55,765 nucleotides of DNA from Chromohalobacter sp. 11-W (GTDB lineage Bacteria; Pseudomonadota; Gammaproteobacteria; Pseudomonadales; Halomonadaceae), in the NCBI RefSeq assembly GCF_029889905.1, contig NZ_JARANZ010000016.1, forward strand, positions 1-55,765. Direction: 5' to 3'. Made by a program: the position numbers and the translations under genes. The notes beneath the pieces were generated by a model, which was given only the letters and a program-made list of their open reading frames with translations, had not been told where the DNA came from and did no database searches. Below, in pieces: positions 1-55,765 of the stretch. Every line of letters starts with the position of its first letter. Position 1 is the first letter of the stretch.

Positions 1-108
1 ATGATCGTCCCCGAAAACGGCTCGGTTATCGGACACCGGCACAGGTTTTCCTGGGGGAATACTCAGGGGCCCTGGATACCGCAGGTGCTGCACTTATTAG
101 TTGAATTC
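1..108 (+). mobile_element. 3' end of an IS30-family insertion sequence, inserted in ugpA
   Basis: Read in the third forward frame, positions 3-101 encode 33 residues ending at a TGA at 102-104. They include [15 protein letters not shown], which fits the conserved end of IS30-family transposases (pattern RPRK-LGY-TP-EVF). A few bases after this stop, at about 109, sequence coding for UgpA begins in a different frame. The element's end therefore lies near position 108. The rest of the transposase and the other terminus are outside the window. An open frame from position 1 through to 390 exists only by chance fusion of antisense-phase IS sequence with ugpA. The exact boundary and target duplication cannot be set without the left junction. 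Confidence 0.8.
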
Positions 109-390
109 AGGTTTTGGACCATTATCTTTCCGCTGTTGTCACCAACGAGTTTTTTCTTGCTGGTCATGAACAGCATCTATGCCTTCTTCGAGACGTTCGG
201 CACCATCGATACCGTGACCTCGGGTGGGCCGGGGAGTGCGACGACAACGCTAGTCTACAAGATCTACCAGGATGGTTTCGTGGGTCAGAACCTCGGTACT
301 AGCGCAGCTCAATCAGTGTTGTTGATGGTGCTGGTGGGAGGGCTGACATTCATTCAGTTTCGTTTCGTTGAACGTCGAGTACAGTACTGA
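109..390 (+). pseudogene. ugpA: ugpA 3' fragment, sn-glycerol-3-phosphate-type ABC permease, truncated by IS
   Basis: From [16 protein letters not shown] onward, 94 residues match the C-terminal third of UgpA-type permeases, including GGPG and the ending [10 protein letters not shown]. The family is normally about 290 residues with six membrane segments and an EAA loop; the N-terminal two thirds and the EAA loop are missing here, replaced by IS30-type sequence. The stop codon overlaps the ugpE start by one base (TGATG), so the original operon arrangement is intact downstream. The importer is probably non-functional unless another UgpA exists. ugpE and ugpC may still be transcribed from a promoter in the insertion sequence. 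Confidence 0.85.
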
Positions 391-1235
391 TGCGCTATCA
401 ACGCCTAGGGCTGGATCTGGTCAGCCATCTATTGCTGGCCGCAGGGTGTGGCCTTTTCTTCCTGCCGGTGTGGTTGGCCTTTACGGCAAGCACGCACTCG
501 ATGAGCGATCTGTATACGCACATTGCACCGCTATGGATCGGCGATGTTGGTCTAGGCAATTACGCGCAACTGTTAAGCGAGTCGGTCAGTGGTTTAAACA
601 CTGGAATGCTGCGACTTTTATTCAACTCATTGGTAATGGCGACCGGCATTGCCGCGGGCAAGATCGTGATTTCCGTGCTGGCGGCTTATGCCATCGTGTT
701 CTTTCGCTTTCCTTTGCGTCGCTTATGTTTCTGGCTGATTTTTATCACGCTGATGTTGCCTGTAGAAGTGCGTATTCTGCCTACCTACGAAGTGGTCGCG
801 AACCTTCATATGCTCGATAGTTATTCGGGGTTGATCCTGCCGTTGATCGCCAGTGCGACGGCAACGTTTCTCCTGCGTCAATTCTATCTGACGATTCCAC
901 CCGAGCTGGTTGAAGCCGCGCGTATCGACGGAGCGGGCCCCTGGCGTTTCTTGAAGGATATCTTGTTGCCACTGTCGAAGACCAACCTCGCGGCATTGTT
1001 CGTGATCATGTTTATTTATGGCTGGAATCAGTATCTATGGCCGCTTTTGGTCACTACCGATGCCAGTTACATGACCGTGGTGGTTAGCCTCAAGCGCATG
1101 CTGACGACGGGGGATGCCTTGGTCCCTTGGCAGGATGTCACGGCGACGGCAATACTCGCCATGGGCCCCCCTATCCTGGTGATCCTGCTTCTACAGCGCT
1201 ACTTCGTCAAAGGGCTGGTCGACGCCGAAAAGTAA
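390..1235 (+). CDS. ugpE: UgpE-like ABC transporter permease (glycerol-3-phosphate/sugar)
   Basis: A 281-residue inner-membrane permease with about six hydrophobic segments. The cytoplasmic EAA loop is visible as EAARIDGAGPWRFLKDILLPL near residues 175-195; this is the site that docks on the ATPase. Its length matches the family. In Ugp systems UgpA and UgpE form the channel, UgpC drives it and a periplasmic UgpB supplies sn-glycerol-3-phosphate or its diesters. Here the start overlaps the ugpA stop and ugpC follows after 55 bases. Because the ugpA partner is broken by an insertion, this subunit may lack a partner. The substrate is inferred from similarity of the trio only; no UgpB is in view. 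Confidence 0.85.
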   Translation: MRYQRLGLDLVSHLLLAAGCGLFFLPVWLAFTASTHSMSDLYTHIAPLWIGDVGLGNYAQLLSESVSGLNTGMLRLLFNSLVMATGIAAGKIVISVLAAYAIVFFRFPLRRLCFWLIFITLMLPVEVRILPTYEVVANLHMLDSYSGLILPLIASATATFLLRQFYLTIPPELVEAARIDGAGPWRFLKDILLPLSKTNLAALFVIMFIYGWNQYLWPLLVTTDASYMTVVVSLKRMLTTGDALVPWQDVTATAILAMGPPILVILLLQRYFVKGLVDAEK

Positions 1236-1290
1236 GGCGGTACTATCGCGACTAGCGTGAATTCGAACAGAGTCAATGAGATAACGACCT

Positions 1291-2400
1291 ATGGCTACCC
1301 TGCAATTGACGCGCCTCAAGAAGCGCTACCCCAATGGTTTTATTGCCTTGCATGAAGTTGATCTGTCGGTGGCCGAGGGGGAGTTGATCGTTATCGTCGG
1401 GCCTTCGGGATGTGGCAAGTCGACCTTGCTGCGCACGTTGGCGGGGTTGGAGTCGATCAGCGATGGAGAGCTTACGATCAATGGTCGACGCGTCAACGAG
1501 ATGGAACCTGCCGAACGCGATATCGCCATGGTCTTCCAGAACTATGCGCTCTACCCGCACATGAGCGTGGCCGGGAACATGGGCTATGCCCTGAAAAATC
1601 GAGGCGTTCCCAAGGACGAGATCCGCCATCGCGTGGCGGCGACCGCCGAGTTGTTGGGTCTCGGCGAGTTACTTGAGCGGCGTCCGAGACAGCTATCCGG
1701 CGGACAGCGTCAGCGTGTCGCAATGGGCCGAGCGATCGTGCGGGAACCGCAGGTTTTTCTATTCGATGAGCCATTATCCAACCTCGACGCCAAGCTGCGG
1801 GTGCAGATGCGCTTGGAAATCCGGCGTCTACAGAAGCGCCTTGGCGTGACGTCGGTTTATGTGACGCACGATCAGGTCGAGGCGATGACCCTGGCGGATC
1901 GTCTAGTAGTGATGAACGGTGGGCGTGTCGAGCAATGTGGAACGCCGATGGCGCTCTACGCGCAGCCGGCGACACGTTTCGTGGCGAGTTTTCTCGGTTC
2001 GCCGGCGATGAACTTCCTCCCCGTGACGACCCACCAGGGATGTGTGGTGCTGCCCAATGGCACACAGTTGGCGCTGCCTGTGGACATACCCGAAGGACGG
2101 GCGGCGACCCTTGGCGTTCGCCCGGAACATCTGGTCGAGGCAACATCTACACAGGATGCAGGCGTGACCTTGGACGTGACGGTCGAGATGCTCGAGCCGC
2201 TGGGGGCGGATATGTTGGCCTACACACGTTTGCCTGGGCTCGAGGAGTGGTTGGTGGTGCGCCTGGATGGCGCGCACGCCGCCAGCGAGGGGCAGCGTTT
2301 GTCACTCGCGTTCTCACCGACGCATTGCCATGTCTTCGATGCCGACGGGATGCGTGCCATGACCGAGAGAGCCGGTGCCAAGGAGCGGGCGGTTCAATAG
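1291..2400 (+). CDS. ugpC: UgpC-like ABC transporter ATP-binding protein
   Basis: A 369-residue ATPase of the MalK/UgpC type. The Walker A motif GPSGCGKST is at residues 37-45, the Q-loop is in VFQNYALYPHM, the signature is LSGGQRQRVAMGRAI, and Walker B is FLFDEPLSNLDAKLR with the switch histidine in VYVTHDQ. The last ~120 residues form the regulatory OB-type domain typical of this group (GVRPEHL is conserved). It would energise the UgpA/UgpE channel. The gene ends at 2400 and overlaps the end of the convergent ghrA-like gene by seven bases. Confidence 0.88.
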   Translation: MATLQLTRLKKRYPNGFIALHEVDLSVAEGELIVIVGPSGCGKSTLLRTLAGLESISDGELTINGRRVNEMEPAERDIAMVFQNYALYPHMSVAGNMGYALKNRGVPKDEIRHRVAATAELLGLGELLERRPRQLSGGQRQRVAMGRAIVREPQVFLFDEPLSNLDAKLRVQMRLEIRRLQKRLGVTSVYVTHDQVEAMTLADRLVVMNGGRVEQCGTPMALYAQPATRFVASFLGSPAMNFLPVTTHQGCVVLPNGTQLALPVDIPEGRAATLGVRPEHLVEATSTQDAGVTLDVTVEMLEPLGADMLAYTRLPGLEEWLVVRLDGAHAASEGQRLSLAFSPTHCHVFDADGMRAMTERAGAKERAVQ

Positions 2401-3326
2401 CCGGCCTTGGGGTCGACGGTGTCGATAGCTTCACCGGCCTGCATGGCAGTAAGGGCTTTGGCGACCTGATCGGCGGCTTCGTCGATGGGGGTCGGGCCGG
2501 CCATGTGCGGGGTGATCCACAGGCGTGGATGCTGCCACAGTGGGCTGTCGTCGGGCAGCGGCTCCGAGGGGAAGGCATCGAGCAACGCGCCGCGCAGCCG
2601 GCCGTTTTCGTCCTCTCCGGCACCGAGCGCCTCGAGTAATGCGGCCTCGTCGATCAGCGTGCCGCGTCCGGGATTGATCAAGCTGGCGCCGTCGGGTAAC
2701 GCGGCCAGGGCGTCGTGGCCGATGATGCCGCGTGTGGATGGCGTATCGGGCAGCAGCGTGACTAGGGTGTGGACCTTGCCGAGCAGGGCCTGGAGGCCGT
2801 CGTCGCCGTGATGGCAGGTGATGTCCTTGAGGGCCTTGGGCGAGCGGCTCCAGCCGTGCACTGGGTAGCCGTCGTCGGCGAGCTGGCGGGCCACATGGCG
2901 ACCGATGGCGCCCAGCCCGAGAACTCCAACCGCCCATTCGCGCTTGGGCGTGAGCGCGTGTTCGCGCCAGGTGGTGTGATGCTGCTGGCGACGGTAACGG
3001 TCGAAATCGCGCTGAAAATGCAGCACGCCATAGCGTACATAGTCGGCGATCAGCTCGCCCATACCGGCATCGCGTAGCTTGACGATAGGGATGTCTTGAG
3101 GAAGCGCGGGGTTGTTGAGCAACGCATCCACGCCGGCGCCAAGATTGACGATGCCCTTGAGTGATGGCTGGGCCTCGAAGAGCGACGCCGGTGGTTTCCA
3201 TGCCGCGAGGTAGTCAGCCTGGAAATCGCTCGTTTCGCCACTGATGGCGAACTCCGCCGAGGGTAAACGCGAAGCGAGCCTGTTTTTCCAGAGCGCGGCG
3301 TCGTCGGCATGGATCAATATGCGCAT
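2394..3326 (-). CDS. ghrA: GhrA-like glyoxylate/hydroxypyruvate reductase
   Basis: A 310-residue D-isomer-specific 2-hydroxyacid dehydrogenase, expected to reduce glyoxylate or hydroxypyruvate with NADPH. The Rossmann motif GVLGLGAIG is seen, together with the active-site run NPGRGTLIDE and a C-terminal histidine in TPHMAGPTP; its length matches E. coli GhrA (about 312). I place the start at MRILIHADD (3326), preceded by GAGGACTTC on the minus strand; a longer open frame upstream adds 15 non-conserved residues. The gene faces ugpC and lies just downstream of the MocR-type regulator on the same strand, 63 bases away, so the two could be cotranscribed. Confidence 0.8.
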   Translation of the reverse strand: MRILIHADDAALWKNRLASRLPSAEFAISGETSDFQADYLAAWKPPASLFEAQPSLKGIVNLGAGVDALLNNPALPQDIPIVKLRDAGMGELIADYVRYGVLHFQRDFDRYRRQQHHTTWREHALTPKREWAVGVLGLGAIGRHVARQLADDGYPVHGWSRSPKALKDITCHHGDDGLQALLGKVHTLVTLLPDTPSTRGIIGHDALAALPDGASLINPGRGTLIDEAALLEALGAGEDENGRLRGALLDAFPSEPLPDDSPLWQHPRLWITPHMAGPTPIDEAADQVAKALTAMQAGEAIDTVDPKAGY

Positions 3327-3389
3327 GAAGTCCTCATGAGGTGGTCGTGGATGATGGATGAAAGGCGGCATTGGTGCGCGCCTATCGCG

Positions 3390-4793
3390 CTATACGATTT
3401 GTAGCATCGGTGGGGGTGCTTCGCCGAGCAAACGCCCGAGAATCGTCAAACCCTGATCGAAGCGTTCGGGATCGTTTTCGCCTCCCAAACTCAAGCGAAT
3501 ACGCCGGGGCGGAGAGCCTTGATCCACCATGAAGGACTGCGCCGTGGAAATCGCCAAGCCTTCCTGAAGCGCCTGTTGCTGAAGTTCCTCCGCACGCCAT
3601 GCCCCGGGCAGGGCCAGCCAGATATGCATGCCCGTGGGGCGCGAGGCCATGGCGTGACCCGCGAGGCGTGTGCGGGTCAACTGCTGGCGCTCGGCGAGCA
3701 GACGCCGCTGCTCGCAGGCCAGGGCGTCGACGGTGCCATCGGCCAGCCAACGGTCGGCGATCTCGAAGATGAGTGGCGTGGCCATCCAACTGGTGGCGCG
3801 CAACCGGGGCAAGGTGTGGTGCAACTGCCCACGCGGCACGCTGAGATAGCCCGCGCGCAGCCCCGAGACGGTGGCCTTGGTCAGGCTGGTGACATGAAAG
3901 CTCTGGCGGGGTAGACGCGCGGTCAGCGGGCTCAGTCCCGGCGGTTCGAGCAGGGCGTGAACGTCATCCTCGATCAACCAGGTACCGTGTCGCGCCAGGA
4001 CTTCGGCCACGGCATCGCGGCGTGCGTTGTCCATGGTCGCGCCGGTGGGGTTGAGCTGGGTAGGGGTCAGGCACACGGCACGCGGTCGGTAGCGCCGGCA
4101 TGCGGCGTCGAGGGCATCGGGAATTATCCCTCGTTCGTCGATGGCCACGCCGCGCAATTGCAGGCCCAGTGTGCGAGACAAGGCGATCAAGCCGTGGTCG
4201 GTCAGCGCTTCGGTCAACACCACGTCGCCATGCTGGACCAGCGTGGCGATGGCCAACATCACGCCGTGGGCAGCGCCGTTGCAGAGCACTCGGTCGTCGG
4301 GCGTACCGGGCACGCCGAGCGTATCGTGTAGCCATTGGCTGGCGCGCTCGCGCTGGTGGAGAAGCCCTGCGATGGGGCGGCAGGCATCGATGACATCGGG
4401 GTGCGCGCTGTCTGCCACGTCGCGAAGCGTTTCGCGAAAGCGTAGATGATGGCCGGGCGGGCAGATCGGATGCGCGATGGAAAGATCCACGGGAGAGGCA
4501 TCCATCGCCATGTTGGCGCTGCGGAGGTACTCGGCCTCTTGGCCGTCGTCGAGACTGTTGATCCAGGTGCCGCTACCCACGCGGGCCTGCACCAGGCCCA
4601 TCTTTTCCGCCTGGGCATAGGCACGCGAAACGGTTTGCACGCTCACTGCCAATGTCTCGGCAAGGCAGCGGTGTGGCGGCAGGCGCGTGCCGGGCGTGAG
4701 CTCGCCTTGGCGAATGGCCTCGGCGAGTGCTCGGGCGATAGCCAGATACTTGGGCCCATGGGCCGGAAGATAGGGTGTCAGGTCAATTGTCAT
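3390..4793 (-). CDS. enuR: MocR-type GntR/aminotransferase regulator, EnuR-like (ectoine catabolism)
   Basis: A 467-residue fusion of an N-terminal winged helix (residues ~10-80, with TRLPPHRCLAETLAVSVQTVSRAY) and a fold-type I aminotransferase domain. The PLP lysine is K306 in SLTKA and the LNPTG loop is at 247-251. EnuR proteins of ectoine consumers have this architecture; they bind PLP and are known to sense N-alpha-acetyl-diaminobutyrate and diaminobutyrate, derepressing the catabolic genes. The gene diverges from doeA, the EnuR-type arrangement. An oddity is H279 in EDDVH, where MocR proteins and aminotransferases usually have a tyrosine that contacts PLP. The DNA target is probably the inverted repeat at 4862-4900. 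The specific EnuR assignment rests on context. Confidence 0.75.
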   Translation of the reverse strand: MTIDLTPYLPAHGPKYLAIARALAEAIRQGELTPGTRLPPHRCLAETLAVSVQTVSRAYAQAEKMGLVQARVGSGTWINSLDDGQEAEYLRSANMAMDASPVDLSIAHPICPPGHHLRFRETLRDVADSAHPDVIDACRPIAGLLHQRERASQWLHDTLGVPGTPDDRVLCNGAAHGVMLAIATLVQHGDVVLTEALTDHGLIALSRTLGLQLRGVAIDERGIIPDALDAACRRYRPRAVCLTPTQLNPTGATMDNARRDAVAEVLARHGTWLIEDDVHALLEPPGLSPLTARLPRQSFHVTSLTKATVSGLRAGYLSVPRGQLHHTLPRLRATSWMATPLIFEIADRWLADGTVDALACEQRRLLAERQQLTRTRLAGHAMASRPTGMHIWLALPGAWRAEELQQQALQEGLAISTAQSFMVDQGSPPRRIRLSLGGENDPERFDQGLTILGRLLGEAPPPMLQIV

Positions 4794-4801
4794 GACACAA
4801 T
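4786..4801. promoter_or_regulatory. Small palindrome over the regulator start codon
   Basis: ATTGT-N6-ACAAT, with a perfect inner TGTCATGACA, spans the start codon of the MocR-type gene (ATG at 4791-4793 on the minus strand). It shares ATTGT/ACAAT ends with the larger inverted repeat 60 bases away. It could be an autoregulatory site, but a palindrome this short can arise by chance. Confidence 0.35.
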
Positions 4802-4861
4802 AAAGCCTTTGACGGCAAGCAGCGCGTGAATGCTAGTATCGTCGACAACGCATTGATCGAC

Positions 4862-4900
4862 AATTGTACTGATTTCTTCCTTCCTTGTGTCAGTACAATT
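4862..4900. promoter_or_regulatory. Perfect 11-bp inverted repeat, candidate operator between enuR-like gene and doeA
   Basis: AATTGTACTGA (4862-4872) and TCAGTACAATT (4890-4900) are exact reverse complements separated by 17 bases. Each arm contains a TACAAT that resembles a -10 box, the right arm pointing to doeA and the left arm to the regulator. A dimer of the MocR-type regulator bound here would cover both divergent promoters. The site lies in the only non-coding gap (4794-4975) between the two genes. The symmetry is seen directly; the binding protein is inferred. Confidence 0.7.
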
Positions 4901-4975
4901 TATTTCATCGAATGCAGGGTCCTGCCTCCCGTCCGGGAGATCAGGGATGAGCAATTCTGTCGGGCGAGTGGTGCC

Positions 4976-6175
4976 ATGTCTGAGGTTTCCCTGCCTTTCA
5001 CTCGTGAGGAATACGCCGGCCGTCTGCACAAGGTGCGTTCGGCCATGGCCCATCGAGGGATCGACGTTCTGATCGTCAGCGATCCGTCCAATATGGCGTG
5101 GTTGACGGGGTACGATGGTTGGTCCTTCTATGTGCATCAGTGCGTGCTGCTCGGCCTGGAAGGCGAGCCGGTCTGGTATGGGCGTCGCATGGATGCCAAC
5201 GGGGCGCTACGCACCTGCTGGATCCATCCGGAGAACATTACCTATTACCCGGATTATTACGTTCAAAATCCCGATATGCATCCCATGGAGTACCTGGCGC
5301 AGTCGATCCTGCCGGATCGTGGCTGGCATGAGGGTACCATCGGCATGGAGATGGATAACTACTACTTTTCCGCCAAGGCGTATCTGAGTCTCATACACCA
5401 GTTGCCGCATGCACGTTTCGAGGATGCCAATTCGCTGGTCAACTGGTGTCGGGCGATCAAGTCGCCGCAGGAAATCGAGTACATGCGCATCGCGGCGCGG
5501 ATCGTCGAGGGCATGCATTCGCGCATCCTCGAGGTCATTCAGCCGGGAGTGCCCAAGAGCAAGGTAGTGTCCGAGATATATCGGGTAGGCATCGAGGGCT
5601 GGGTCGATCCGCAAGGGGGCGTCTACGGCGGTGACTATCCGGCTATCGTGCCCATGCTGCCGACTGGCAAGGACGCCGCCGCACCGCACCTGACCTGGGA
5701 CGATACCCCGTTTCGCGAAGGCGAGGGCACCTTCTTCGAGATCGCTGGGGTGTATCGCCGCTATCACGCGCCGATGTCGCGCACGGTGTTCTTGGGTACG
5801 CCACCGAGCCAGTTCCTGCGCGCCGAGTCGGCACTGCTCGAGGGCATCGAGAATGGCCTGGCGGTGGCCAAGCCGGGCAATCGCGCCGCCGATATCGCCA
5901 TGGCATTGGGCGCGGCAATGGACAAGTATGGCTTCGACCGTGGCGGGGCGCGTTGTGGTTATTCCATCGGCATCAGCTATCCGCCGGATTGGGGCGAGCG
6001 TAATATTAGCTTGCGCCCCTCCGATGACACCATCCTCGAACCAGGGATGACGTTTCATTTCATGCCGGGGCTCTGGGAGGATGACTGGGGCCTGGAGATC
6101 ACCGAAAGCATTCTGATTACCGAGACTGGCTGCGAGACGCTGGCCAACTTTCCACGCCAGCTGTTCGTGTGCTGA
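4976..6175 (+). CDS. doeA: DoeA, ectoine hydrolase
   Basis: A 399-residue protein of the M24 (creatinase/prolidase-like) fold, the same length as characterised DoeA. It opens the ectoine ring to give N-alpha-acetyl-L-2,4-diaminobutyrate in the cytoplasm. An N-terminal creatinase-like domain (SDPSNMAWLTGYDGWSFY) is followed by the pita-bread domain (KSPQEIEYMR, then FFEIAGVYRRYHAPMSRTVF and GLEITESILIT). I start at MSEVSLPFT (4976); an upstream in-frame extension to 4826 would run through the putative operator and is rejected. The ribosome site is weak. First gene of doeA-doeB-doeX; doeB starts 31 bases later. Confidence 0.92.
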   Translation: MSEVSLPFTREEYAGRLHKVRSAMAHRGIDVLIVSDPSNMAWLTGYDGWSFYVHQCVLLGLEGEPVWYGRRMDANGALRTCWIHPENITYYPDYYVQNPDMHPMEYLAQSILPDRGWHEGTIGMEMDNYYFSAKAYLSLIHQLPHARFEDANSLVNWCRAIKSPQEIEYMRIAARIVEGMHSRILEVIQPGVPKSKVVSEIYRVGIEGWVDPQGGVYGGDYPAIVPMLPTGKDAAAPHLTWDDTPFREGEGTFFEIAGVYRRYHAPMSRTVFLGTPPSQFLRAESALLEGIENGLAVAKPGNRAADIAMALGAAMDKYGFDRGGARCGYSIGISYPPDWGERNISLRPSDDTILEPGMTFHFMPGLWEDDWGLEITESILITETGCETLANFPRQLFVC

Positions 6176-6206
6176 ACCGTGGGACGCGAGACGAGGAGAA
6201 CATGAT

Positions 6207-7223
6207 ATGAGCAAGCGACCCAGCCCGGTGTCACCCACCGTCGATTTCGATGCCGATGGCATTCAGCACGGTTTTCTCAAGCTGCCGATCTCCACCGATG
6301 ACTCGGCCTGGGGCGCGGTGATGATTCCAATCACCGTGATCAACAATGGTGCGGGGCCCACGGCGCTGCTCAGCGCCGGCAACCACGGCGATGAATATGA
6401 AGGCATCACGGCGCTTCTCAAGCTCAGCAATACACTGCGTGCCGAGGACGTGCGTGGCCGCGTGATCATCGTGCCGATCATGAATGTGCCCGCCGCGACC
6501 GCCGGCAAGCGCACCTCCGGGCTGGATGGTGGCAATCTCAATCGCAGCTTTCCCGGTAACCCGGACGGCGGCGTTACCGAGCAGATCGCCGATTACTTCA
6601 CGCGTGAACTAGTGCCGATGTGCGACGTGGCGTTGGATCTGCATTCTGGCGGTCGCACGCTGGATATCCTGCCCTTCGCCGCGGCACACCGTCTCGACGA
6701 TCGTACCCAGGAAGCGCAAAGTCTTGCGGGGGCGGTTGCCTTCGGCGCGCCGGTGGCGATGATGATGTTCGAGCTCGACGCCACCAAGCTCTACGACACG
6801 GCCGTGGAATCTCAGGGCAAGACCTTCGTGACCACCGAGTTGGGCGGCGGCGGCACGACCACGCCGGAGCGCATGGCCATCGCCGACCGCGGCGTGCGCA
6901 ATTTCCTGATTCACTACGGGCTGATCGAAGGACAACTGGAGTCTCCGGCCGGCCAGCAGGTGTACGTGGACATGCCTGATGCCTCTTGCTATGTGCAGAG
7001 CGAGCACAGCGGCCTGCTGGAATTGAGTTTCGCGTTGGGCGAGACGGTGCGGCGCGGCGATGTGATCGCGCGGATCTATGACATGACGCGCACCGGTAGC
7101 GAGCCGATCGTTTACCATGCCCAGCGCGATGGCGTGCTGGTGGCGCGGCGTTTCCCGGCGCAGGTGAACATGGGCGATACGATTGCGGTGATCGCGGAAG
7201 TCGTCGATAGTCTCGAGCGTTGA
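6207..7223 (+). CDS. doeB: DoeB, N-alpha-acetyl-L-2,4-diaminobutyrate deacetylase
   Basis: A 338-residue zinc enzyme of the succinylglutamate desuccinylase/aspartoacylase family. It removes the acetyl group from the DoeA product to release L-2,4-diaminobutyrate. The zinc site is visible as H60 and E63 in GNHGDEYEG plus H146 in DLHSGG; NLNRSFPG at 110-117 carries the substrate arginine. The start at 6207 has GAGGAG eight bases upstream. It sits between doeA and doeX in one transcription unit. Confidence 0.9.
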   Translation: MSKRPSPVSPTVDFDADGIQHGFLKLPISTDDSAWGAVMIPITVINNGAGPTALLSAGNHGDEYEGITALLKLSNTLRAEDVRGRVIIVPIMNVPAATAGKRTSGLDGGNLNRSFPGNPDGGVTEQIADYFTRELVPMCDVALDLHSGGRTLDILPFAAAHRLDDRTQEAQSLAGAVAFGAPVAMMMFELDATKLYDTAVESQGKTFVTTELGGGGTTTPERMAIADRGVRNFLIHYGLIEGQLESPAGQQVYVDMPDASCYVQSEHSGLLELSFALGETVRRGDVIARIYDMTRTGSEPIVYHAQRDGVLVARRFPAQVNMGDTIAVIAEVVDSLER

Positions 7224-7242
7224 GGATGGGTCGCCACACCAC

Positions 7243-7716
7243 ATGAAACTTGACCGCTACGACCTCAAGATTCTCGATATCCTGTCGCGCGATGGGCGCA
7301 TCACCAAGTCGAAACTGGCCGAGGCGATCAACCTCTCGGTCAGTCCCTGCTGGGAGCGCGTGCGGCGCCTGGAAAAAGCCGGCGTCATCGAAGGCTATGG
7401 CGCCCGACTCAATCCGGATCTGGTGGTCAAGCGCACGCCGGTCTGGGTGCAGATCGAGCTTGCGAATCATCAGGCGGCGAGTTTCGCGCGTTTCGAGAAA
7501 GCCGTTGCCGAGACGCCGGAGGTGACCGAGTGTGTCGCGGTGGGCGGCGGTGTCGACTACCTGGTCAAGTTCGAAACCGACTCCATCGATGCCTACCAGC
7601 GCACGATCGATGCCTGGCTGATGGATGGCCTGGGGATCGAACGCTACTTCACCTATATCGTCACCAAGACCGTGAAACGCACCACGCCGCCGCTGTCGTT
7701 GCACGACGACGCTTAG
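7243..7716 (+). CDS. doeX: DoeX, Lrp/AsnC-family regulator
   Basis: A 157-residue Lrp/AsnC protein. An N-terminal helix-turn-helix (LDRYDLKILDILSRDGRITKS, then LAEAINLSVSPCWERVRRLEKAGVI) is joined to a RAM ligand-binding domain with a GGGVDYLVKFETDSI-like strand-loop. In Halomonas the gene next to doeAB encodes DoeX, which binds DNA upstream of the degradation genes. Only 19 bases separate it from doeB, so it is cotranscribed. With the MocR-type regulator this locus has two regulators. Confidence 0.88.
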   Translation: MKLDRYDLKILDILSRDGRITKSKLAEAINLSVSPCWERVRRLEKAGVIEGYGARLNPDLVVKRTPVWVQIELANHQAASFARFEKAVAETPEVTECVAVGGGVDYLVKFETDSIDAYQRTIDAWLMDGLGIERYFTYIVTKTVKRTTPPLSLHDDA

Positions 7717-7812
7717 TAGCACGTCAGGCGTCGTCTATGGCCATTGGCCGATGTCGTCTAGGCGTTAAGGTAGTAATACTCGATGGCCGCGTTTCCGCAA
7801 TGGGATATTCAC

Positions 7813-8592
7813 ATGCCATCAGAAGTGCTGACACCGCATTCATTTTCCGCTGCCTCGCGCTATGACGACCAGCGCGACCGGCCCTTGCGGACGCTCGATG
7901 GCCCGCAGGAACAGCCGCTGACCCTGTCGCTCAACGATACCGCCATGGTGACCTTGCTGGCGACGCCAGAGGCCCTTGAGCCGCTGGCGCTGGGGCATGC
8001 CTTCACGGCGGGTTGGATCGAGCGCGCCGAGCAGGTCGAGGACATTCAGCTATCGCGGCTGCGTCACGGACTGTTGGTGCGGCTGGCGGTTTCGTCGCAG
8101 ACCGAAGCGCGCGCCGCTGGTCTGCAACGCGCCGGGGTCTCGGTGTCGAGCTGTGGTGCCTGCGGGGTGGCCGAGGAGTCGCAGTTGATGCAAGGTCTTA
8201 AACGTTTGCCGGCGTGCGCGCCCCTGGCGCCCGAGTCCTTGATGCGCGGTGTGGAGAGTCTGCAGCGTCACGCACGTGCCGGACTGCATATGGCGCTGGC
8301 CCTCGATAGTGATGGCGAGGTGTTGTCACGTGGCGTGGATATCGGACGCCACAATGCCCTGGATCGGATCATTGGCGAGGCATTGACCCGTGGCGAGATG
8401 CCGGCGGCGGTGTTGCTTTCCAGTCGCTGTAGCATGGAGCTGGTGCAGAAGACCGTGCGTGCCGGTATCGCCACCCTGGCCACGCTGTCGTTGCCCTCGG
8501 CCCTGGCGGTGGAAATCGCGCGTGCCTGTGACCTCAACCTGATCTGTTGTCATCGCGGTCGACATCTCGAACGCCTGAGTGGCGCGACATAG
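7813..8592 (+). CDS. fdhD: FdhD-like sulfurtransferase for molybdenum-cofactor enzymes
   Basis: About 259 residues. FdhD passes sulfur from the cysteine desulfurase to the bis-MGD cofactor of formate-dehydrogenase-type enzymes. The hallmark C-x-x-C loop is present as SSCGACGVAEESQ (Cys 114 and 117 from this start), and the C-terminal part has DIGRHNALDRIIG and SSRCSMELVQKT, both typical. The start at 7813 has GGGA upstream; an in-frame ATG at 7783 would add ten residues. The next gene encodes a molybdopterin oxidoreductase, its likely client. The pair lies between doeX and doeC and has no known role in ectoine use. Confidence 0.88.
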   Translation: MPSEVLTPHSFSAASRYDDQRDRPLRTLDGPQEQPLTLSLNDTAMVTLLATPEALEPLALGHAFTAGWIERAEQVEDIQLSRLRHGLLVRLAVSSQTEARAAGLQRAGVSVSSCGACGVAEESQLMQGLKRLPACAPLAPESLMRGVESLQRHARAGLHMALALDSDGEVLSRGVDIGRHNALDRIIGEALTRGEMPAAVLLSSRCSMELVQKTVRAGIATLATLSLPSALAVEIARACDLNLICCHRGRHLERLSGAT

Positions 8593-8669
8593 CGCCCGAC
8601 GCTTTCCAGAGGTTTCACCGCCGTCATCGCGTCATCCTTTCACCTTTCTACTACGTCACCGAGATTGTC

Positions 8670-11096
8670 ATGGCTTCCCATCATCAGACTCCGTTACCCG
8701 ATGGCCGCGAGACACCTTCCGCAAGTGAGGCCGGGGAGCGTCTCCCCGAGGCGGATGCAACCCTGACCCGCGCCCCAAGCGTCGAATCCTATACTGGCCC
8801 GGCCGGTGGCTGGGGCGCGATGAAAAGCGTGGGACGTCACCTCAAGCGTAGCCAGGCGCCGCTCAAGGGCGCGCGGGCGTTGTTATCCACCAATCAGCCG
8901 CAAGGCTTCGATTGTCCGGGCTGCGCGTGGGGCGATCCGTTGCACGGTTCGTCGTTCGAATTCTGCGAAAACGGCGTCAAGGCGGTGGCCTGGGAAAGCA
9001 CCAAGAAGCGTGTCACGCGGCGTTTCTTCGAACGCCACACGCTGAGCGAGCTGCGCGGTTGGGATGACTTTCGCCTCGAGGATCAGGGCCGGCTGACCGA
9101 ACCCATGCAATACGATGCGGCCAGTGACCGCTATGTCCCCATCGATTGGGAGTCGGCGTTCGCGCTGATCGCCGAACGCTTGGTGGCGCTGCCCGATCCC
9201 GATCGCGCGCTGTTCTATACCTCGGGACGCGCCAGTAACGAAGCGGCGTATCTGTATCAGTTGTTCGTGCGCCTCTATGGCACCAACAATTTCCCCGATT
9301 GCTCGAACATGTGCCACGAGGCCAGTGGCGTGGGGATGGAGGCCAGCCTGGGCGTGGGTAAGGGGACCGTGCAGCTAGAAGACTTCGAGCACACCGATAC
9401 CGTCTTGGTCTTTGGTCAGAACCCCGGCACCAATCATCCCCGCATGCTCGGTGACTTGCGTCGCGCGGCGGAGCGGGGGGCGCGCATCGTGAGCTTCAAT
9501 CCGCTCAAGGAACGTGGCCTGGAGCGTTTCGCCGACCCGCAAAACAAGCGCGAGATGCTTACCCAGGGGAGCCATCGCATCTCCTCGCATTACTATCAGC
9601 CCAAAATGGGCGGTGACATGGCGGCGGCACGCGGCATCGCCAAAGCCTTGTTCGCACTCGAGGCCGGAGGGCGCTTCACGCCTGATCGCGCCTTCATCGA
9701 GTCGCACACCGCCGGCTATGAGCAATGGCGGGCTCGGGTCGAGGCCACGCCGTGGGAGGACATCGAGGATCAGGCCGGCCTGACGCGCACTCAGATCGAG
9801 GAGGTGGCGGATATCGTCGCCCGCGCCGAGCGCATGATCATCACCTGGGCGATGGGCATTACCCAGCACGAACATTCGGTGGACACCGTTCGCGAACTGG
9901 TCAACTTGCTGCTGCTGGGTGGCCACATCGGGCGTCCCGGTGCGGGAGCTTGCCCAGTGCGCGGACACTCCAACGTGCAGGGTGACCGCACCATGGGCAT
10001 CGACGAGAAGGCGCCCACGCGCCTGATCGATGCCCTGGAGGCGCGTTATGGTGGAAAAAGCGGCGTGACCATACCGCGCACGCCGGGACATAACACCGTG
10101 GGTGCCATTCGTGCGCTGGAGCTGGGCGAGGCCGATGTCTTCATTGGGCTGGGGGGTAACTTCACCCGGGCCACGCCGGACAGCCAGCGTACCGAGCGTG
10201 CCTTCCGGCGCCTTGGGCTCAACGTGCAGATCAGCACCAAGCTCAATCGTAGCCACCTGATCACCGGTAGTGACGCGTTGATCCTGCCGTGTCTGGGCCG
10301 CACCGAGATCGACCGTCAGGGCAAGGCGGGCGCGTCGCAGCAGGTCAGCGTCGAGGATTCGATGTCGATGGTGCACGGCAGTGCCGGCATTCAGGCGCCG
10401 GCTTCTGAATTGCTGCGCTCGGAGCCGGCGATCGTCGCGGGGATCGCCGAAGCCACGCTGGCGCGGGTACTGCCGCGTCGAGGGATCGACCCGGGCGTGG
10501 TCGATTGGGCCGCGATGGTGGCTAATTACGACCGCATTCGCGACGAGATCGAGGCCGTCATTCCCGGTTTCGAAAACTTCAATGCGCGTCTGAGACAGGC
10601 CGGTGGCTTCTGGCTGGAAAATGCCGCCAGCCAACGTCGCTTCAGCACGTCATCCGGTCGGGCCACGTTCTGTGCCGCACCGCTGCCCGAGGCGGTGATG
10701 CACCAACGCTTGCATGCACGCCGCGATGATGGCTGGCTGACACTGCAGACGCTGCGCAGCCACGATCAGTACAACACCACCGTTTACGGTTACGACGACC
10801 GTTACCGAGGCGTCAAGGGCCAGCGGCGGGTGGTGTTCGTCAACCCCGCCGACCTCACGCGGCTGGGGCTCGAAAGCGATCAGTGGGTCGATTTGGTGGG
10901 GCTCGATCACGAGGGCGAGCCTCGTCGCGCCCCGGCATTCAGGATCGTCGCCTACGAGACACCCGAAGGGTGCGCCGCCGCCTACTATCCCGAAACCAAT
11001 GCGTTGGTGCCCTTGGAAAGCGTCGGCGTGGGGACCGATACGCCCACCTCCAAGGCGGTCGCGGTGCGTCTGGAGCCGAGTCAGCGGATCGCCTGA
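8670..11096 (+). CDS. FdhF/YdeP-family molybdopterin oxidoreductase
   Basis: An 808-residue cytoplasmic protein of the YdeP branch of bis-MGD oxidoreductases. The N-terminal iron-sulfur region FDCPGCAWGD...FCENG shows three cysteines (82, 85, 99). The family motif CSNMCHEASGVG is present, followed by molybdopterin-binding and C-terminal dinucleotide-binding domains (SHDQYNTTVYGYDDRYRG). E. coli YdeP is linked to acid resistance; its reaction is not established. The start is placed at MASHHQTP (8670); an upstream extension to 8547 would overlap fdhD and is not conserved-looking. fdhD upstream supports a sulfurated cofactor. Confidence 0.85.
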   Translation: MASHHQTPLPDGRETPSASEAGERLPEADATLTRAPSVESYTGPAGGWGAMKSVGRHLKRSQAPLKGARALLSTNQPQGFDCPGCAWGDPLHGSSFEFCENGVKAVAWESTKKRVTRRFFERHTLSELRGWDDFRLEDQGRLTEPMQYDAASDRYVPIDWESAFALIAERLVALPDPDRALFYTSGRASNEAAYLYQLFVRLYGTNNFPDCSNMCHEASGVGMEASLGVGKGTVQLEDFEHTDTVLVFGQNPGTNHPRMLGDLRRAAERGARIVSFNPLKERGLERFADPQNKREMLTQGSHRISSHYYQPKMGGDMAAARGIAKALFALEAGGRFTPDRAFIESHTAGYEQWRARVEATPWEDIEDQAGLTRTQIEEVADIVARAERMIITWAMGITQHEHSVDTVRELVNLLLLGGHIGRPGAGACPVRGHSNVQGDRTMGIDEKAPTRLIDALEARYGGKSGVTIPRTPGHNTVGAIRALELGEADVFIGLGGNFTRATPDSQRTERAFRRLGLNVQISTKLNRSHLITGSDALILPCLGRTEIDRQGKAGASQQVSVEDSMSMVHGSAGIQAPASELLRSEPAIVAGIAEATLARVLPRRGIDPGVVDWAAMVANYDRIRDEIEAVIPGFENFNARLRQAGGFWLENAASQRRFSTSSGRATFCAAPLPEAVMHQRLHARRDDGWLTLQTLRSHDQYNTTVYGYDDRYRGVKGQRRVVFVNPADLTRLGLESDQWVDLVGLDHEGEPRRAPAFRIVAYETPEGCAAAYYPETNALVPLESVGVGTDTPTSKAVAVRLEPSQRIA

Positions 11097-11290
11097 TGCG
11101 CTGGCGATCGAGCCTTACGACCAAAGTTGAGACGCATGACCGGTGTCGCGGCGCTATGCTGTTAAATACTACATAAGCGTCGCCACATAAGTTGGCATTA
11201 CACAAAATATTCGGACGACGCTATTAATGCCCCGCCTATACTCAGGGGGCACGCCGCTCAACTCAACGAGGTCGCCCGGGAGGTGCCGTC

Positions 11291-11947
11291 ATGGAACTTT
11301 TCATCCAGACTGCATTGGGGTTTCCTTTCGCCTTCTTTCTCGTCTTACTGGCATTAATCGCAGTCTACTGGTTGCTGGCCGGGCTGCGCGTCATACGTGT
11401 GTCGTGCTTCGACCATGACAGTTTGCGTGACGATCACCTCGCCAGTACCTTGATTTCCCTGGGTTTTGCAGGGGTGCCAGCGTCGTTCGCGCTGAGTGCC
11501 TTGATCGTCACCGCTACGCCCGTTGCATTCGCGTTGAGTTTGGTACTGCAATGGTTGCCGCTGGGTCTGCTGCGTCTGCCGCTAGGCTTTCTAGTCATCT
11601 GGGCGGCGTTCGCGCTGGCGTCGTCACCGAGCGTTGCGGCGTGCCACGCCTTGGCGCGGCGTTTTCATCATTCGCGTCGGGCCTCTCCGCGTTGGCTGCT
11701 GGGCGAAACCGTTGTCGTGCGCCAAGCCAGCGATAGTGAAGGACGCTGCCAGGCGACGCTGGAAAGTGACTCCGATGTTGTCGTGACCCTGCATGGCAAG
11801 GGAGCGAGCTGTTCCGCCGGCGAGCGACGCGTGCTGGTTAAACATGTCTCTCAGGAGGATGTGTACCGCGCGGTGCCCGCCGAGGAGTATCTGGACGCCC
11901 ACGCGCGCCTGCGCAAGTTGCATTTACTGCCGCGTCACGATATCTGA
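11291..11947 (+). CDS. YqiJ/DUF1449-like membrane protein with C-terminal OB-type domain
   Basis: A 218-residue protein with about three hydrophobic segments (roughly residues 8-30, 50-75 and 78-105) and a soluble C-terminal part from about 125. The C-terminal run GETVVVRQASDSEGRCQATLESD reads like the OB-fold barrel of YqiJ/NfeD-type proteins, which often sit beside flotillins. No flotillin gene is nearby, so the role is open. The family call is from general pattern only. The 194-base gap upstream holds no recognisable gene. Confidence 0.55.
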   Translation: MELFIQTALGFPFAFFLVLLALIAVYWLLAGLRVIRVSCFDHDSLRDDHLASTLISLGFAGVPASFALSALIVTATPVAFALSLVLQWLPLGLLRLPLGFLVIWAAFALASSPSVAACHALARRFHHSRRASPRWLLGETVVVRQASDSEGRCQATLESDSDVVVTLHGKGASCSAGERRVLVKHVSQEDVYRAVPAEEYLDAHARLRKLHLLPRHDI

Positions 11948-11956
11948 GCGCTTCAC

Positions 11957-11988
11957 GCCTGCCGCCGCCCTTGGTCGCGGCGGCGGGC
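11957..11988. terminator. Strong GC hairpin downstream of the YqiJ-like gene
   Basis: GCCTGCCGCCGC and GCGGCGGCGGGC pair over 12 positions (one G-T pair) around an eight-base loop, starting nine bases after the stop of the preceding gene. There is no T-run after it on the plus strand, so it may be a pause or mRNA-end structure rather than an intrinsic terminator. The rest of the gap to 12179 shows nothing else I can name. Confidence 0.45.
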
Positions 11989-12178
11989 GGGCGCAGAAAA
12001 AAACGCCCTTACTAGCGCGTGACTCGAAAAAAACCGTTGTCGATCACCCCTCCAGACAAAAACTCTCCCGCCTTATGCTGCTTTATCCTGTGGGCATCGG
12101 ATGAACGTCATCCGCCACGACCTATCCGGGCAAATATTAGTCGACCCAGGCCCGGTTCGTTTTCGGGAGAAGTAGCGC

Positions 12179-13648
12179 ATGAAACTCAACGATCCGCGTC
12201 TATTGCGTCAGTACGCTTATATCGACGGTAAATGGACACACGGCGACGCCGGTCGCGAAGAAGCGGTCGTCGATCCCGCCACGGGCGAGGTGCTGGGCCA
12301 CATTCCCTGGCTCGAGGCCCCGCAATTGCGGGAGGCGGTGGATGCCGCAGATGCTGCCTTCGCCCAGTGGCGAGCGTTGCGTGCTGATGAGCGTGCCGAG
12401 CGTCTTCAGGCGTGGTATGACCTGCTGATCGAGCATCGTGAAGATCTGGCGGTCATCATGACGCGCGAGCAGGGCAAGCCATTGCCCGACTCACGCGGCG
12501 AGATCGAATACGGTGCCAGCTTCATCAAGTGGTTCGCCGAGGAGGGCAAGCGCACCTTCGGGCAGACCATTCCTAGCCACATCCCCAACGCCGCCTTGGG
12601 CTCGCTCAAGGAGCCGGTGGGGGTGGCCGCGTTGATCACGCCCTGGAACTTCCCGCTGGCGATGATCACGCGCAAGGCCGGTGCCGCGCTGGCCGCCGGC
12701 TGCACGGTCATCGTCAAGCCGGCCGGCGAGACGCCGTTCTCGGCCCTGGCGCTGGCGGAGCTCGCCGAACGCGCCGAGATTCCTGCCGGGGTCTTCAACG
12801 TGGTACTGGGCGAACCCGCCGAGGTGTCCAAGCTGTTGTGCGAAGAAGAACGCGTCAAGGCACTGTCGTTCACCGGTTCCACCCGCGTCGGGCGGCTATT
12901 GCTGGAGCAGTCTGCCAATAGCGTCAAGCGTGTCTCGCTGGAACTGGGTGGCAACGCGCCGTTCATTGTCGGCCCCGACATGGATCCCGCCGAAGCCGCG
13001 CGTGCGGCGGTGGCGGCCAAGTTCCAGACCGGCGGGCAAGATTGCCTGGCCGCCAACCGGATCCTGGTGCACGAGTCGATCCATGACGAGTTCGTCGAGC
13101 AGTTCGTCGCGTGCATGGAAACGCTCAAGGTCGGCAACGGCCTAGTGACCAATATCGATATTGGGCCACTGATCCATCAGCAGGCGGTGGAAAAAGCGTC
13201 GAGCATCGTCGATGACGCCATTTCGCGCGGCGCGACGCTGGTGCATGGCGATCAGTCCATGGCGCCGGGACCCAATTTCTTCATGCCCACGTTGCTCACT
13301 GGCGTAACGCCCTACATGAAGGCTTGGCGCGAGGAGAGCTTCTCGCCGGTGGCGGGGGTGACCGCCTACAAGGATGACGATGAGGTCATCAAGCTGGCCA
13401 ACGACACCGAGTACGGCCTGGCGGCCTATGTCTATACCCACGACATTCGCCGTATCTGGAAGCTCTTGCGTGCGCTGGAGTACGGCATGGTGGCGATCAA
13501 TTCGGTGAAGATGACCGGGCCACCGGTCCCCTTCGGCGGCGTCAAGCAATCCGGCCTCGGTCGCGAAGGCGGCACCGCCGGCATCGAGGAATATCTGGAG
13601 ACGAAGTTTTATTGTCTGGGGGCCTTGGGCTCTGTCTCTGGGAGCTAG
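12179..13648 (+). CDS. doeC: DoeC, aspartate-semialdehyde dehydrogenase (ectoine degradation)
   Basis: A 489-residue NAD(P)-dependent aldehyde dehydrogenase of the succinate-semialdehyde dehydrogenase group. It oxidises L-aspartate beta-semialdehyde to aspartate. Catalytic E255 is in LELGGNAPF and nucleophile C289 in GGQDCLAANRI; the oxyanion and cofactor motifs TPWNFPL and FTGSTRVG are intact. GGGAGAAG precedes the start. Sequence alone would allow a generic semialdehyde dehydrogenase; the neighbouring doeD gives the DoeC call. It follows the DUF1449-like gene after 231 bases, so probably has its own promoter. Confidence 0.87.
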   Translation: MKLNDPRLLRQYAYIDGKWTHGDAGREEAVVDPATGEVLGHIPWLEAPQLREAVDAADAAFAQWRALRADERAERLQAWYDLLIEHREDLAVIMTREQGKPLPDSRGEIEYGASFIKWFAEEGKRTFGQTIPSHIPNAALGSLKEPVGVAALITPWNFPLAMITRKAGAALAAGCTVIVKPAGETPFSALALAELAERAEIPAGVFNVVLGEPAEVSKLLCEEERVKALSFTGSTRVGRLLLEQSANSVKRVSLELGGNAPFIVGPDMDPAEAARAAVAAKFQTGGQDCLAANRILVHESIHDEFVEQFVACMETLKVGNGLVTNIDIGPLIHQQAVEKASSIVDDAISRGATLVHGDQSMAPGPNFFMPTLLTGVTPYMKAWREESFSPVAGVTAYKDDDEVIKLANDTEYGLAAYVYTHDIRRIWKLLRALEYGMVAINSVKMTGPPVPFGGVKQSGLGREGGTAGIEEYLETKFYCLGALGSVSGS

Positions 13649-13655
13649 CTGCGCT

Positions 13656-13745
13656 CGGCCTGACGGCGTTGGGCCCGACATCGAACATGCTCATTTACGG
13701 CCAGTAAACTCCGCTGTTCTCCGTCGGGCCCGCCTGGTCAGGCCG
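13656..13745. repeat. ~90-bp imperfect palindrome between doeC and doeD
   Basis: The arms mirror each other around position 13701. Pairs are CGGCCTGAC (13656-13664) with GTCAGGCCG (13737-13745), GGGCCCGAC (13671-13679) with GTCGGGCCC (13723-13731), GAACA (13683) with TGTTC (13715), and TTTAC (13694) with GTAAA (13704). Complementary AGCT/CGCA blocks extend it a little on both sides. As RNA it would form one long hairpin with small bulges. It could be a dispersed repeat (REP/MITE-like) or a structure that lowers or stabilises transcription between doeC and doeD. Confidence 0.75.
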
Positions 13746-13813
13746 TCGCTCGCAGAGCTCTCTAGTTTTGTGCCCCCACTCTGTTATTTACGATCATTTT
13801 TTAGGAGCCAGAT

Positions 13814-15220
13814 ATGAGTCAGCACCAAGACCTGATCGATCGCGATCGTCAGGTCACTTTCCATGCGTCCACGCATCTGCGCGATTTCGCGCATGGCGAT
13901 GTGCCGGGGCGCGTGATTACCGGCGGCCAGGGCATCAACATCGTCGACAAGGATGGTCGCGAGTTCATCGACGGCTTCGCCGGCCTTTATTGCGTCAATA
14001 TCGGTTATGGCCGCACCGAAGTCGCCGAAGCGATCTATCAACAGGCGCTGGAGCTGTCTTACTACCACACCTATGTCGGCCATTCGAACGAGCCGCAGAT
14101 ACAGCTTTCCGAGAAGATTCTCGAATTGGCCGGGCCGGGCATGTCCAAGGTTTACTACGGCATGTCGGGCTCTGACGCCAACGAGACGCAGCTCAAGATC
14201 GTGCGCTATTACAACAACGTGCTCGGTCGGCCGCGTAAGAAGAAGGTGATCTCGCGGCAGCGCGGCTATCACGGTTCCGGCATCGCCTCAGGCTCGCTGA
14301 CCGGTCTCAAGGCATTTCACGATCATTTCGACCTGCCCATCGACGGCATCCTGCATACCGAGGCGCCATACTATTATCATCGTGGCGCCGAGCAGGAGGG
14401 CATGAGCGAGCGCGAGTTTTCTCGCCATTGCGCGGCCAGGCTCGAGGAGATGATCCTCGCCGAAGGCCCGGACACCGTGGCGGCCTTCATCGGTGAGCCT
14501 GTGCTGGGCACCGGTGGTATCGTGCCGCCGCCCGAGGGCTATTGGGAAGCGATCCAGGCAGTCTTGAATAAGTATGATGTGCTGTTGATCGCTGATGAAG
14601 TGGTGTGCGGTTTCGGGCGTATCGGCACCGATTTCGGCAGCCATCACTACGCCATCAAGCCCGACCTGATCACCATCGCCAAGGGCCTGACCAGCGCCTA
14701 TCAACCGTTGTCCGGGGTCATCGTCGGCGATCGCGTGTGGCAGGTACTGGAGCAGGGCGCCGGCGAATACGGTCCCATCGGCCACGGCTGGACCTATTCG
14801 GGCCATGCGCTGGGGTGTGCGGCAGGGCTTGCCAACCTGGCCATCATCGAGCGCGAAGGATTGACCGCCAACGCCGCCGAGACCGGCGCTTATCTGCAGC
14901 AGCAAATGCAGCAGACATTCGGCGAGCATCCACTGGTGGGGAACGTGCGTGGTGTAGGCATGCTGGCGGCGCTGGAATTCTCGCCGGATCCGGCGCGGCG
15001 GGCGTTTTTCGATCCCGCGCTCAAGATCGGGCCGCGCGTGAGTGCCGCTGCGTTGAGCGAAAACCTGATCGCACGCGCCATGCCGCAAGGCGACATTCTC
15101 GGCTTCGCGCCGCCGTTGGTGACGACGCGCGACGAAGTCGACGATATCGTCGCCCGTGCCAAGCGGGCCGTCGACAAGGTGACCGACGAGCTGTCTCGTT
15201 CGGGAGACTTGAAGGCCTGA
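13814..15220 (+). CDS. doeD: DoeD, L-2,4-diaminobutyrate transaminase
   Basis: A 468-residue class III (omega) aminotransferase. It moves the gamma-amino group of L-2,4-diaminobutyrate to a keto acid, giving aspartate semialdehyde for DoeC. PLP-site residues are DEV at 261-263 and K290 in TIAKGLTSAYQPLSG; YYGMSGSDANETQLKI binds the phosphate. AGGAG is seven bases before the start. It lies 165 bases after doeC, with the long palindrome between. A general omega-transaminase is the alternative; context favours DoeD. Confidence 0.88.
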   Translation: MSQHQDLIDRDRQVTFHASTHLRDFAHGDVPGRVITGGQGINIVDKDGREFIDGFAGLYCVNIGYGRTEVAEAIYQQALELSYYHTYVGHSNEPQIQLSEKILELAGPGMSKVYYGMSGSDANETQLKIVRYYNNVLGRPRKKKVISRQRGYHGSGIASGSLTGLKAFHDHFDLPIDGILHTEAPYYYHRGAEQEGMSEREFSRHCAARLEEMILAEGPDTVAAFIGEPVLGTGGIVPPPEGYWEAIQAVLNKYDVLLIADEVVCGFGRIGTDFGSHHYAIKPDLITIAKGLTSAYQPLSGVIVGDRVWQVLEQGAGEYGPIGHGWTYSGHALGCAAGLANLAIIEREGLTANAAETGAYLQQQMQQTFGEHPLVGNVRGVGMLAALEFSPDPARRAFFDPALKIGPRVSAAALSENLIARAMPQGDILGFAPPLVTTRDEVDDIVARAKRAVDKVTDELSRSGDLKA

Positions 15221-15322
15221 GCGCGTCCCGCCATCCTTGCTGTGGAGGCACCAGCTTCCACAGCATCGCCGTTTACCTCGCCCGCCATCTCGAGAGTGTC
15301 CGATATCTCGATGGGAGGCCGT

Positions 15323-16318
15323 ATGTCCGATACCCAGTCCGCCATTAATCTCGCCTCGATCTATGCCGCGCGCGCCCGCCTGCAAGGGCAGGTCGCGCGT
15401 ACGCCGTTGGTGCGTTCGTTGGCGTTGTCGCGGCGCTTCGAAGCAGAAGTGTTCCTTAAGCTTGAAACTTGCCAGCCCACGGGGGCGTTCAAGCTGCGCG
15501 GTGCGACCAACATGATCGCCGCGTTGATCGAACGCGACGGACGCGAAGCGTTGGCGCACGGCGTGACCACGGCCTCGACGGGCAATCATGGCCGGGCCGT
15601 CGCTTACGCCGCGTATCAACTGGGGATTCCTGCGGTGATCTGTCTATCGCGTCTGGTACCCGACAACAAAGCCGCAGCCATCGAGGCCCTGGGCGCTGAG
15701 GTGCGGCGTGTCGGGGAGAGCCAGGACGATGCCTTCGACGAGGTCGAGCGCCTGGTGGCCTCGGGCATGACGGCGATCCCGCCTTTCGACGATCCGTTGA
15801 TCGTGAGTGGACAGGGCACCATCGGGCTCGAGCTGATGGAGGATCAGCCCGCGCTCGACCGCGTTCTCGTCGGACTTTCCGGCGGCGGTTTGTTGGGCGG
15901 CATCGGTGCAGCGGTAAAAGCGATTCGCCCGGCGACGCGGGTGACCGGCATCAGCCTTTCCCAAGGCGCGGCGATGTGGGAAAGCCTTCAGGCCGGGCAT
16001 CCGGTCAACGTGGCGGAGGTCGAGAGTCTCGGCGATTCGCTGGGCGGCGGTATCGGCCTCGATAATCGCTACACTCTTGCCTTGGTGCGCGAGGTGATGG
16101 ATGACCATTACCAGGTCGCGGAATCCGCCATCGCGCGTGCCATGGTTGATGTGCTCGACACCGAGAAGATGCTGGTCGAAGGCGCGGCGGCCGTGGGGCT
16201 GGCGGCGCTCGACGAGCATGGCCTCGACATCCATGGTCAGCGGGTGGCATTGATCGTCTCCGGCAACGGCGTGGCGTTGGAAACGTTTGACCGCGCCCGG
16301 GCGTTGGCGAGAGCCTGA
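15323..16318 (+). CDS. eutB: EutB, hydroxyectoine-utilisation threonine-dehydratase-like enzyme
   Basis: A 331-residue fold-type II PLP enzyme related to threonine/serine dehydratases. The PLP lysine is K57 in PTGAFKLRGA; the phosphate loop GLSGGGLLGG and the ending LIVSGNGVALE fit. EutB works with EutA and EutC in converting hydroxyectoine to ectoine, removing the hydroxyl as water in the proposed scheme. The start at MSDTQSA has GGGAGG six bases ahead; a frame extension to 15242 is rejected. doeD lies 102 bases upstream and eutC 46 bases downstream. eutA is absent from this stretch. Confidence 0.85.
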   Translation: MSDTQSAINLASIYAARARLQGQVARTPLVRSLALSRRFEAEVFLKLETCQPTGAFKLRGATNMIAALIERDGREALAHGVTTASTGNHGRAVAYAAYQLGIPAVICLSRLVPDNKAAAIEALGAEVRRVGESQDDAFDEVERLVASGMTAIPPFDDPLIVSGQGTIGLELMEDQPALDRVLVGLSGGGLLGGIGAAVKAIRPATRVTGISLSQGAAMWESLQAGHPVNVAEVESLGDSLGGGIGLDNRYTLALVREVMDDHYQVAESAIARAMVDVLDTEKMLVEGAAAVGLAALDEHGLDIHGQRVALIVSGNGVALETFDRARALARA

Positions 16319-16364
16319 TCCCACTTCCTTTCTTCATCTTTCTCTCTTCCGTCTGGAGGACGTC

Positions 16365-17324
16365 ATGCAGCTCCATCAACGCGACGCAATCGAGGCCGCC
16401 GTTCAACTGGATACGGACGCCCTGGCCGTCATCGAAGCGGGATTCGCGGCCTTGGGGCGTGGCGAGGCCGTGCAGCCGCCGATCCTGTCGATGGCCATCG
16501 AGGAGGCCAATGGCGAGGTCGACGTCAAGACCGCGCACATTCGCGGTTTCGAGCGCTTCGCCATCAAGGTGAGCTCAGGGTTCTTCGACAATCCCAAGCA
16601 GGGGTTGCCCAGCCTCAGCGGGCTAATGATGATGTTCTCGGCTCGCACTGGGCTAGTGGATGCCGTGCTCTTCGACGAAGGCTACCTGACGGCGGTGCGC
16701 ACGGCACTCGCGGGAGCGCTTGCCGCCAAGTATCTGGCGCGTGAAAACAGCCGTCGCGTGACGGTCCTTGGCGCCGGCGAGCAGGCTGAGTTGCAGATCG
16801 ATGCCTTGCGTCTGGTGCACGATATAGAGACCGTCGATGTCTGGGCGCGTCGGCGCGAGGCCGCGGAGTCCTATGCCGAACGGCTGCGCCAGCGTGGCCT
16901 GACGGTCAACGTTCACGATGATGTCCACGCGGCGTGTCGTGAGGCGGACATCATCGTCACCGCGACGCCTTCGCAACAGCCGATTCTCGAGGCCGCCGAT
17001 CTCCCCGAGGGCGTGCACGTCACGGCGATGGGCTCCGACAGTCCGGACAAGCGCGAGCTTGACGATAGTGTGATGACGCGTGCCGATGCCTTCGTCTGCG
17101 ATACCCGTGCGCAAAGCGAGCACAACGGTGAGCTCAAGGCCTTCGTCAAATCCGGCGAGACGGCGGCCAATGTGCCGTTCAAGGTCTTCGAGCTCGGCCA
17201 AGTGATCGATCGCGGACTGACACTACGCCTCTCTGGCGCAGGCATCACGGTGTGCGATCTCACCGGCACCGGCGTGCAGGACACGGCGATTGCCGATTAC
17301 GCCCTGCAGCGGTTGGAAGCCTAA
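16365..17324 (+). CDS. eutC: EutC, ornithine-cyclodeaminase-like enzyme
   Basis: A 319-residue member of the ornithine cyclodeaminase/mu-crystallin family. It has the family's N-terminal substrate domain (MKVSSGF-like IKVSSGFFDNP, then DEGYLTAVRTALAGALAAKYLA) and a Rossmann NAD site (VTVLGAGEQAELQ). EutC acts with EutB on hydroxyectoine. Start chosen at MQLHQRDAIEAA (16365) with TGGAGG upstream; a longer open frame overlaps eutB. It is the last gene of the ectoine block; no clear terminator follows. Confidence 0.85.
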   Translation: MQLHQRDAIEAAVQLDTDALAVIEAGFAALGRGEAVQPPILSMAIEEANGEVDVKTAHIRGFERFAIKVSSGFFDNPKQGLPSLSGLMMMFSARTGLVDAVLFDEGYLTAVRTALAGALAAKYLARENSRRVTVLGAGEQAELQIDALRLVHDIETVDVWARRREAAESYAERLRQRGLTVNVHDDVHAACREADIIVTATPSQQPILEAADLPEGVHVTAMGSDSPDKRELDDSVMTRADAFVCDTRAQSEHNGELKAFVKSGETAANVPFKVFELGQVIDRGLTLRLSGAGITVCDLTGTGVQDTAIADYALQRLEA

Positions 17325-17443
17325 GCATCGAGGTGCCGGCGCGACCTTAGGTGTCGTGCCACTCAATCGTCACGCGGTTGCCACATCGTCGTCATACCCT
17401 CTCGAGATGCTGAGTGGCTCATGGACTCAGTGGAGAGTTGGCG

Positions 17444-18994
17444 ATGCGATATTCCCGCCGTGATGTATTGGGATGGAGCGTCAAGGCTGGCGTGGCGTTA
17501 GGCGCAGCGTCGGTGGCGCCGTCGATCGTGATGGCTGAGTCACGTCGCCCGCAAGTGGCCTCTGGGGTGATGAGCGGTGACATGCTGAGCGACCGCACGA
17601 TGCTCTGGTCGCGCAGTGATCGCCCCGCGCGGATGCTCGTCGAACTGGCCGACAATCCCGCGTTTCGTGGTGCCCGCCAAGTGCGTGGCCCCAACGTGCT
17701 GCCGAGCGATGGCTTGGTCGGCAAGCTGGACGTCGCGGGGCTCAGTGACATCGATACATTGCACTACCGCGTGCGTTTCGCCGCGCTGGATGACCCGCGT
17801 GCCTTGAGCGAACCGGTCGAAGGGCGTTTGCGCTTGCCGCCGTCCCAGGCGCGCGACGTGCGCTTCGTGTGGTCCGGCGATACGGTCGGGCAAGGCTGGG
17901 GCATCGATGAATCGCGGGGTGGCATGACGATCTACGACACCATGCGCCGTCAGCGTCCCGACTTCTTCATTCACTCCGGCGATACCGTCTACGCCGACGG
18001 CCCCTTGGAAGAGCGCGTAGCGCTGGCTAACGGCGATACTTGGCACAATCTCGTCACCCCGGCCAAGCGCAAGGTGGCGGAAACACTGGACGAGTATCGT
18101 GGCCAGCATACCTACAATCTGCTGGATACCAATCTGCGGCGCTTCAATGCCGAAGTGCCCATGCTCGCCCAATGGGACGATCACGAGACGACCAACAACT
18201 GGTATCCCGGCGAATGGCTCGAGGATGAACGCTACACGGAAAAGAACGTATCGCTACTGGCGGCCCGCGCTCGCCAAGCCTTCCTCGAACACACGCCGCT
18301 ACGCCAACTGTCGACATCGCCGGGGCGTATTCATCGACGTTTTGCGTATGGGCCGTCGCTGGAAATGTTCATGCTCGATATGCGCACCTATCGCGGTGCC
18401 AACAGTCGCAACCGACAAGCCGAGTCCTCCTCGCAGACGGCGTTTCTCGGCGAGGACCAGTTCGCCTGGCTGCGACGCTCGCTGAAAGAATCCTCGGCGA
18501 CATGGAAGGTCATCGCTTCGGATATGCCTATCGGTCTGGTGGTCAGCGATGGTGACGCGTATGAAGCCATCGCCAATGGCGACGCGGGCGGGCCGTTGGG
18601 GCGTGAACTCGAAATCGCCAGGCTCTTGCGGGCGATCCGCGATGACAATGTGAAAAACGTGGTATGGCTGACGGCGGACGTGCACTACACGGCGGCGCAT
18701 CACTATTCGCCGGAGCGCGCCCGTTTCCAGGAGTTCGCGCCCTTCTGGGAATTCGTCAGCGGTCCGTTGCATGCCGGCACCTTTGGTCCCGGCGAGCTGG
18801 ATACGACCTTCGGTCCCGAGGTGGTCTTTCAAAAAGCTCCGCCGAAAGGCGAGTCGAACCTACCGCCGTCGCGGGGCTATCAATTCTTCGGCCAGGTCGA
18901 CCTCGACGGCGAGAGCGAAGCGTTGACGGTGAGTCTGATGGATGCCGCCGGCAACACGCTGCATCGCCAGCAGCTGACGCCGGAGACGGCGTAA
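17444..18994 (+). CDS. phoD: PhoD-like alkaline phosphatase, Tat-exported
   Basis: A 516-residue PhoD-family phosphodiesterase/phosphatase, acting in the periplasm. The N-terminus MRYSRRDVLGW carries a twin-arginine motif followed by a hydrophobic stretch ending AESRRP. Metal-binding motifs include WSGDTVGQGWG, FFIHSGDTVYADG, WDDHETTNNW and WLTADVHYTAAH, matching the Fe/Ca site pattern. GGAGAG precedes 17444; an in-frame ATG at 17414 would put ten residues ahead of the Tat motif. It stands alone and is convergent with lysE-type gene; no Pho box was identified. Confidence 0.85.
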   Translation: MRYSRRDVLGWSVKAGVALGAASVAPSIVMAESRRPQVASGVMSGDMLSDRTMLWSRSDRPARMLVELADNPAFRGARQVRGPNVLPSDGLVGKLDVAGLSDIDTLHYRVRFAALDDPRALSEPVEGRLRLPPSQARDVRFVWSGDTVGQGWGIDESRGGMTIYDTMRRQRPDFFIHSGDTVYADGPLEERVALANGDTWHNLVTPAKRKVAETLDEYRGQHTYNLLDTNLRRFNAEVPMLAQWDDHETTNNWYPGEWLEDERYTEKNVSLLAARARQAFLEHTPLRQLSTSPGRIHRRFAYGPSLEMFMLDMRTYRGANSRNRQAESSSQTAFLGEDQFAWLRRSLKESSATWKVIASDMPIGLVVSDGDAYEAIANGDAGGPLGRELEIARLLRAIRDDNVKNVVWLTADVHYTAAHHYSPERARFQEFAPFWEFVSGPLHAGTFGPGELDTTFGPEVVFQKAPPKGESNLPPSRGYQFFGQVDLDGESEALTVSLMDAAGNTLHRQQLTPETA

Positions 18995-19056
18995 TACGAG
19001 CCTCCGGCCCGCATCGCCGCGTTCCGACATTGAGGTTTGAGCACGGCAGGGCATTG

Positions 19057-19665
19057 CTACGAATCGATAAGCGGTAAGACGACGTATTCATACCCGATGA
19101 TCAGGCCTGTAAGAGCCAAAAGAAGCGCCAGGATACGATTGATGCGTCGCAGCAGGGCGTGATCATGAATGGCTTTTCCCATCGCGCTACCCAGTAATGC
19201 GTAGCTTCCTGGCGCGCCGGTCGCCAGTACGCCAATGAGCAGCGCCACCATGATGAGGTCTGGCCCTTCTATATGCATTGCGGGTAGCTGGATGGTCGCG
19301 ATAGGTAGTGTGGCGACGATGCCTTTGGGGTTGAGTAATTGCATCAATAACCCTTCCTTGAAGCGCAAGGGACGCGATACTGCATCCACATCGTTCCTGT
19401 GAGGAGTGGATTTGGCTATCTTGATCGACAGGTAAAGAATGTAAAGCGTGCCGAGTGCACTGATGATCAGGAGTGTCTTTCCCTGTATGAGCACGCTTCC
19501 CAGCCAGCCAAACAGTAGAAGCATCAGCCACATCGCTGTGCCGACTCCGATGAAAAATCCTGTCGATTCCTTGGTTTGCCCGTTGATTCCGGCATTCAGT
19601 CCAAGCAGGTTCACCGGCCCGGGCGTGTACATCACGCTTATGGCATAGGCGAGCATCGCGAGCAT
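19057..19665 (-). CDS. LysE/RhtB-family amino-acid exporter
   Basis: A 202-residue inner-membrane protein with about six hydrophobic segments. The N-terminus shows YTPGPVNLLGLNAGINGQ, close to the PGP-N motif of LysE/RhtB exporters, and the middle has LLNPKGIVATLP, the second typical motif. The substrate cannot be read from sequence. AGGA lies ahead of the start at 19665. It starts 17 bases after the AraC-type regulator on the same strand, so that regulator likely controls it. Confidence 0.85.
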   Translation of the reverse strand: MLAMLAYAISVMYTPGPVNLLGLNAGINGQTKESTGFFIGVGTAMWLMLLLFGWLGSVLIQGKTLLIISALGTLYILYLSIKIAKSTPHRNDVDAVSRPLRFKEGLLMQLLNPKGIVATLPIATIQLPAMHIEGPDLIMVALLIGVLATGAPGSYALLGSAMGKAIHDHALLRRINRILALLLALTGLIIGYEYVVLPLIDS

Positions 19666-19682
19666 GAGGGTTTCCTGTCTTG

Positions 19683-20513
19683 CTAAGTGAAAATATGGGT
19701 TTGGTATTGTCGCGGTGTCATGCCGTAAATCCGCTTGAAACGACGGTTGAAATGGCTGAGGTCAGAAAAGCCGCAGCATAAGGCAGCCTCCATGACACTC
19801 TCGCCGTTTTCGAGGTGGCGCCGGGCGGCATTGACCCTGCAGTTCAATACATATTGGTGCGGCGTAATTCCGTACTGTGTCCTGAACGTTCTCAGGAAGT
19901 GATACTTGGAAATGTTGGCGGAATGGCTGATGTCATCCAGGCTGATATCGTATCTGGCATTTTCATGGATGAAGTCCTTCGCCCTTTCGAGCAGCGAGTC
20001 CGGCCGCCTGGCCCGCTCGTTTGGGGCAAAATTTCCGGCGCGCTCGGCCAGGCGAGCCGCAATGCGATACAGAGCATATTCTTGCTCGATCTGACTCGTC
20101 TCCTGTTCCTCGATCATGCGTGATAGGGCGATGATCTCGTCGCGCAAGGGGACATCTTTCATGAGGGTGGGGACCAGGCGAGTGGCCTGCAGGCCTTGCA
20201 TGCCCATGGCATTGGCAATGAGCGGGTCGAGCTCGTCGGGATGAATATAGAGCATGACATAATCGAGGGCGTCGCCGCCCCCGGCGTGGCCGTCATGCAC
20301 CTCATCAGGATGCAAAGTGATCACGCTACCTGGTGGGCTGCGGTGAAATTCACCGTTGCTGAAGAAATCCTGACGTCCTGCCAGTGTGACCCCCAGTGCA
20401 TATTCTTCATGTGCATGCCGGTCGTACTGGAAGTCGTTCATCGTGGCATGCAATGCCGTCATGCGTGCCACATGCCGGCTTTTCATGAACCGGAAACGAC
20501 TCGTGGATTGCAT
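19683..20513 (-). CDS. AraC-family regulator with cupin-type sensor
   Basis: A 276-residue regulator. Residues ~20-150 form a cupin-like arm (YDRHAHEEYALGVTLAG, GSVITLHPDEVHDGHAG), and residues ~180-276 hold the two AraC helix-turn-helix units, with DDISHSANISKYHFLRTFRTQYGITPHQYVLNCR and the signature GFSDLSHFNRRFKRIYGMTPRQY. AAGGAGG is five bases before the start at 20513. It probably senses an amino acid or related compound and activates the exporter just downstream. Confidence 0.85.
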   Translation of the reverse strand: MQSTSRFRFMKSRHVARMTALHATMNDFQYDRHAHEEYALGVTLAGRQDFFSNGEFHRSPPGSVITLHPDEVHDGHAGGGDALDYVMLYIHPDELDPLIANAMGMQGLQATRLVPTLMKDVPLRDEIIALSRMIEEQETSQIEQEYALYRIAARLAERAGNFAPNERARRPDSLLERAKDFIHENARYDISLDDISHSANISKYHFLRTFRTQYGITPHQYVLNCRVNAARRHLENGESVMEAALCCGFSDLSHFNRRFKRIYGMTPRQYQTHIFT

Positions 20514-20720
20514 GGTGTCCTCCTTACGTCCCGGTCGTGCCATGACAACGCCACTTTAGCGCGTCACGAGGGAGCGGGCTTGAACGATATTGCGCACTTT
20601 GTGCTTTCGGCGTGCCGGATGCGCGCACCCACGACCATGGCGGGCCCGTCCGCTGCACCTCGGCAGGCCGTGCGTGTCCTGCTACGCTGCAAGCTCGATT
20701 CGTGAGGGCAGGGAGCGTGC

Positions 20721-21320
20721 ATGGCGGAAAGGCAGCAGGAATTAGCGGGATTGGATCACTTGCTCGAACGGATCGGGCAGGCGCCCCGGCGCGATGATGA
20801 GCGTGTCCAGCTTGGCGACATGCTGACGGCGGTGGGGCAGGGGTCGTTTGGTTCCTTGCTGTTGGTGCCGGGGGTGATCACGCTGTTGCCGTTGGTAGGA
20901 GATATTCCCGGCGTGCCCACGTTGATGGCGATATTGGTCCTGCTGGTGGCGGGGCAACTGCTGGTAGGGCGCCGCACGTTCTGGTTGCCGCAATGGCTTT
21001 TGAAGCGCTCGGTTTCGCGCGCCAAGCTGGACAAGGCGGTGGCCTGGATGCGCAAGCCGGCCCGGGCCATCGACCGCTTGTTGAAACCGCGACTGACCTG
21101 GCTGACCCAGCGCGCCGGCACTTATCTCGTGGCATTTTTCTGCTTTCTCATTGCCCTGGCGATGCCGCTGATGGAAGTGGTGCCTTTCTCGGCCAATGGC
21201 GCGGGCTTGGCCCTGATGATGTTCGGCTTGTCGTTGATGGCCAATGACGGCCTCTGGGCGCTGCTGGCACTGATCCTCACCGGAGGGACGGTGAGTGGCG
21301 TGGCTTACGCCCTGCTGTGA
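20721..21320 (+). CDS. ExoD-family membrane protein
   Basis: A 199-residue protein matching the ExoD family (named from exopolysaccharide synthesis in rhizobia). A short soluble N-terminus with a LGDMLTAVGQGSFGSLLLVPGVITLLPLVGDIPGVPT run is followed by four or so membrane segments, including the C-terminal MPLMEVVPFSANGAG. GGGAG precedes the start. The molecular role of ExoD is not settled. Its stop lies nine bases from the convergent LysR-type gene. Confidence 0.82.
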   Translation: MAERQQELAGLDHLLERIGQAPRRDDERVQLGDMLTAVGQGSFGSLLLVPGVITLLPLVGDIPGVPTLMAILVLLVAGQLLVGRRTFWLPQWLLKRSVSRAKLDKAVAWMRKPARAIDRLLKPRLTWLTQRAGTYLVAFFCFLIALAMPLMEVVPFSANGAGLALMMFGLSLMANDGLWALLALILTGGTVSGVAYALL

Positions 21321-21329
21321 TCTACCACG

Positions 21330-22259
21330 TCAAAAAGCTGCTTCACCGCCATGATCGGCATGAAATTCGTGCTGTAGCCAGTCCAGCAATGCCAGCGTTT
21401 CCACCCGCGATTGAGCACCTTGTCGTGTATACACCGAGAGCGCGTCGCTGAGGGGCAGCGACGCATCGACCGGTCGCACGAGCTGGCCGTGTTGCACCAG
21501 ATGCTCGGCCGTGCGTCGCCAGCCAAGAGCAATACCGTGCCCGGCAAGTGCCGCCTGAAGGACCAGCGGATAACTATTGAAAATCATGCCGTTCCCCAGG
21601 ATGGGCACGACATTCCCCATGGCGCGTAGCCAACTATCCCACTCGAACCAGTCCGGTGCGTCGGCCCTGTGGTGCAGCAAACGGTGCTCGGCGAGGTTCG
21701 CCAGCGTGATGGGGTGGCGCTGCGCGTCGAGATAGTCGGGGCTGCAGATCGGAAATATCTCGTCTGACGCGGTGAAGGACAGCGCGTGGCTGCCGCTGGG
21801 GCGTCCGCTGGTTTGTAGTGCGACGTCGAAATAGTCGTGATGCTCGACCACCGGGCGCGTCGAGGTCACCAGGCGTACTTCGATTTCCGGATGCTGCCGG
21901 TTGAACGCGGCGAGGCGTGGCATGACCCAGTAGAAGGCTTCGCAGAGCTGGCAGAAGAGCACGACCACACCGTCATGCACTTCCTCTCGCAAGGTATTGG
22001 CATGCGTTGCGACGCTTTCCAGAGCGGTGCTCACCGTGCGCCCGAACTCGCGGCCGGCGGCGGTGAGGAAGACGCCCCGGTTACGCCGCTCGAATAGTGC
22101 TACGCCGAGGTTTTCTTCCAAGGCGCGAATCTGGCGGCTGACGGCGGCTTGGGTAAGATGCAGCTCTTCGGCAGCACGCGAGAAGCTTTCCAGACGCGTG
22201 GCAGCCTCGAAGGGCATCAGGCTGGCGAGTGGCGGTAGGGCCTTGCCTAGTCGGTTCAT
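21330..22259 (-). CDS. LysR-family regulator (GcvA-like)
   Basis: About 309 residues from MNRLGKALPPLASL (22259); an ATG 24 bases earlier is also possible. The helix-turn-helix is SFSRAAEELHLTQAAVSRQIRALEENLGVALFERRNRGVFLTAAG, and the rest is the periplasmic-binding-like effector domain (AALAGHGIALGWRRTAEHLV is typical of the GcvA group). It diverges from the EamA transporter gene with a 104-base gap, the classic layout for control of a neighbouring gene. Confidence 0.85.
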   Translation of the reverse strand: MNRLGKALPPLASLMPFEAATRLESFSRAAEELHLTQAAVSRQIRALEENLGVALFERRNRGVFLTAAGREFGRTVSTALESVATHANTLREEVHDGVVVLFCQLCEAFYWVMPRLAAFNRQHPEIEVRLVTSTRPVVEHHDYFDVALQTSGRPSGSHALSFTASDEIFPICSPDYLDAQRHPITLANLAEHRLLHHRADAPDWFEWDSWLRAMGNVVPILGNGMIFNSYPLVLQAALAGHGIALGWRRTAEHLVQHGQLVRPVDASLPLSDALSVYTRQGAQSRVETLALLDWLQHEFHADHGGEAAF

Positions 22260-22363
22260 ATGCGATCCATAATCATAGCTCATGGAAAGTGACGTATAAC
22301 TCGTTTGTCGTGCATGCCTGGGGCGCGCACCCTTGAGCGGCTTATTGCTCAGGGAGAACCTTC

Positions 22364-23365
22364 ATGAAGCCGGTTATTGGGGCGCAAGCCTCGGCATGGC
22401 AAGGCATCGGTTGTATCTTTGCCTCGGTCTTCTGTCTTTCGATGGCCGACGCTCTGGTTAAGTATATCAGCAATGACGTGGGTATTTGGCAGTTGTACGT
22501 GCTGCGTGCACTGCTGGCGTCGCCGCTTTTGGGGTTGGTACTTGGACCTCGCGGCGTGGTGCGCTTGGGTTGGGCGCTGCGACGTCGCTGGGTACTGGTC
22601 AGAACCGGCTTGTTGATGGCCATGTGGTTGGCATTCTATGCGGCGCTTCCGACGTTGACGCTCTCCATGGCGGCGGTGGCGTTGTACACCTCGCCGTTGT
22701 TCATTGCCTTGTTCGCTGCTTGGTTGGCTGGCGAGCGGCTATCGGCAGGTGGCTGGTGGGGGATCGCCCTGGGCTTTGCCGGCGTGGTGCTGATATTGCG
22801 CCCGGGGACGATGCACTTCACGCCCACGGTTTTATTGCCGCTGTTGGCGGCGGTGTGCTACGCACTGGCTTGCGTGGTGACGCGTATCCACTGTCGCGAC
22901 GAGGCGCCGCTGGTGCTTTCCGGGGCGCTGAATCTGGGCTTCTTGTGTCTGGGCGCGGTGGGCTGTCTGTGGATGACGCTGCACGGGCAGCCGTCGACCG
23001 GAGGTACCACGCCGGCTTTCCTGACGTCAGCCTGGCGTTCGCTTCCCGCCGACACCTGGTGGCTGCTGGCGGGGCTAGGGGTACTCTTCGTGCTGGCCAG
23101 CAGCACGGTGGCCAAGGCCTATCAAGTGGCCCCGGCTGCGCTGATCGGCGTGTTCGACTATGCCTATCTCGTCTTCGCGGCGGGGTGGAGCTGGTGGCTG
23201 TTCGAGACGACGCCTGATATGCCCACTGTGCTGGGCATGGCTTGCGTGGGGCTTGCGGGGGGTATCGTCTGGCGCTGTGCACCCGGAGGATCAGCTTCCT
23301 GTGGCGCCATAGCGAGCCGCGAGACTGCTCATTGCCCGCCAACCTGTGGGCGGGGATCAGGTTGA
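22364..23365 (+). CDS. EamA (DMT) family metabolite exporter
   Basis: A 333-residue membrane protein with about ten hydrophobic segments in two EamA repeats (first GIGCIFASVFCLSMADALVKYIS to GFAGVVLILRPG; second from LLPLLAAVCYALACVV). The substrate is unknown. The last ~30 residues after GGIVWRCAPGG are not hydrophobic and look like an extra tail. GGGAGAA precedes the start. It is divergent from the LysR-type gene. Confidence 0.82.
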   Translation: MKPVIGAQASAWQGIGCIFASVFCLSMADALVKYISNDVGIWQLYVLRALLASPLLGLVLGPRGVVRLGWALRRRWVLVRTGLLMAMWLAFYAALPTLTLSMAAVALYTSPLFIALFAAWLAGERLSAGGWWGIALGFAGVVLILRPGTMHFTPTVLLPLLAAVCYALACVVTRIHCRDEAPLVLSGALNLGFLCLGAVGCLWMTLHGQPSTGGTTPAFLTSAWRSLPADTWWLLAGLGVLFVLASSTVAKAYQVAPAALIGVFDYAYLVFAAGWSWWLFETTPDMPTVLGMACVGLAGGIVWRCAPGGSASCGAIASRETAHCPPTCGRGSG

Positions 23366-23432
23366 GTCTGGCGCGATCATTCCCTATACCTAGGGGCACG
23401 TTTCTATTTCAACACGGACAAGGAGTTGTCGC

Positions 23433-24140
23433 ATGTTGACCTTCGTTTCCTGGCTGTTCATCGCCCTCGGTGTGGCGACGGCATTGGCCATTGCCCTGGA
23501 TGTGGCCAAACGCCCGCAGCCCATGGCGGTCATGAATGTGACGTGGCCGATCACCGGGCTTTATATGCCAGTGCTGGGCTGGTGGGCCTATGCACGCATG
23601 GGTCGCGCCGCGCCTTCGGCGGGTGACCAGGAGAGCCATGGGCATGGTGAAGATCATGAGCACGACCATGGTCATGCTCACCACCATCATGGTGATAAGC
23701 CCAAGTGGCAGGGCGTTTTCGTCTCGGCCACACACTGCGGGGGCGGTTGTACCGCAGGCGATGTCGTCACTGCGCCGCTGGCGACCCTGACCGGGTTTTC
23801 CCTGCTCGGGTCGGCGACGCTGGGGCACTTCGTGCTGGCCTTCATCGGGGCGTATCTCTTCGGCGTGCTGTTTCAATACTTGCCGATTCGGGGGATGAGC
23901 GATAGCGGCCCCCGCCAGGCCCTGATCGATGCCATCAAGGCGGATACGCTTTCGCTGGTCGCCTTTCAGGCCGGCATGTACGTCTGGATGCTGATCGCTA
24001 TTCACGGCTGGATGGGCGAGATGAACGCTTTCTCGGTGACGTTCTGGTTCATGATGCAGATCGCCATGCTGATCGGGTTCGCAACGTCCTATCCAGCCAA
24101 CTGGATATTGATCAACCGAGGCATCAAGCACGCGATGTAA
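23433..24140 (+). CDS. DUF4396 membrane protein with His-rich loop
   Basis: A 235-residue protein with one or two N-terminal membrane segments, a very His-rich stretch at residues 69-86 (SHGHGEDHEHDHGHAHHHH), then HCGGGCTAGDVV at 101-110 and about four further membrane segments. This is the DUF4396 arrangement. The histidine run and the HCGGGC motif suggest binding of a transition metal such as zinc, nickel or copper. Function is unknown. AAGGAG precedes the start; it is followed by a symmetrical hairpin and the convergent argC. Confidence 0.75.
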   Translation: MLTFVSWLFIALGVATALAIALDVAKRPQPMAVMNVTWPITGLYMPVLGWWAYARMGRAAPSAGDQESHGHGEDHEHDHGHAHHHHGDKPKWQGVFVSATHCGGGCTAGDVVTAPLATLTGFSLLGSATLGHFVLAFIGAYLFGVLFQYLPIRGMSDSGPRQALIDAIKADTLSLVAFQAGMYVWMLIAIHGWMGEMNAFSVTFWFMMQIAMLIGFATSYPANWILINRGIKHAM

Positions 24141-24145
24141 GGCGG

Positions 24146-24181
24146 CGTGATCACCGCATGATTCGCCGTGCGGTGATCACG
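24146..24181. terminator. 13-bp inverted repeat between convergent genes
   Basis: CGTGATCACCGCA (24146-24158) and TGCGGTGATCACG (24169-24181) are exact reverse complements around a ten-base loop, placed between the DUF4396 gene and the convergent argC. The position suits a shared transcript end. No clear T-run follows on either strand, so intrinsic termination is not certain. Confidence 0.55.
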
Positions 24182-24194
24182 GGAGTTGCCGTTC

Positions 24195-25142
24195 TCATGC
24201 CGAGAGGCCGCTGGCCTCGTCCACGCCGAGATGCAAGTTCATGCTTTGCACGGCGGCCCCGGCCGCGCCCTTGCCGAGGTTATCCAACCGGGCGACGAGG
24301 GAGACATGCTCATGGTTGCCGAACACGAACAGGTCGACCCGGTTGGTGTCGTTGCAGCCCTGCACCTCGAAGAAGCCGCCATCCAGGTTGGCGGGATCCT
24401 CGAGGGGCATGATGCGAACGAAGGTCTCGCCTGCGTAGTGGTCGGCGTAGGCTTGGCGCAGCGCCTCGGCCGTGGCCCCGGGGCTAAGCTGGTCGACGTG
24501 CAGGGGAATCGTCACCGACAGACCCTTGAGGAAGGGGCCGACGATCGGCTGGAAAATCGGTGTCCGCTCTAGCCCGCCGTGCACACGCATTTCCGGTAAG
24601 TGCTTGTGGGTAAGCTCCATGGCGTAGGGACGCGGTGCGGCCAGGCGGCCGTCGTGGCTGGCTTCGTACTCGGCGATCAGCTTTTTGCCGCCGCCGCTGT
24701 AGCCGGTGATCGAATGCGCTGCCAGCGGTGTGTTTGCGGGCAGCAGGCCAGCGTCGACCAGCGGCCGCGTGAGCATGATGAAGGCGCTGGCATGGCAGCC
24801 TGGATTGGCGATGCGCTTGCTGGCGCGAATGGCATCACGCTGGCCCGGCGCCAGCTCGGGTAGTCCGTAGGTCCACTCGGCATCGGTGCGGAAGGCCGTG
24901 CTAGCGTCGATCAGGCAGGTGTCGGGATTGTCGAGCAGCGCTGCTGCCTCGCGAGAAGCGGCATCGGGCAGGCACAGAAAGGCCACATCGGCGGCGTTGA
25001 GCAGGCGTGCACGTTCGGTGGCATCCTTGCGCTTGTCGCCGTCGATGCGCAGCAGTTCGATATCGGCGCGTGCCTCGAGATAATCCAGCAGTCGCAGCCC
25101 AGTGGTGCCTTCCTGGCCGTCTACGTATACCTTGAATGCCAT
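24195..25142 (-). CDS. argC: ArgC type 2, N-acetyl-gamma-glutamyl-phosphate reductase
   Basis: A 315-residue NADPH-dependent reductase of arginine synthesis, turning N-acetylglutamyl phosphate into the semialdehyde. The N-terminal [18 protein letters not shown] is typical of the short, type 2 ArgC; the catalytic cysteine is C116 in [11 protein letters not shown] start at MAFKVYVDG (25142), since the longer frame upstream is not ArgC-like. It stands alone without other arg genes, which is common. Confidence 0.88.
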
Positions 25143-25341
25143 GGGAAATTCATTGCCTCGTTGACCGGGTCCGTACATGCCGGCAGCACTTGCCAGCGAA
25201 TCGTCCTCCATTGTGCGTCGATGCGGCCGCGCTGTCATGTTTCCGAGCGTCAATCCGCTTGTCGTGACTCGCAAAAACGACCAATCTGAAGGGGTTAGGA
25301 CTCTGCATCACCCACTGAGACAAGCGTGATAAGGACGACAT

Positions 25342-26022
25342 ATGAACAAGCGCGTATTGGCTTTCGATGTCTATGGCACCTTGATTGACACCCACGGCGT
25401 GGTGGAGGCCTTGAACGCTGAATTGGGCGATACCCGAATGGCGTTGCCTTTTTCGCAGCGTTGGCGGGATAAGCAGCTTGAATTTGCCTTTCGTCGCTCG
25501 CTTATGGGCGCTTATGCGAGCTTCGCCGATTGCACGCGCGATGCGCTGGAATTCACCGACCGCGCCATGGGCAGCCAGCTCTCGGAGGTCGCCAAGGACC
25601 GGCTGATGGCGCTTTATGGACGTCTGCCGGCGTTTTCCGATGTCGCCGAAGGACTGGCACGCTTGAGCGATGCCGGCATGCGCTGCGTGGCGTTTTCCAA
25701 CGGCACCCGGGAGGCGGTGACGGGGTTGTTGGCCCAGGCAGGTATCCGTGAGCGCTTCGATGCCATCGTCAGTGTCGACGACATCAAACGCTTCAAGCCC
25801 GATCCTGCCGTGTACGCTTATTTGCGCCAATGCACCGAGTCGAAGGCCGCCGATACCTGGCTGATTTCCAGCAATCCCTTCGACATCATCGGGGCCAAGT
25901 ACGCTGGCTTGCATGCGGCCTGGGTACGCCGCAGTGCGGAGGCGCCCTTCGATCCCTGGGGCGATGAGCCCGACATGACGGTGAGCGATCTCGACGAACT
26001 CGCGGAGCGCCTGGTGAGGTAA
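25342..26022 (+). CDS. Haloacid dehalogenase type II family hydrolase
   Basis: A 226-residue HAD-superfamily enzyme of the L-2-haloacid dehalogenase group. Motif I is FDVYGTLIDT with nucleophile D9, motif II is AFSNGT, the lysine is in RFKPDPAVY, and motif IV is SSNPFDIIGAKYAGL. Such enzymes swap halide for hydroxyl on 2-halo acids, but many annotated members act on other small acids. AAGGACGAC precedes the start. A second paralogue lies at 29162. Confidence 0.8.
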   Translation: MNKRVLAFDVYGTLIDTHGVVEALNAELGDTRMALPFSQRWRDKQLEFAFRRSLMGAYASFADCTRDALEFTDRAMGSQLSEVAKDRLMALYGRLPAFSDVAEGLARLSDAGMRCVAFSNGTREAVTGLLAQAGIRERFDAIVSVDDIKRFKPDPAVYAYLRQCTESKAADTWLISSNPFDIIGAKYAGLHAAWVRRSAEAPFDPWGDEPDMTVSDLDELAERLVR

Positions 26023-26038
26023 GCGCGGCGAGACACGC

Positions 26039-28180
26039 TCAGCCGCCACGCCGCCAACGAAAATAACGCCCTAACCAGTCGAGCACCCGCTCGGGCTTGT
26101 GGGCGTTCTTCCACGCGCCTGCGGTGCCTTTGACGGCTTCTGAAAGAGTTGGGTAGGGGTGAATCGTGCCGAGCAACTTGTTGAGCCCGATGTTGTGCTT
26201 CATGGCCAGCGTCAGTTCCGCCAGCCATTCGCCCGCGTTTTCGCCGACCAGAGTGGCGCCGAGGATACGATCCTTGCCGGGCACCGTGAGGATCTTGACG
26301 AAACCGGTAGTGGCGCGCTCGGCGATCGCTCGGTCGCTCTCGGCCATCGCGTAGCGGGTGACCTCGTAAGCGACGCCCTGAGCCTTGGCTTCACGCTCGT
26401 TGAGACCCACGCGCGCCACTTCGGGCTGCAGGTACGTCACCGCGGGCATGATGCGGTAGTCGACCTTGAAGCGCTTGAATTCGCCGAACAGGGCGTTGAC
26501 CGCGACATGCCAGGCTTGGTGCGCGGCGGCGTGGGTCAACTGATAAGGGCCGGCGACATCGCCGCAGGCCCAGATGTTGGGCAGCTTGGTCTGTAGCTGC
26601 TCGTTGACCTCCAGGGTCCCGTTGTCGCGAGTGGCAATCCCCAGCGCTTCCAGCCCGAGCCCATCGACATTGGCCTGACGACCGACGCTGACCAGCAGGC
26701 GGTCGAAGGGAATGTGCGTTTGGCGACCGTCGGCTGTCTCGACGAGAAGCTGGTTTTCGCCGTCCTCGGCCGTCACTGCCAGTACCTGGGTACGGGTCAT
26801 GACCTCGAGGCCCTCGTCGACGAGCAGATCGGCCACAAGCTCGCCGACCTCGTCATCCTCGCGCCCTAGCAACCGCTCGGTTCCCTCGATCAGCGTGACC
26901 TGGCTACCCAGGCGGGCGAAGCTCTGGCCGAGCTCGCAGCCGATGGCGCCACCGCCCAGCACCACTAGGCGACGCGGCTGTTCGGTCAGCATCCACAGGT
27001 TCTCGGAAGTCAGCACGTCGATCCGTTCGATGCCCGGAATCGGCGGCACCTTGGGCGTGGCCCCGGTGGCGATGACGATATGCCGGGCCGTTAGTTGCTT
27101 GCCGTCGACATCGACCGCCCAGGGTGACGTCAGCCTTGCCGTACCGCGTTTCACCTCGACGCCCAGCCCGGTATAGCGTTCCTCACTGTCATGGGGTGCC
27201 ACCTCCTCGATGACACGTCGCACATGGCCCATGACCTCGCCGAAGTCGATCTGTGGCGCCCCCGCGTGGATGCCCAGTTGCTCGGCATCGCGCACGTTCT
27301 GAGCTGCCCGCGCGGCACGAATCAGCGCCTTGGAGGGCACGCACCCGGTATTGAGGCAGTCGCCCCCCATGGCGTCGCGTTCGACGAGTGCGACCCGGGC
27401 GCGTACCGCGCTGGCGATGTAGCTGGTCACGAGCCCCGCCGAGCCGCCGCCGATCACCAGCACGTCGACATCGAAGTGCTGGGGTTTGGTGTATCCCCGG
27501 TAGCGCTTGCGGCGTTGCAGCCAGTCCACGACCCAGCGTGCGATCAATGGGAAGACGCCGAGCAGGGCGAAGGAGAGCAGCAACGACGGTGAGACGACGC
27601 CACCCAGCGACTGCAGCTCGCCAAGTTGTTGGCCGGCATTTACGTAGACCAGCGTGCCGGGGATCATGCCGATCTGACTGGCGATATAGAACACCGAGGT
27701 GCGCAGCCGGGTCAGGCCCATCGCCAGGTTGATGACGAAGAATGGGAAGATCGGCACCAGTCGCAGGCTGAACAGATACAACGCCCCATCGCGCTCGATG
27801 CCGCGATTTATCGTCTCGACTTGCCGCGCGAAGCGGCGTTCGATCCACGCCCGAAAAAGCGTCCGGGAGACCAGAAAGGCCAAGGTGGCGCCAACCGTGC
27901 TCGCGAAGGAGATGATCAGGAATCCCCAGCCCAGGCCGAACAGGGCTCCCCCCAGCAGCGTCAGGAAGGCGGCGCCGGGCAGCGAGAGCGCGGCGATCAG
28001 TACATACACGAGGAAGAAGCCGCCGGCGACGAGCCAGGGCGCATCGGCGAACCATCGATCGAACCGTCCTTGCAGCGACTTGATGGACTCGAGCGTCAGG
28101 TAATCGTCGAAGCCGCCCGCGAAAAAGGCCACGATCGCCACCAGCACCACGCCCAGAATCACCACGCGATAATGTTTCAA
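26039..28180 (-). CDS. VTT (DedA/TVP38-type) membrane domain fused to a mercuric-reductase-like flavoprotein
   Basis: A 713-residue fusion. Residues 1-235 contain about five hydrophobic segments of the VTT/SNARE-associated fold, with the GAAFLTLLGGALFG and FFVINLAMGLTRLRTSVFYIASQIGMIPGTLVYVNAG motifs. From about 240 the protein is a class I pyridine nucleotide-disulfide oxidoreductase: FAD site VLVIGGGSAGL, redox pair GGDCLNTGCVPSK, NAD site VVLGGGAIGCE and dimer-interface HPYPTLSEAVK. It is probably a membrane-tethered NAD(P)H-dependent reductase. No mer genes are nearby, so mercury as substrate is not supported. It is convergent with the HAD gene. Confidence 0.85.
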   Translation of the reverse strand: MKHYRVVILGVVLVAIVAFFAGGFDDYLTLESIKSLQGRFDRWFADAPWLVAGGFFLVYVLIAALSLPGAAFLTLLGGALFGLGWGFLIISFASTVGATLAFLVSRTLFRAWIERRFARQVETINRGIERDGALYLFSLRLVPIFPFFVINLAMGLTRLRTSVFYIASQIGMIPGTLVYVNAGQQLGELQSLGGVVSPSLLLSFALLGVFPLIARWVVDWLQRRKRYRGYTKPQHFDVDVLVIGGGSAGLVTSYIASAVRARVALVERDAMGGDCLNTGCVPSKALIRAARAAQNVRDAEQLGIHAGAPQIDFGEVMGHVRRVIEEVAPHDSEERYTGLGVEVKRGTARLTSPWAVDVDGKQLTARHIVIATGATPKVPPIPGIERIDVLTSENLWMLTEQPRRLVVLGGGAIGCELGQSFARLGSQVTLIEGTERLLGREDDEVGELVADLLVDEGLEVMTRTQVLAVTAEDGENQLLVETADGRQTHIPFDRLLVSVGRQANVDGLGLEALGIATRDNGTLEVNEQLQTKLPNIWACGDVAGPYQLTHAAAHQAWHVAVNALFGEFKRFKVDYRIMPAVTYLQPEVARVGLNEREAKAQGVAYEVTRYAMAESDRAIAERATTGFVKILTVPGKDRILGATLVGENAGEWLAELTLAMKHNIGLNKLLGTIHPYPTLSEAVKGTAGAWKNAHKPERVLDWLGRYFRWRRGG

Positions 28181-28343
28181 TCCATCCCCCTTGTTCCTGC
28201 GCTGATCGGCAGATATTGACGTTGCCGGTGACGCGATACCCGAGCGCCGGTCGCCAGAACCATGCAGTGGCCCAGCGTGGCGACGCGTTCAGGAATTGAG
28301 TCGTGCCACGCCCTTGATCCTTACACGTGATAGCCGTGGTCGC

Positions 28344-28380
28344 CACGAAAAAGGCGATATACCGGTTCCGGTATATCGCC
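28344..28380 (-). terminator. Intrinsic terminator of the AhpD-like gene
   Basis: GGCGATATACCGG (28353-28365) and CCGGTATATCGCC (28368-28380) form a perfect 13-bp stem with a two-base turn. On the minus strand the stem is followed by TTTTTCGTGG. It lies 44 bases after the minus-strand gene that stops at 28424. The rest of 28181-28423, upstream of the flavoprotein gene, holds nothing else I can name. Confidence 0.85.
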
Positions 28381-28423
28381 CGATTTCTCTTACGCAGCCG
28401 CCAACACCGTGCGTTCACACTTA

Positions 28424-28981
28424 TCAGGCACGCGGATCCTGCCATTCGAGCGACTTGAGCTCGTCATTGAGTGGCGTACCGGCGATATGATTGGTGTAGT
28501 TGGACAGCGTCTTGAGGCTGACGGCAATGACCAGTTCGAGCAACTGCTGTTTTTCGAAACCGGCCTCCAGAAACGCCTGAACTTCGCCGTCCTCGGCCCA
28601 GCCCCGCGCCTCGACGAGATGCTTGGCGAAGCGCGCCACGGCGTTGAGCTTGGGATCGTCGGGGTTTTGCAGCTCGCGGAGTTTCTCGATATCGCCCTCC
28701 GGCACCTTGGCGGCATTCGCCCCTCCCGTATGAGCCGCCACACAGAAACTGCAGCCGTTGACGGAACTGATAGCGAGTAGTGCGACCTGTTGCTGTGCCG
28801 GCGTCAGGCTAGTCCGTGAGTAGATGCCATCCAGCGTCTGATACGCCTCGAGTAGCGCCGGGGCCTCCGCCATCTTGGCGAATAAGTTGGGCAAGAACCC
28901 CATCTGCTCTTGCGTGCTTTCCAGGCGTTCCTTGGCTTCTTGGGGCGCGCTGTCGACCGTATGCAAGGTGAAGTCCGTCAT
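28424..28981 (-). CDS. AhpD-like/carboxymuconolactone decarboxylase family protein
   Basis: A 185-residue all-helical protein of the AhpD/CMD family. The redox motif is SSVNGCSFCVAAHTGG with C77, C80 and H84, the alkylhydroperoxidase arrangement. Related YciW-type proteins reduce peroxides with thiol partners. It stands alone with its own terminator downstream. The start at 28981 has an AGGAGA ahead on the minus strand. Confidence 0.85.
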   Translation of the reverse strand: MTDFTLHTVDSAPQEAKERLESTQEQMGFLPNLFAKMAEAPALLEAYQTLDGIYSRTSLTPAQQQVALLAISSVNGCSFCVAAHTGGANAAKVPEGDIEKLRELQNPDDPKLNAVARFAKHLVEARGWAEDGEVQAFLEAGFEKQQLLELVIAVSLKTLSNYTNHIAGTPLNDELKSLEWQDPRA

Positions 28982-29161
28982 GTCGTTCTCCTGATCGATG
29001 AATCATTTCACCAGCAAGGTTAGCGCCCCTGGAAACGAATGAAAGCCACTTCACGTCTCTATTTCATGTCGCAACGTCCACCATCTGCCTACAATCACTG
29101 CAAACCGTCTCCATGCGTGCTTGAGTGGTGGAATCCTTCACCATGACAGCGGAACGTAAAC

Positions 29162-29830
29162 ATGATTCTGGTATTCGATATCAACGAAACTCTGCTTGAT
29201 ACTGCAGCGTTGGCACCGTTCTTCGATGAGGTTTTTGGCGATCCAGCAGTGCGCACTGAATGGTTTCTGACTCTGGAGGAAACCTGGATGACGGCGACAC
29301 TGACGGGGCGTTACCTACCGTTCGGGCATTTAGCGAAAAGTGCCTTGCGTCAAACCGGATGGCGGCATGGAGTTGAGATAAACGAGGCTCGTCAACACCG
29401 GCTCATCGAATTGCTGATGACGCTCCCCGCGCATCCCGATGTTGCGCCGGCGCTGGCAGCGCTACGTGCTAAAGGGTATCGGCTGACTGCCCTGACCAAT
29501 GGCACCTCAAATGCCGTACAACACCAATTGTCCCAGGAAGGTCTCGAGGCGGCTTTCGATGTCATTCTCAGTGTTGACTCTGTCGCTTGTTACAAGCCAG
29601 GACAGCCTGCCTATCAACACGCCGCCGATCATTGGCAAGTATCGCCTCGCGAGTTGGTCATGATCGCGGCTCATGGTTGGGATTTGATTGGCGCCGCCAG
29701 CGCGGGCTGCAAGACTGCTTTCATCGCGCGTCCCGGCAAGGTCATCGACCCGCAACTGTTTCAGCCCGATTGGCAAGCCGACTCGCTCACGGCCCTGAGC
29801 CAGCAATTGATGGCGGAAGTTTCTCCCTAG
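29162..29830 (+). CDS. Haloacid dehalogenase type II family hydrolase (second copy)
   Basis: A 222-residue HAD hydrolase. Motif I FDINETLLDT has nucleophile D6; motif II is LTNGTSNA; the lysine is in CYKPGQPAY; motif IV is MIAAHGWDLIGAASAG. The INET variant at motif I, in place of the YGT of the paralogue at 25342, is common in haloacid dehalogenase type II proteins. Followed 94 bases later by an EthD-type gene on the same strand, a possible two-gene catabolic unit. Confidence 0.8.
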   Translation: MILVFDINETLLDTAALAPFFDEVFGDPAVRTEWFLTLEETWMTATLTGRYLPFGHLAKSALRQTGWRHGVEINEARQHRLIELLMTLPAHPDVAPALAALRAKGYRLTALTNGTSNAVQHQLSQEGLEAAFDVILSVDSVACYKPGQPAYQHAADHWQVSPRELVMIAAHGWDLIGAASAGCKTAFIARPGKVIDPQLFQPDWQADSLTALSQQLMAEVSP

Positions 29831-29924
29831 CCTGAAACGGTAACGTGAAGATGTAAGGTATAGAGGCATCTAGCGACTGAAACGAAGTGTATATTCAATT
29901 CGTATCTATTCTATGGAGACCACA

Positions 29925-30227
29925 ATGATCGATGTCATGGTTGCCTACCCGAACCAGAATGATCTTACCTTCGATGATCAGTACTACTTGGATAAACATG
30001 TTCCTCTTGTCGAGGAAAAACTAGGAGAACATGGCCTGCGTTATGCGAGAATTCATCGCGGTACCGATGCCGCGTCTCCTTACCACTTAATTGCCCATCT
30101 GGGATTCGATTCGGCGGAGGCCTTCGAGTCCGCGTTTGATGCCGTTGGCCAAACACTCATGAACGATGTTCCCCACTTCACCAATGTGGAACCGGTGTTG
30201 CAGGTCAGCGAGGTGGTCATTCCGTAG
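29925..30227 (+). CDS. EthD-family small protein
   Basis: A 100-residue dimeric alpha-beta barrel (EthD-type) protein. MIDVMVAYPNQNDLTFDDQYYLDKHVPLVEEKL shows the Y-x-x-K/H-VPL signature. The start at 29925 has GGAG six bases upstream; an ATG at 29913 would include that site. EthD proteins assist ring or ether degradation in some pathways; here the partner is unknown. Its end overlaps the convergent AraC-type gene by 11 bases. Confidence 0.8.
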   Translation: MIDVMVAYPNQNDLTFDDQYYLDKHVPLVEEKLGEHGLRYARIHRGTDAASPYHLIAHLGFDSAEAFESAFDAVGQTLMNDVPHFTNVEPVLQVSEVVIP

Positions 30228-31128
30228 CGTGCGTTTTGAGACGTGAGGGCGGCACGCCCCTGATCCTCTTGTAGGCCTTGCGAAAGGTGGATTCCGAGCG
30301 ATAGCCGCTGGCCAGCATGGCCCCTACGATGCTCTCGCCATTGGCGAGCGCTTGGTCTGCCAATATCATGCGTAGCCGGCCTTGATAGCGCGCCACAGTC
30401 GTTCCCACGACGCGATGGAAACGTTCGCTGAAACTCGAACGGGAAAGCCCGACGGTGTAGGCCAGTTCGCGCAACGTCCAGTCGCGTCGCGGATCCTCGT
30501 GCAAAAGCTTGAGTGCACGGCTAACGGGAGAGTCCAGAAACGCCATCAGGTGACGCTGGTCGAGCAGCCGCGTCTCTAGGCAGTGGCGCAGCATCAGGAT
30601 CAGCAGGGCATTGGCCAGAGCATTCGTCACCGGCCCATGGCCGGGTGCATCGCCATTGGACAGCTCCTCGGCAAAGGCCTCGACCGCATTCTGAAACGCC
30701 CGCCCACGCGCCTGCCGAGGAATACGCACGATACGCGGCAACGCACCGAACCAGGCCGGGGGAACATCATGCACGAAGCGAAAATGACCACAGATCAACC
30801 CCACGCCGGGTCGCGAACTGCGTAGCGGTACCACCTGCATCGGCGTGTTGGTAGACATGCCCTGAGGTGTTAATTGGTGCGGCGCATCACTGGGGAAAAA
30901 CGCCAGATCGTCAGCCTGCAAATGCTCCTCGCCCCCGTCATGCCAGGTAAGACGACACTGCCCCTCGGTCACCAGATGAAAGCTCGGGGCGACGGCATGT
31001 TCATGCGACAGCAGCCAATCGCCGCATTGCTTGGCGACATGGTAGAAGTCACTACCGAGAAAGATGGGCTTCAAGAGTGCGGTCAACGGATCCCGAGCAA
31101 TCTCTTCTGCATTTTCGCTATGCGTCAT
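30217..31128 (-). CDS. AraC-family regulator with cupin domain
   Basis: A 303-residue regulator. Residues ~10-190 hold the cupin-type arm (SFHLVTEGQCRLTW, DDLAFFPSDAPHQL), and the last ~100 residues the AraC DNA-binding domain (TLRELAYTVGLSRSSFSERFHRVVGTTVARYQGRLRM; SGYRSESTFRKAYKRIRGVPPSRL). Its start overlaps the stop of the zinc-finger gene (ATGA), so its translation is coupled to the sigma/anti-sigma pair. That coupling is unusual and suggests one regulatory unit. Confidence 0.82.
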   Translation of the reverse strand: MTHSENAEEIARDPLTALLKPIFLGSDFYHVAKQCGDWLLSHEHAVAPSFHLVTEGQCRLTWHDGGEEHLQADDLAFFPSDAPHQLTPQGMSTNTPMQVVPLRSSRPGVGLICGHFRFVHDVPPAWFGALPRIVRIPRQARGRAFQNAVEAFAEELSNGDAPGHGPVTNALANALLILMLRHCLETRLLDQRHLMAFLDSPVSRALKLLHEDPRRDWTLRELAYTVGLSRSSFSERFHRVVGTTVARYQGRLRMILADQALANGESIVGAMLASGYRSESTFRKAYKRIRGVPPSRLKTHATE

Positions 31129-31343
31129 CGAGACCCTTCGCCTGAGTCGGATGGGTACACCGGGGCCTGATGTTCAAACGCTCGTCCCGCGTCATGAATC
31201 AACTGGAATTGATGATTGCAGTTCTTGCAAGCGCCGCACATAGCCAGGTGAAACTTCAATGACATTCGTTCCTGTAAGCCAAGCGGTGCATCAAGCTTCT
31301 TCGACATGAGGCGTGTGGCCTCACGGCACATCAGCATTTTCAT
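31125..31343 (-). CDS. Zinc-finger (zf-HC2) anti-sigma-like small protein
   Basis: 72 residues from MKMLMCREATRLMSKK (31343), chosen because the ATG overlaps the sigma factor stop (ATGA). The C-x(n)-H-x3-C-x2-C pattern is seen in CREATRLMSKK...FHLAMCGAC, the zinc site of ZAS anti-sigma proteins. There is no membrane segment, so it would be a soluble, possibly redox- or metal-sensitive, partner of the sigma factor upstream. Confidence 0.8.
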   Translation of the reverse strand: MKMLMCREATRLMSKKLDAPLGLQERMSLKFHLAMCGACKNCNHQFQLIHDAGRAFEHQAPVYPSDSGEGSR

Positions 31344-31966
31344 GAGTCGGCCTCCGCCAGCCAACCCTTTTCCAGGCACGCGCGCAACAACAGGCGGCCA
31401 CGATGGAGGATGACCCAGCAGTTATTTTCCTTGATACCCGCCTCCTCGCAGATCTGACGCGTGGAAAGTCCCATGAGTTCGCGCATGGTGAAAATGCGCG
31501 CGATATTTTCGGGCAGTGCAATCATGCAGCTATCGAATACTTGCCAGAACCGCTCACTGGCGAGCGTGCTTTCGGGATCGCCCCAACGTTTGGGGCGCGC
31601 CATTTCCTGCCATCTCCCCGTCGTCTGAAACTGACTTTCCACGGCTGCCTCGAGACCGTCATCGTCCCATGTCTGCCATTTCCCGCGACGCTTCTGGGCA
31701 CGCAGTGCATCGAGAATCTTGTGCTTCAGGATGCCGAAGACCCAGGTTTCATAGCCGGACTTTCCTTCAAAGTGCGCATCCTTCTCGACGGCGGTGATCA
31801 AGGCTTCCTGCACGACGTCATCCGCCTCGGACGCATCGCGTAATTGGAGACGCGCGAAGGCAAGTAAGCGTGGACGTACCGCCGCCAAACGGCGTTGACG
31901 CTCGCCGGAGTGGCCCGCGTCACATGATGAATCAGGCCTTGCTGCCATGACGCCTCTCCCATTCAA
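31340..31966 (-). CDS. ECF-type RNA polymerase sigma factor
   Basis: A 208-residue sigma-70 family protein with region 2 (ARLQLRDASEADDVVQEALITAVEK, then GYETWVFGILKHKILDALR) and region 4 (LPENIARIFTMRELMGLSTRQICEEAGIKENNCWVILHRGRLLL). Region 1 and most of region 3 are absent, as in ECF sigmas. It is translationally coupled to the zinc-finger protein. The target promoters are not visible from this window. Confidence 0.88.
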   Translation of the reverse strand: MNGRGVMAARPDSSCDAGHSGERQRRLAAVRPRLLAFARLQLRDASEADDVVQEALITAVEKDAHFEGKSGYETWVFGILKHKILDALRAQKRRGKWQTWDDDGLEAAVESQFQTTGRWQEMARPKRWGDPESTLASERFWQVFDSCMIALPENIARIFTMRELMGLSTRQICEEAGIKENNCWVILHRGRLLLRACLEKGWLAEADS

Positions 31967-32025
31967 TGATCATGACTCATCATGGCAATAAAACACGTCA
32001 TCCACCACTCGCCTCAGGCCAGTAT

Positions 32026-32658
32026 TCATGTCGCAGCGTCCAGCATTCGCCAGCGCTCAAGATCGCGCGGCGTATCGACATCCCATACCGTGCCGGGGCA
32101 GGCCACGCGAAGGCCCAGTTCTCGCGCCCTTGCGAGGGTTTGCGCTGCCACCTCGCTGCCACCCCAGGCCATGTCCGTGAACATCTCTGCGGGGAGCCGA
32201 TGGCCCCCGATCAATGCATAACCGCCGTCCTCGGCGGTTAGCATCACCAGGTCGTGATCAATCAGCGCCTGCGCACAGCGATCCAGCAGAGCCGTCGTCA
32301 GCACCGGACAGTCGCTGCCGATCAGAAGCGCCGGGCCTCGTTGGGCGGACAAGGCGGTATGCATCCGCTGCCCGAGATCGCCCGATGGCTGGGCATGCAG
32401 CGCGATGCTATGTCGCGCCGCCAGCGCTTCGAGCAGCGGATGGGTCGGCTCCAGCCCCGCCCACAGTTGTATCCGTGCGGCGGGAAAGGTCTGGCGGGCC
32501 ACCTCGAGCGTGCGTTCGAGCAGCGCGACATGCACGTCGCGCGCCTGCTCGGCATCGAGTGCCGGCATCAGCCGGGTCTTGACCTTGCCGGGGATCGGCG
32601 CCTTGGCGAACACCAGCAACGTAATCTCGGTGCCAGAGATCATCGCGTCAGCGGACAT
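32026..32658 (-). CDS. GT-A glycosyltransferase/nucleotidyltransferase, TIGR04282 type
   Basis: 210 residues from MSADAMISG (32658). FAKAPIPGKVKTRLMPALDAEQA at the N-terminus and IGSDCPVLTTALL in the middle identify the family named TIGR04282, often annotated as arsenosugar biosynthesis glycosyltransferase and always close to TIGR04283. Its real product is not known, and I see no arsenic genes (arsM, arsR, radical-SAM arsS) here. It overlaps the preceding gene by 11 bases and is the last of a seven-gene operon. Confidence 0.8.
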   Translation of the reverse strand: MSADAMISGTEITLLVFAKAPIPGKVKTRLMPALDAEQARDVHVALLERTLEVARQTFPAARIQLWAGLEPTHPLLEALAARHSIALHAQPSGDLGQRMHTALSAQRGPALLIGSDCPVLTTALLDRCAQALIDHDLVMLTAEDGGYALIGGHRLPAEMFTDMAWGGSEVAAQTLARARELGLRVACPGTVWDVDTPRDLERWRMLDAAT

Positions 32659-33364
32659 CGGTGTACTCTCCCGCCAGGGTCCAGGGCGATACACCGCACC
32701 AGTAGCGAAGGCGCAGCCACCACATCGTGACGATGGTGCGTAACGGGCCGTGCTGCTGCCAGCGCCGCGCGGACGTGGTCACCCGCGGGGCGAGGCAAGC
32801 CGGCGCGGACAGACGACGCAGGCGGCGACTCATTTCGATATCTTCCATCAGCGGTTGATCGGGAAAACCGCCCGCGATGTCGAAAGCTTCGCGGGTCATG
32901 AAGATCGCCTGGTCGCCCGTGGCGATGCCGGTGAGGCGCGAGCGGCGGTTCATGCTCCAGCCGACCAAACCCGCCAACGCGAACCCGCGCTCGATCTCGA
33001 CATCGAAGCGTCCCCAGCACGCCGGGCCCTTCAGTGCCCGGTCGATCAGCAGATCGGCGCGACGCGGCAGGCGCGTATCGGCATGTATGAAGACCAAGTG
33101 TTCTCCCTGACTTTCCTGGGCGCCATGATTCATCTGCCGAGCCCGGCCGCACTGGCTCTGCAGTACGCGATTTGCCAAGGGGCGCGCCAGCGCGACGCTG
33201 TCGTCGTCGCTGCCGCCGTCGACGACCACGATTTCGACACCGCAGACCCACAACGGCAACAAGGCGGTCAGGCAGGCCTGGATCGTCGCGGCTTCGTTCA
33301 ACACCGGCACGATGACGCTCAACCATGGCGTTGCCGGGCTTTCTTGTGCCATATCCTCGCTCAT
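32648..33364 (-). CDS. GT2-family glycosyltransferase, TIGR04283 type
   Basis: A 238-residue GT-A fold enzyme. LSVIVPVLNEAATI and EIVVVDGGSDDDS bind the nucleotide sugar; FIHADTRLP carries the metal-binding DxD-like position; a C-terminal hydrophobic segment follows (IVTMWWLRLRYWCGV). It belongs with the TIGR04282 partner just downstream. The start overlaps the stop of the glutaredoxin-like gene (ATGA). Confidence 0.82.
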   Translation of the reverse strand: MSEDMAQESPATPWLSVIVPVLNEAATIQACLTALLPLWVCGVEIVVVDGGSDDDSVALARPLANRVLQSQCGRARQMNHGAQESQGEHLVFIHADTRLPRRADLLIDRALKGPACWGRFDVEIERGFALAGLVGWSMNRRSRLTGIATGDQAIFMTREAFDIAGGFPDQPLMEDIEMSRRLRRLSAPACLAPRVTTSARRWQQHGPLRTIVTMWWLRLRYWCGVSPWTLAGEYTDVR

Positions 33365-33708
33365 GCGGACGGTGATACTGTAAATCGATGTTTCAAATGC
33401 TCGACGATATCGCTGGACTCATAAAGCCAGGTGGTCGTCCCGTCTTCGTCGATCCGCAGGCACGGCACGGTCTGTTTACCGCCGCCGGCCACCAATTGCG
33501 CTCTGGCAGCGGGATCCTTGTGGATGTCATGCATCGTGATATCGACACGCAACTTGGTTAGGGCACGCCTGACCTTCCAGCAGAAAGGGCATCCCTCGAA
33601 ATGGTAGAGGGCCAGCTTGCGCGCCTCGCGATCGGCCTCTTCCTGGGCTTGTGGAGACCGCTCGGGCGTGTCTTCATCTCTCAACAACCGCCGTATCATT
33701 GCCAGCAT
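33361..33708 (-). CDS. Glutaredoxin/GST N-terminal-like protein
   Basis: 115 residues with one thioredoxin-fold domain from about residue 32. The CPFC redox site (C40-C43) and the cis-proline run QTVPCLRID are present. A charged leader of ~30 residues precedes it. It could reduce a disulfide or glutathione adduct linked to the glycosyltransferase pathway, which is inference. Eighteen bases after the DUF3047 gene, coupled to the GT2 gene. Confidence 0.82.
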   Translation of the reverse strand: MLAMIRRLLRDEDTPERSPQAQEEADREARKLALYHFEGCPFCWKVRRALTKLRVDITMHDIHKDPAARAQLVAGGGKQTVPCLRIDEDGTTTWLYESSDIVEHLKHRFTVSPSA

Positions 33709-33726
33709 GCTGCTATCTCCTTTGAT

Positions 33727-34395
33727 TCACCCCGGACAATTCGGGGGCATCGGCGAGTCGGAGAAGCCGACGCCGTAATACCAGGCGGTGGCGTCGCCGC
33801 CCGCGTTGTCACCATCGCTCATCAGCGCCACGCCGCCGATCTCGCTGGCGGCCTCGCCGAACAGCGCCTGGTAATCGGCGCTCACGTCGCGTACTTCCGC
33901 TCGCCATTCGCCGACCGGTGACTGCTCACCCTGAAGGGCCAGCAGCATCGCCCGGTCGGTGAAGGCATTCGGCCAGCGCGCCCCGATGGCCTGATTGGAG
34001 GACCATACGTAGTTTACCGATTGCACCTGCCACGGCAGCAGGCCCGTCTTGCGCGCCACGTAGAGCCGGGCGGGATAGTCGTCGCCGGCCTGGGCGCGCT
34101 CGTCGAGCCCCGCATAACGAGCATCCACCTTCCAGCACCAGTGCAAATAAGGGGTCTCACTCAAATCGATCTCGCGCTCCAGGTACTTAGCGGAAGCCTG
34201 GCCCCGCGCATTCGCCTCGAGCACCTCGGCGCCGTTGTCACGAACCACCGCGTAACGCGTCCGCCCCTCGAAGGTGCGTGTCTCCCAGGTGGCCATTTCC
34301 TGGGCGGAAAACGCGATCTCGGCGGCCGCAGCGCTTGTCGAGAGCGCCAGGCCTCCCAGTGCAAGTGCTCGGCCCACCCAGTGATGCCTCATCAT
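33727..34395 (-). CDS. DUF3047 periplasmic protein
   Basis: 222 residues. A signal peptide is seen (RALALGGLALSTSAAAA, probable cut before EIAF). The body contains YLHWCWKVDARYAG, DDYPARLYVARKTG and SVNYVWSSNQAIGARWPN, the DUF3047 signature, and ends in MSDGDNAGGDATAWYYGVGF. The fold looks like a galactose-binding beta-sandwich, but no activity is known. AGGAGG precedes the start, and the ATG overlaps the stop of the ATPase gene. Confidence 0.8.
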   Translation of the reverse strand: MMRHHWVGRALALGGLALSTSAAAAEIAFSAQEMATWETRTFEGRTRYAVVRDNGAEVLEANARGQASAKYLEREIDLSETPYLHWCWKVDARYAGLDERAQAGDDYPARLYVARKTGLLPWQVQSVNYVWSSNQAIGARWPNAFTDRAMLLALQGEQSPVGEWRAEVRDVSADYQALFGEAASEIGGVALMSDGDNAGGDATAWYYGVGFSDSPMPPNCPG

Positions 34396-35066
34396 GTGCG
34401 CGCCTCCTGATCGGTGGTCCCCATGGCGATGCCTCGTTCGGTCAACCTCAGGATACGCCCGCCGGTCGCCTGGGCGTCGGCCTCGTCGTGCGTCACCATC
34501 AGCGTGGGCAAGCGAGAGTGACGCACGCGCTCGAAGACCCAGTGGCGGATCTCACCGCGCCGCTCGGCATCCAGCTTGGAAAACGGCTCGTCGAGCAGGA
34601 TTGCGCGCGGCTGTGACAACAGCACCCGCAATAGAGCGACCCGTGCCTTCTGCCCACCGGACAACGTCGCGGGATCGCGCTTGGCAAACGCCTCCAGCCC
34701 CACTGACGCCAACGCTTTTTGAATTCGCTCACGGCGTTGCCGGCGCGTGCCTTCACGCACCATGCCGAAGGCCAGGTTGCCCGCCACGTCAAGATGCGGA
34801 AACAGCAGCGGATCCTGAAAGAGTAGTCCGACATGACGCTGCTCGGCGGGCAGCGTATCGATACGCGTGTCATCGAGCAGTACGCGGCCCTGCGCCTGAA
34901 AGGCCGGGCTTAAAAAGCCCGCGATGTACGCCAGCAGGGTGGATTTGCCGACGCCGGAGGGCCCCATGACGGTCAGTACCTCACCGGGTTCGACCGTGGT
35001 ATCCAGGCTCAGCAAGCGGTGCTGGCCCTGTTCGATGACGATGTCGTCGAGAATCAATGACGCCAT
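34392..35066 (-). CDS. ynjD: YnjD-like ABC transporter ATPase
   Basis: 224 residues from MASLILDDIVIEQ (35066). Walker A GPSGVGKST is at 35-43, the signature is LSGGQKARVALLRVL and Walker B is AILLDEPFSKLDAE. Length and gene order match E. coli YnjD. Seventeen bases separate it from the permease gene. Substrate unknown. Confidence 0.83.
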   Translation of the reverse strand: MASLILDDIVIEQGQHRLLSLDTTVEPGEVLTVMGPSGVGKSTLLAYIAGFLSPAFQAQGRVLLDDTRIDTLPAEQRHVGLLFQDPLLFPHLDVAGNLAFGMVREGTRRQRRERIQKALASVGLEAFAKRDPATLSGGQKARVALLRVLLSQPRAILLDEPFSKLDAERRGEIRHWVFERVRHSRLPTLMVTHDEADAQATGGRILRLTERGIAMGTTDQEART

Positions 35067-35082
35067 GGCGTGAGTCCTTGCT

Positions 35083-36795
35083 TCAATCGGCACTTGGCAG
35101 CAAACCGCGCCGCCGTCGAAATAAATAGCGCGGCACCAGCATTGCCAGCAGGAACCCCAGCGCCGGTAGCAACAATTGGAGTAGGGCATAGATGGCGGTC
35201 AGCCGTCGGTCTCCGCCGCTCGCCAAGTTGACCGCTTCGGTGGTCACCGTGACTACGCGCCCCGCCCCCAGGAGGATAGTGGGCAGATACTGTCCGATGC
35301 TCACCGCAAAGCCCACCGCCGCCGCGGTCAGGATCGGCGCCAGCAACAACGGCAGGCGCACGCGCAGAAAGATCCGCCATGGCCCGGCGCCAAGACTGCG
35401 TGCCTGCTGGCTCCAACGTGGATCCAGGCGTCGATAACTTTCCGCCAAAGACAAGAAGACGTAGGGCAGCACGAACACCGCATGCCCGACGATGACCGCG
35501 CCCAGACCGGGCCGAACACCGACTTGCGCCTGCATCATCACCAGCCCGAACAGAAACGCCACCGAGGGCACCAGCAGCGGCAGGTAAAGAATCAGTTGCG
35601 CCCAGGGGCGCATCGGCCGGCGGCGCTGGGTCTCCGCCTCCAGCGCCCCCAGTACCAGCACCACCGACATCAGAGTCGCGGCGAGCGCGACGCCGAGCGA
35701 TTGCCACACGGGGGAGATCAGCCCATCGACGGCGTTCAGCCAGTTGTGTGCGGTCGGTGGCCATGGCAGGAAATGCGGGAACGGCCAATATCCGGCTACC
35801 GACCACAGCGCCAATCCTGCCAGTCCTGCCATCATCAGGCCCAGCACCGCGCGCATGGCCAGCCAAGCTACGCCGCCCAGCCAGCGGTCGCCACACTGGC
35901 GACGCCCGTCTCGACACCAGCCCCGGCTCGCGCGTGCCACCAGGCGCTCCAGCGACCACCAGGTCAGCAAGGCGGCCAGCGTCAGCAGCAGTTGCAGCAT
36001 CGCCCCCGCCGAGGCCATGAAGCGCATCGACAGCGCGGGGTCGTGGAGCCAGCCAACCACCGCCACTGCCAGTGGCGGCGGGGTCGTGGGGCCCAGGATC
36101 ATAGCCACGTCCACCGTCGAGGTGGCAAAGGCGATCACCGCGTAGAGGGGCAATCGCAGCAAGGGATAGAGCCCGGGCATGACGCCCTTGAGAAAGGCTG
36201 TCAATGGGCGATAGCCCAGACTGCGCGCCACGGTCAAACGCTCGCCAGCCTGGCACTGTACCAGCGCTGCCAGGCTCATCAGCAAAAGGAAGGGCACTTC
36301 CTTGACGACTAGCCCCAGGATCAACGATAGCCCCCAGGCGTCGCCGGGAAACGCATAATCTGGGGGATAGGCCCAACCGCTCAACCAGGGCGAGATGCCC
36401 CGTGCCGCCCATCCCGTGGGTGCCAGCAGAAAGGCCAGGCCGATTGCCGCCGCCGCATGGGGCACTGCCAGCAGCGGTGATAACCAGCGCTGAATCCGTC
36501 GGTACAGCGGTGTTTGCAGAAAACTGCCCAGAAACAGCACCACTAGGCCCAGCGATAGCGCCGCGCTGGCTAGCCCGGTCACGAAGCTGAGCCGCGCCAT
36601 GTCGAACAAACCCGGCACCTGGGCGAGCTGCCGCCACGGCGCCAGCGAGAGATGGTCGCCGCCAAGTGCCGGCAGCCAGCCAAAGGCCGGCGTCAGCGCC
36701 CCGAGCACGCCGGCGGCCACTGGCACACTGAGCAAGGCAATGGTGAGCCAGGGTAGCGTCCCGACGATGAGTCGGTAGGTAAAGGCCGCGTTCAT
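35083..36795 (-). CDS. ynjC: YnjC-like double ABC permease
   Basis: A 570-residue permease made of two fused halves, each with about six membrane segments and an EAA-like loop (ARSLGYRPLTAFLKGVMPGLYP; ARSLGAGPWRIFLRVRLPLLLAP). This duplicated form resembles YnjC, ThiP and FbpB. The start overlaps the stop of the substrate-binding protein gene (ATGA). Together the trio forms one importer of unknown substrate. Confidence 0.83.
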   Translation of the reverse strand: MNAAFTYRLIVGTLPWLTIALLSVPVAAGVLGALTPAFGWLPALGGDHLSLAPWRQLAQVPGLFDMARLSFVTGLASAALSLGLVVLFLGSFLQTPLYRRIQRWLSPLLAVPHAAAAIGLAFLLAPTGWAARGISPWLSGWAYPPDYAFPGDAWGLSLILGLVVKEVPFLLLMSLAALVQCQAGERLTVARSLGYRPLTAFLKGVMPGLYPLLRLPLYAVIAFATSTVDVAMILGPTTPPPLAVAVVGWLHDPALSMRFMASAGAMLQLLLTLAALLTWWSLERLVARASRGWCRDGRRQCGDRWLGGVAWLAMRAVLGLMMAGLAGLALWSVAGYWPFPHFLPWPPTAHNWLNAVDGLISPVWQSLGVALAATLMSVVLVLGALEAETQRRRPMRPWAQLILYLPLLVPSVAFLFGLVMMQAQVGVRPGLGAVIVGHAVFVLPYVFLSLAESYRRLDPRWSQQARSLGAGPWRIFLRVRLPLLLAPILTAAAVGFAVSIGQYLPTILLGAGRVVTVTTEAVNLASGGDRRLTAIYALLQLLLPALGFLLAMLVPRYLFRRRRGLLPSAD

Positions 36796-37997
36796 TGCGC
36801 GCCGTAACGCTGCCGCCAGGCCTGTTCGAGAGGCTCAATCCATGAAGGATCGGGTTCGCGCAATGTCTCGCCGAGCGACGGCGGTGGCAGGCTATCGGCG
36901 GCCCGGCCATCGCGCTCGAATGCCTCACGTTGCGCGGGGCTCAGGTGCGCCATGTCGAGTACCGTGGTGTCCCCCCATACCGCGAGATCCTGCTTGTGGG
37001 CCTGTGCCTCGGGCGACAGCAGAAAGTTGGCGACCGTCAGTGCGCCGGCCTTGTGCTGGGCATTGAAGGGAATGGCAACGAAATGCACATTGCCCAACGT
37101 ACCGTCGTCGAGGATGTAACTGCGCGTGGTCGGTGGCAGTTGATAATCGAGCACTGCGGCGGCCGGCGCCGAAGGCGTGAAGGTGAATGCCAGGCTCAAC
37201 GCCCCGTCGCCCATCAGCTGACGCATTTGGGGCCCACCCGCGGGGAAGCGTTCTCCGTCGCGCCACAGGTTGGGATGCAAGCGGTCCAGGTACGCCCATA
37301 ACGGTGCGGTGACAGCGTCGAAATCGGCCTCGTCGACTGGCGCATAGAGCACCTCGGGGTTCTCGGTCAACGCCAGTAGTGCCTGCTTGAGGAAAGTCGT
37401 GCCCAGGAAAGCCGGCGGCTGAGGATAGGTGAAGCGCCCGGGATGCGCCTGGGCCCAGTCGAGCAGCGCGGTAATGCTGCGCGGCGGCTCATCGATACGC
37501 GCGCTGTCGTAATAAAAGGTAATTTGCGCGCGGCCCCAGGGCGCTTCGTATCCCTCGACCGGTAGCGTGAAATCCTCGCGCACCTCGGGGTGTTGTTCGG
37601 GTGCGGTCAGCGCGAAATGGGGCAATTGCTCAGCCCACGGGCCATAGAGCAGATCATTGCCCTTCATGGCGGCGAAGTTCTCGCCGTTGAGCCAGATCAG
37701 GTCGACCGCGCCCTGGTCTTCGTTACCCGCCGCCTTCTCGGCTACCACGCGGGTCACTGCTTCGCCGGTATCGCCCACCTTGACGTGCTCGAGATCGATG
37801 CCATAACGCTCGCCGACTTGCTCGGCCACCCAGTCGATATAAGTATTGGTGCGCGGATCGCCACCCCAGGCATTCCAGTACACGGTTTGCCCCCGAGCGG
37901 CTTCGGTCACCGATGCCCAATCGGACAGCTCGTAGGCCTGGCTCATCGTCGGCAACAGCGACAACGCGGCCATCAGCAAGCCTCGCGAATAATTCAT
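36792..37997 (-). CDS. ynjB: YnjB-like periplasmic substrate-binding protein
   Basis: 401 residues from MNYSRGLLM (37997), with a signal peptide ending near SQA-YEL and GAGGAGA upstream. VYWNAWGGDPRTNTYIDWVAEQVGERYGI and DLIWLNGENFAAMK are typical of the YnjB group. This is the first gene of the minus-strand operon and is divergent from the TTL-PqqD gene across a 200-base gap. Confidence 0.83.
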   Translation of the reverse strand: MNYSRGLLMAALSLLPTMSQAYELSDWASVTEAARGQTVYWNAWGGDPRTNTYIDWVAEQVGERYGIDLEHVKVGDTGEAVTRVVAEKAAGNEDQGAVDLIWLNGENFAAMKGNDLLYGPWAEQLPHFALTAPEQHPEVREDFTLPVEGYEAPWGRAQITFYYDSARIDEPPRSITALLDWAQAHPGRFTYPQPPAFLGTTFLKQALLALTENPEVLYAPVDEADFDAVTAPLWAYLDRLHPNLWRDGERFPAGGPQMRQLMGDGALSLAFTFTPSAPAAAVLDYQLPPTTRSYILDDGTLGNVHFVAIPFNAQHKAGALTVANFLLSPEAQAHKQDLAVWGDTTVLDMAHLSPAQREAFERDGRAADSLPPPSLGETLREPDPSWIEPLEQAWRQRYGAQ

Positions 37998-38197
37998 GCC
38001 TTTCTCTCCTCGATTGATCACCGCCTTGGTCGAGGCGCGGCGACATTCCTTACATGACATGCCGGGGATTCCTGCGCCGGTATGCCCTGTCTATTCACCG
38101 GCTCCACTTGCCACCGATACGTTGCGTGAATTCTGTAAGGTTACCTGCCTATTCCCGACTCAAGGGCATATCACAACATCAAAACGGGGATAGGGAC

Positions 38198-40522
38198 ATG
38201 ACCAGACCATCGTCTCGAACGCGTCGCTACTGGCTTGGGGGCAAACGCGCCGACGAGCAGGACCGTTTCTTCCGCGAGGCACTCGAAGCGCGCGGCTGGA
38301 GAGCAGGCAATGCTGAGGACTGGCAAGCGGGCTGGTTCACCGGCACCCCCGACATGGCGCAATTTCTCAAGCTGACGCCAAGGCACCGGCTCAATCATCT
38401 GCCCGGCAACAATGCGCTGACGCTGAAAAGCCGACTTTATCAATCGCTGGCGACACTACGCGAGCGAATGAGCGAGCGCTTCGGCCCGCATTCGTCACAG
38501 GTCGCGCGACTCGACTTCTTCCCGCGTGCCTATCTCATGCCCGATGATTACCACGCTTTGCAGGAGGCCGCTCTGGCCGATCCGGCACAGCGCTGGATCC
38601 TCAAGCCCACCAACGCTTCCAAGGGCAAGGGCATTCGCCTTCTCGACGATGCCGCCGACGCGCCCCGGCACGCCAACTGGCTGGTCCAGGAATATCTCGA
38701 CGACCCGCATACCATCCGTGGTCATAAATACGTCCTGCGCCTTTACGTGCTGCTGGCATCGCTCGACCCCCTGCGCCTCTACGTCTATCGGCAGGGCTTC
38801 GCCAAGCTGGCGTCAGCCCCCTACGATCACGACGATACCGGCAACCTCTACAGCCATCTCACCAACCCCGACATCAACGCCCACAACACCGATGCCGAGG
38901 TGCCTGTCGAGTTCATCGACTTGGAGCGCTACCGCGCGTGGCTTCGCGAACAAGGGCATGATGACGACGCCTTGTTCGAACGCCTCCACGACCAGTTGAC
39001 GCTCACCGTCATTGCAGCCATGGACAGTTTTCGCCAGCGCTGTGCCGAGGACGATATCGATAGTCGCGGCGGCTATGAATTGCTGGGTATCGATTGCCTG
39101 ATCGACGCCGACCTCAAGCCCTGGATACTCGAATGCAACCTGAGTCCCTCATTGGGCGTTTGCGCTGGCCCCGACAGCGGTGGACCGCTGGAGGAAGCCA
39201 TCAAGAGGCGCTTGGTCGAGGACATGGTCGAGCTAGTGGATATCGATGGCCATAAGGTCCCGACAGCCAACGACGAGTCACACTGCGCCGTGCTTGACGA
39301 TACCCAACGCGAGCTGGCTCGCGCCGGGGATTTTCTGCGTCTTTACCCGAGCGCGACGCCCGCTGACTACCTGGCGTTCTTTACCCTGCCCAGCCGCCAG
39401 GATTGGCGACTGGCCGACGCACTGGGTGCACAAATCCCGGCCGGTCCCCAGCTGCAACGCGGCAATGTTTGCGAGTTGATCGATAACGACTGCCTGGCAC
39501 TTTATGACACACAGCACGGAAGTTTGCTCTCGCTCAACGACAGTGCCGCGCTTATCTGGCTGCTGGCGAGCGAGGGCGAGACCCCAAATGCCATCGCCGA
39601 TCATTTGTATCAGGCCAGCCAGATCGGCCACACACCGCCTGACCGCGACGCCCTGGAGCGCCACGTCTGGCAGTGCCTGGGGGATTGGTGCCGCCAGGGA
39701 CTGCTGCAACAAGCACCGGTATACCAAGGCACGCCCTCACTGCACACCGTCCCGGCTCACGCGACTGCCACGACCGTGACACCGGCCTGTTTTTCCGTGG
39801 CAGGGCACGCCTGGGCCTTGCATACCGATAGTTCACCGGCACTGGCCCGTCTAGCGGGCGCGCTCACGTTACCGGAACCCCCCGAGGACCGGGCGTTGAC
39901 GCGCATCGAACTGATCCAGGAGGCCTGTGGCTACGGCATCATGATCGGTACGGACCGGGTGGCCTCTCATCTCGGCCTCGCCGAGCTCGGCCCCCGCTTG
40001 ATCGACGAGCTCGGTCGACGCGCGCTCGCCGAGGATCAGATGCTGATCGACACCGCGCTCCTGGTTCATCTCGATGCGCCCGATGCGGCCATTCTCGTGG
40101 CCATGACCGATGATGACTGGCAACCACTGCGCGCCCTGGTCGAACCGCTCGGCTACCGCCTGATGCGTGGTCTGGCCTGGCACCGTCAGGCAGGCGACCG
40201 AGTCCGGATGTTGACACTCCCCTTGGCCGCCCCTGGGGGACGACTCATCGCTCCCTCGCCCTGCCCGTCGCCCGAGCTGCACATCGTCGGGGCAGCGCTA
40301 TGCAATGACGATACGACCGAGCCGATCCCGATTACGCTTCTCGCAACGCTGCTGCCGGCATCTCGGTATGCCGACAAGCGCCCGCCTGACGGGCACGACG
40401 TCACCGCACTGCTCGACTGGCTCGCGGCGCTGCCGAGGTTCTCGTTGCCCAGTAGCCATCCTGAGCTGGCGAGAGAGCGCTTGGAAGATGCCACATCGCA
40501 TGCCTTAGCGACCGGATCGTGA
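38198..40522 (+). CDS. Tubulin-tyrosine-ligase-like ATP-grasp domain fused to a PqqD-like domain; candidate peptide-modifying enzyme
   Basis: 774 residues from MTRPSSRTRR (38198, GGGGATAGGGAC upstream). Residues ~105-345 carry TTL/TTLL motifs in order: WILKPTNASKGKGI (133-146), WLVQEYLDDP..IRGHKYVLRLYVLL (161-186), YRQGFAKLA, NLYSHLTNPDIN and YELLGIDCLIDADLKPWILE with Mg-binding E312 and N314. Residues ~415-505 fit PqqD, the RiPP leader-binding fold (LLSLNDSAALIWLLASEGET, GLL at the end). Residues ~530-774 may be a degenerate HprK-like domain; AILVAMTDDDWQPLRALVEPLGYRLM sits where a P-loop would be, but no GxxGxGKS is left. TTL enzymes ligate amino acids to acidic peptide tails; the two small acidic peptides encoded downstream are the likely substrates. 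The exact reaction is inferred. Confidence 0.8.
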   Translation: MTRPSSRTRRYWLGGKRADEQDRFFREALEARGWRAGNAEDWQAGWFTGTPDMAQFLKLTPRHRLNHLPGNNALTLKSRLYQSLATLRERMSERFGPHSSQVARLDFFPRAYLMPDDYHALQEAALADPAQRWILKPTNASKGKGIRLLDDAADAPRHANWLVQEYLDDPHTIRGHKYVLRLYVLLASLDPLRLYVYRQGFAKLASAPYDHDDTGNLYSHLTNPDINAHNTDAEVPVEFIDLERYRAWLREQGHDDDALFERLHDQLTLTVIAAMDSFRQRCAEDDIDSRGGYELLGIDCLIDADLKPWILECNLSPSLGVCAGPDSGGPLEEAIKRRLVEDMVELVDIDGHKVPTANDESHCAVLDDTQRELARAGDFLRLYPSATPADYLAFFTLPSRQDWRLADALGAQIPAGPQLQRGNVCELIDNDCLALYDTQHGSLLSLNDSAALIWLLASEGETPNAIADHLYQASQIGHTPPDRDALERHVWQCLGDWCRQGLLQQAPVYQGTPSLHTVPAHATATTVTPACFSVAGHAWALHTDSSPALARLAGALTLPEPPEDRALTRIELIQEACGYGIMIGTDRVASHLGLAELGPRLIDELGRRALAEDQMLIDTALLVHLDAPDAAILVAMTDDDWQPLRALVEPLGYRLMRGLAWHRQAGDRVRMLTLPLAAPGGRLIAPSPCPSPELHIVGAALCNDDTTEPIPITLLATLLPASRYADKRPPDGHDVTALLDWLAALPRFSLPSSHPELARERLEDATSHALATGS

Positions 40523-40582
40523 CACCCCACGCCGGCGCTCCGCGCCCGGCGTTATCTCATCGTCCCCCAGGAGAACCGACAC

Positions 40583-41011
40583 ATGATGACGTCAGCACTG
40601 AAAGCCTCCGCCTCTCTTCCCCACGCCTCATGGGCGCACTGGCTGCTGCGTGCGGCCATGGCAAGCGTCTTCCTGTACACCGGTGTCGACAAGTTCGCGG
40701 GCGCCGGCATCCAGGGCTTTGCCCAGATCATGGCGCTGCCCTGGATTATCGCTCTGGCCGTCGCCCTGGGCGAGATCGCCGCCGGGGCGCTGATTCTGCT
40801 CGGCGGGCTGGTCGCCGGGCCCGTGGGCGATGCCATCACCCGCGTCGGCGCCCTGTTGGCAGTGCCGATTCTGCTGGGCGCGATCTTCATGGAGCACTGG
40901 GGCCAGTGGCACTTCATGGCCACCGCCAGCCACCCGCTCGGCGGCATGATGTTTCAGGTCACGCTGATACTGATCGCCCTGTTTCTGATGGCCAGGGGCA
41001 ATCACACCTGA
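40583..41011 (+). CDS. DoxX/MauE-like membrane protein
   Basis: 142 residues with four hydrophobic segments. HWLLRAAMASVFLYTGVDKFAG, then GEIAAGALILLGG and GALLAVPILLGAIFMEHWGQW, matches the DoxX family of small quinone- or redox-linked membrane proteins. It starts 60 bases after the TTL-PqqD gene and 44 bases before the first acidic peptide gene. DoxX proteins also occur in other peptide-modification loci, so a membrane redox or anchoring role is plausible. Confidence 0.82.
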   Translation: MMTSALKASASLPHASWAHWLLRAAMASVFLYTGVDKFAGAGIQGFAQIMALPWIIALAVALGEIAAGALILLGGLVAGPVGDAITRVGALLAVPILLGAIFMEHWGQWHFMATASHPLGGMMFQVTLILIALFLMARGNHT

Positions 41012-41055
41012 TCCCGATCATCACCATCCTGGCGACTCACCACGGAGAATACCTC

Positions 41056-41331
41056 ATGACCCAGCATCCACGTCGCACCCTGCTCGATACCCTGTCACGC
41101 GGCATCGCCTACAGCGCGCCGGTCATTGCGGTTGTGGTCGGCGCATCCGCCATCAACGCTATCTATTCCGACCTGACCTCACCCTCGGGCTACTACATGT
41201 TTGCATCGGCTGAGGCCGGCCCCGAGGGCGAGGCAGTCGCGGAAGCTGGTCCCGAAGCAGAGGCAGGCGCTGAGGCTGGGCCGGAAGCAGAGGCCGGCCC
41301 CGAAGCCGAAGCGAGTCCCGAGGCCAATTGA
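41056..41331 (+). CDS. Acidic small peptide 1, candidate precursor for the TTL-PqqD enzyme
   Basis: 91 residues, too short for confident homology. Layout: basic N-terminus PRRTLLDTLSRGIAYSAP (5-22), a hydrophobic stretch to about residue 37, a linker TSPSGYYMFAS, then from residue 52 a tail made only of A, E, G, P, V, S and N, with repeated units such as EAGPEAEA. It shares the pattern R-x-T-L-(L/M)-x-x-L-S-R with peptide 2. Codons of the repeats vary, so the amino-acid sequence, not the DNA, seems kept. GGAG precedes 41056. An upstream frame extension overlaps doxX and is rejected. Confidence 0.78.
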   Translation: MTQHPRRTLLDTLSRGIAYSAPVIAVVVGASAINAIYSDLTSPSGYYMFASAEAGPEGEAVAEAGPEAEAGAEAGPEAEAGPEAEASPEAN

Positions 41332-41401
41332 CGATGCGTCAAGGCCTCTTAGACGGCGGTGCCTCGCACCGTCAACTACTGCAGGAAAAAGGAGTGCAAT
41401 C

Positions 41402-41647
41402 ATGACACTACATGAAAGCAAGCGTCACACCCTGATGGGGCGACTGAGCCGGCAGGTGCTCTACACGACACCCATGCTACTGCTGATGTCCGCGCCGCTC
41501 GCCGCTCAGGCCGTCGCTGACGATGCCGTGGGTACCGGCAGCTATACCTCGCTGCAAGGCGGTGCCCCGCTCATGGCGAACGCCGAAGGCGAGGCAGAAG
41601 GCGAAGGAGAGGGGGAAGGAGAAGCCGAGGGCGAAGGTAGCGCCTGA
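41402..41647 (+). CDS. Acidic small peptide 2 with tubulin-tail-like C-terminus
   Basis: 81 residues with AAGGAG seven bases upstream. Layout: KRHTLMGRLSRQVLYTTP (7-24), hydrophobic LLLMSAPLAAQAVA with a possible signal-peptidase site after AQA, GTGSYTSLQGGAPLMAN, then a tail from 61 in which Glu alternates with Gly or Ala (nine Glu in about 19 residues, ending EGEGSA). This closely recalls the alpha-tubulin tail (EGEEEGEEY), the natural TTL/TTLL acceptor. Its N-terminal half is paralogous to peptide 1, giving a probable recognition element for the PqqD domain. Confidence 0.8.
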   Translation: MTLHESKRHTLMGRLSRQVLYTTPMLLLMSAPLAAQAVADDAVGTGSYTSLQGGAPLMANAEGEAEGEGEGEGEAEGEGSA

Positions 41648-41718
41648 CATCCCCCACCACGGGGCGCGAGGTCGTCCATGGCCTCGCGTCCTGACTTGCC
41701 CCAACGGGAGTATGCGTC

Positions 41719-42273
41719 ATGTCCACCCCTGCGTTGAACGCCTTGCTGGAGGAAGCCGCCGATACCCTGCGATCGTTGGCGACATTCGTGGCAACGCTGC
41801 CGGCGGCTCAGTACACCGCGCCACATGGCGCGGATGCCAGGCACTCCATCGGCAAGCATGTCCGACATATCCTGGATCACTACGAGGCGCTATTGGCCGG
41901 GCGATACGATGCCCAGGCCTTCACCATCGATTACGAGCATCGCCAACGAGACCCTGATCTCGAACGACACCCAGAAGTCGCGCGCGAGCATCTGCATCAC
42001 CTGCGCGAGCGCCTGACCCGACTCTGGCAACGCGATACGGCCACGCACCGCCTCCAACTGACATATCGAGCCGGCGACCACATGTTCCCCTTGAACACCA
42101 GCGTCGAGCGCGAACTGGCCTTCTTGAACAGTCACGCCATTCATCACATGGCGATCATCGCCTTACTCGCCGACACTCAAGGTATCGAGGTCGCCGAGAC
42201 GTTCGGCGTACACCCCTCGACACAGCGTCATTGGCAAAATAGCCGCCCATCACACCATGAGGTGACATCATGA
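41719..42273 (+). CDS. DinB/YfiT-like metal-dependent four-helix protein
   Basis: 184 residues of the DinB-like superfamily: a helical bundle with a metal site formed by HVRHILDHYEALL (H47, H50, H54) and HAIHHMAIIALL (H139, H142/143). Members are often thiol S-transferases (bacillithiol/mycothiol type). It follows peptide 2 by 71 bases and its stop overlaps the next start, so it is in the same operon. A role in modification or detoxification linked to the peptides is inference. Confidence 0.8.
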   Translation: MSTPALNALLEEAADTLRSLATFVATLPAAQYTAPHGADARHSIGKHVRHILDHYEALLAGRYDAQAFTIDYEHRQRDPDLERHPEVAREHLHHLRERLTRLWQRDTATHRLQLTYRAGDHMFPLNTSVERELAFLNSHAIHHMAIIALLADTQGIEVAETFGVHPSTQRHWQNSRPSHHEVTS

Positions 42274-42785
42274 AATCCCCGTTTCCCACCTCCCTTTGCC
42301 TCGTCCTGGCGCTCACATTGGCAGCCTGGGTATCGCCCGCCATGGCCGACACCCATTGGCCGCAGAAGGACTGGCACGTGATACCCACCGAACAGCGTTA
42401 CAGCGCGCTGCTCGAGCATCTCAAGAGTGCCGTAGAGGCTAACGACATGGGTATCGTTACCGATGTTGGGCCGACCCAGGCCGCTGCCCAACGGGGTGTT
42501 GAGATTCCCGGTAACCGCGTCGTCGGCGTGTTTCGCAACGACTTTGCGGTCGATATTCTACGCTTGAGCGTACCGGCGATGATCGAGGCACCGATCCGCT
42601 TTTACGTGACCGAAAACCAAGATGGCACCGCGACGCTGGCTTGGAAACGCCCCAGCGCGATATTTGCGCCATATATAGCGCGTATCGACGATCCTGCCCG
42701 GGCCGAGTCATTGGCAGGCATCGCCGATAAGCTGGATACGATCTTCACTGACATCGCCGAAGTAGCTACCGCAAAAAGGCCGTGA
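42270..42785 (+). CDS. DUF302 periplasmic protein
   Basis: 171 residues with a signal peptide ending near AMA-DTHWP. The DUF302 core is seen in LKSAVEANDMGIVTDVGPTQAAAQRGVEIPGNRVVGVFRND and IEAPIRFYVTE. The start overlaps the dinB-like stop (ATGA). DUF302 proteins are small periplasmic dimers of unknown function, sometimes linked to redox stress. Last gene of the six-gene operon. Confidence 0.82.
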   Translation: MKSPFPTSLCLVLALTLAAWVSPAMADTHWPQKDWHVIPTEQRYSALLEHLKSAVEANDMGIVTDVGPTQAAAQRGVEIPGNRVVGVFRNDFAVDILRLSVPAMIEAPIRFYVTENQDGTATLAWKRPSAIFAPYIARIDDPARAESLAGIADKLDTIFTDIAEVATAKRP

Positions 42786-42825
42786 GAGCGTACGCCCGGA
42801 ACGATACATTTACACCCATGTGCCT

Positions 42826-43923
42826 TCAGCGGCTCCGGCTCAGCTCTCGGGAAAGCCGATGGTTGTCGTCACTGACTCGCTCAATGACCGACGTGGAAAG
42901 ATAGTGTCGAGCTCGATCTTCTACATGGGCAATGAGTCGATCCTCGCTCAAGGTAGCGGACCAGTCCTCGCCTTGTGCCAACGAATCCCGCTCTTGGTGA
43001 TGAAGCGTCAGCCACTTGGCGCACCAAGTAGTCGACCATAACCACATGGCCCGTCGCGTGGCCACCAAGGCTTCGACATCCATCACGTCATTGGTGGTGT
43101 ACCGAGCCGCCCACCAGTGTCTATAAAAGTCCACCACGGTGGCGGTATCCAAGACGGCGTAACTCGCCGGATCCCATGTCGTGGAGGTATAAAGCGATGC
43201 ATGGGCAAGATCCAACCCGGGGTGGCCGTAACGGCACTTCTCCAGATCGACCAGTACCGCCTTTCCCTCGGGCGTGATCAGGAAGTTACCAGGATGTGCA
43301 TCGAAACTGATCAGGCAGCGTTGGGAATCGACACGCTTGGCGAGTTCATGATCATCGTCGAATAGGGCAAGCGCCGTGTCGATGCGACGTCTCGCCGAAT
43401 CGGAAACCGGCGCGTTGTCGAGATAGTCAGCCTGCTCCAGTACTTCGTCGCGCATGGCCGTCCAGGGAGAATGTGGGCTGGCCAAGGGTGGACGCTCATC
43501 GACTGGGGGCACAGCGATCTCATGAAGATGTGCCAGCGCCTCCCCGATTGCCGGCAAGTCGTCGGGCAACTTTGCTGGCCGCCCCTCGATGGCGCTAACG
43601 AGCAGGCCGCCGCGGGGAAAGTCGGCACTGATTGGCAGGATGGCGTGGAGATCCGGTGTATGGCCGCTCTGTGCGGCGCGTCGAAAACAGTTCGCCTGAT
43701 AGTCTAGATTGGTCGCCGGGTCGAGCTGCATCTGACTCTGCTTGGGCAGTCTTGCTATCCAATCGGGACCGGTGTCACGCGAGATCCAGACATGATCATG
43801 TGCTAGGCCGGTATCCGGCAGCGCGGCGAGACGAACGACCGTGTTGTCGATGGCGATCAAAGCCTTGTGCAATTGAGATAGACGTTCGACAGAGAACAAG
43901 GAGGAGGGCGTAAAATCGACCAA
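42826..43923 (-). CDS. Aminoglycoside-phosphotransferase/choline-kinase-like enzyme
   Basis: About 365 residues from a TTG at 43923, with AGGAG upstream. The catalytic loop is ISFDAHPGNFLITPEGKAVLVDLEKC, the Brenner-type motif of APH/choline kinases, and an N-terminal lobe with DHVWISRDTGPDWIARLPK. The substrate is unknown; phosphorylation of a small alcohol or amine is likely. An in-frame extension to 44016 runs through the tandem repeats and gives meaningless CRI-CRT-CRI residues, so I reject it. Convergent with the DUF302 gene. Confidence 0.75.
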   Translation of the reverse strand: MVDFTPSSLFSVERLSQLHKALIAIDNTVVRLAALPDTGLAHDHVWISRDTGPDWIARLPKQSQMQLDPATNLDYQANCFRRAAQSGHTPDLHAILPISADFPRGGLLVSAIEGRPAKLPDDLPAIGEALAHLHEIAVPPVDERPPLASPHSPWTAMRDEVLEQADYLDNAPVSDSARRRIDTALALFDDDHELAKRVDSQRCLISFDAHPGNFLITPEGKAVLVDLEKCRYGHPGLDLAHASLYTSTTWDPASYAVLDTATVVDFYRHWWAARYTTNDVMDVEALVATRRAMWLWSTTWCAKWLTLHHQERDSLAQGEDWSATLSEDRLIAHVEDRARHYLSTSVIERVSDDNHRLSRELSRSR

Positions 43924-43963
43924 GGAAGAGACACTCCTGGGGAATGGGTTAGCTGCTACTGCT

Positions 43964-44035
43964 ATTCGACATAGTTCTAATGTTCGACATCGTGCCAATA
44001 TTCGACATGGTTCCAATATTCAACATAGTGCCAAA
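43964..44035. repeat. Four tandem 18-bp repeats
   Basis: Four head-to-tail copies of an 18-base unit, consensus ATTCGACATaGTtCcAAT, at 43964-43981, 43982-43999, 44000-44017 and 44018-44035, each with 1-4 changes. They lie upstream of the APH-like gene, which reads leftward, and within the gap to DUF748 (44235). Unit length is not a multiple of a helix turn. The rest of 44036-44234 shows no gene. Confidence 0.9.
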
Positions 44036-44234
44036 ATGGCTGACATATTCTGTTAGTCGCAGAAAGGGTCAATACCTTTCTGGTTTCTAGCGACACTCGC
44101 TGCCGCGACGCGCTCTAAAGTAACTGTAACGACAAGCCGCCGTTGCGGCTAGCCTGGCCTGCGACTGGCGGGGCCACGCTGACGATGTCACGCTGATAAG
44201 TATTCCTCCATGATCTGACAAGACGGAAAATGAC

Positions 44235-46055
44235 ATGCCGCATTCCCATCGCAGCATGGCGCGACCGGCGCGCAAGCGTCGCCTCGGTATAGGGCTGAGT
44301 GTGCTGGCGGCGCTGGTGCTGCTATTTCTGGTCGCCTGGCTGTGGGCGTTACCGGCGTATATCGATCAGCGTCTCAGCCAGATGCTGGCCGAGCGTAGCG
44401 GTCGCCAGGTGACCATCACCGACGTCACCCTCACCCCATGGCGCCACCAGGTGACTCTCGACGGGCTACGTATCGCTGGCCAGGCCGACACGCCGGTTTT
44501 CTCGAGCCAACGGGTGGTGGCGATCCTCGATTGGCACTCGTTGTTCGAATCGGGCTGGCGTTTCGAGCGCATCGACCTAAAAGCCCCGCGTCTGCAACTG
44601 ATCTGGCGTGCTGGGGGCGAGTGGAACCTGGCCCAGCTATTCGGCGGTGACGGTGGGGGTGGTGAATCGGCACCACTGCGTATCGCTCAACTCAACGTCA
44701 GCGATGGTCGACTGGACTGGATCAACCGGCGCCCCGATAAGCCGCTGACGCTGAGCCTCAAAAGCCTCGATCTAGAGGTGCGTCATTATGACAACAGCGA
44801 TGATCGGCCCTTCTCTCTGCAAGGTCAGGCAAATTGGAATGGCGGCACTCTGAAGGGGGAGGGCGAGATGGGCTTCTCGCCGTGGACGGTGGATGTCGAT
44901 CTCGACGCGGACCAAGTGCCACTGACCACGCTATCGGGCTATCTGGCACATGTCGTTCGCGCCGAGCCGGTGGCGGGCTCGCTTGGCGCGCAGATTCGTT
45001 TACGCGCGGGCCGCGCCAGCGGTGCCGGTACACAGGTCAACGGTCAGGGCGTGATAGAAGGACTCGCGATGCGTGATCCCAATAAGGATCAGACCATCGC
45101 CCGCGCCGAACGCTTCGCCGTGGAGGGGCTGAGGTTCGCCAGCGCGCAGCCTGAATTGACCGCCGAGCGGGTATCGCTTGCGGCACCTTGGCTCGATGTG
45201 ACGATCGATGAACAACTCGACACCAATCTCACCGCCTGGCGCCCGCCGGCATCGAGCCGTGGTTCTGAGGATGGGGGCTCCGCGGGCGGCGGCATGCGCT
45301 ACGCGATCGATACCCTGTCCATCGAGCGTGGTGCGATGGCCTTCGTTGATCGTCACCTGCCGCGCCCGTTCGAGCTCGATTTTTCGGCGCTGAATGGCGA
45401 GTGGCGACAGCTCAACTCCGACCAGCCGGGTGATGGCCAGTTGTCGCTCGAAGGGCAGGTGGCCGATGGTTCGCCACTGCGCATCGAGGGCGCTTTCGAT
45501 CCGCTCGGTGACGTCATGAACGGCAACCTGAACTTGCACTTCGAACGCCTTGATCTTGAGACCTTAGCGCCCTACTTGCGCGAGTTCGGTGGCTATGCTG
45601 TCGAGCGTGGCCAGGCGACGTTGGATCTCGACTATCGGTTCGATCAGGGCCGCCTGCAGGCGCAGAATCATCTCGTTTTGCATCGGCTCAAGCTAGGCGA
45701 AGAGGTCGATGCCTCGGCTACTGACCTGCCGCTCAAGACGCTGGTCGGTGTCCTGAAGAGCGACGACGGCACCATTGAGCTCGATATCCCCATGCGCTTG
45801 CCACTCGACGATCCCGGATCGGTGGACTTTGGCAGTGTTGCCGGTCAGGCGATCCGCGAGGCGCTCGAGAACCTGGTGTCATCGCCACTGGAAACCCTCT
45901 CCGAGGTGGTCGGTGGCAGCCAGGGCAGTCCTGCAAGCGACAATGGCGAAAGACCCCGTCGCGGTGAGAGTGATGAGAGTAGTAAGAGCGGCGGAAGTGA
46001 CAAGAGTAGCGAGGATGGCCCAGCGCTCTACGAGCGTGCCCGCACCCTTCAATGA
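44235..46055 (+). CDS. DUF748 (AsmA-like) envelope protein
   Basis: 606 residues. One N-terminal membrane anchor (IGLSVLAALVLLFLVAWLWALPAYI, ~17-41), then a long periplasmic region with the DUF748 pattern, ending in the low-complexity tail PASDNGERPRRGESDESSKSGG. AsmA-like proteins bridge or service the cell envelope and lipid transport. GGAAAATGAC precedes the start. Confidence 0.8.
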   Translation: MPHSHRSMARPARKRRLGIGLSVLAALVLLFLVAWLWALPAYIDQRLSQMLAERSGRQVTITDVTLTPWRHQVTLDGLRIAGQADTPVFSSQRVVAILDWHSLFESGWRFERIDLKAPRLQLIWRAGGEWNLAQLFGGDGGGGESAPLRIAQLNVSDGRLDWINRRPDKPLTLSLKSLDLEVRHYDNSDDRPFSLQGQANWNGGTLKGEGEMGFSPWTVDVDLDADQVPLTTLSGYLAHVVRAEPVAGSLGAQIRLRAGRASGAGTQVNGQGVIEGLAMRDPNKDQTIARAERFAVEGLRFASAQPELTAERVSLAAPWLDVTIDEQLDTNLTAWRPPASSRGSEDGGSAGGGMRYAIDTLSIERGAMAFVDRHLPRPFELDFSALNGEWRQLNSDQPGDGQLSLEGQVADGSPLRIEGAFDPLGDVMNGNLNLHFERLDLETLAPYLREFGGYAVERGQATLDLDYRFDQGRLQAQNHLVLHRLKLGEEVDASATDLPLKTLVGVLKSDDGTIELDIPMRLPLDDPGSVDFGSVAGQAIREALENLVSSPLETLSEVVGGSQGSPASDNGERPRRGESDESSKSGGSDKSSEDGPALYERARTLQ

Positions 46056-46058
46056 GCG

Positions 46059-46832
46059 TCAGTGCGGCGGGTAGCGCGTTAACGGCTCCTGCCGGAAGTA
46101 GCGGGCGAGCAGTGCGTACAGCTCGGGATAGGCGGCGTTCAGGACATCGGGAGCGGTGAAGAATGTTTCGCAGCAGACCGCGAAGCATTCGCCGGGGTGC
46201 GTGGCGGCGTAGTCGTCGATGGGCGTGGCTTCGCCGCGTTCGAGGTGCCCCTGTAGGTCGTTCCATACGTCGGTGAAGACGCGGTGCCAATCGCGCGGGT
46301 CGATATCGCGCGGCAGGGATGGAAAGCCGTCGGCATCCAGTGAGTTGCCCATGTCCAGCTTATGGGCGAATTCGTGAATGACGACGTTGAAGCCGCCCCA
46401 GTCACCACTTTGTTGAATATCCGACAGGGCTAGGACGATGGGGCCTTGGTGCCAGGTCTCGCCGACGCGTTCGTCTTCGTATTCGTGGACCACGCCGGCT
46501 TCATCCATCTCCTCGACCTTGCGGCGGAAGGCCTCCGGCAGCACGAGAATCTCATGGACGTTGGCAAAGGCCTCGCGGGCGTCACTCTCCGACCAGTAGA
46601 GCGTCATCAGGCAGGCCTGGGCGACCAGCGCCAGCCGCGCGGGCAGGTCGAACAACTCGTCGTCGAATAACGAAAGCCGCTTGCGACGCAGGAATGCCCA
46701 GGCGCGCTCCCCGAGGCGTCTGGCGTCGTCCTCGGGGAGCGCCATCAACAGTGGCACCCGGGCCTGGCCTTCGGCCCAGGCCTCGGCGGGGAAGGGATGG
46801 CGCTCGCCACGCCAGGCGTTCCACCATTTCAT
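46059..46832 (-). CDS. mtfA: MtfA-like M90 zinc metallopeptidase
   Basis: 257 residues. The zinc motif HEFAH is at 153-157, followed by KLDMGNSLDADGFPSLP, and the third ligand is probably E in ECFAVCCETFF. E. coli MtfA controls the Mlc repressor and sugar uptake; whether that applies here is not known. AAGGAG precedes the start. Three bases from the convergent DUF748 stop. Confidence 0.85.
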   Translation of the reverse strand: MKWWNAWRGERHPFPAEAWAEGQARVPLLMALPEDDARRLGERAWAFLRRKRLSLFDDELFDLPARLALVAQACLMTLYWSESDAREAFANVHEILVLPEAFRRKVEEMDEAGVVHEYEDERVGETWHQGPIVLALSDIQQSGDWGGFNVVIHEFAHKLDMGNSLDADGFPSLPRDIDPRDWHRVFTDVWNDLQGHLERGEATPIDDYAATHPGECFAVCCETFFTAPDVLNAAYPELYALLARYFRQEPLTRYPPH

Positions 46833-46863
46833 CGTCGAACTCCTTTCCGCCGTTTCCCGCGAC

Positions 46864-48435
46864 TCAGGTGTCTTCCTGGCGCGAGCCCGACTTCCACGAC
46901 CAGTCTCGCCAGCGCAGGTCGAACAGATCCTGGCGGCGGTCCTTCAGGTTGGTGACCGAGCCTTCGTTGCGCACCACTGTGAGACGGGTCAGGTCGAGAT
47001 CCGAGAACATGATCATCTCGGTATTGGGGGTGGTTTCGGCCAGCACCGCATCGTGGGGGAAGGCGAAGTCCGAGGGTGAGAACACCGAGGACTGCGCGTA
47101 TTGAATCTCCATGTTCTCTATCGACGGCACGTTGCCGACGCTCCCGCATAGCACCACGTAGCACTCGTTTTCGATGGCGCGCGCCTGAGAGCAGTGGCGC
47201 ACGCGCAAGTAACCGTTCTTGGTATCCGTCCAGAACGGCACGAAGAGGATGTCCATGTCCTGATCGGCGAGCAGCCGCGAGAGCTCTGGAAACTCGACGT
47301 CGTAGCAAATCAGAATGCCGATTCGACCGGCGTCGGTGTCGAAGACACGCAGGTCGTCGCCGCCTTCGATGATCCAGTCGCGGCGCTCCTGTGGCGTGAT
47401 GTGCAGTTTGGCTTGTGCCTCGATGTCGCCGTCGCGGTGGAAGAGATAGGAGATGTTGTAGAGATGCCCGTCGTCGTGTTCCTCGATCATCGAACCGGCG
47501 ATGATGTTGATATTGTAGGACACCGCCATGCGTGACAGCTCGGTCTTGAAGTGCTCGGTGAAGCCGGCCAGAAAGCGTATGGCCGCGATTTGATCTTGCT
47601 GGGCGGCGCGATCCTGAAGGCCCATCAACGGTGCGTTGAAGAGCTCTGGGAAGATCGCGAAGTCGCTCTGGTAATCCGACAACGCATCGACGAAGTATTC
47701 AGCCTGTTGCAGCACCGCCTCCACCGAAGAAAACTCGCGCATCTGCCATTGCACTGCGCCCACTCGCACCTGCGTCTTGCGGGTATCGAGCACCGATTCG
47801 GCCGGCTCGAAAAGGATGTTGTTCCACTCCAGCAGGGTCGCGTAGCCCTGGGACTTTTCGTCCTCCGGTAGGTACTTGCGCAACAGCCGCTTGACCTGAA
47901 AATCGTTGGCCAGCTGAAAGGACAGGATGGGGTCGTGGATCTCCTTGCGCGAGACCTGATCCAGATACTCGGCCGGCGACATTTCGCTGGCGTGCTGGTG
48001 GTAGTTGGGGATTCGGCCGCCGGCAAGAATGGCACGCATATTCAGTGACTTACACAGATCCTTGCGGGCTTCGTAGAGGCGTCTGCCGAGCCGGTAGCCG
48101 CGATAAGCCGGATCGATCAGCACATCCAGGCCATACATGGCGTCGCCCTTGGGGGCGTTGAGGATGATCTCCCGCTGATCCATCAAATCGTCGTAGCGGT
48201 GCGGGTTGGAAAATTCCTCGTAGTCGACGCGCGCGGTCAGAGCCACGCCGACCAGTGTCTTATCGTCCTCGATGACGATCTGGCCGTCGGGGAACTCACT
48301 GATCAGTCGCTCGATGGTGCGCTTGGGCCAGGCGCCACCGATGTCGTGATAGACCCGGTCCATCAGCGTCTTGAGCTGCGGATAGTCCTCGGGCGTCAGG
48401 TTACGAAGATTGAGGTGAAGATCGTCGAGGGACAT
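46864..48435 (-). CDS. GNAT acetyltransferase-nitrilase fusion
   Basis: 523 residues. Residues ~1-205 have the GNAT fold (LDVLIDPAYRGYRLGRRLYEARKDL), residues ~222-505 a carbon-nitrogen hydrolase with the catalytic triad E264 (FPELFNAP), K343 (AKLHITPQER) and C377 (ILICYDVEFPE). This fusion is found in many bacteria; its substrate is not established. AGGA precedes the start. Confidence 0.87.
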   Translation of the reverse strand: MSLDDLHLNLRNLTPEDYPQLKTLMDRVYHDIGGAWPKRTIERLISEFPDGQIVIEDDKTLVGVALTARVDYEEFSNPHRYDDLMDQREIILNAPKGDAMYGLDVLIDPAYRGYRLGRRLYEARKDLCKSLNMRAILAGGRIPNYHQHASEMSPAEYLDQVSRKEIHDPILSFQLANDFQVKRLLRKYLPEDEKSQGYATLLEWNNILFEPAESVLDTRKTQVRVGAVQWQMREFSSVEAVLQQAEYFVDALSDYQSDFAIFPELFNAPLMGLQDRAAQQDQIAAIRFLAGFTEHFKTELSRMAVSYNINIIAGSMIEEHDDGHLYNISYLFHRDGDIEAQAKLHITPQERRDWIIEGGDDLRVFDTDAGRIGILICYDVEFPELSRLLADQDMDILFVPFWTDTKNGYLRVRHCSQARAIENECYVVLCGSVGNVPSIENMEIQYAQSSVFSPSDFAFPHDAVLAETTPNTEMIMFSDLDLTRLTVVRNEGSVTNLKDRRQDLFDLRWRDWSWKSGSRQEDT

Positions 48436-48538
48436 GTAGGCGTCCTGCGTTGCGGATACGAAAGTGAGTGCTAGTGTATCACGCAGGGTGCGTGGCCCAT
48501 GAGGCCACGGTTGGGCAGTGGCACGCCCCTACCTACCG

Positions 48539-48563
48539 AAAAGCCCTGCTCTGGGCAGGGCTT
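48539..48563 (-). terminator. Terminator downstream of the NhaC gene
   Basis: AAGCCCTGC (48541-48549) pairs with GCAGGGCTT (48555-48563) around five bases; on the minus strand the stem ends in TTTTCGG. It lies 31 bases beyond the antiporter's stop at 48595. A second, smaller hairpin (CGTGGCC/GGCCACG) follows at 48491-48509. Confidence 0.7.
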
Positions 48564-48594
48564 GTCAGATCACGAGAGAACGCTCGGTGGCGTG

Positions 48595-50034
48595 CTATGA
48601 GGCTTGGAAGTTCTGCCGCGTGTTGGCGTTGTCTTGTGCCTCGGCCTTGGGCTGGGTTCTCCAGATGGCGATGTTGGCGTAGCCATAGAAGATCGAGATC
48701 ACGATCACCAGCATGTGGTACCAGAGGAAGGGCAGGTAAGTCATGGTCGAGACGCCGAGAGTCGTCGCCATGAACACACCGCCGTCGGTCCAGGGCACCA
48801 TTGGAGTCGTGATGGTGCCGCCCGCTTCGGCATTGCGCGAGAGCACCCGCCGATCAACGCCTTGGTCGTCGTAATTCTTCCCGGTGATGGTGCTGGCGGT
48901 GATCAGCGAAACGTAGGCTGCGCCACCGAAGAAGTTACCGAAGAACCCGCCTAGCATGGTCGAAACCGTCAAACGACCTGGATTATTGGCCCAGCGCAAA
49001 AAGCCATTGCTGATCGTCTTGAGGATACCCACTTGGCTCATTAAGCCGCCGAGGCCCAAGGCGAATAGGATCAACGCCACGACACTGAGCATGGACTCGA
49101 TGCCGCCACGGTTGAGCAGCGTGTTTAGAAACTCCACGTCGGACTGCATGTCGTTGCCCACATAGGCGATGCGAATGGCATCGATGGGGCCGACACCCTG
49201 GGCCCACCAGGCGCAGATACTGCCCAGGACGGCGCCGAAGGTGATGACTGGAATGGCCGGGTAGCGACGGGTCAGCAGCCCGATCACGATCACCGCCGGC
49301 AGCAGTAGCCATGGGCTGATGGTGAAATTGGTTTCTAGTGCTTGCATGGCGACAGTGGCGCGCGAGGTGTCCACATCGCCGCTGACATAAAAGAAGCCGA
49401 CGACCAGAAACAGAATCGATGCAATCGGAATGGCGAGTGCGCTGACCGTCATCATGGAACGGATGTGATCAATCAGATTGACCTTGCACAGTGATGCGGT
49501 CATCACCGTGGTGTCGGACAGCGGCGACATCTTGTCGCCGACGTACGCGCCGGAGATGACGGCGCCGGCCACCAACGGCAGTGGAATGCCGAAGCTATGA
49601 CCGATCCCCATCATGGCGACGCCGGCGGTGCCTGCGGTACCGAAAGAAGTGCCGGTGGACAGCGAAGTCAGGGCGCAGATCACGAAGGCGGCGAACAGGA
49701 ATATCTGCGGGTTCATCACCGTCAGCCCGTAGTAGATGATGCTGGGCACGATGCCCCCGGCGATCCAGGTGCCGATCAGGGCGCCGACGGTGGTGAGAAC
49801 CAGCACTGCTTCCATGCCATTATGAATGCCGTCGATGAGGCCTTCCTGCATGTCGGCATAGGCCATCTTGAGCTTCAGGCCAAGTGCCATGACCAGAAAC
49901 CAGGAAGCGAACAGCGCAAGCTGAATGGGTAGACCGAGCACGTTGATGCTGAGGAATATGATGGCGATAAAGCCCACCATGATGGTCAGCACTTCGGTCA
50001 TTCTGGGTAGCCTAGGGGCATTGGATGAGGACAT
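48595..50034 (-). CDS. nhaC: NhaC-type Na+/H+ antiporter
   Basis: 479 residues with about twelve membrane segments. It shows family runs such as SGAYVGDKMSPLSDTTVMTAS and GTAGTAGVAMMGIGHSFGIP. NhaC exports sodium for protons, useful for a halophile; some relatives exchange organic acids. AAGGAG precedes the start. It follows the D-hydroxyproline dehydrogenase by 43 bases on the same strand, which could mean a solute-coupled transporter for that pathway. Confidence 0.85.
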   Translation of the reverse strand: MSSSNAPRLPRMTEVLTIMVGFIAIIFLSINVLGLPIQLALFASWFLVMALGLKLKMAYADMQEGLIDGIHNGMEAVLVLTTVGALIGTWIAGGIVPSIIYYGLTVMNPQIFLFAAFVICALTSLSTGTSFGTAGTAGVAMMGIGHSFGIPLPLVAGAVISGAYVGDKMSPLSDTTVMTASLCKVNLIDHIRSMMTVSALAIPIASILFLVVGFFYVSGDVDTSRATVAMQALETNFTISPWLLLPAVIVIGLLTRRYPAIPVITFGAVLGSICAWWAQGVGPIDAIRIAYVGNDMQSDVEFLNTLLNRGGIESMLSVVALILFALGLGGLMSQVGILKTISNGFLRWANNPGRLTVSTMLGGFFGNFFGGAAYVSLITASTITGKNYDDQGVDRRVLSRNAEAGGTITTPMVPWTDGGVFMATTLGVSTMTYLPFLWYHMLVIVISIFYGYANIAIWRTQPKAEAQDNANTRQNFQAS

Positions 50035-50077
50035 GATATCTCCTTTGGTCTTGTTGTCTGAGTTGAGGGGATTGCGT

Positions 50078-51400
50078 TTAGAAGCGATCGAGCCGATAGG
50101 GGGTCAACTCGGGAAGTGCTTGGTCGGTAGCAGGGGGAGCGTGTCGGGATGCGTCGCCCCCCGCCGTTCCTTGCATTGCCAACCCGGCTATAAGCTCGGC
50201 CGTCACCGCAGCTTGGGTAAGACCCAGATGGTGATGCCCGAAAGCCAGCAGCACCCTGCCGTCTTTCGCACTATCGATGACGGGCAGCGAGTCGGGCAGG
50301 GAAGGGCGAAAGCCCATCCAGGGCGTTGCCTCGGCGGCATCGAGCGGCGTCTTGAAAAGGCCTTGGCTCAAGCGATGTAGTTGCCAGGCCCGTGCCATAT
50401 TGGGCGGCCGCTTGAGGCCTGCAAATTCGACGGTGCCCGCCAGGCGCAGGCCTTCCGACATCGGCGTCATGATGAAACGGCGCTCCAGTGACGTCACCGC
50501 CGTGGGTAGACGCGACTGCTCGCCGGGCAGCATCAGGTGATAGCCGCGCTCGGTGTCCAATGGCACCCGCGTGCCAGTGAGGCTGGCGGTAAGCGCCGCC
50601 GAGTGTGCGCCGCAGGCCACCAACACCTGGCGTCCATGAAGCCGCTCCGAGGCGGTTGTCTCGAGTGTGACGCCATGGGAGTGAACATCGCCGGAGACGA
50701 CTTCGCCTTGGCAGAACTTGACGCCCTCGGCCTTGGCCGCTGCCACCAGACGTTGGACGACCGAGAGCGGGTCGACGACGTGGCCGGTAGCGGGAAAGAA
50801 CAAGCCACCGCGAATCGAGTCGGCGAGCTGCGGAGCCACGTCGCGAATGGCGTCTCCCTGCCAAGGCTCAACCGCCACGCCTTGTGCCGACATGCAGGTC
50901 TGTAGTGCCTCCAGGTCGGCGCGGGAACTTTCCTGCTCGTAGACCATGAAGGAGCCATCTTCCTGCAGCAGATGGGTGCCATCGACCGATTCAAGCAGGC
51001 GACGCCAGGCACTGAGGCTTACCTCGTTGAGCGCGCGAATGCCACTCACGCTGTTCTGGTAAGGCGCTTGGCGTAGATTCAACAACAGTCGAGTGAACCA
51101 AGGCAGTGCCTTGGGAACGTGACGCCAGTCCAGGCGCAGTGGCCCCATGGGGTCCATCAGCATGCGAGGCAGGCGTTTGAGGATCGATGCGTCGGCAAGG
51201 GGAAAGACTTGCTCGGTGGCCATGTGTCCCGCATTGCCAAAGGAAGCCCCCATACCTGGCGCTTGCTTGTCCACCACCAGCACTTGCAAGCCCTTCCGGC
51301 TCAGGGCGAGAGCACTTGCGATACCAACCACACCGGCACCGATAACGGTGACATCGGCATGGTTAGCGTCGTCTCGGCAGGCTTGGTCATATGAGCCCAT
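50078..51400 (-). CDS. DadA-like FAD dehydrogenase, probable D-hydroxyproline dehydrogenase
   Basis: 440 residues of the DAO/DadA family. The FAD site is DVTVIGAGVVGIASALALSRKG (16-37), with MGASFGNAGH and the C-terminal GFRPSLPDSLPVI and LLAFGHHHLGLTQA. DadA itself oxidises D-alanine; here the neighbours (epimerase, Pyr4H2C deaminase) point to cis-4-hydroxy-D-proline, giving 1-pyrroline-4-hydroxy-2-carboxylate. GAGGG precedes the start. The promoter region has the 17-bp motif at 51438. Confidence 0.82.
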   Translation of the reverse strand: MGSYDQACRDDANHADVTVIGAGVVGIASALALSRKGLQVLVVDKQAPGMGASFGNAGHMATEQVFPLADASILKRLPRMLMDPMGPLRLDWRHVPKALPWFTRLLLNLRQAPYQNSVSGIRALNEVSLSAWRRLLESVDGTHLLQEDGSFMVYEQESSRADLEALQTCMSAQGVAVEPWQGDAIRDVAPQLADSIRGGLFFPATGHVVDPLSVVQRLVAAAKAEGVKFCQGEVVSGDVHSHGVTLETTASERLHGRQVLVACGAHSAALTASLTGTRVPLDTERGYHLMLPGEQSRLPTAVTSLERRFIMTPMSEGLRLAGTVEFAGLKRPPNMARAWQLHRLSQGLFKTPLDAAEATPWMGFRPSLPDSLPVIDSAKDGRVLLAFGHHHLGLTQAAVTAELIAGLAMQGTAGGDASRHAPPATDQALPELTPYRLDRF

Positions 51401-51437
51401 AGGGGTCCCTCAACTGACAGATCATTTTGTATTTGTC

Positions 51438-51454
51438 GATTGTATAAAATATAA
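51438..51454 (+). promoter_or_regulatory. Shared 17-bp motif upstream of the D-hydroxyproline dehydrogenase
   Basis: GATTGTATAAAATATAA occurs here on the plus strand and, identically, on the minus strand upstream of the epimerase gene (54619-54635). TTGTATA also occurs near the GntR regulator gene. It may be a regulator site or promoter element of the hydroxyproline cluster. The rest of the 327-base gap 51401-51727 has no gene I can support. Confidence 0.6.
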
Positions 51455-51727
51455 GATATGTCGTTGCCAGCTTCAAGACGGAATTCGACCAAAGTCGTGA
51501 TGTGACGCGTGAATGACATCATCGGTAGCGGACGACTGAGGGATAGGGGCCGCATGGGGCTTGCCGTGGCGCCTTGGGTGGGCAACTCCGGGCGAGCAAA
51601 AGGGAGGATGCACCGACGCGCCGGCGCTGGGTCGGGTGATGGCCGAAGGTCCGACGCTTGGTGATTGGACAGTGTTGAAGAGAAGCGCTTGCGCTTGATG
51701 GGCGAGAGCCGGTTTATGAGGTGCCGG

Positions 51728-52399
51728 TCATGATGTTTCGGGCTGTTTAGCGCGCTCTTCCAACAGGGCGACGATGCCTTCGCAGGCTTCCTGAATATGC
51801 GTCTTCAACAACTCACAAGCCTTGTCGGCATCGCCCTGACGCGCCAGTTCGAGGAGTCCGTGGTGTTCCTGCTCGGCTTTCTCGATTTCCTGTGTGTAGA
51901 CCAACTGCATGCGAATATAGCGATCGGACTTGGTGTTCAATTGGCTGATCAGGGAGAGGGTTTCAGGTAGCTCGGCCGGGGCGTAAAGCGCCTGATGGAA
52001 GGCGAAGTTGTACTCGCTCCAGTTATCGATGTCGCCGCCGGAATTCAGCGCCTGGTCGTACTTGAGGAGGATGTCTTCGGCCTTTTTCAGGTCTGTGTCA
52101 GTTAGGCCATTGATGGCGTGGCGCAGTACGTAAGTCTCGAGCAAAACGCGAAGATCGAAAAGTTCGCGGATCTTGGCGACGGAAAGCTCGGTGGTGAAAG
52201 CCCCCCGGTGGGCGTGAAATTCGACCAGTCCTTCGGATTCCAGGGTCAGCAAGGCCTCGCGGACGGGGATGCGGCTGACGTCGTAGTCTTTGGCCAAGGC
52301 GTCCTGGCGCAGCTGGGTGCCGCCTTTGAATTCTCCGCCAAGGATACGCCCGCGTAGATCGTCCGCGACGAATTGCGCTCGTGTCTTGTAAGTCGCCAT
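51728..52399 (-). CDS. GntR/FCD-family regulator of the hydroxyproline cluster
   Basis: 223 residues from MATYKTRAQ (52399), with AAGGA five bases ahead. A GntR winged helix (RGRILGGEFKGGTQLRQDALAKDYDVSRIPVREALLTLESEGLV) precedes an all-helical FCD domain (LRVLLETYVLRHAI..., with metal/ligand residues DNWSEYNFAFHQALYAPA). It probably senses a pathway intermediate and controls the flanking genes. Confidence 0.85.
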   Translation of the reverse strand: MATYKTRAQFVADDLRGRILGGEFKGGTQLRQDALAKDYDVSRIPVREALLTLESEGLVEFHAHRGAFTTELSVAKIRELFDLRVLLETYVLRHAINGLTDTDLKKAEDILLKYDQALNSGGDIDNWSEYNFAFHQALYAPAELPETLSLISQLNTKSDRYIRMQLVYTQEIEKAEQEHHGLLELARQGDADKACELLKTHIQEACEGIVALLEERAKQPETS

Positions 52400-52433
52400 G
52401 GCCAGTCCTTGCCGAAGGTTGGAATTCGCATAC

Positions 52434-52441
52434 TGTATACA
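52434..52441. promoter_or_regulatory. TGTATACA palindrome upstream of the GntR gene
   Basis: A perfect eight-base palindrome, within TACTGTATACAAA, 35 bases before the regulator's start. GntR/FCD repressors usually bind short palindromes of the TGT-N-ACA type. Possible autoregulatory site; short enough to be chance. Confidence 0.45.
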
Positions 52442-52532
52442 AACTGCAATGAATGTCCAAGATGAAGGCATGGGACATCGCGTTCAGACCGCGCTATGCG
52501 AAAGCGCTCAGCTTGATGCATCGGGAAAGGCA

Positions 52533-52564
52533 GCCGGGAGGCCGGTCATCGTAGACCTCCCGGC
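52533..52564 (-). terminator. Hairpin downstream of the Pyr4H2C deaminase
   Basis: GCCGGGAGG (52533-52541) and CCTCCCGGC (52556-52564) form a nine-bp stem; on the minus strand it is followed by TGCCTTTCCCG. It lies 48 bases after the stop of the deaminase gene and would end the epimerase-deaminase transcript. Confidence 0.6.
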
Positions 52565-52611
52565 ATGGCAGTGAAGCGACACTTACAATGCCAAGATGTG
52601 AGGTGTCTCGT

Positions 52612-53559
52612 TTAGGCGTCGTCGAGGGCGGCGGACCATTGCGCGTACCAAGTACGGAACAGGTCGTACTGGGCTTCAATGTAATGACGCTGGGCGTCGC
52701 TAAGCACGTCGCTTTCGTTGAAATGCAGCGCGTACTCGTTTTCGCCGTTGAGGACCATCAAGTGCTTGTAATAAAGCACCAAATCGGCGCCTTCGTCGAA
52801 AGAGGACAACACGCCGAGCGCTTCTTCGAGCTCCTTGGCCCGGCGGCGAGCGGTGACGTCTCCCTTGGCCGCTTTCTTGCTGAGTGCGACGAGGTGCAAC
52901 ACTTCGCGGGGCAGGGCGTTGCCGATACCGGTGATGGCACCGGTGGCGCCGCAGTTGACGAAGCCATGGTAGACGGTGGTGTCGACGCCGACCATCAGGG
53001 TGACGTCATCGTCCTGTGAGGTGATGTGCTCCGCCGCGTAACGCAGGTCATCGGCGCCGCCGAACTCCTTGAAGCCGATCAAGTTCGCGTGTTTGGCGCG
53101 AAGCTCGAAGAATAGGTCGGCACGGGTGGCGAAGCCATAGTGAGGACTGTTGTAGATCACCGCCGGCAGGTTGGGCGCGGCGTCGAGAATGGCCGAGAAG
53201 TGGGCCTTCTGCGCGGTGGCGGATGTGCCGCGGGACAGCACGCGAGGAATGACCATTAGTCCATGGGCACCGACCTTGGCCGCATGCGCCGCATGGGAAA
53301 CGGCTTCCTTGGAGTTGACCGCACCGGTACCGACGATGGTCGGAATGCCGGCCTCGACCAGTCGTGCAACGCCTTCCTGGCGCTGCGTTTCGTTTAGAAG
53401 AGGCCAGTCGCCCATGGAGCCGCAATACACCACGCCGCTCATGCCCAGTTCGATAAGTTCACGACCTTTGGCGATCAGGGCGTCGAAATCCGGCTGGCGG
53501 TCGGCGGTGCAGGGCGTCATCAGTGCGGGAATGCAACCGGTGAAGATGGCATCGTTCAT
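52612..53559 (-). CDS. DHDPS-family lyase, probable 1-pyrroline-4-hydroxy-2-carboxylate deaminase
   Basis: 315 residues from MNDAIFTGCIPAL (53559; GAGGA upstream). Schiff-base lysine K164 is in IGFKEFGG and Y136 in VIYNSPHYG; the entrance loop is YCGSMGDWPLLN in place of the NGTTGE of dihydrodipicolinate synthase. Members of this branch next to hydroxyproline epimerases deaminate Pyr4H2C to alpha-ketoglutarate semialdehyde. The matching semialdehyde dehydrogenase is not in the window. Confidence 0.82.
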   Translation of the reverse strand: MNDAIFTGCIPALMTPCTADRQPDFDALIAKGRELIELGMSGVVYCGSMGDWPLLNETQRQEGVARLVEAGIPTIVGTGAVNSKEAVSHAAHAAKVGAHGLMVIPRVLSRGTSATAQKAHFSAILDAAPNLPAVIYNSPHYGFATRADLFFELRAKHANLIGFKEFGGADDLRYAAEHITSQDDDVTLMVGVDTTVYHGFVNCGATGAITGIGNALPREVLHLVALSKKAAKGDVTARRRAKELEEALGVLSSFDEGADLVLYYKHLMVLNGENEYALHFNESDVLSDAQRHYIEAQYDLFRTWYAQWSAALDDA

Positions 53560-53653
53560 CGTTTTTCCTCGAGGGTTGGTTGATTGCATGCAGGTGGCTC
53601 AGCGCAATGGCATCGCCGTGATGCCCGGCGCTGAACCGTCGAGAGCAGAGGGA

Positions 53654-54589
53654 TCACTGACGCGTGATCCCCCAGGCGAACGGGTCCTGTTCATCGATTA
53701 GCAGGGTGGCGTCGGCGCTGAGATAGGCGCGTCCCTTGATCGAAGGACGAATGCACTCGCCCTCCCATTCGTAAGAGGCCTCGAACTGGCCGCCGCAGAT
53801 GCTCGCTTGCACCCAGGTCTGCCCCGGCGCCAACTTGCCGTCTGCGGCAAGGCAGGCGAGTTTGGCGCTAGTGCCGGTGCCGCAGGGGGAGCGATCGTAG
53901 GCCTTGCCGGGGCACAGCACGAAGTTGCGGCTGTCGGCATGGCGGTCGTCGCAGAAGAGTTCGATGTGATCGATGACGCCGCCGTTTTCGCCGGTAATCG
54001 ACTGGGTTTCCAGCGCTTGTCGAATGGCCCAGGTGTAGTCGGTTAAGGCCTCGACATTGTCGAGCTCGATGGTCAGGTCGTGCTCGCTGATCAGGAAGAA
54101 CCAGTTGCCGCCCCAGGCAATGTCGCCGTGTACGACGCCGTACCCTGGCACCTCGACGGGTACCTGGTGACGATGACGGTAGGAAAGGACATTGCGCACG
54201 GTCACGGCGCCGTCGTCGTGAAGCGTGGCGTTGATGGGCCCCGCGGGGGTATCGATCTTGTGGCAGCCCGGCGTCATGCGCCCCAGGTGATATAGCGACG
54301 CCACTAGCCCGATGGTGCCGTGGCCGCACATGCCGAGATAACCGCTGTTGTTGAAGAAGATGACCCCGCAACTGGCATCGTTGGACTCGGGCTCGCAGTA
54401 CAGCGCGCCGACCAGCACGTCGTGCCCACGCGGCTCCAGCATGATAGCCCGGCGCCATGCATCGTGATTGTCGCGGAAGTCGTCGCACTTCTCGGCGATG
54501 GTGCTACCGGAAAGCGCTGGCATGCCCTCCATGACCAATCGTGTCGGTTCACCTACGGTGTGGGAGTCGATGACGTGCACACGTTTCAT
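53654..54589 (-). CDS. 4-hydroxyproline 2-epimerase (proline racemase family)
   Basis: 311 residues. The two catalytic cysteines are C88 in MCGHGTIG and C236 in [10 protein letters not shown]. Having both favours an epimerase/racemase over trans-3-hydroxyproline dehydratase, where the second is Thr. It would turn trans-4-hydroxy-L-proline into cis-4-hydroxy-D-proline, the first step of the pathway. AAGGTGG precedes the start. The deaminase follows 94 bases later on the same strand. Confidence 0.86.
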
Positions 54590-54618
54590 AAGCCACCTTC
54601 GCTCGATCTTGTTAGGTT

Positions 54619-54635
54619 TTATATTTTATACAATC
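54619..54635 (-). promoter_or_regulatory. Shared 17-bp motif upstream of the epimerase
   Basis: The reverse complement of this stretch is GATTGTATAAAATATAA, identical to 51438-51454. It lies 30 bases before the epimerase start. AT-rich, so it may overlap a -10 region; GntR operator is the alternative. Nothing else recognisable in 54590-54867. Confidence 0.6.
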
Positions 54636-54867
54636 TTCAAAGGGTTTTGTGAAGTCATCTCCGTTGACAATCATCCAAGATGGTCACGTGATAAGGCACA
54701 TAGCGGGGATCGCGCATGCTGCATGCTTGAGCCGGCGCCACGTTGATGAGAAAAAGCACCGCGTGGGCCAGCGAGAAGGAAGGGGCCGGGAATAGAGGAT
54801 GACATTCTGGACTGCGCCGTGGCCGATGCCGTGAGCGAGTCCCAGACCGTTACTGCAGTGCGTGTGG

Positions 54868-55488
54868 TTAACCTGGCCGGTACATCTTGAAGTTCTGCTC
54901 GGCGCTGACTTCGAAGTAATCGGCCGGGCCGCCGCCGCGCAGAATGGGGTGTGCCTCGGCAGTCTGATAGACGCCGTCATGTAGCAATGACTGGTCGATG
55001 TGCACACCGACGACTTCGCCCAGCACCAGCCAGGTCTCGAGCGACTCACCAGCGGCGGAGTGGAGCTGAATCAACTGACTCAGCCGACACTCGAAGGCGA
55101 CGCGCGCTTCGGCGACATGCGGTACCTCGACGACTTGGGAGGCGCGCGGCGTCAGGCCGGCCAACGCGAATTCGTCGACTTCAGGTGCCACGCCGGCACA
55201 GCTGGCATTCATCTGTTCGGCGAGCGGGCGGGTCGCCAAGTGCCAGCAAAACTCGCCTGTGGCGGCGATGTTACGCACGCTGTCCTTGTAGCCGATGCTG
55301 GAGAACCCCACGATCGGCGGCGTGTAGTTGAAAGCGTTGAAGAAGCTATAAGGGGCCAGGTTCAGGTGGCCGTTGCGATCCTGAGAGGAGACCCAGCCGA
55401 TCGGACGCGGCCCGACGATGGCGTTGAAAGGGTCGTGGGGCAAGCCGTGGCCCTGGTGTGGCTCGTAGAAGTGAAATCCATCACGCAT
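54868..55488 (-). CDS. Flavin reductase family (FMN-binding split-barrel) protein
   Basis: 206 residues. NAIVGPRPIGWVSSQDRNGHLNLAPYSFFNAFNYTPPIVGFS is the typical FMN-binding start of the flavin reductase-like family; FECRLSQLIQL and LVLGEVVGVHID follow. It could supply reduced flavin to an oxygenase or act alone as a reductase. AAGGAG precedes the start. Same strand as the hydroxyproline genes but 278 bases upstream of the epimerase. Confidence 0.83.
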   Translation of the reverse strand: MRDGFHFYEPHQGHGLPHDPFNAIVGPRPIGWVSSQDRNGHLNLAPYSFFNAFNYTPPIVGFSSIGYKDSVRNIAATGEFCWHLATRPLAEQMNASCAGVAPEVDEFALAGLTPRASQVVEVPHVAEARVAFECRLSQLIQLHSAAGESLETWLVLGEVVGVHIDQSLLHDGVYQTAEAHPILRGGGPADYFEVSAEQNFKMYRPG

Positions 55489-55598
55489 GACATGCTCCTT
55501 GCTGATCGCGAAAAGCGCTGCATCGGGCGTGCCGCCCGGGCGAGGTATGTTGCGCGATGGTAGCCAGAGGGAGATGTAGGCGATAGGGGGAGGGGCGT

Positions 55599-55622
55599 AT
55601 TTATCCGTACGGACGGATAAAT
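55599..55622. promoter_or_regulatory. 10-bp inverted repeat, candidate operator
   Basis: ATTTATCCGT (55599-55608) and ACGGATAAAT (55613-55622) are exact reverse complements four bases apart, 111 bases ahead of the flavin reductase gene. The size suits a TetR-type repressor site, perhaps of a gene beyond the window. Confidence 0.6.
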
Positions 55623-55699
55623 CTCCTTGCTAGAAACAAATCCTCACAGAACGGCGGTGCCGCGGGGGCACGTTTCACTTTTATCCATGTTAAATTAGG

Positions 55700-55733
55700 C
55701 TCCCACCACATAAGCGTGGCGCTAGCGTGGGAG
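55700..55733. other. Stem-loop in the terminal non-coding stretch
   Basis: CTCCCAC (55700-55706) pairs with GTGGGAG (55727-55733) around a 20-base loop. It follows an AT-rich GTTAAATTAG. It may be a leader structure of a rightward gene beyond 55765. No gene is seen in 55489-55765. Confidence 0.3.
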
Positions 55734-55765
55734 GCGACAGCCGTTCGAGCGCGCGTTCGTGCCAT

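Follow-up and report, generated by a model that had tools for sequence, protein, structure and literature searches.

A bacterial TTLL-type ligase with a PqqD-like domain is linked to leader peptides and haem proteins carrying glutamate repeats

The chemistry of TTLL enzymes is known from eukaryotes, where it mainly modifies the cytoskeleton. What might a ligase of this type act on in a bacterium? The question is raised by Chromohalobacter sp. 11-W, where an open frame at 38198-40522 (forward strand) of the window, the whole 55,765-nucleotide stretch of contig NZ_JARANZ010000016.1 that was analysed, encodes a TTLL-type ATP-grasp ligase joined to a PqqD-like domain in one protein of 774 aa. Genes for a DoxX protein, two short peptides, a DinB protein and a DUF302 protein follow in that order. 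The successive intergenic gaps from the enzyme to DUF302 are 60, 44, 70, 71 and -4 bp, so that the stretch 38198-42785 reads as one operon with the following features.

38198..40522, forward strand: TTLL-PqqD enzyme, 774 aa (PF03133, E 1.1e-54; PF05402, E 2.6e-5)
38384..39232, forward strand: TTL ATP-grasp ligase domain, residues 63-345 (PF03133; K136, D299, E312 and N314 invariant)
39497..39706, forward strand: PqqD/RRE-like domain, residues 434-503 (PF05402; lasso RRE matches; AlphaFold2 model)
39779..40519, forward strand: C-terminal domain, about residues 528-774, with a weak PEPCK-like fold (model, Foldseek)
40583..41011, forward strand: DoxX-family membrane protein, 142 aa (PF07681, E 2.3e-8)
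41056..41331, forward strand: putative precursor peptide 1, 91 aa (leader profile, self-inclusive E 1.3e-19)
41110..41121, forward strand: YxxP motif in the leader of peptide 1, Y19-P22 (leader alignment)
41212..41328, forward strand: Glu-rich repeat of peptide 1, PEAEAG type, 12 Glu
41402..41647, forward strand: putative precursor peptide 2, 81 aa (leader profile, self-inclusive E 2.8e-18)
41462..41473, forward strand: YxxP motif in the leader of peptide 2, Y21-P24 (leader alignment)
41585..41644, forward strand: E-A/G dipeptide repeat of peptide 2, 9 Glu
41719..42273, forward strand: DinB_2 family protein with conserved His (PF12867, E 1e-6)
42270..42785, forward strand: DUF302 protein (PF03625, E 8.7e-6)

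The open frames and Pfam matches bear out the initial annotation of this region as a TTL-PqqD gene with two Glu-tailed peptide genes. The peptides had been placed directly downstream of the enzyme; both are present with their Glu-rich tails, but the DoxX gene intervenes. Of the 81 loci that were clustered, 57 have a DinB_2 member, with H47, H50 and H54 kept in all 57, and 20 have DUF302 (cluster C10).

To which family does the catalytic domain belong? The window enzyme matches PF03133 over residues 63-345 with a score of 186.1 bits, against a curated cut-off of 20.1. K136, D299, E312 and N314, which we take to be the Lys, Asp, Glu and Asn of the ATP-grasp site, are invariant in 47 of 47 aligned homologues, in agreement with the TTL/TTLL motif set, including E312 and N314, that had been recognised at the outset. 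A profile search against the PDB returned TTLL6 (4e-64), TTLL7 (2e-53) and TTLL11 (2e-30), compared with 1.6e-15 for TTL. The AlphaFold2 model of the enzyme (mean pLDDT 87) gave the same picture in Foldseek: the best match was TTLL6 (6vzu, E 9.9e-29), ranks 1-21 were all TTLL6, TTLL7 and TTLL11 chains, and the TM-score of this predicted model to TTLL6 chains reached 0.82 by target length. By profile and predicted model alike, the glutamylase TTLL6 rather than the tyrosine ligase is the closest relative with a solved structure. The earlier reading of the enzyme as TTL-like thus gives way to a TTLL6-like (polyglutamylase) one.

TTLL glutamylases carry a microtubule-binding helix-loop-helix behind the catalytic domain; for the window enzyme, the similarity to TTLL6 extends to profile position 396, beyond the PF03133 match. 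Residues 508-774, predicted separately (pLDDT 92), gave weak Foldseek matches only, the best being a PEPCK at E 4.8e-3, and a Pfam scan of the C-terminal domain was negative even at E-values up to 1.

TTLL-family glycylases share initiation and elongation residues with glutamylases. The K142/L315 signature therefore cannot separate the two, and the Gly/Ala-rich repeats give no hint of the added amino acid; the partnership proposed here would therefore also accommodate a glycylase adding Gly to Glu side chains. PDB 5vlq, labelled LOC100158544 protein and presumably the glycylase TTLL3, scores 1.2e-17 against 4e-64 for TTLL6, and we regard a glycylase as rather unlikely. At the position of TTLL6 Q180, the 47 aligned homologues have Lys (27) or Arg (20), and none has the Gln of TTLL6-type elongases; the H362 position is Leu in all 47. 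Engineered TTLL6 (PDB 6vzq) has A-R at the Q180 place and I at the H362 place. Elongase selectivity in TTLL6 is reported to depend primarily on Q180 (PMC12366701).

The second part of the protein suggests how a substrate might be chosen. A PqqD-like domain, initially assigned to about residues 415-505, was confirmed as a PF05402 match at residues 434-503 (E 2.6e-5), with a score of 24.9 bits (cut-off 23.4). In the PDB profile search this domain matches lasso RREs (TbiB1, 7.6e-5; TfuB1, 9.1e-4), and its model consists of short strands followed by three helices. Two leader alignments showed a conserved leader and a variable core in the nearby precursor genes, with the leader consensus LLxxLxxxxxYxxPxL. 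The leader profile has 24 rows, both window peptides among them, and the E-values listed for these two are thus self-inclusive. The Tyr of YxxP is present in 77 of the 98 leaders read and absent in 21. YxxP is the motif recognised by lasso-peptide RREs (PMC12710340).

Is the partnership of enzyme and peptides conserved? A leader/Glu-repeat gene was found on the fetched DNA of 76 of 80 relatives, 75 by profile and one (L081) by eye, and the peptide neighbourhood that the initial annotation had made its own test is therefore conserved. For the four relatives without a partner on fetched DNA, two contigs stop in or at the enzyme gene. At L059 and L064 the partner lies elsewhere in the genome and not near the enzyme. 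No leader-profile match was obtained in the genomes of L080 and L081, the peptide of L081 being a divergent one seen by eye. L007 and L068 have a single partner on fetched DNA, a cytochrome some 4.7 kb downstream. At L007, L068, L081 and the alphaproteobacterial loci, partners are on the opposite strand or cytochrome-fused, and Robiginitomaculum-type cytochromes are encoded by an adjacent divergent gene. This conserved neighbourhood, and a leader carrying the lasso RRE motif YxxP, uphold the idea of a dedicated acidic acceptor beside the enzyme.

Profile searches of 121 family genomes detected the enzyme in 19, the leader in 19 and both in 18. Enzyme and leader agree in 119 of the 121, 101 of which are without both (Fisher p 3e-19, with related genomes treated as independent). 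One of the exceptions, G118, has a leader-repeat cytochrome and no PF03133 match; the other, G021, has the enzyme only as an N-terminal piece (residues 1-205) and no leader match. In the phylum set, the enzyme is present in 3 of 398 genomes and the leader in the same three. PF03133 matches occurred in 48 of these genomes, three of them being the TTLL-PqqD enzyme. The match in G442 (8.5e-13) is a 668-aa ORF that by eye seems to be another protein; in the other 44 the best E-value is 4.9e-9 or weaker, and the matches listed span only part of the model. The genomic link between the enzyme and the leader-repeat genes is strong.

What are the repeats like? In 95 distinct repeats the E-to-E spacing is exactly 2 in 86% of cases, compared with 24-25% in three shuffles, a contrast inflated by the prior choice of ORFs for alternating E. 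The Glu codons are mixed (988 GAA, 501 GAG), and the PEAEAG repeat of window peptide 1 is less regular than the E-A/G dipeptide repeat. A ligase forming intrapeptide lactam or ester cross-links at Glu side chains would have a precedent in the ATP-grasp ligases of graspetides (PMC8939145), and Lys is present in the repeats of Marinobacter and some alphaproteobacterial loci. Yet nucleophiles are few in the pooled repeats (K 5%, S 1%, T 0.2%), the enzyme is a TTL-family member, and neither 'tubulin' nor 'TTL' turned up when the main text of the graspetide survey was searched for these terms. Of the readings considered, this one appears the least probable.

The tubulin analogy of the initial annotation pointed instead to a TTL-like ligase adding one amino acid at the peptide C-terminus, as tyrosine is added to tubulin. 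A tubulin-like Tyr end does occur in 7 of 65 non-haem partner ORFs. Across these 65 the C-terminal residue is, on the contrary, variable (G 36, Y 7, S 6, E 5, N 5, T 3, A 2, Q 1), and the closest relatives of the enzyme are TTLL glutamylases rather than TTL, although main-chain extension is also reported as possible for TTLL6 and TTLL11 (PMC12366701). In relatives, moreover, the leader and (E-A/G)n are also fused to c-type haem domains. A c-type haem motif is present in 32 of 97 partner ORFs, and in the haem partners read the repeat precedes the haem domain. The description of the acidic stretch as a tail consequently holds for both window peptides and fails for the haem-fused partners read, in which the repeat is internal. 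Modification of internal Glu side chains fits these fusions better than C-terminal ligation, which we consider highly improbable.

A further observation came from family genomes without the enzyme. There, the corresponding cytochrome carries an NPCA cysteine repeat in 9 of 12 cases, beside a DUF6969 gene, and the substrate-binding-protein gene flanking the window's locus is also found at 7 of these 9 TTL-less NPCA loci. A bufferin-like arrangement of NPCA repeats beside an MNIO/DUF692 enzyme was rejected, the neighbour being DUF6969. MNIO (PF05114) has no match in the window's genome, and the 16 of 121 family genomes that have it include none of the 11 DUF6969 genomes and none of the 19 TTL genomes; as about 2.5 shared TTL/MNIO genomes were expected, the latter zero is weak.

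Acidic low-complexity protein is frequent in halophiles, and many hosts of TTLL-PqqD loci are halophiles. The repeats could then be ordinary acid-rich spacers, with the enzyme acting elsewhere and sharing only the operon, and the cytochrome that G118 keeps without the enzyme is in line with this. The agreement of enzyme and leader across the family, the RRE-type domain with its YxxP leader, and the exchange of the repeat in most genomes without the enzyme all speak against such spacers, which we judge quite improbable.

Collectively, glutamylase kinship, adjacency and co-occurrence suggest that the enzyme very probably modifies the Glu-Ala/Gly repeats of adjoining or co-occurring peptides and haem proteins. 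With moderate confidence, we favour a leader-guided glutamylase (or glycylase) whose targets are Glu side chains in exported repeat peptides and exported haem proteins. For leader binding, reaction, added amino acid, export and physiological role, we infer the following from sequence. The PqqD/RRE domain would bind the N-terminal leader of the short precursors and, in relatives, the equivalent leader on c-type haem proteins. At the expense of ATP, the ATP-grasp domain would then ligate an amino acid, in all likelihood glutamate or failing that glycine, to side-chain carboxyls of the alternating Glu in (E-A/G)n. Its need for ATP would place this ligation in the cytoplasm. The leader may then act as, or run on into, a Sec-type signal or a membrane anchor and so bring the modified repeat into the periplasm, the compartment in which the fused c-type cytochromes have to mature. 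Possible roles of the highly anionic repeat there are the binding of metal or of protons and the docking of redox partners.

The bacterial enzyme has its catalytic domain, ATP-grasp residues and overall fold in common with eukaryotic TTLL6, TTLL7 and TTLL11. Glu-rich acceptors are also shared with eukaryotic TTLL polyglutamylases: TTLL5 glutamylates the Glu-Gly repeats of RPGR (PMC13052805). In contrast to eukaryotic TTLLs, the bacterial enzyme is fused to a PqqD/RRE-like and a C-terminal PEPCK-like domain, and its putative acceptors are small leader peptides or haem proteins, mostly encoded adjacently; unlike in TTLL6, Lys or Arg replaces Q180. The PqqD-like domain, YxxP leader and precursors beside the enzyme recall RRE-dependent RiPP pathways, lasso pathways especially. 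These differ in lacking the TTLL ligase and the long E-A/G repeat cores, some fused to haem domains, and no lasso cyclase or B2 protease family was detected among the 18 genes scanned with Pfam. Bufferin genes have DoxX and sigma-factor neighbours. Bufferins are MNIO/DUF692-modified and chelate copper (PMC12452194), and export is a proposed likeness, DUF2282 precursors having Sec signal peptides (PMC12710340); their precursors have Cys where those of the TTLL-PqqD system have Glu. In the NPCA/DUF6969 module, a Cys repeat and the unrelated DUF6969 protein replace the Glu repeat and the TTLL, the Cys repeat taking the same N-terminal position on the corresponding cytochrome.

A literature search, judged largely from titles and the beginnings of abstracts, found no description of a TTLL-PqqD system, no paper linking TTL with PqqD or with 'ribosomally synthesized', and none on DUF6969. 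A bolder and distinctly tentative proposal is a bacterial counterpart of the tubulin code on RiPP logic. Here, a TTLL glutamylase whose recognition domain is of the lasso type might write branched glutamate chains on E-A/G repeats that are exported as parts of peptides and of periplasmic c-type haem proteins. The repeats might belong to a set of two or more modified N-terminal modules (Glu/TTLL and Cys/DUF6969) that are interchangeable and are swapped on one cytochrome, partly at one chromosomal neighbourhood. If true, a bacterial TTLL that recognises leaders through a domain of its own and has its substrates encoded alongside would represent a new class of peptide modification, and TTLL specificity could be studied in a small system free of microtubules. 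That Glu repeats are exchanged for Cys repeats on one cytochrome provides a comparative handle on repeat function in periplasmic haem proteins.

The enzyme lies at the head of a gene cluster that also encodes both Glu-rich peptides:

38198-42785, + strand: six-gene stretch, in the order 774-aa enzyme, DoxX, peptide 1, peptide 2, DinB_2 and DUF302

The successive gaps in this stretch are 60, 44, 70, 71 and -4 bp. A substrate-binding protein gene, apparently accompanied by an ABC permease and ATPase as judged by eye, lies to the left, and an APH-like gene to the right. The genome containing the window is 3.66 Mb, and the enzyme was its only PF03133 match. Of the named organisms represented by the loci, Onishia taeanensis is the closest, with 84% enzyme identity.

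We searched the loci of the best 80 of 88 relatives for partners, that is, ORFs with the same leader and an alternating-Glu repeat. A partner was detected on the fetched DNA at 75 of the 80 loci by profile, and one more (L081) was added by eye; many loci are from Halomonadaceae, and the loci are not independent. At L053 and L080 the contig stops within or at the enzyme gene; the L053 genome has a partner elsewhere, and a leader search of the L080 genome gave no match. No partner was near the enzyme at L059 and L064, whose genomes contain one elsewhere. At most gammaproteobacterial loci the peptide is downstream of the enzyme on the same strand, and it is convergent in L063, L071, L073, L079 and L081. 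At 12 Robiginitomaculum/Parvularculaceae-type loci (L054-L058, L060-L062, L065, L066, L069, L070) the partner is a divergent leader-repeat cytochrome abutting the enzyme gene start, and at L007 and L068 the partner cytochrome is ~4.7 kb downstream. The Glu repeat is frequently internal because of haem-protein fusions, CxxCH being present in 32 of 97 partner ORFs, the window's included. The three CxxCH partners scanned were SoxA/TsdA-like (PF21342, 1.5e-9 to 5.4e-8), and two from Pararhodobacter were Cytochrome_P460-like, under the Pfam cut-off. These Pararhodobacter leader, Glu-repeat and P460-like fusions (L142 1447-2418; L143 1327-2394) are distant from the enzyme gene.

Among 121 family genomes, the enzyme was found in 19, spread over 8 of 24 genera, the leader in 19 and both in 18 (Fisher p = 3e-19, which overstates independence because the genomes are related). 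The exceptions were genome G021, with only the N-terminal portion of the enzyme, and genome G118, with a leader-repeat cytochrome (L102 1486-2193) and no PF03133 match, which would mean that the enzyme was lost, that the assembly has a gap or that the repeat goes unmodified. Across 398 phylum genomes, where scoring in the first pass was capped at 2 and 18 candidates per genome, enzyme and leader occurred in the same 3, of which 2 are also in the family set. A partnership between enzyme and partner is close to certain.

An enzyme profile built from 47 sequences matched TTLL6 (4e-64), TTLL7 (2e-53) and TTLL11 (2e-30) in the PDB, with TTL trailing at 1.6e-15 and a further match, which we take to be TTLL3, at 1.2e-17. 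Matching the AlphaFold2 model (mean pLDDT 87) to TTLL6 chains gave a TM-score of up to 0.82, normalised by target length. K136, D299, E312 and N314 were unchanged in all 47 aligned enzymes. The TTLL6 Q180 position was Lys in 27 and Arg in 20, the H362 position was Leu in all 47, and the C179 position was Ser in 43 and Ala in 4. These TTLL6 positions presumably distinguish initiating from elongating enzymes, glutamylases and glycylases alike. Engineered TTLL6 in PDB entry 6vzq has A-R and I at these positions, and entry 6vzr, by its title, shows an engineered TTLL6 with the initiation analogue bound. By their residues, the bacterial enzymes resemble TTLLs that initiate branches. A distinct bacterial protein (L128 1444-3450, genome G442) has a TTL-like C-terminal part after a long N-terminal region that is glycosyltransferase-like by eye.

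The PF05402 match in the enzyme narrowly exceeded the cut-off, and the enzyme profile separately matched the lasso RREs TbiB1 (7.6e-5) and TfuB1 (9.1e-4) in the PDB. M1, L9, L13 and P22 were invariant in 24 aligned leaders. After removal of one unrelated match, 77 of 98 leaders had Tyr three residues ahead of the Pro, the others having Val (10), His (7) or four single cases. YxxP is a characterised lasso-peptide recognition motif (excerpts of PMC12710340). Downstream of it, hydropathy alone in four peptides revealed a hydrophobic stretch that includes AxA-like sites, as would fit a signal peptide or anchor. Enzyme residues 508-774 (window 39719-40519) form a confident predicted fold (pLDDT 92) with weak matches, PEPCK-type folds ranking first (best E 4.8e-3). 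RREs are known to be fused to many other domains (excerpts of PMC12710340).

Across the 95 distinct repeats, the distance from one E to the next was exactly 2 in 86% of cases, compared to 24-25% in three shuffled sets, and neighbouring E made up 1.5% compared to 43-45%, a contrast inflated by the choice of repeat ORFs for alternating E. Glu codons were mixed (GAA 988, GAG 501). The nearest functional parallel is TTLL5 acting on RPGR, whose Glu-Gly repeats it glutamylates (excerpts of PMC13052805). The Glu repeats are very probably covalently modified in some way, with overlapping odds for Glu and Gly; side-chain glutamylation would take the largest share of the modification readings. A term search of two RRE surveys did not return 'tubulin', and we found no paper in the open-licence literature searched linking TTL to PqqD or to ribosomally synthesised peptides. 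The components are of known kinds, and their combination appears undescribed in that literature.

Neighbours in 81 clustered loci, with families assigned from representatives, included DinB (57), a sigma-70-family (ECF-like) factor (44), rhodanese (34), a zf-HC2 protein (29) and DUF302 (20), plus a cluster in 15 loci that is DUF302-like by eye. The DinB-like gene (window 41719-42273) follows the peptide in many relatives. Its product has H47, H50 and H54 in 57/57 and H139, H142 and H143 in 56/57, fitting a putative metal site, and could be a second maturation enzyme or an eraser. The ECF-like factor and small zf-HC2 protein are common beside the system (e.g. L009, L036), suggesting possible stress control. 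A stress-responsive envelope function would be plausible.

Using a single Halomonas sequence as query, we found the SoxA/TsdA-like domain in 23 of the 121 family genomes; the cytochrome was not found in the window's genome at the threshold applied. Ten of the 11 enzyme-positive genomes with this domain had the leader and Glu repeat; the eleventh, G008, had an NPCA cysteine repeat. The 12 enzyme-negative genomes comprised 9 with the NPCA repeat, G118 with a Glu repeat, G020 with a short form without a repeat, and G117, which was unreadable. DUF6969 (PF22308) occurred in 11 of the 121 genomes, all among the 23: the 9 NPCA genomes, G117 and G008. Its gene adjoined the cytochrome in all 10 NPCA loci fetched. 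The window's flanking substrate-binding protein was also present at 10/12 fetched loci (7/9 TTL-less NPCA loci) and its APH-like gene at 7/12 (5/9). The Glu repeat paired with TTLL and the Cys repeat paired with DUF6969 thus seem to be alternative modules at the N-terminus of one haem protein.

The NPCA cytochromes beside the DUF6969 gene come from 10 Halomonadaceae loci (L168-L177, e.g. L170 near 6729, - strand), 5 of which have separate NPCA peptides; NPCA/DUF6969 is possibly a second, uncharacterised modification system. Contig C50 of G008 carries both modules ~10 kb apart, a TTL with Glu-repeat peptide (185-2672) and DUF6969 with NPCA cytochrome (L177). On the haem protein, our guesses for the role of the two modules are metal binding, proton binding or redox-partner docking.
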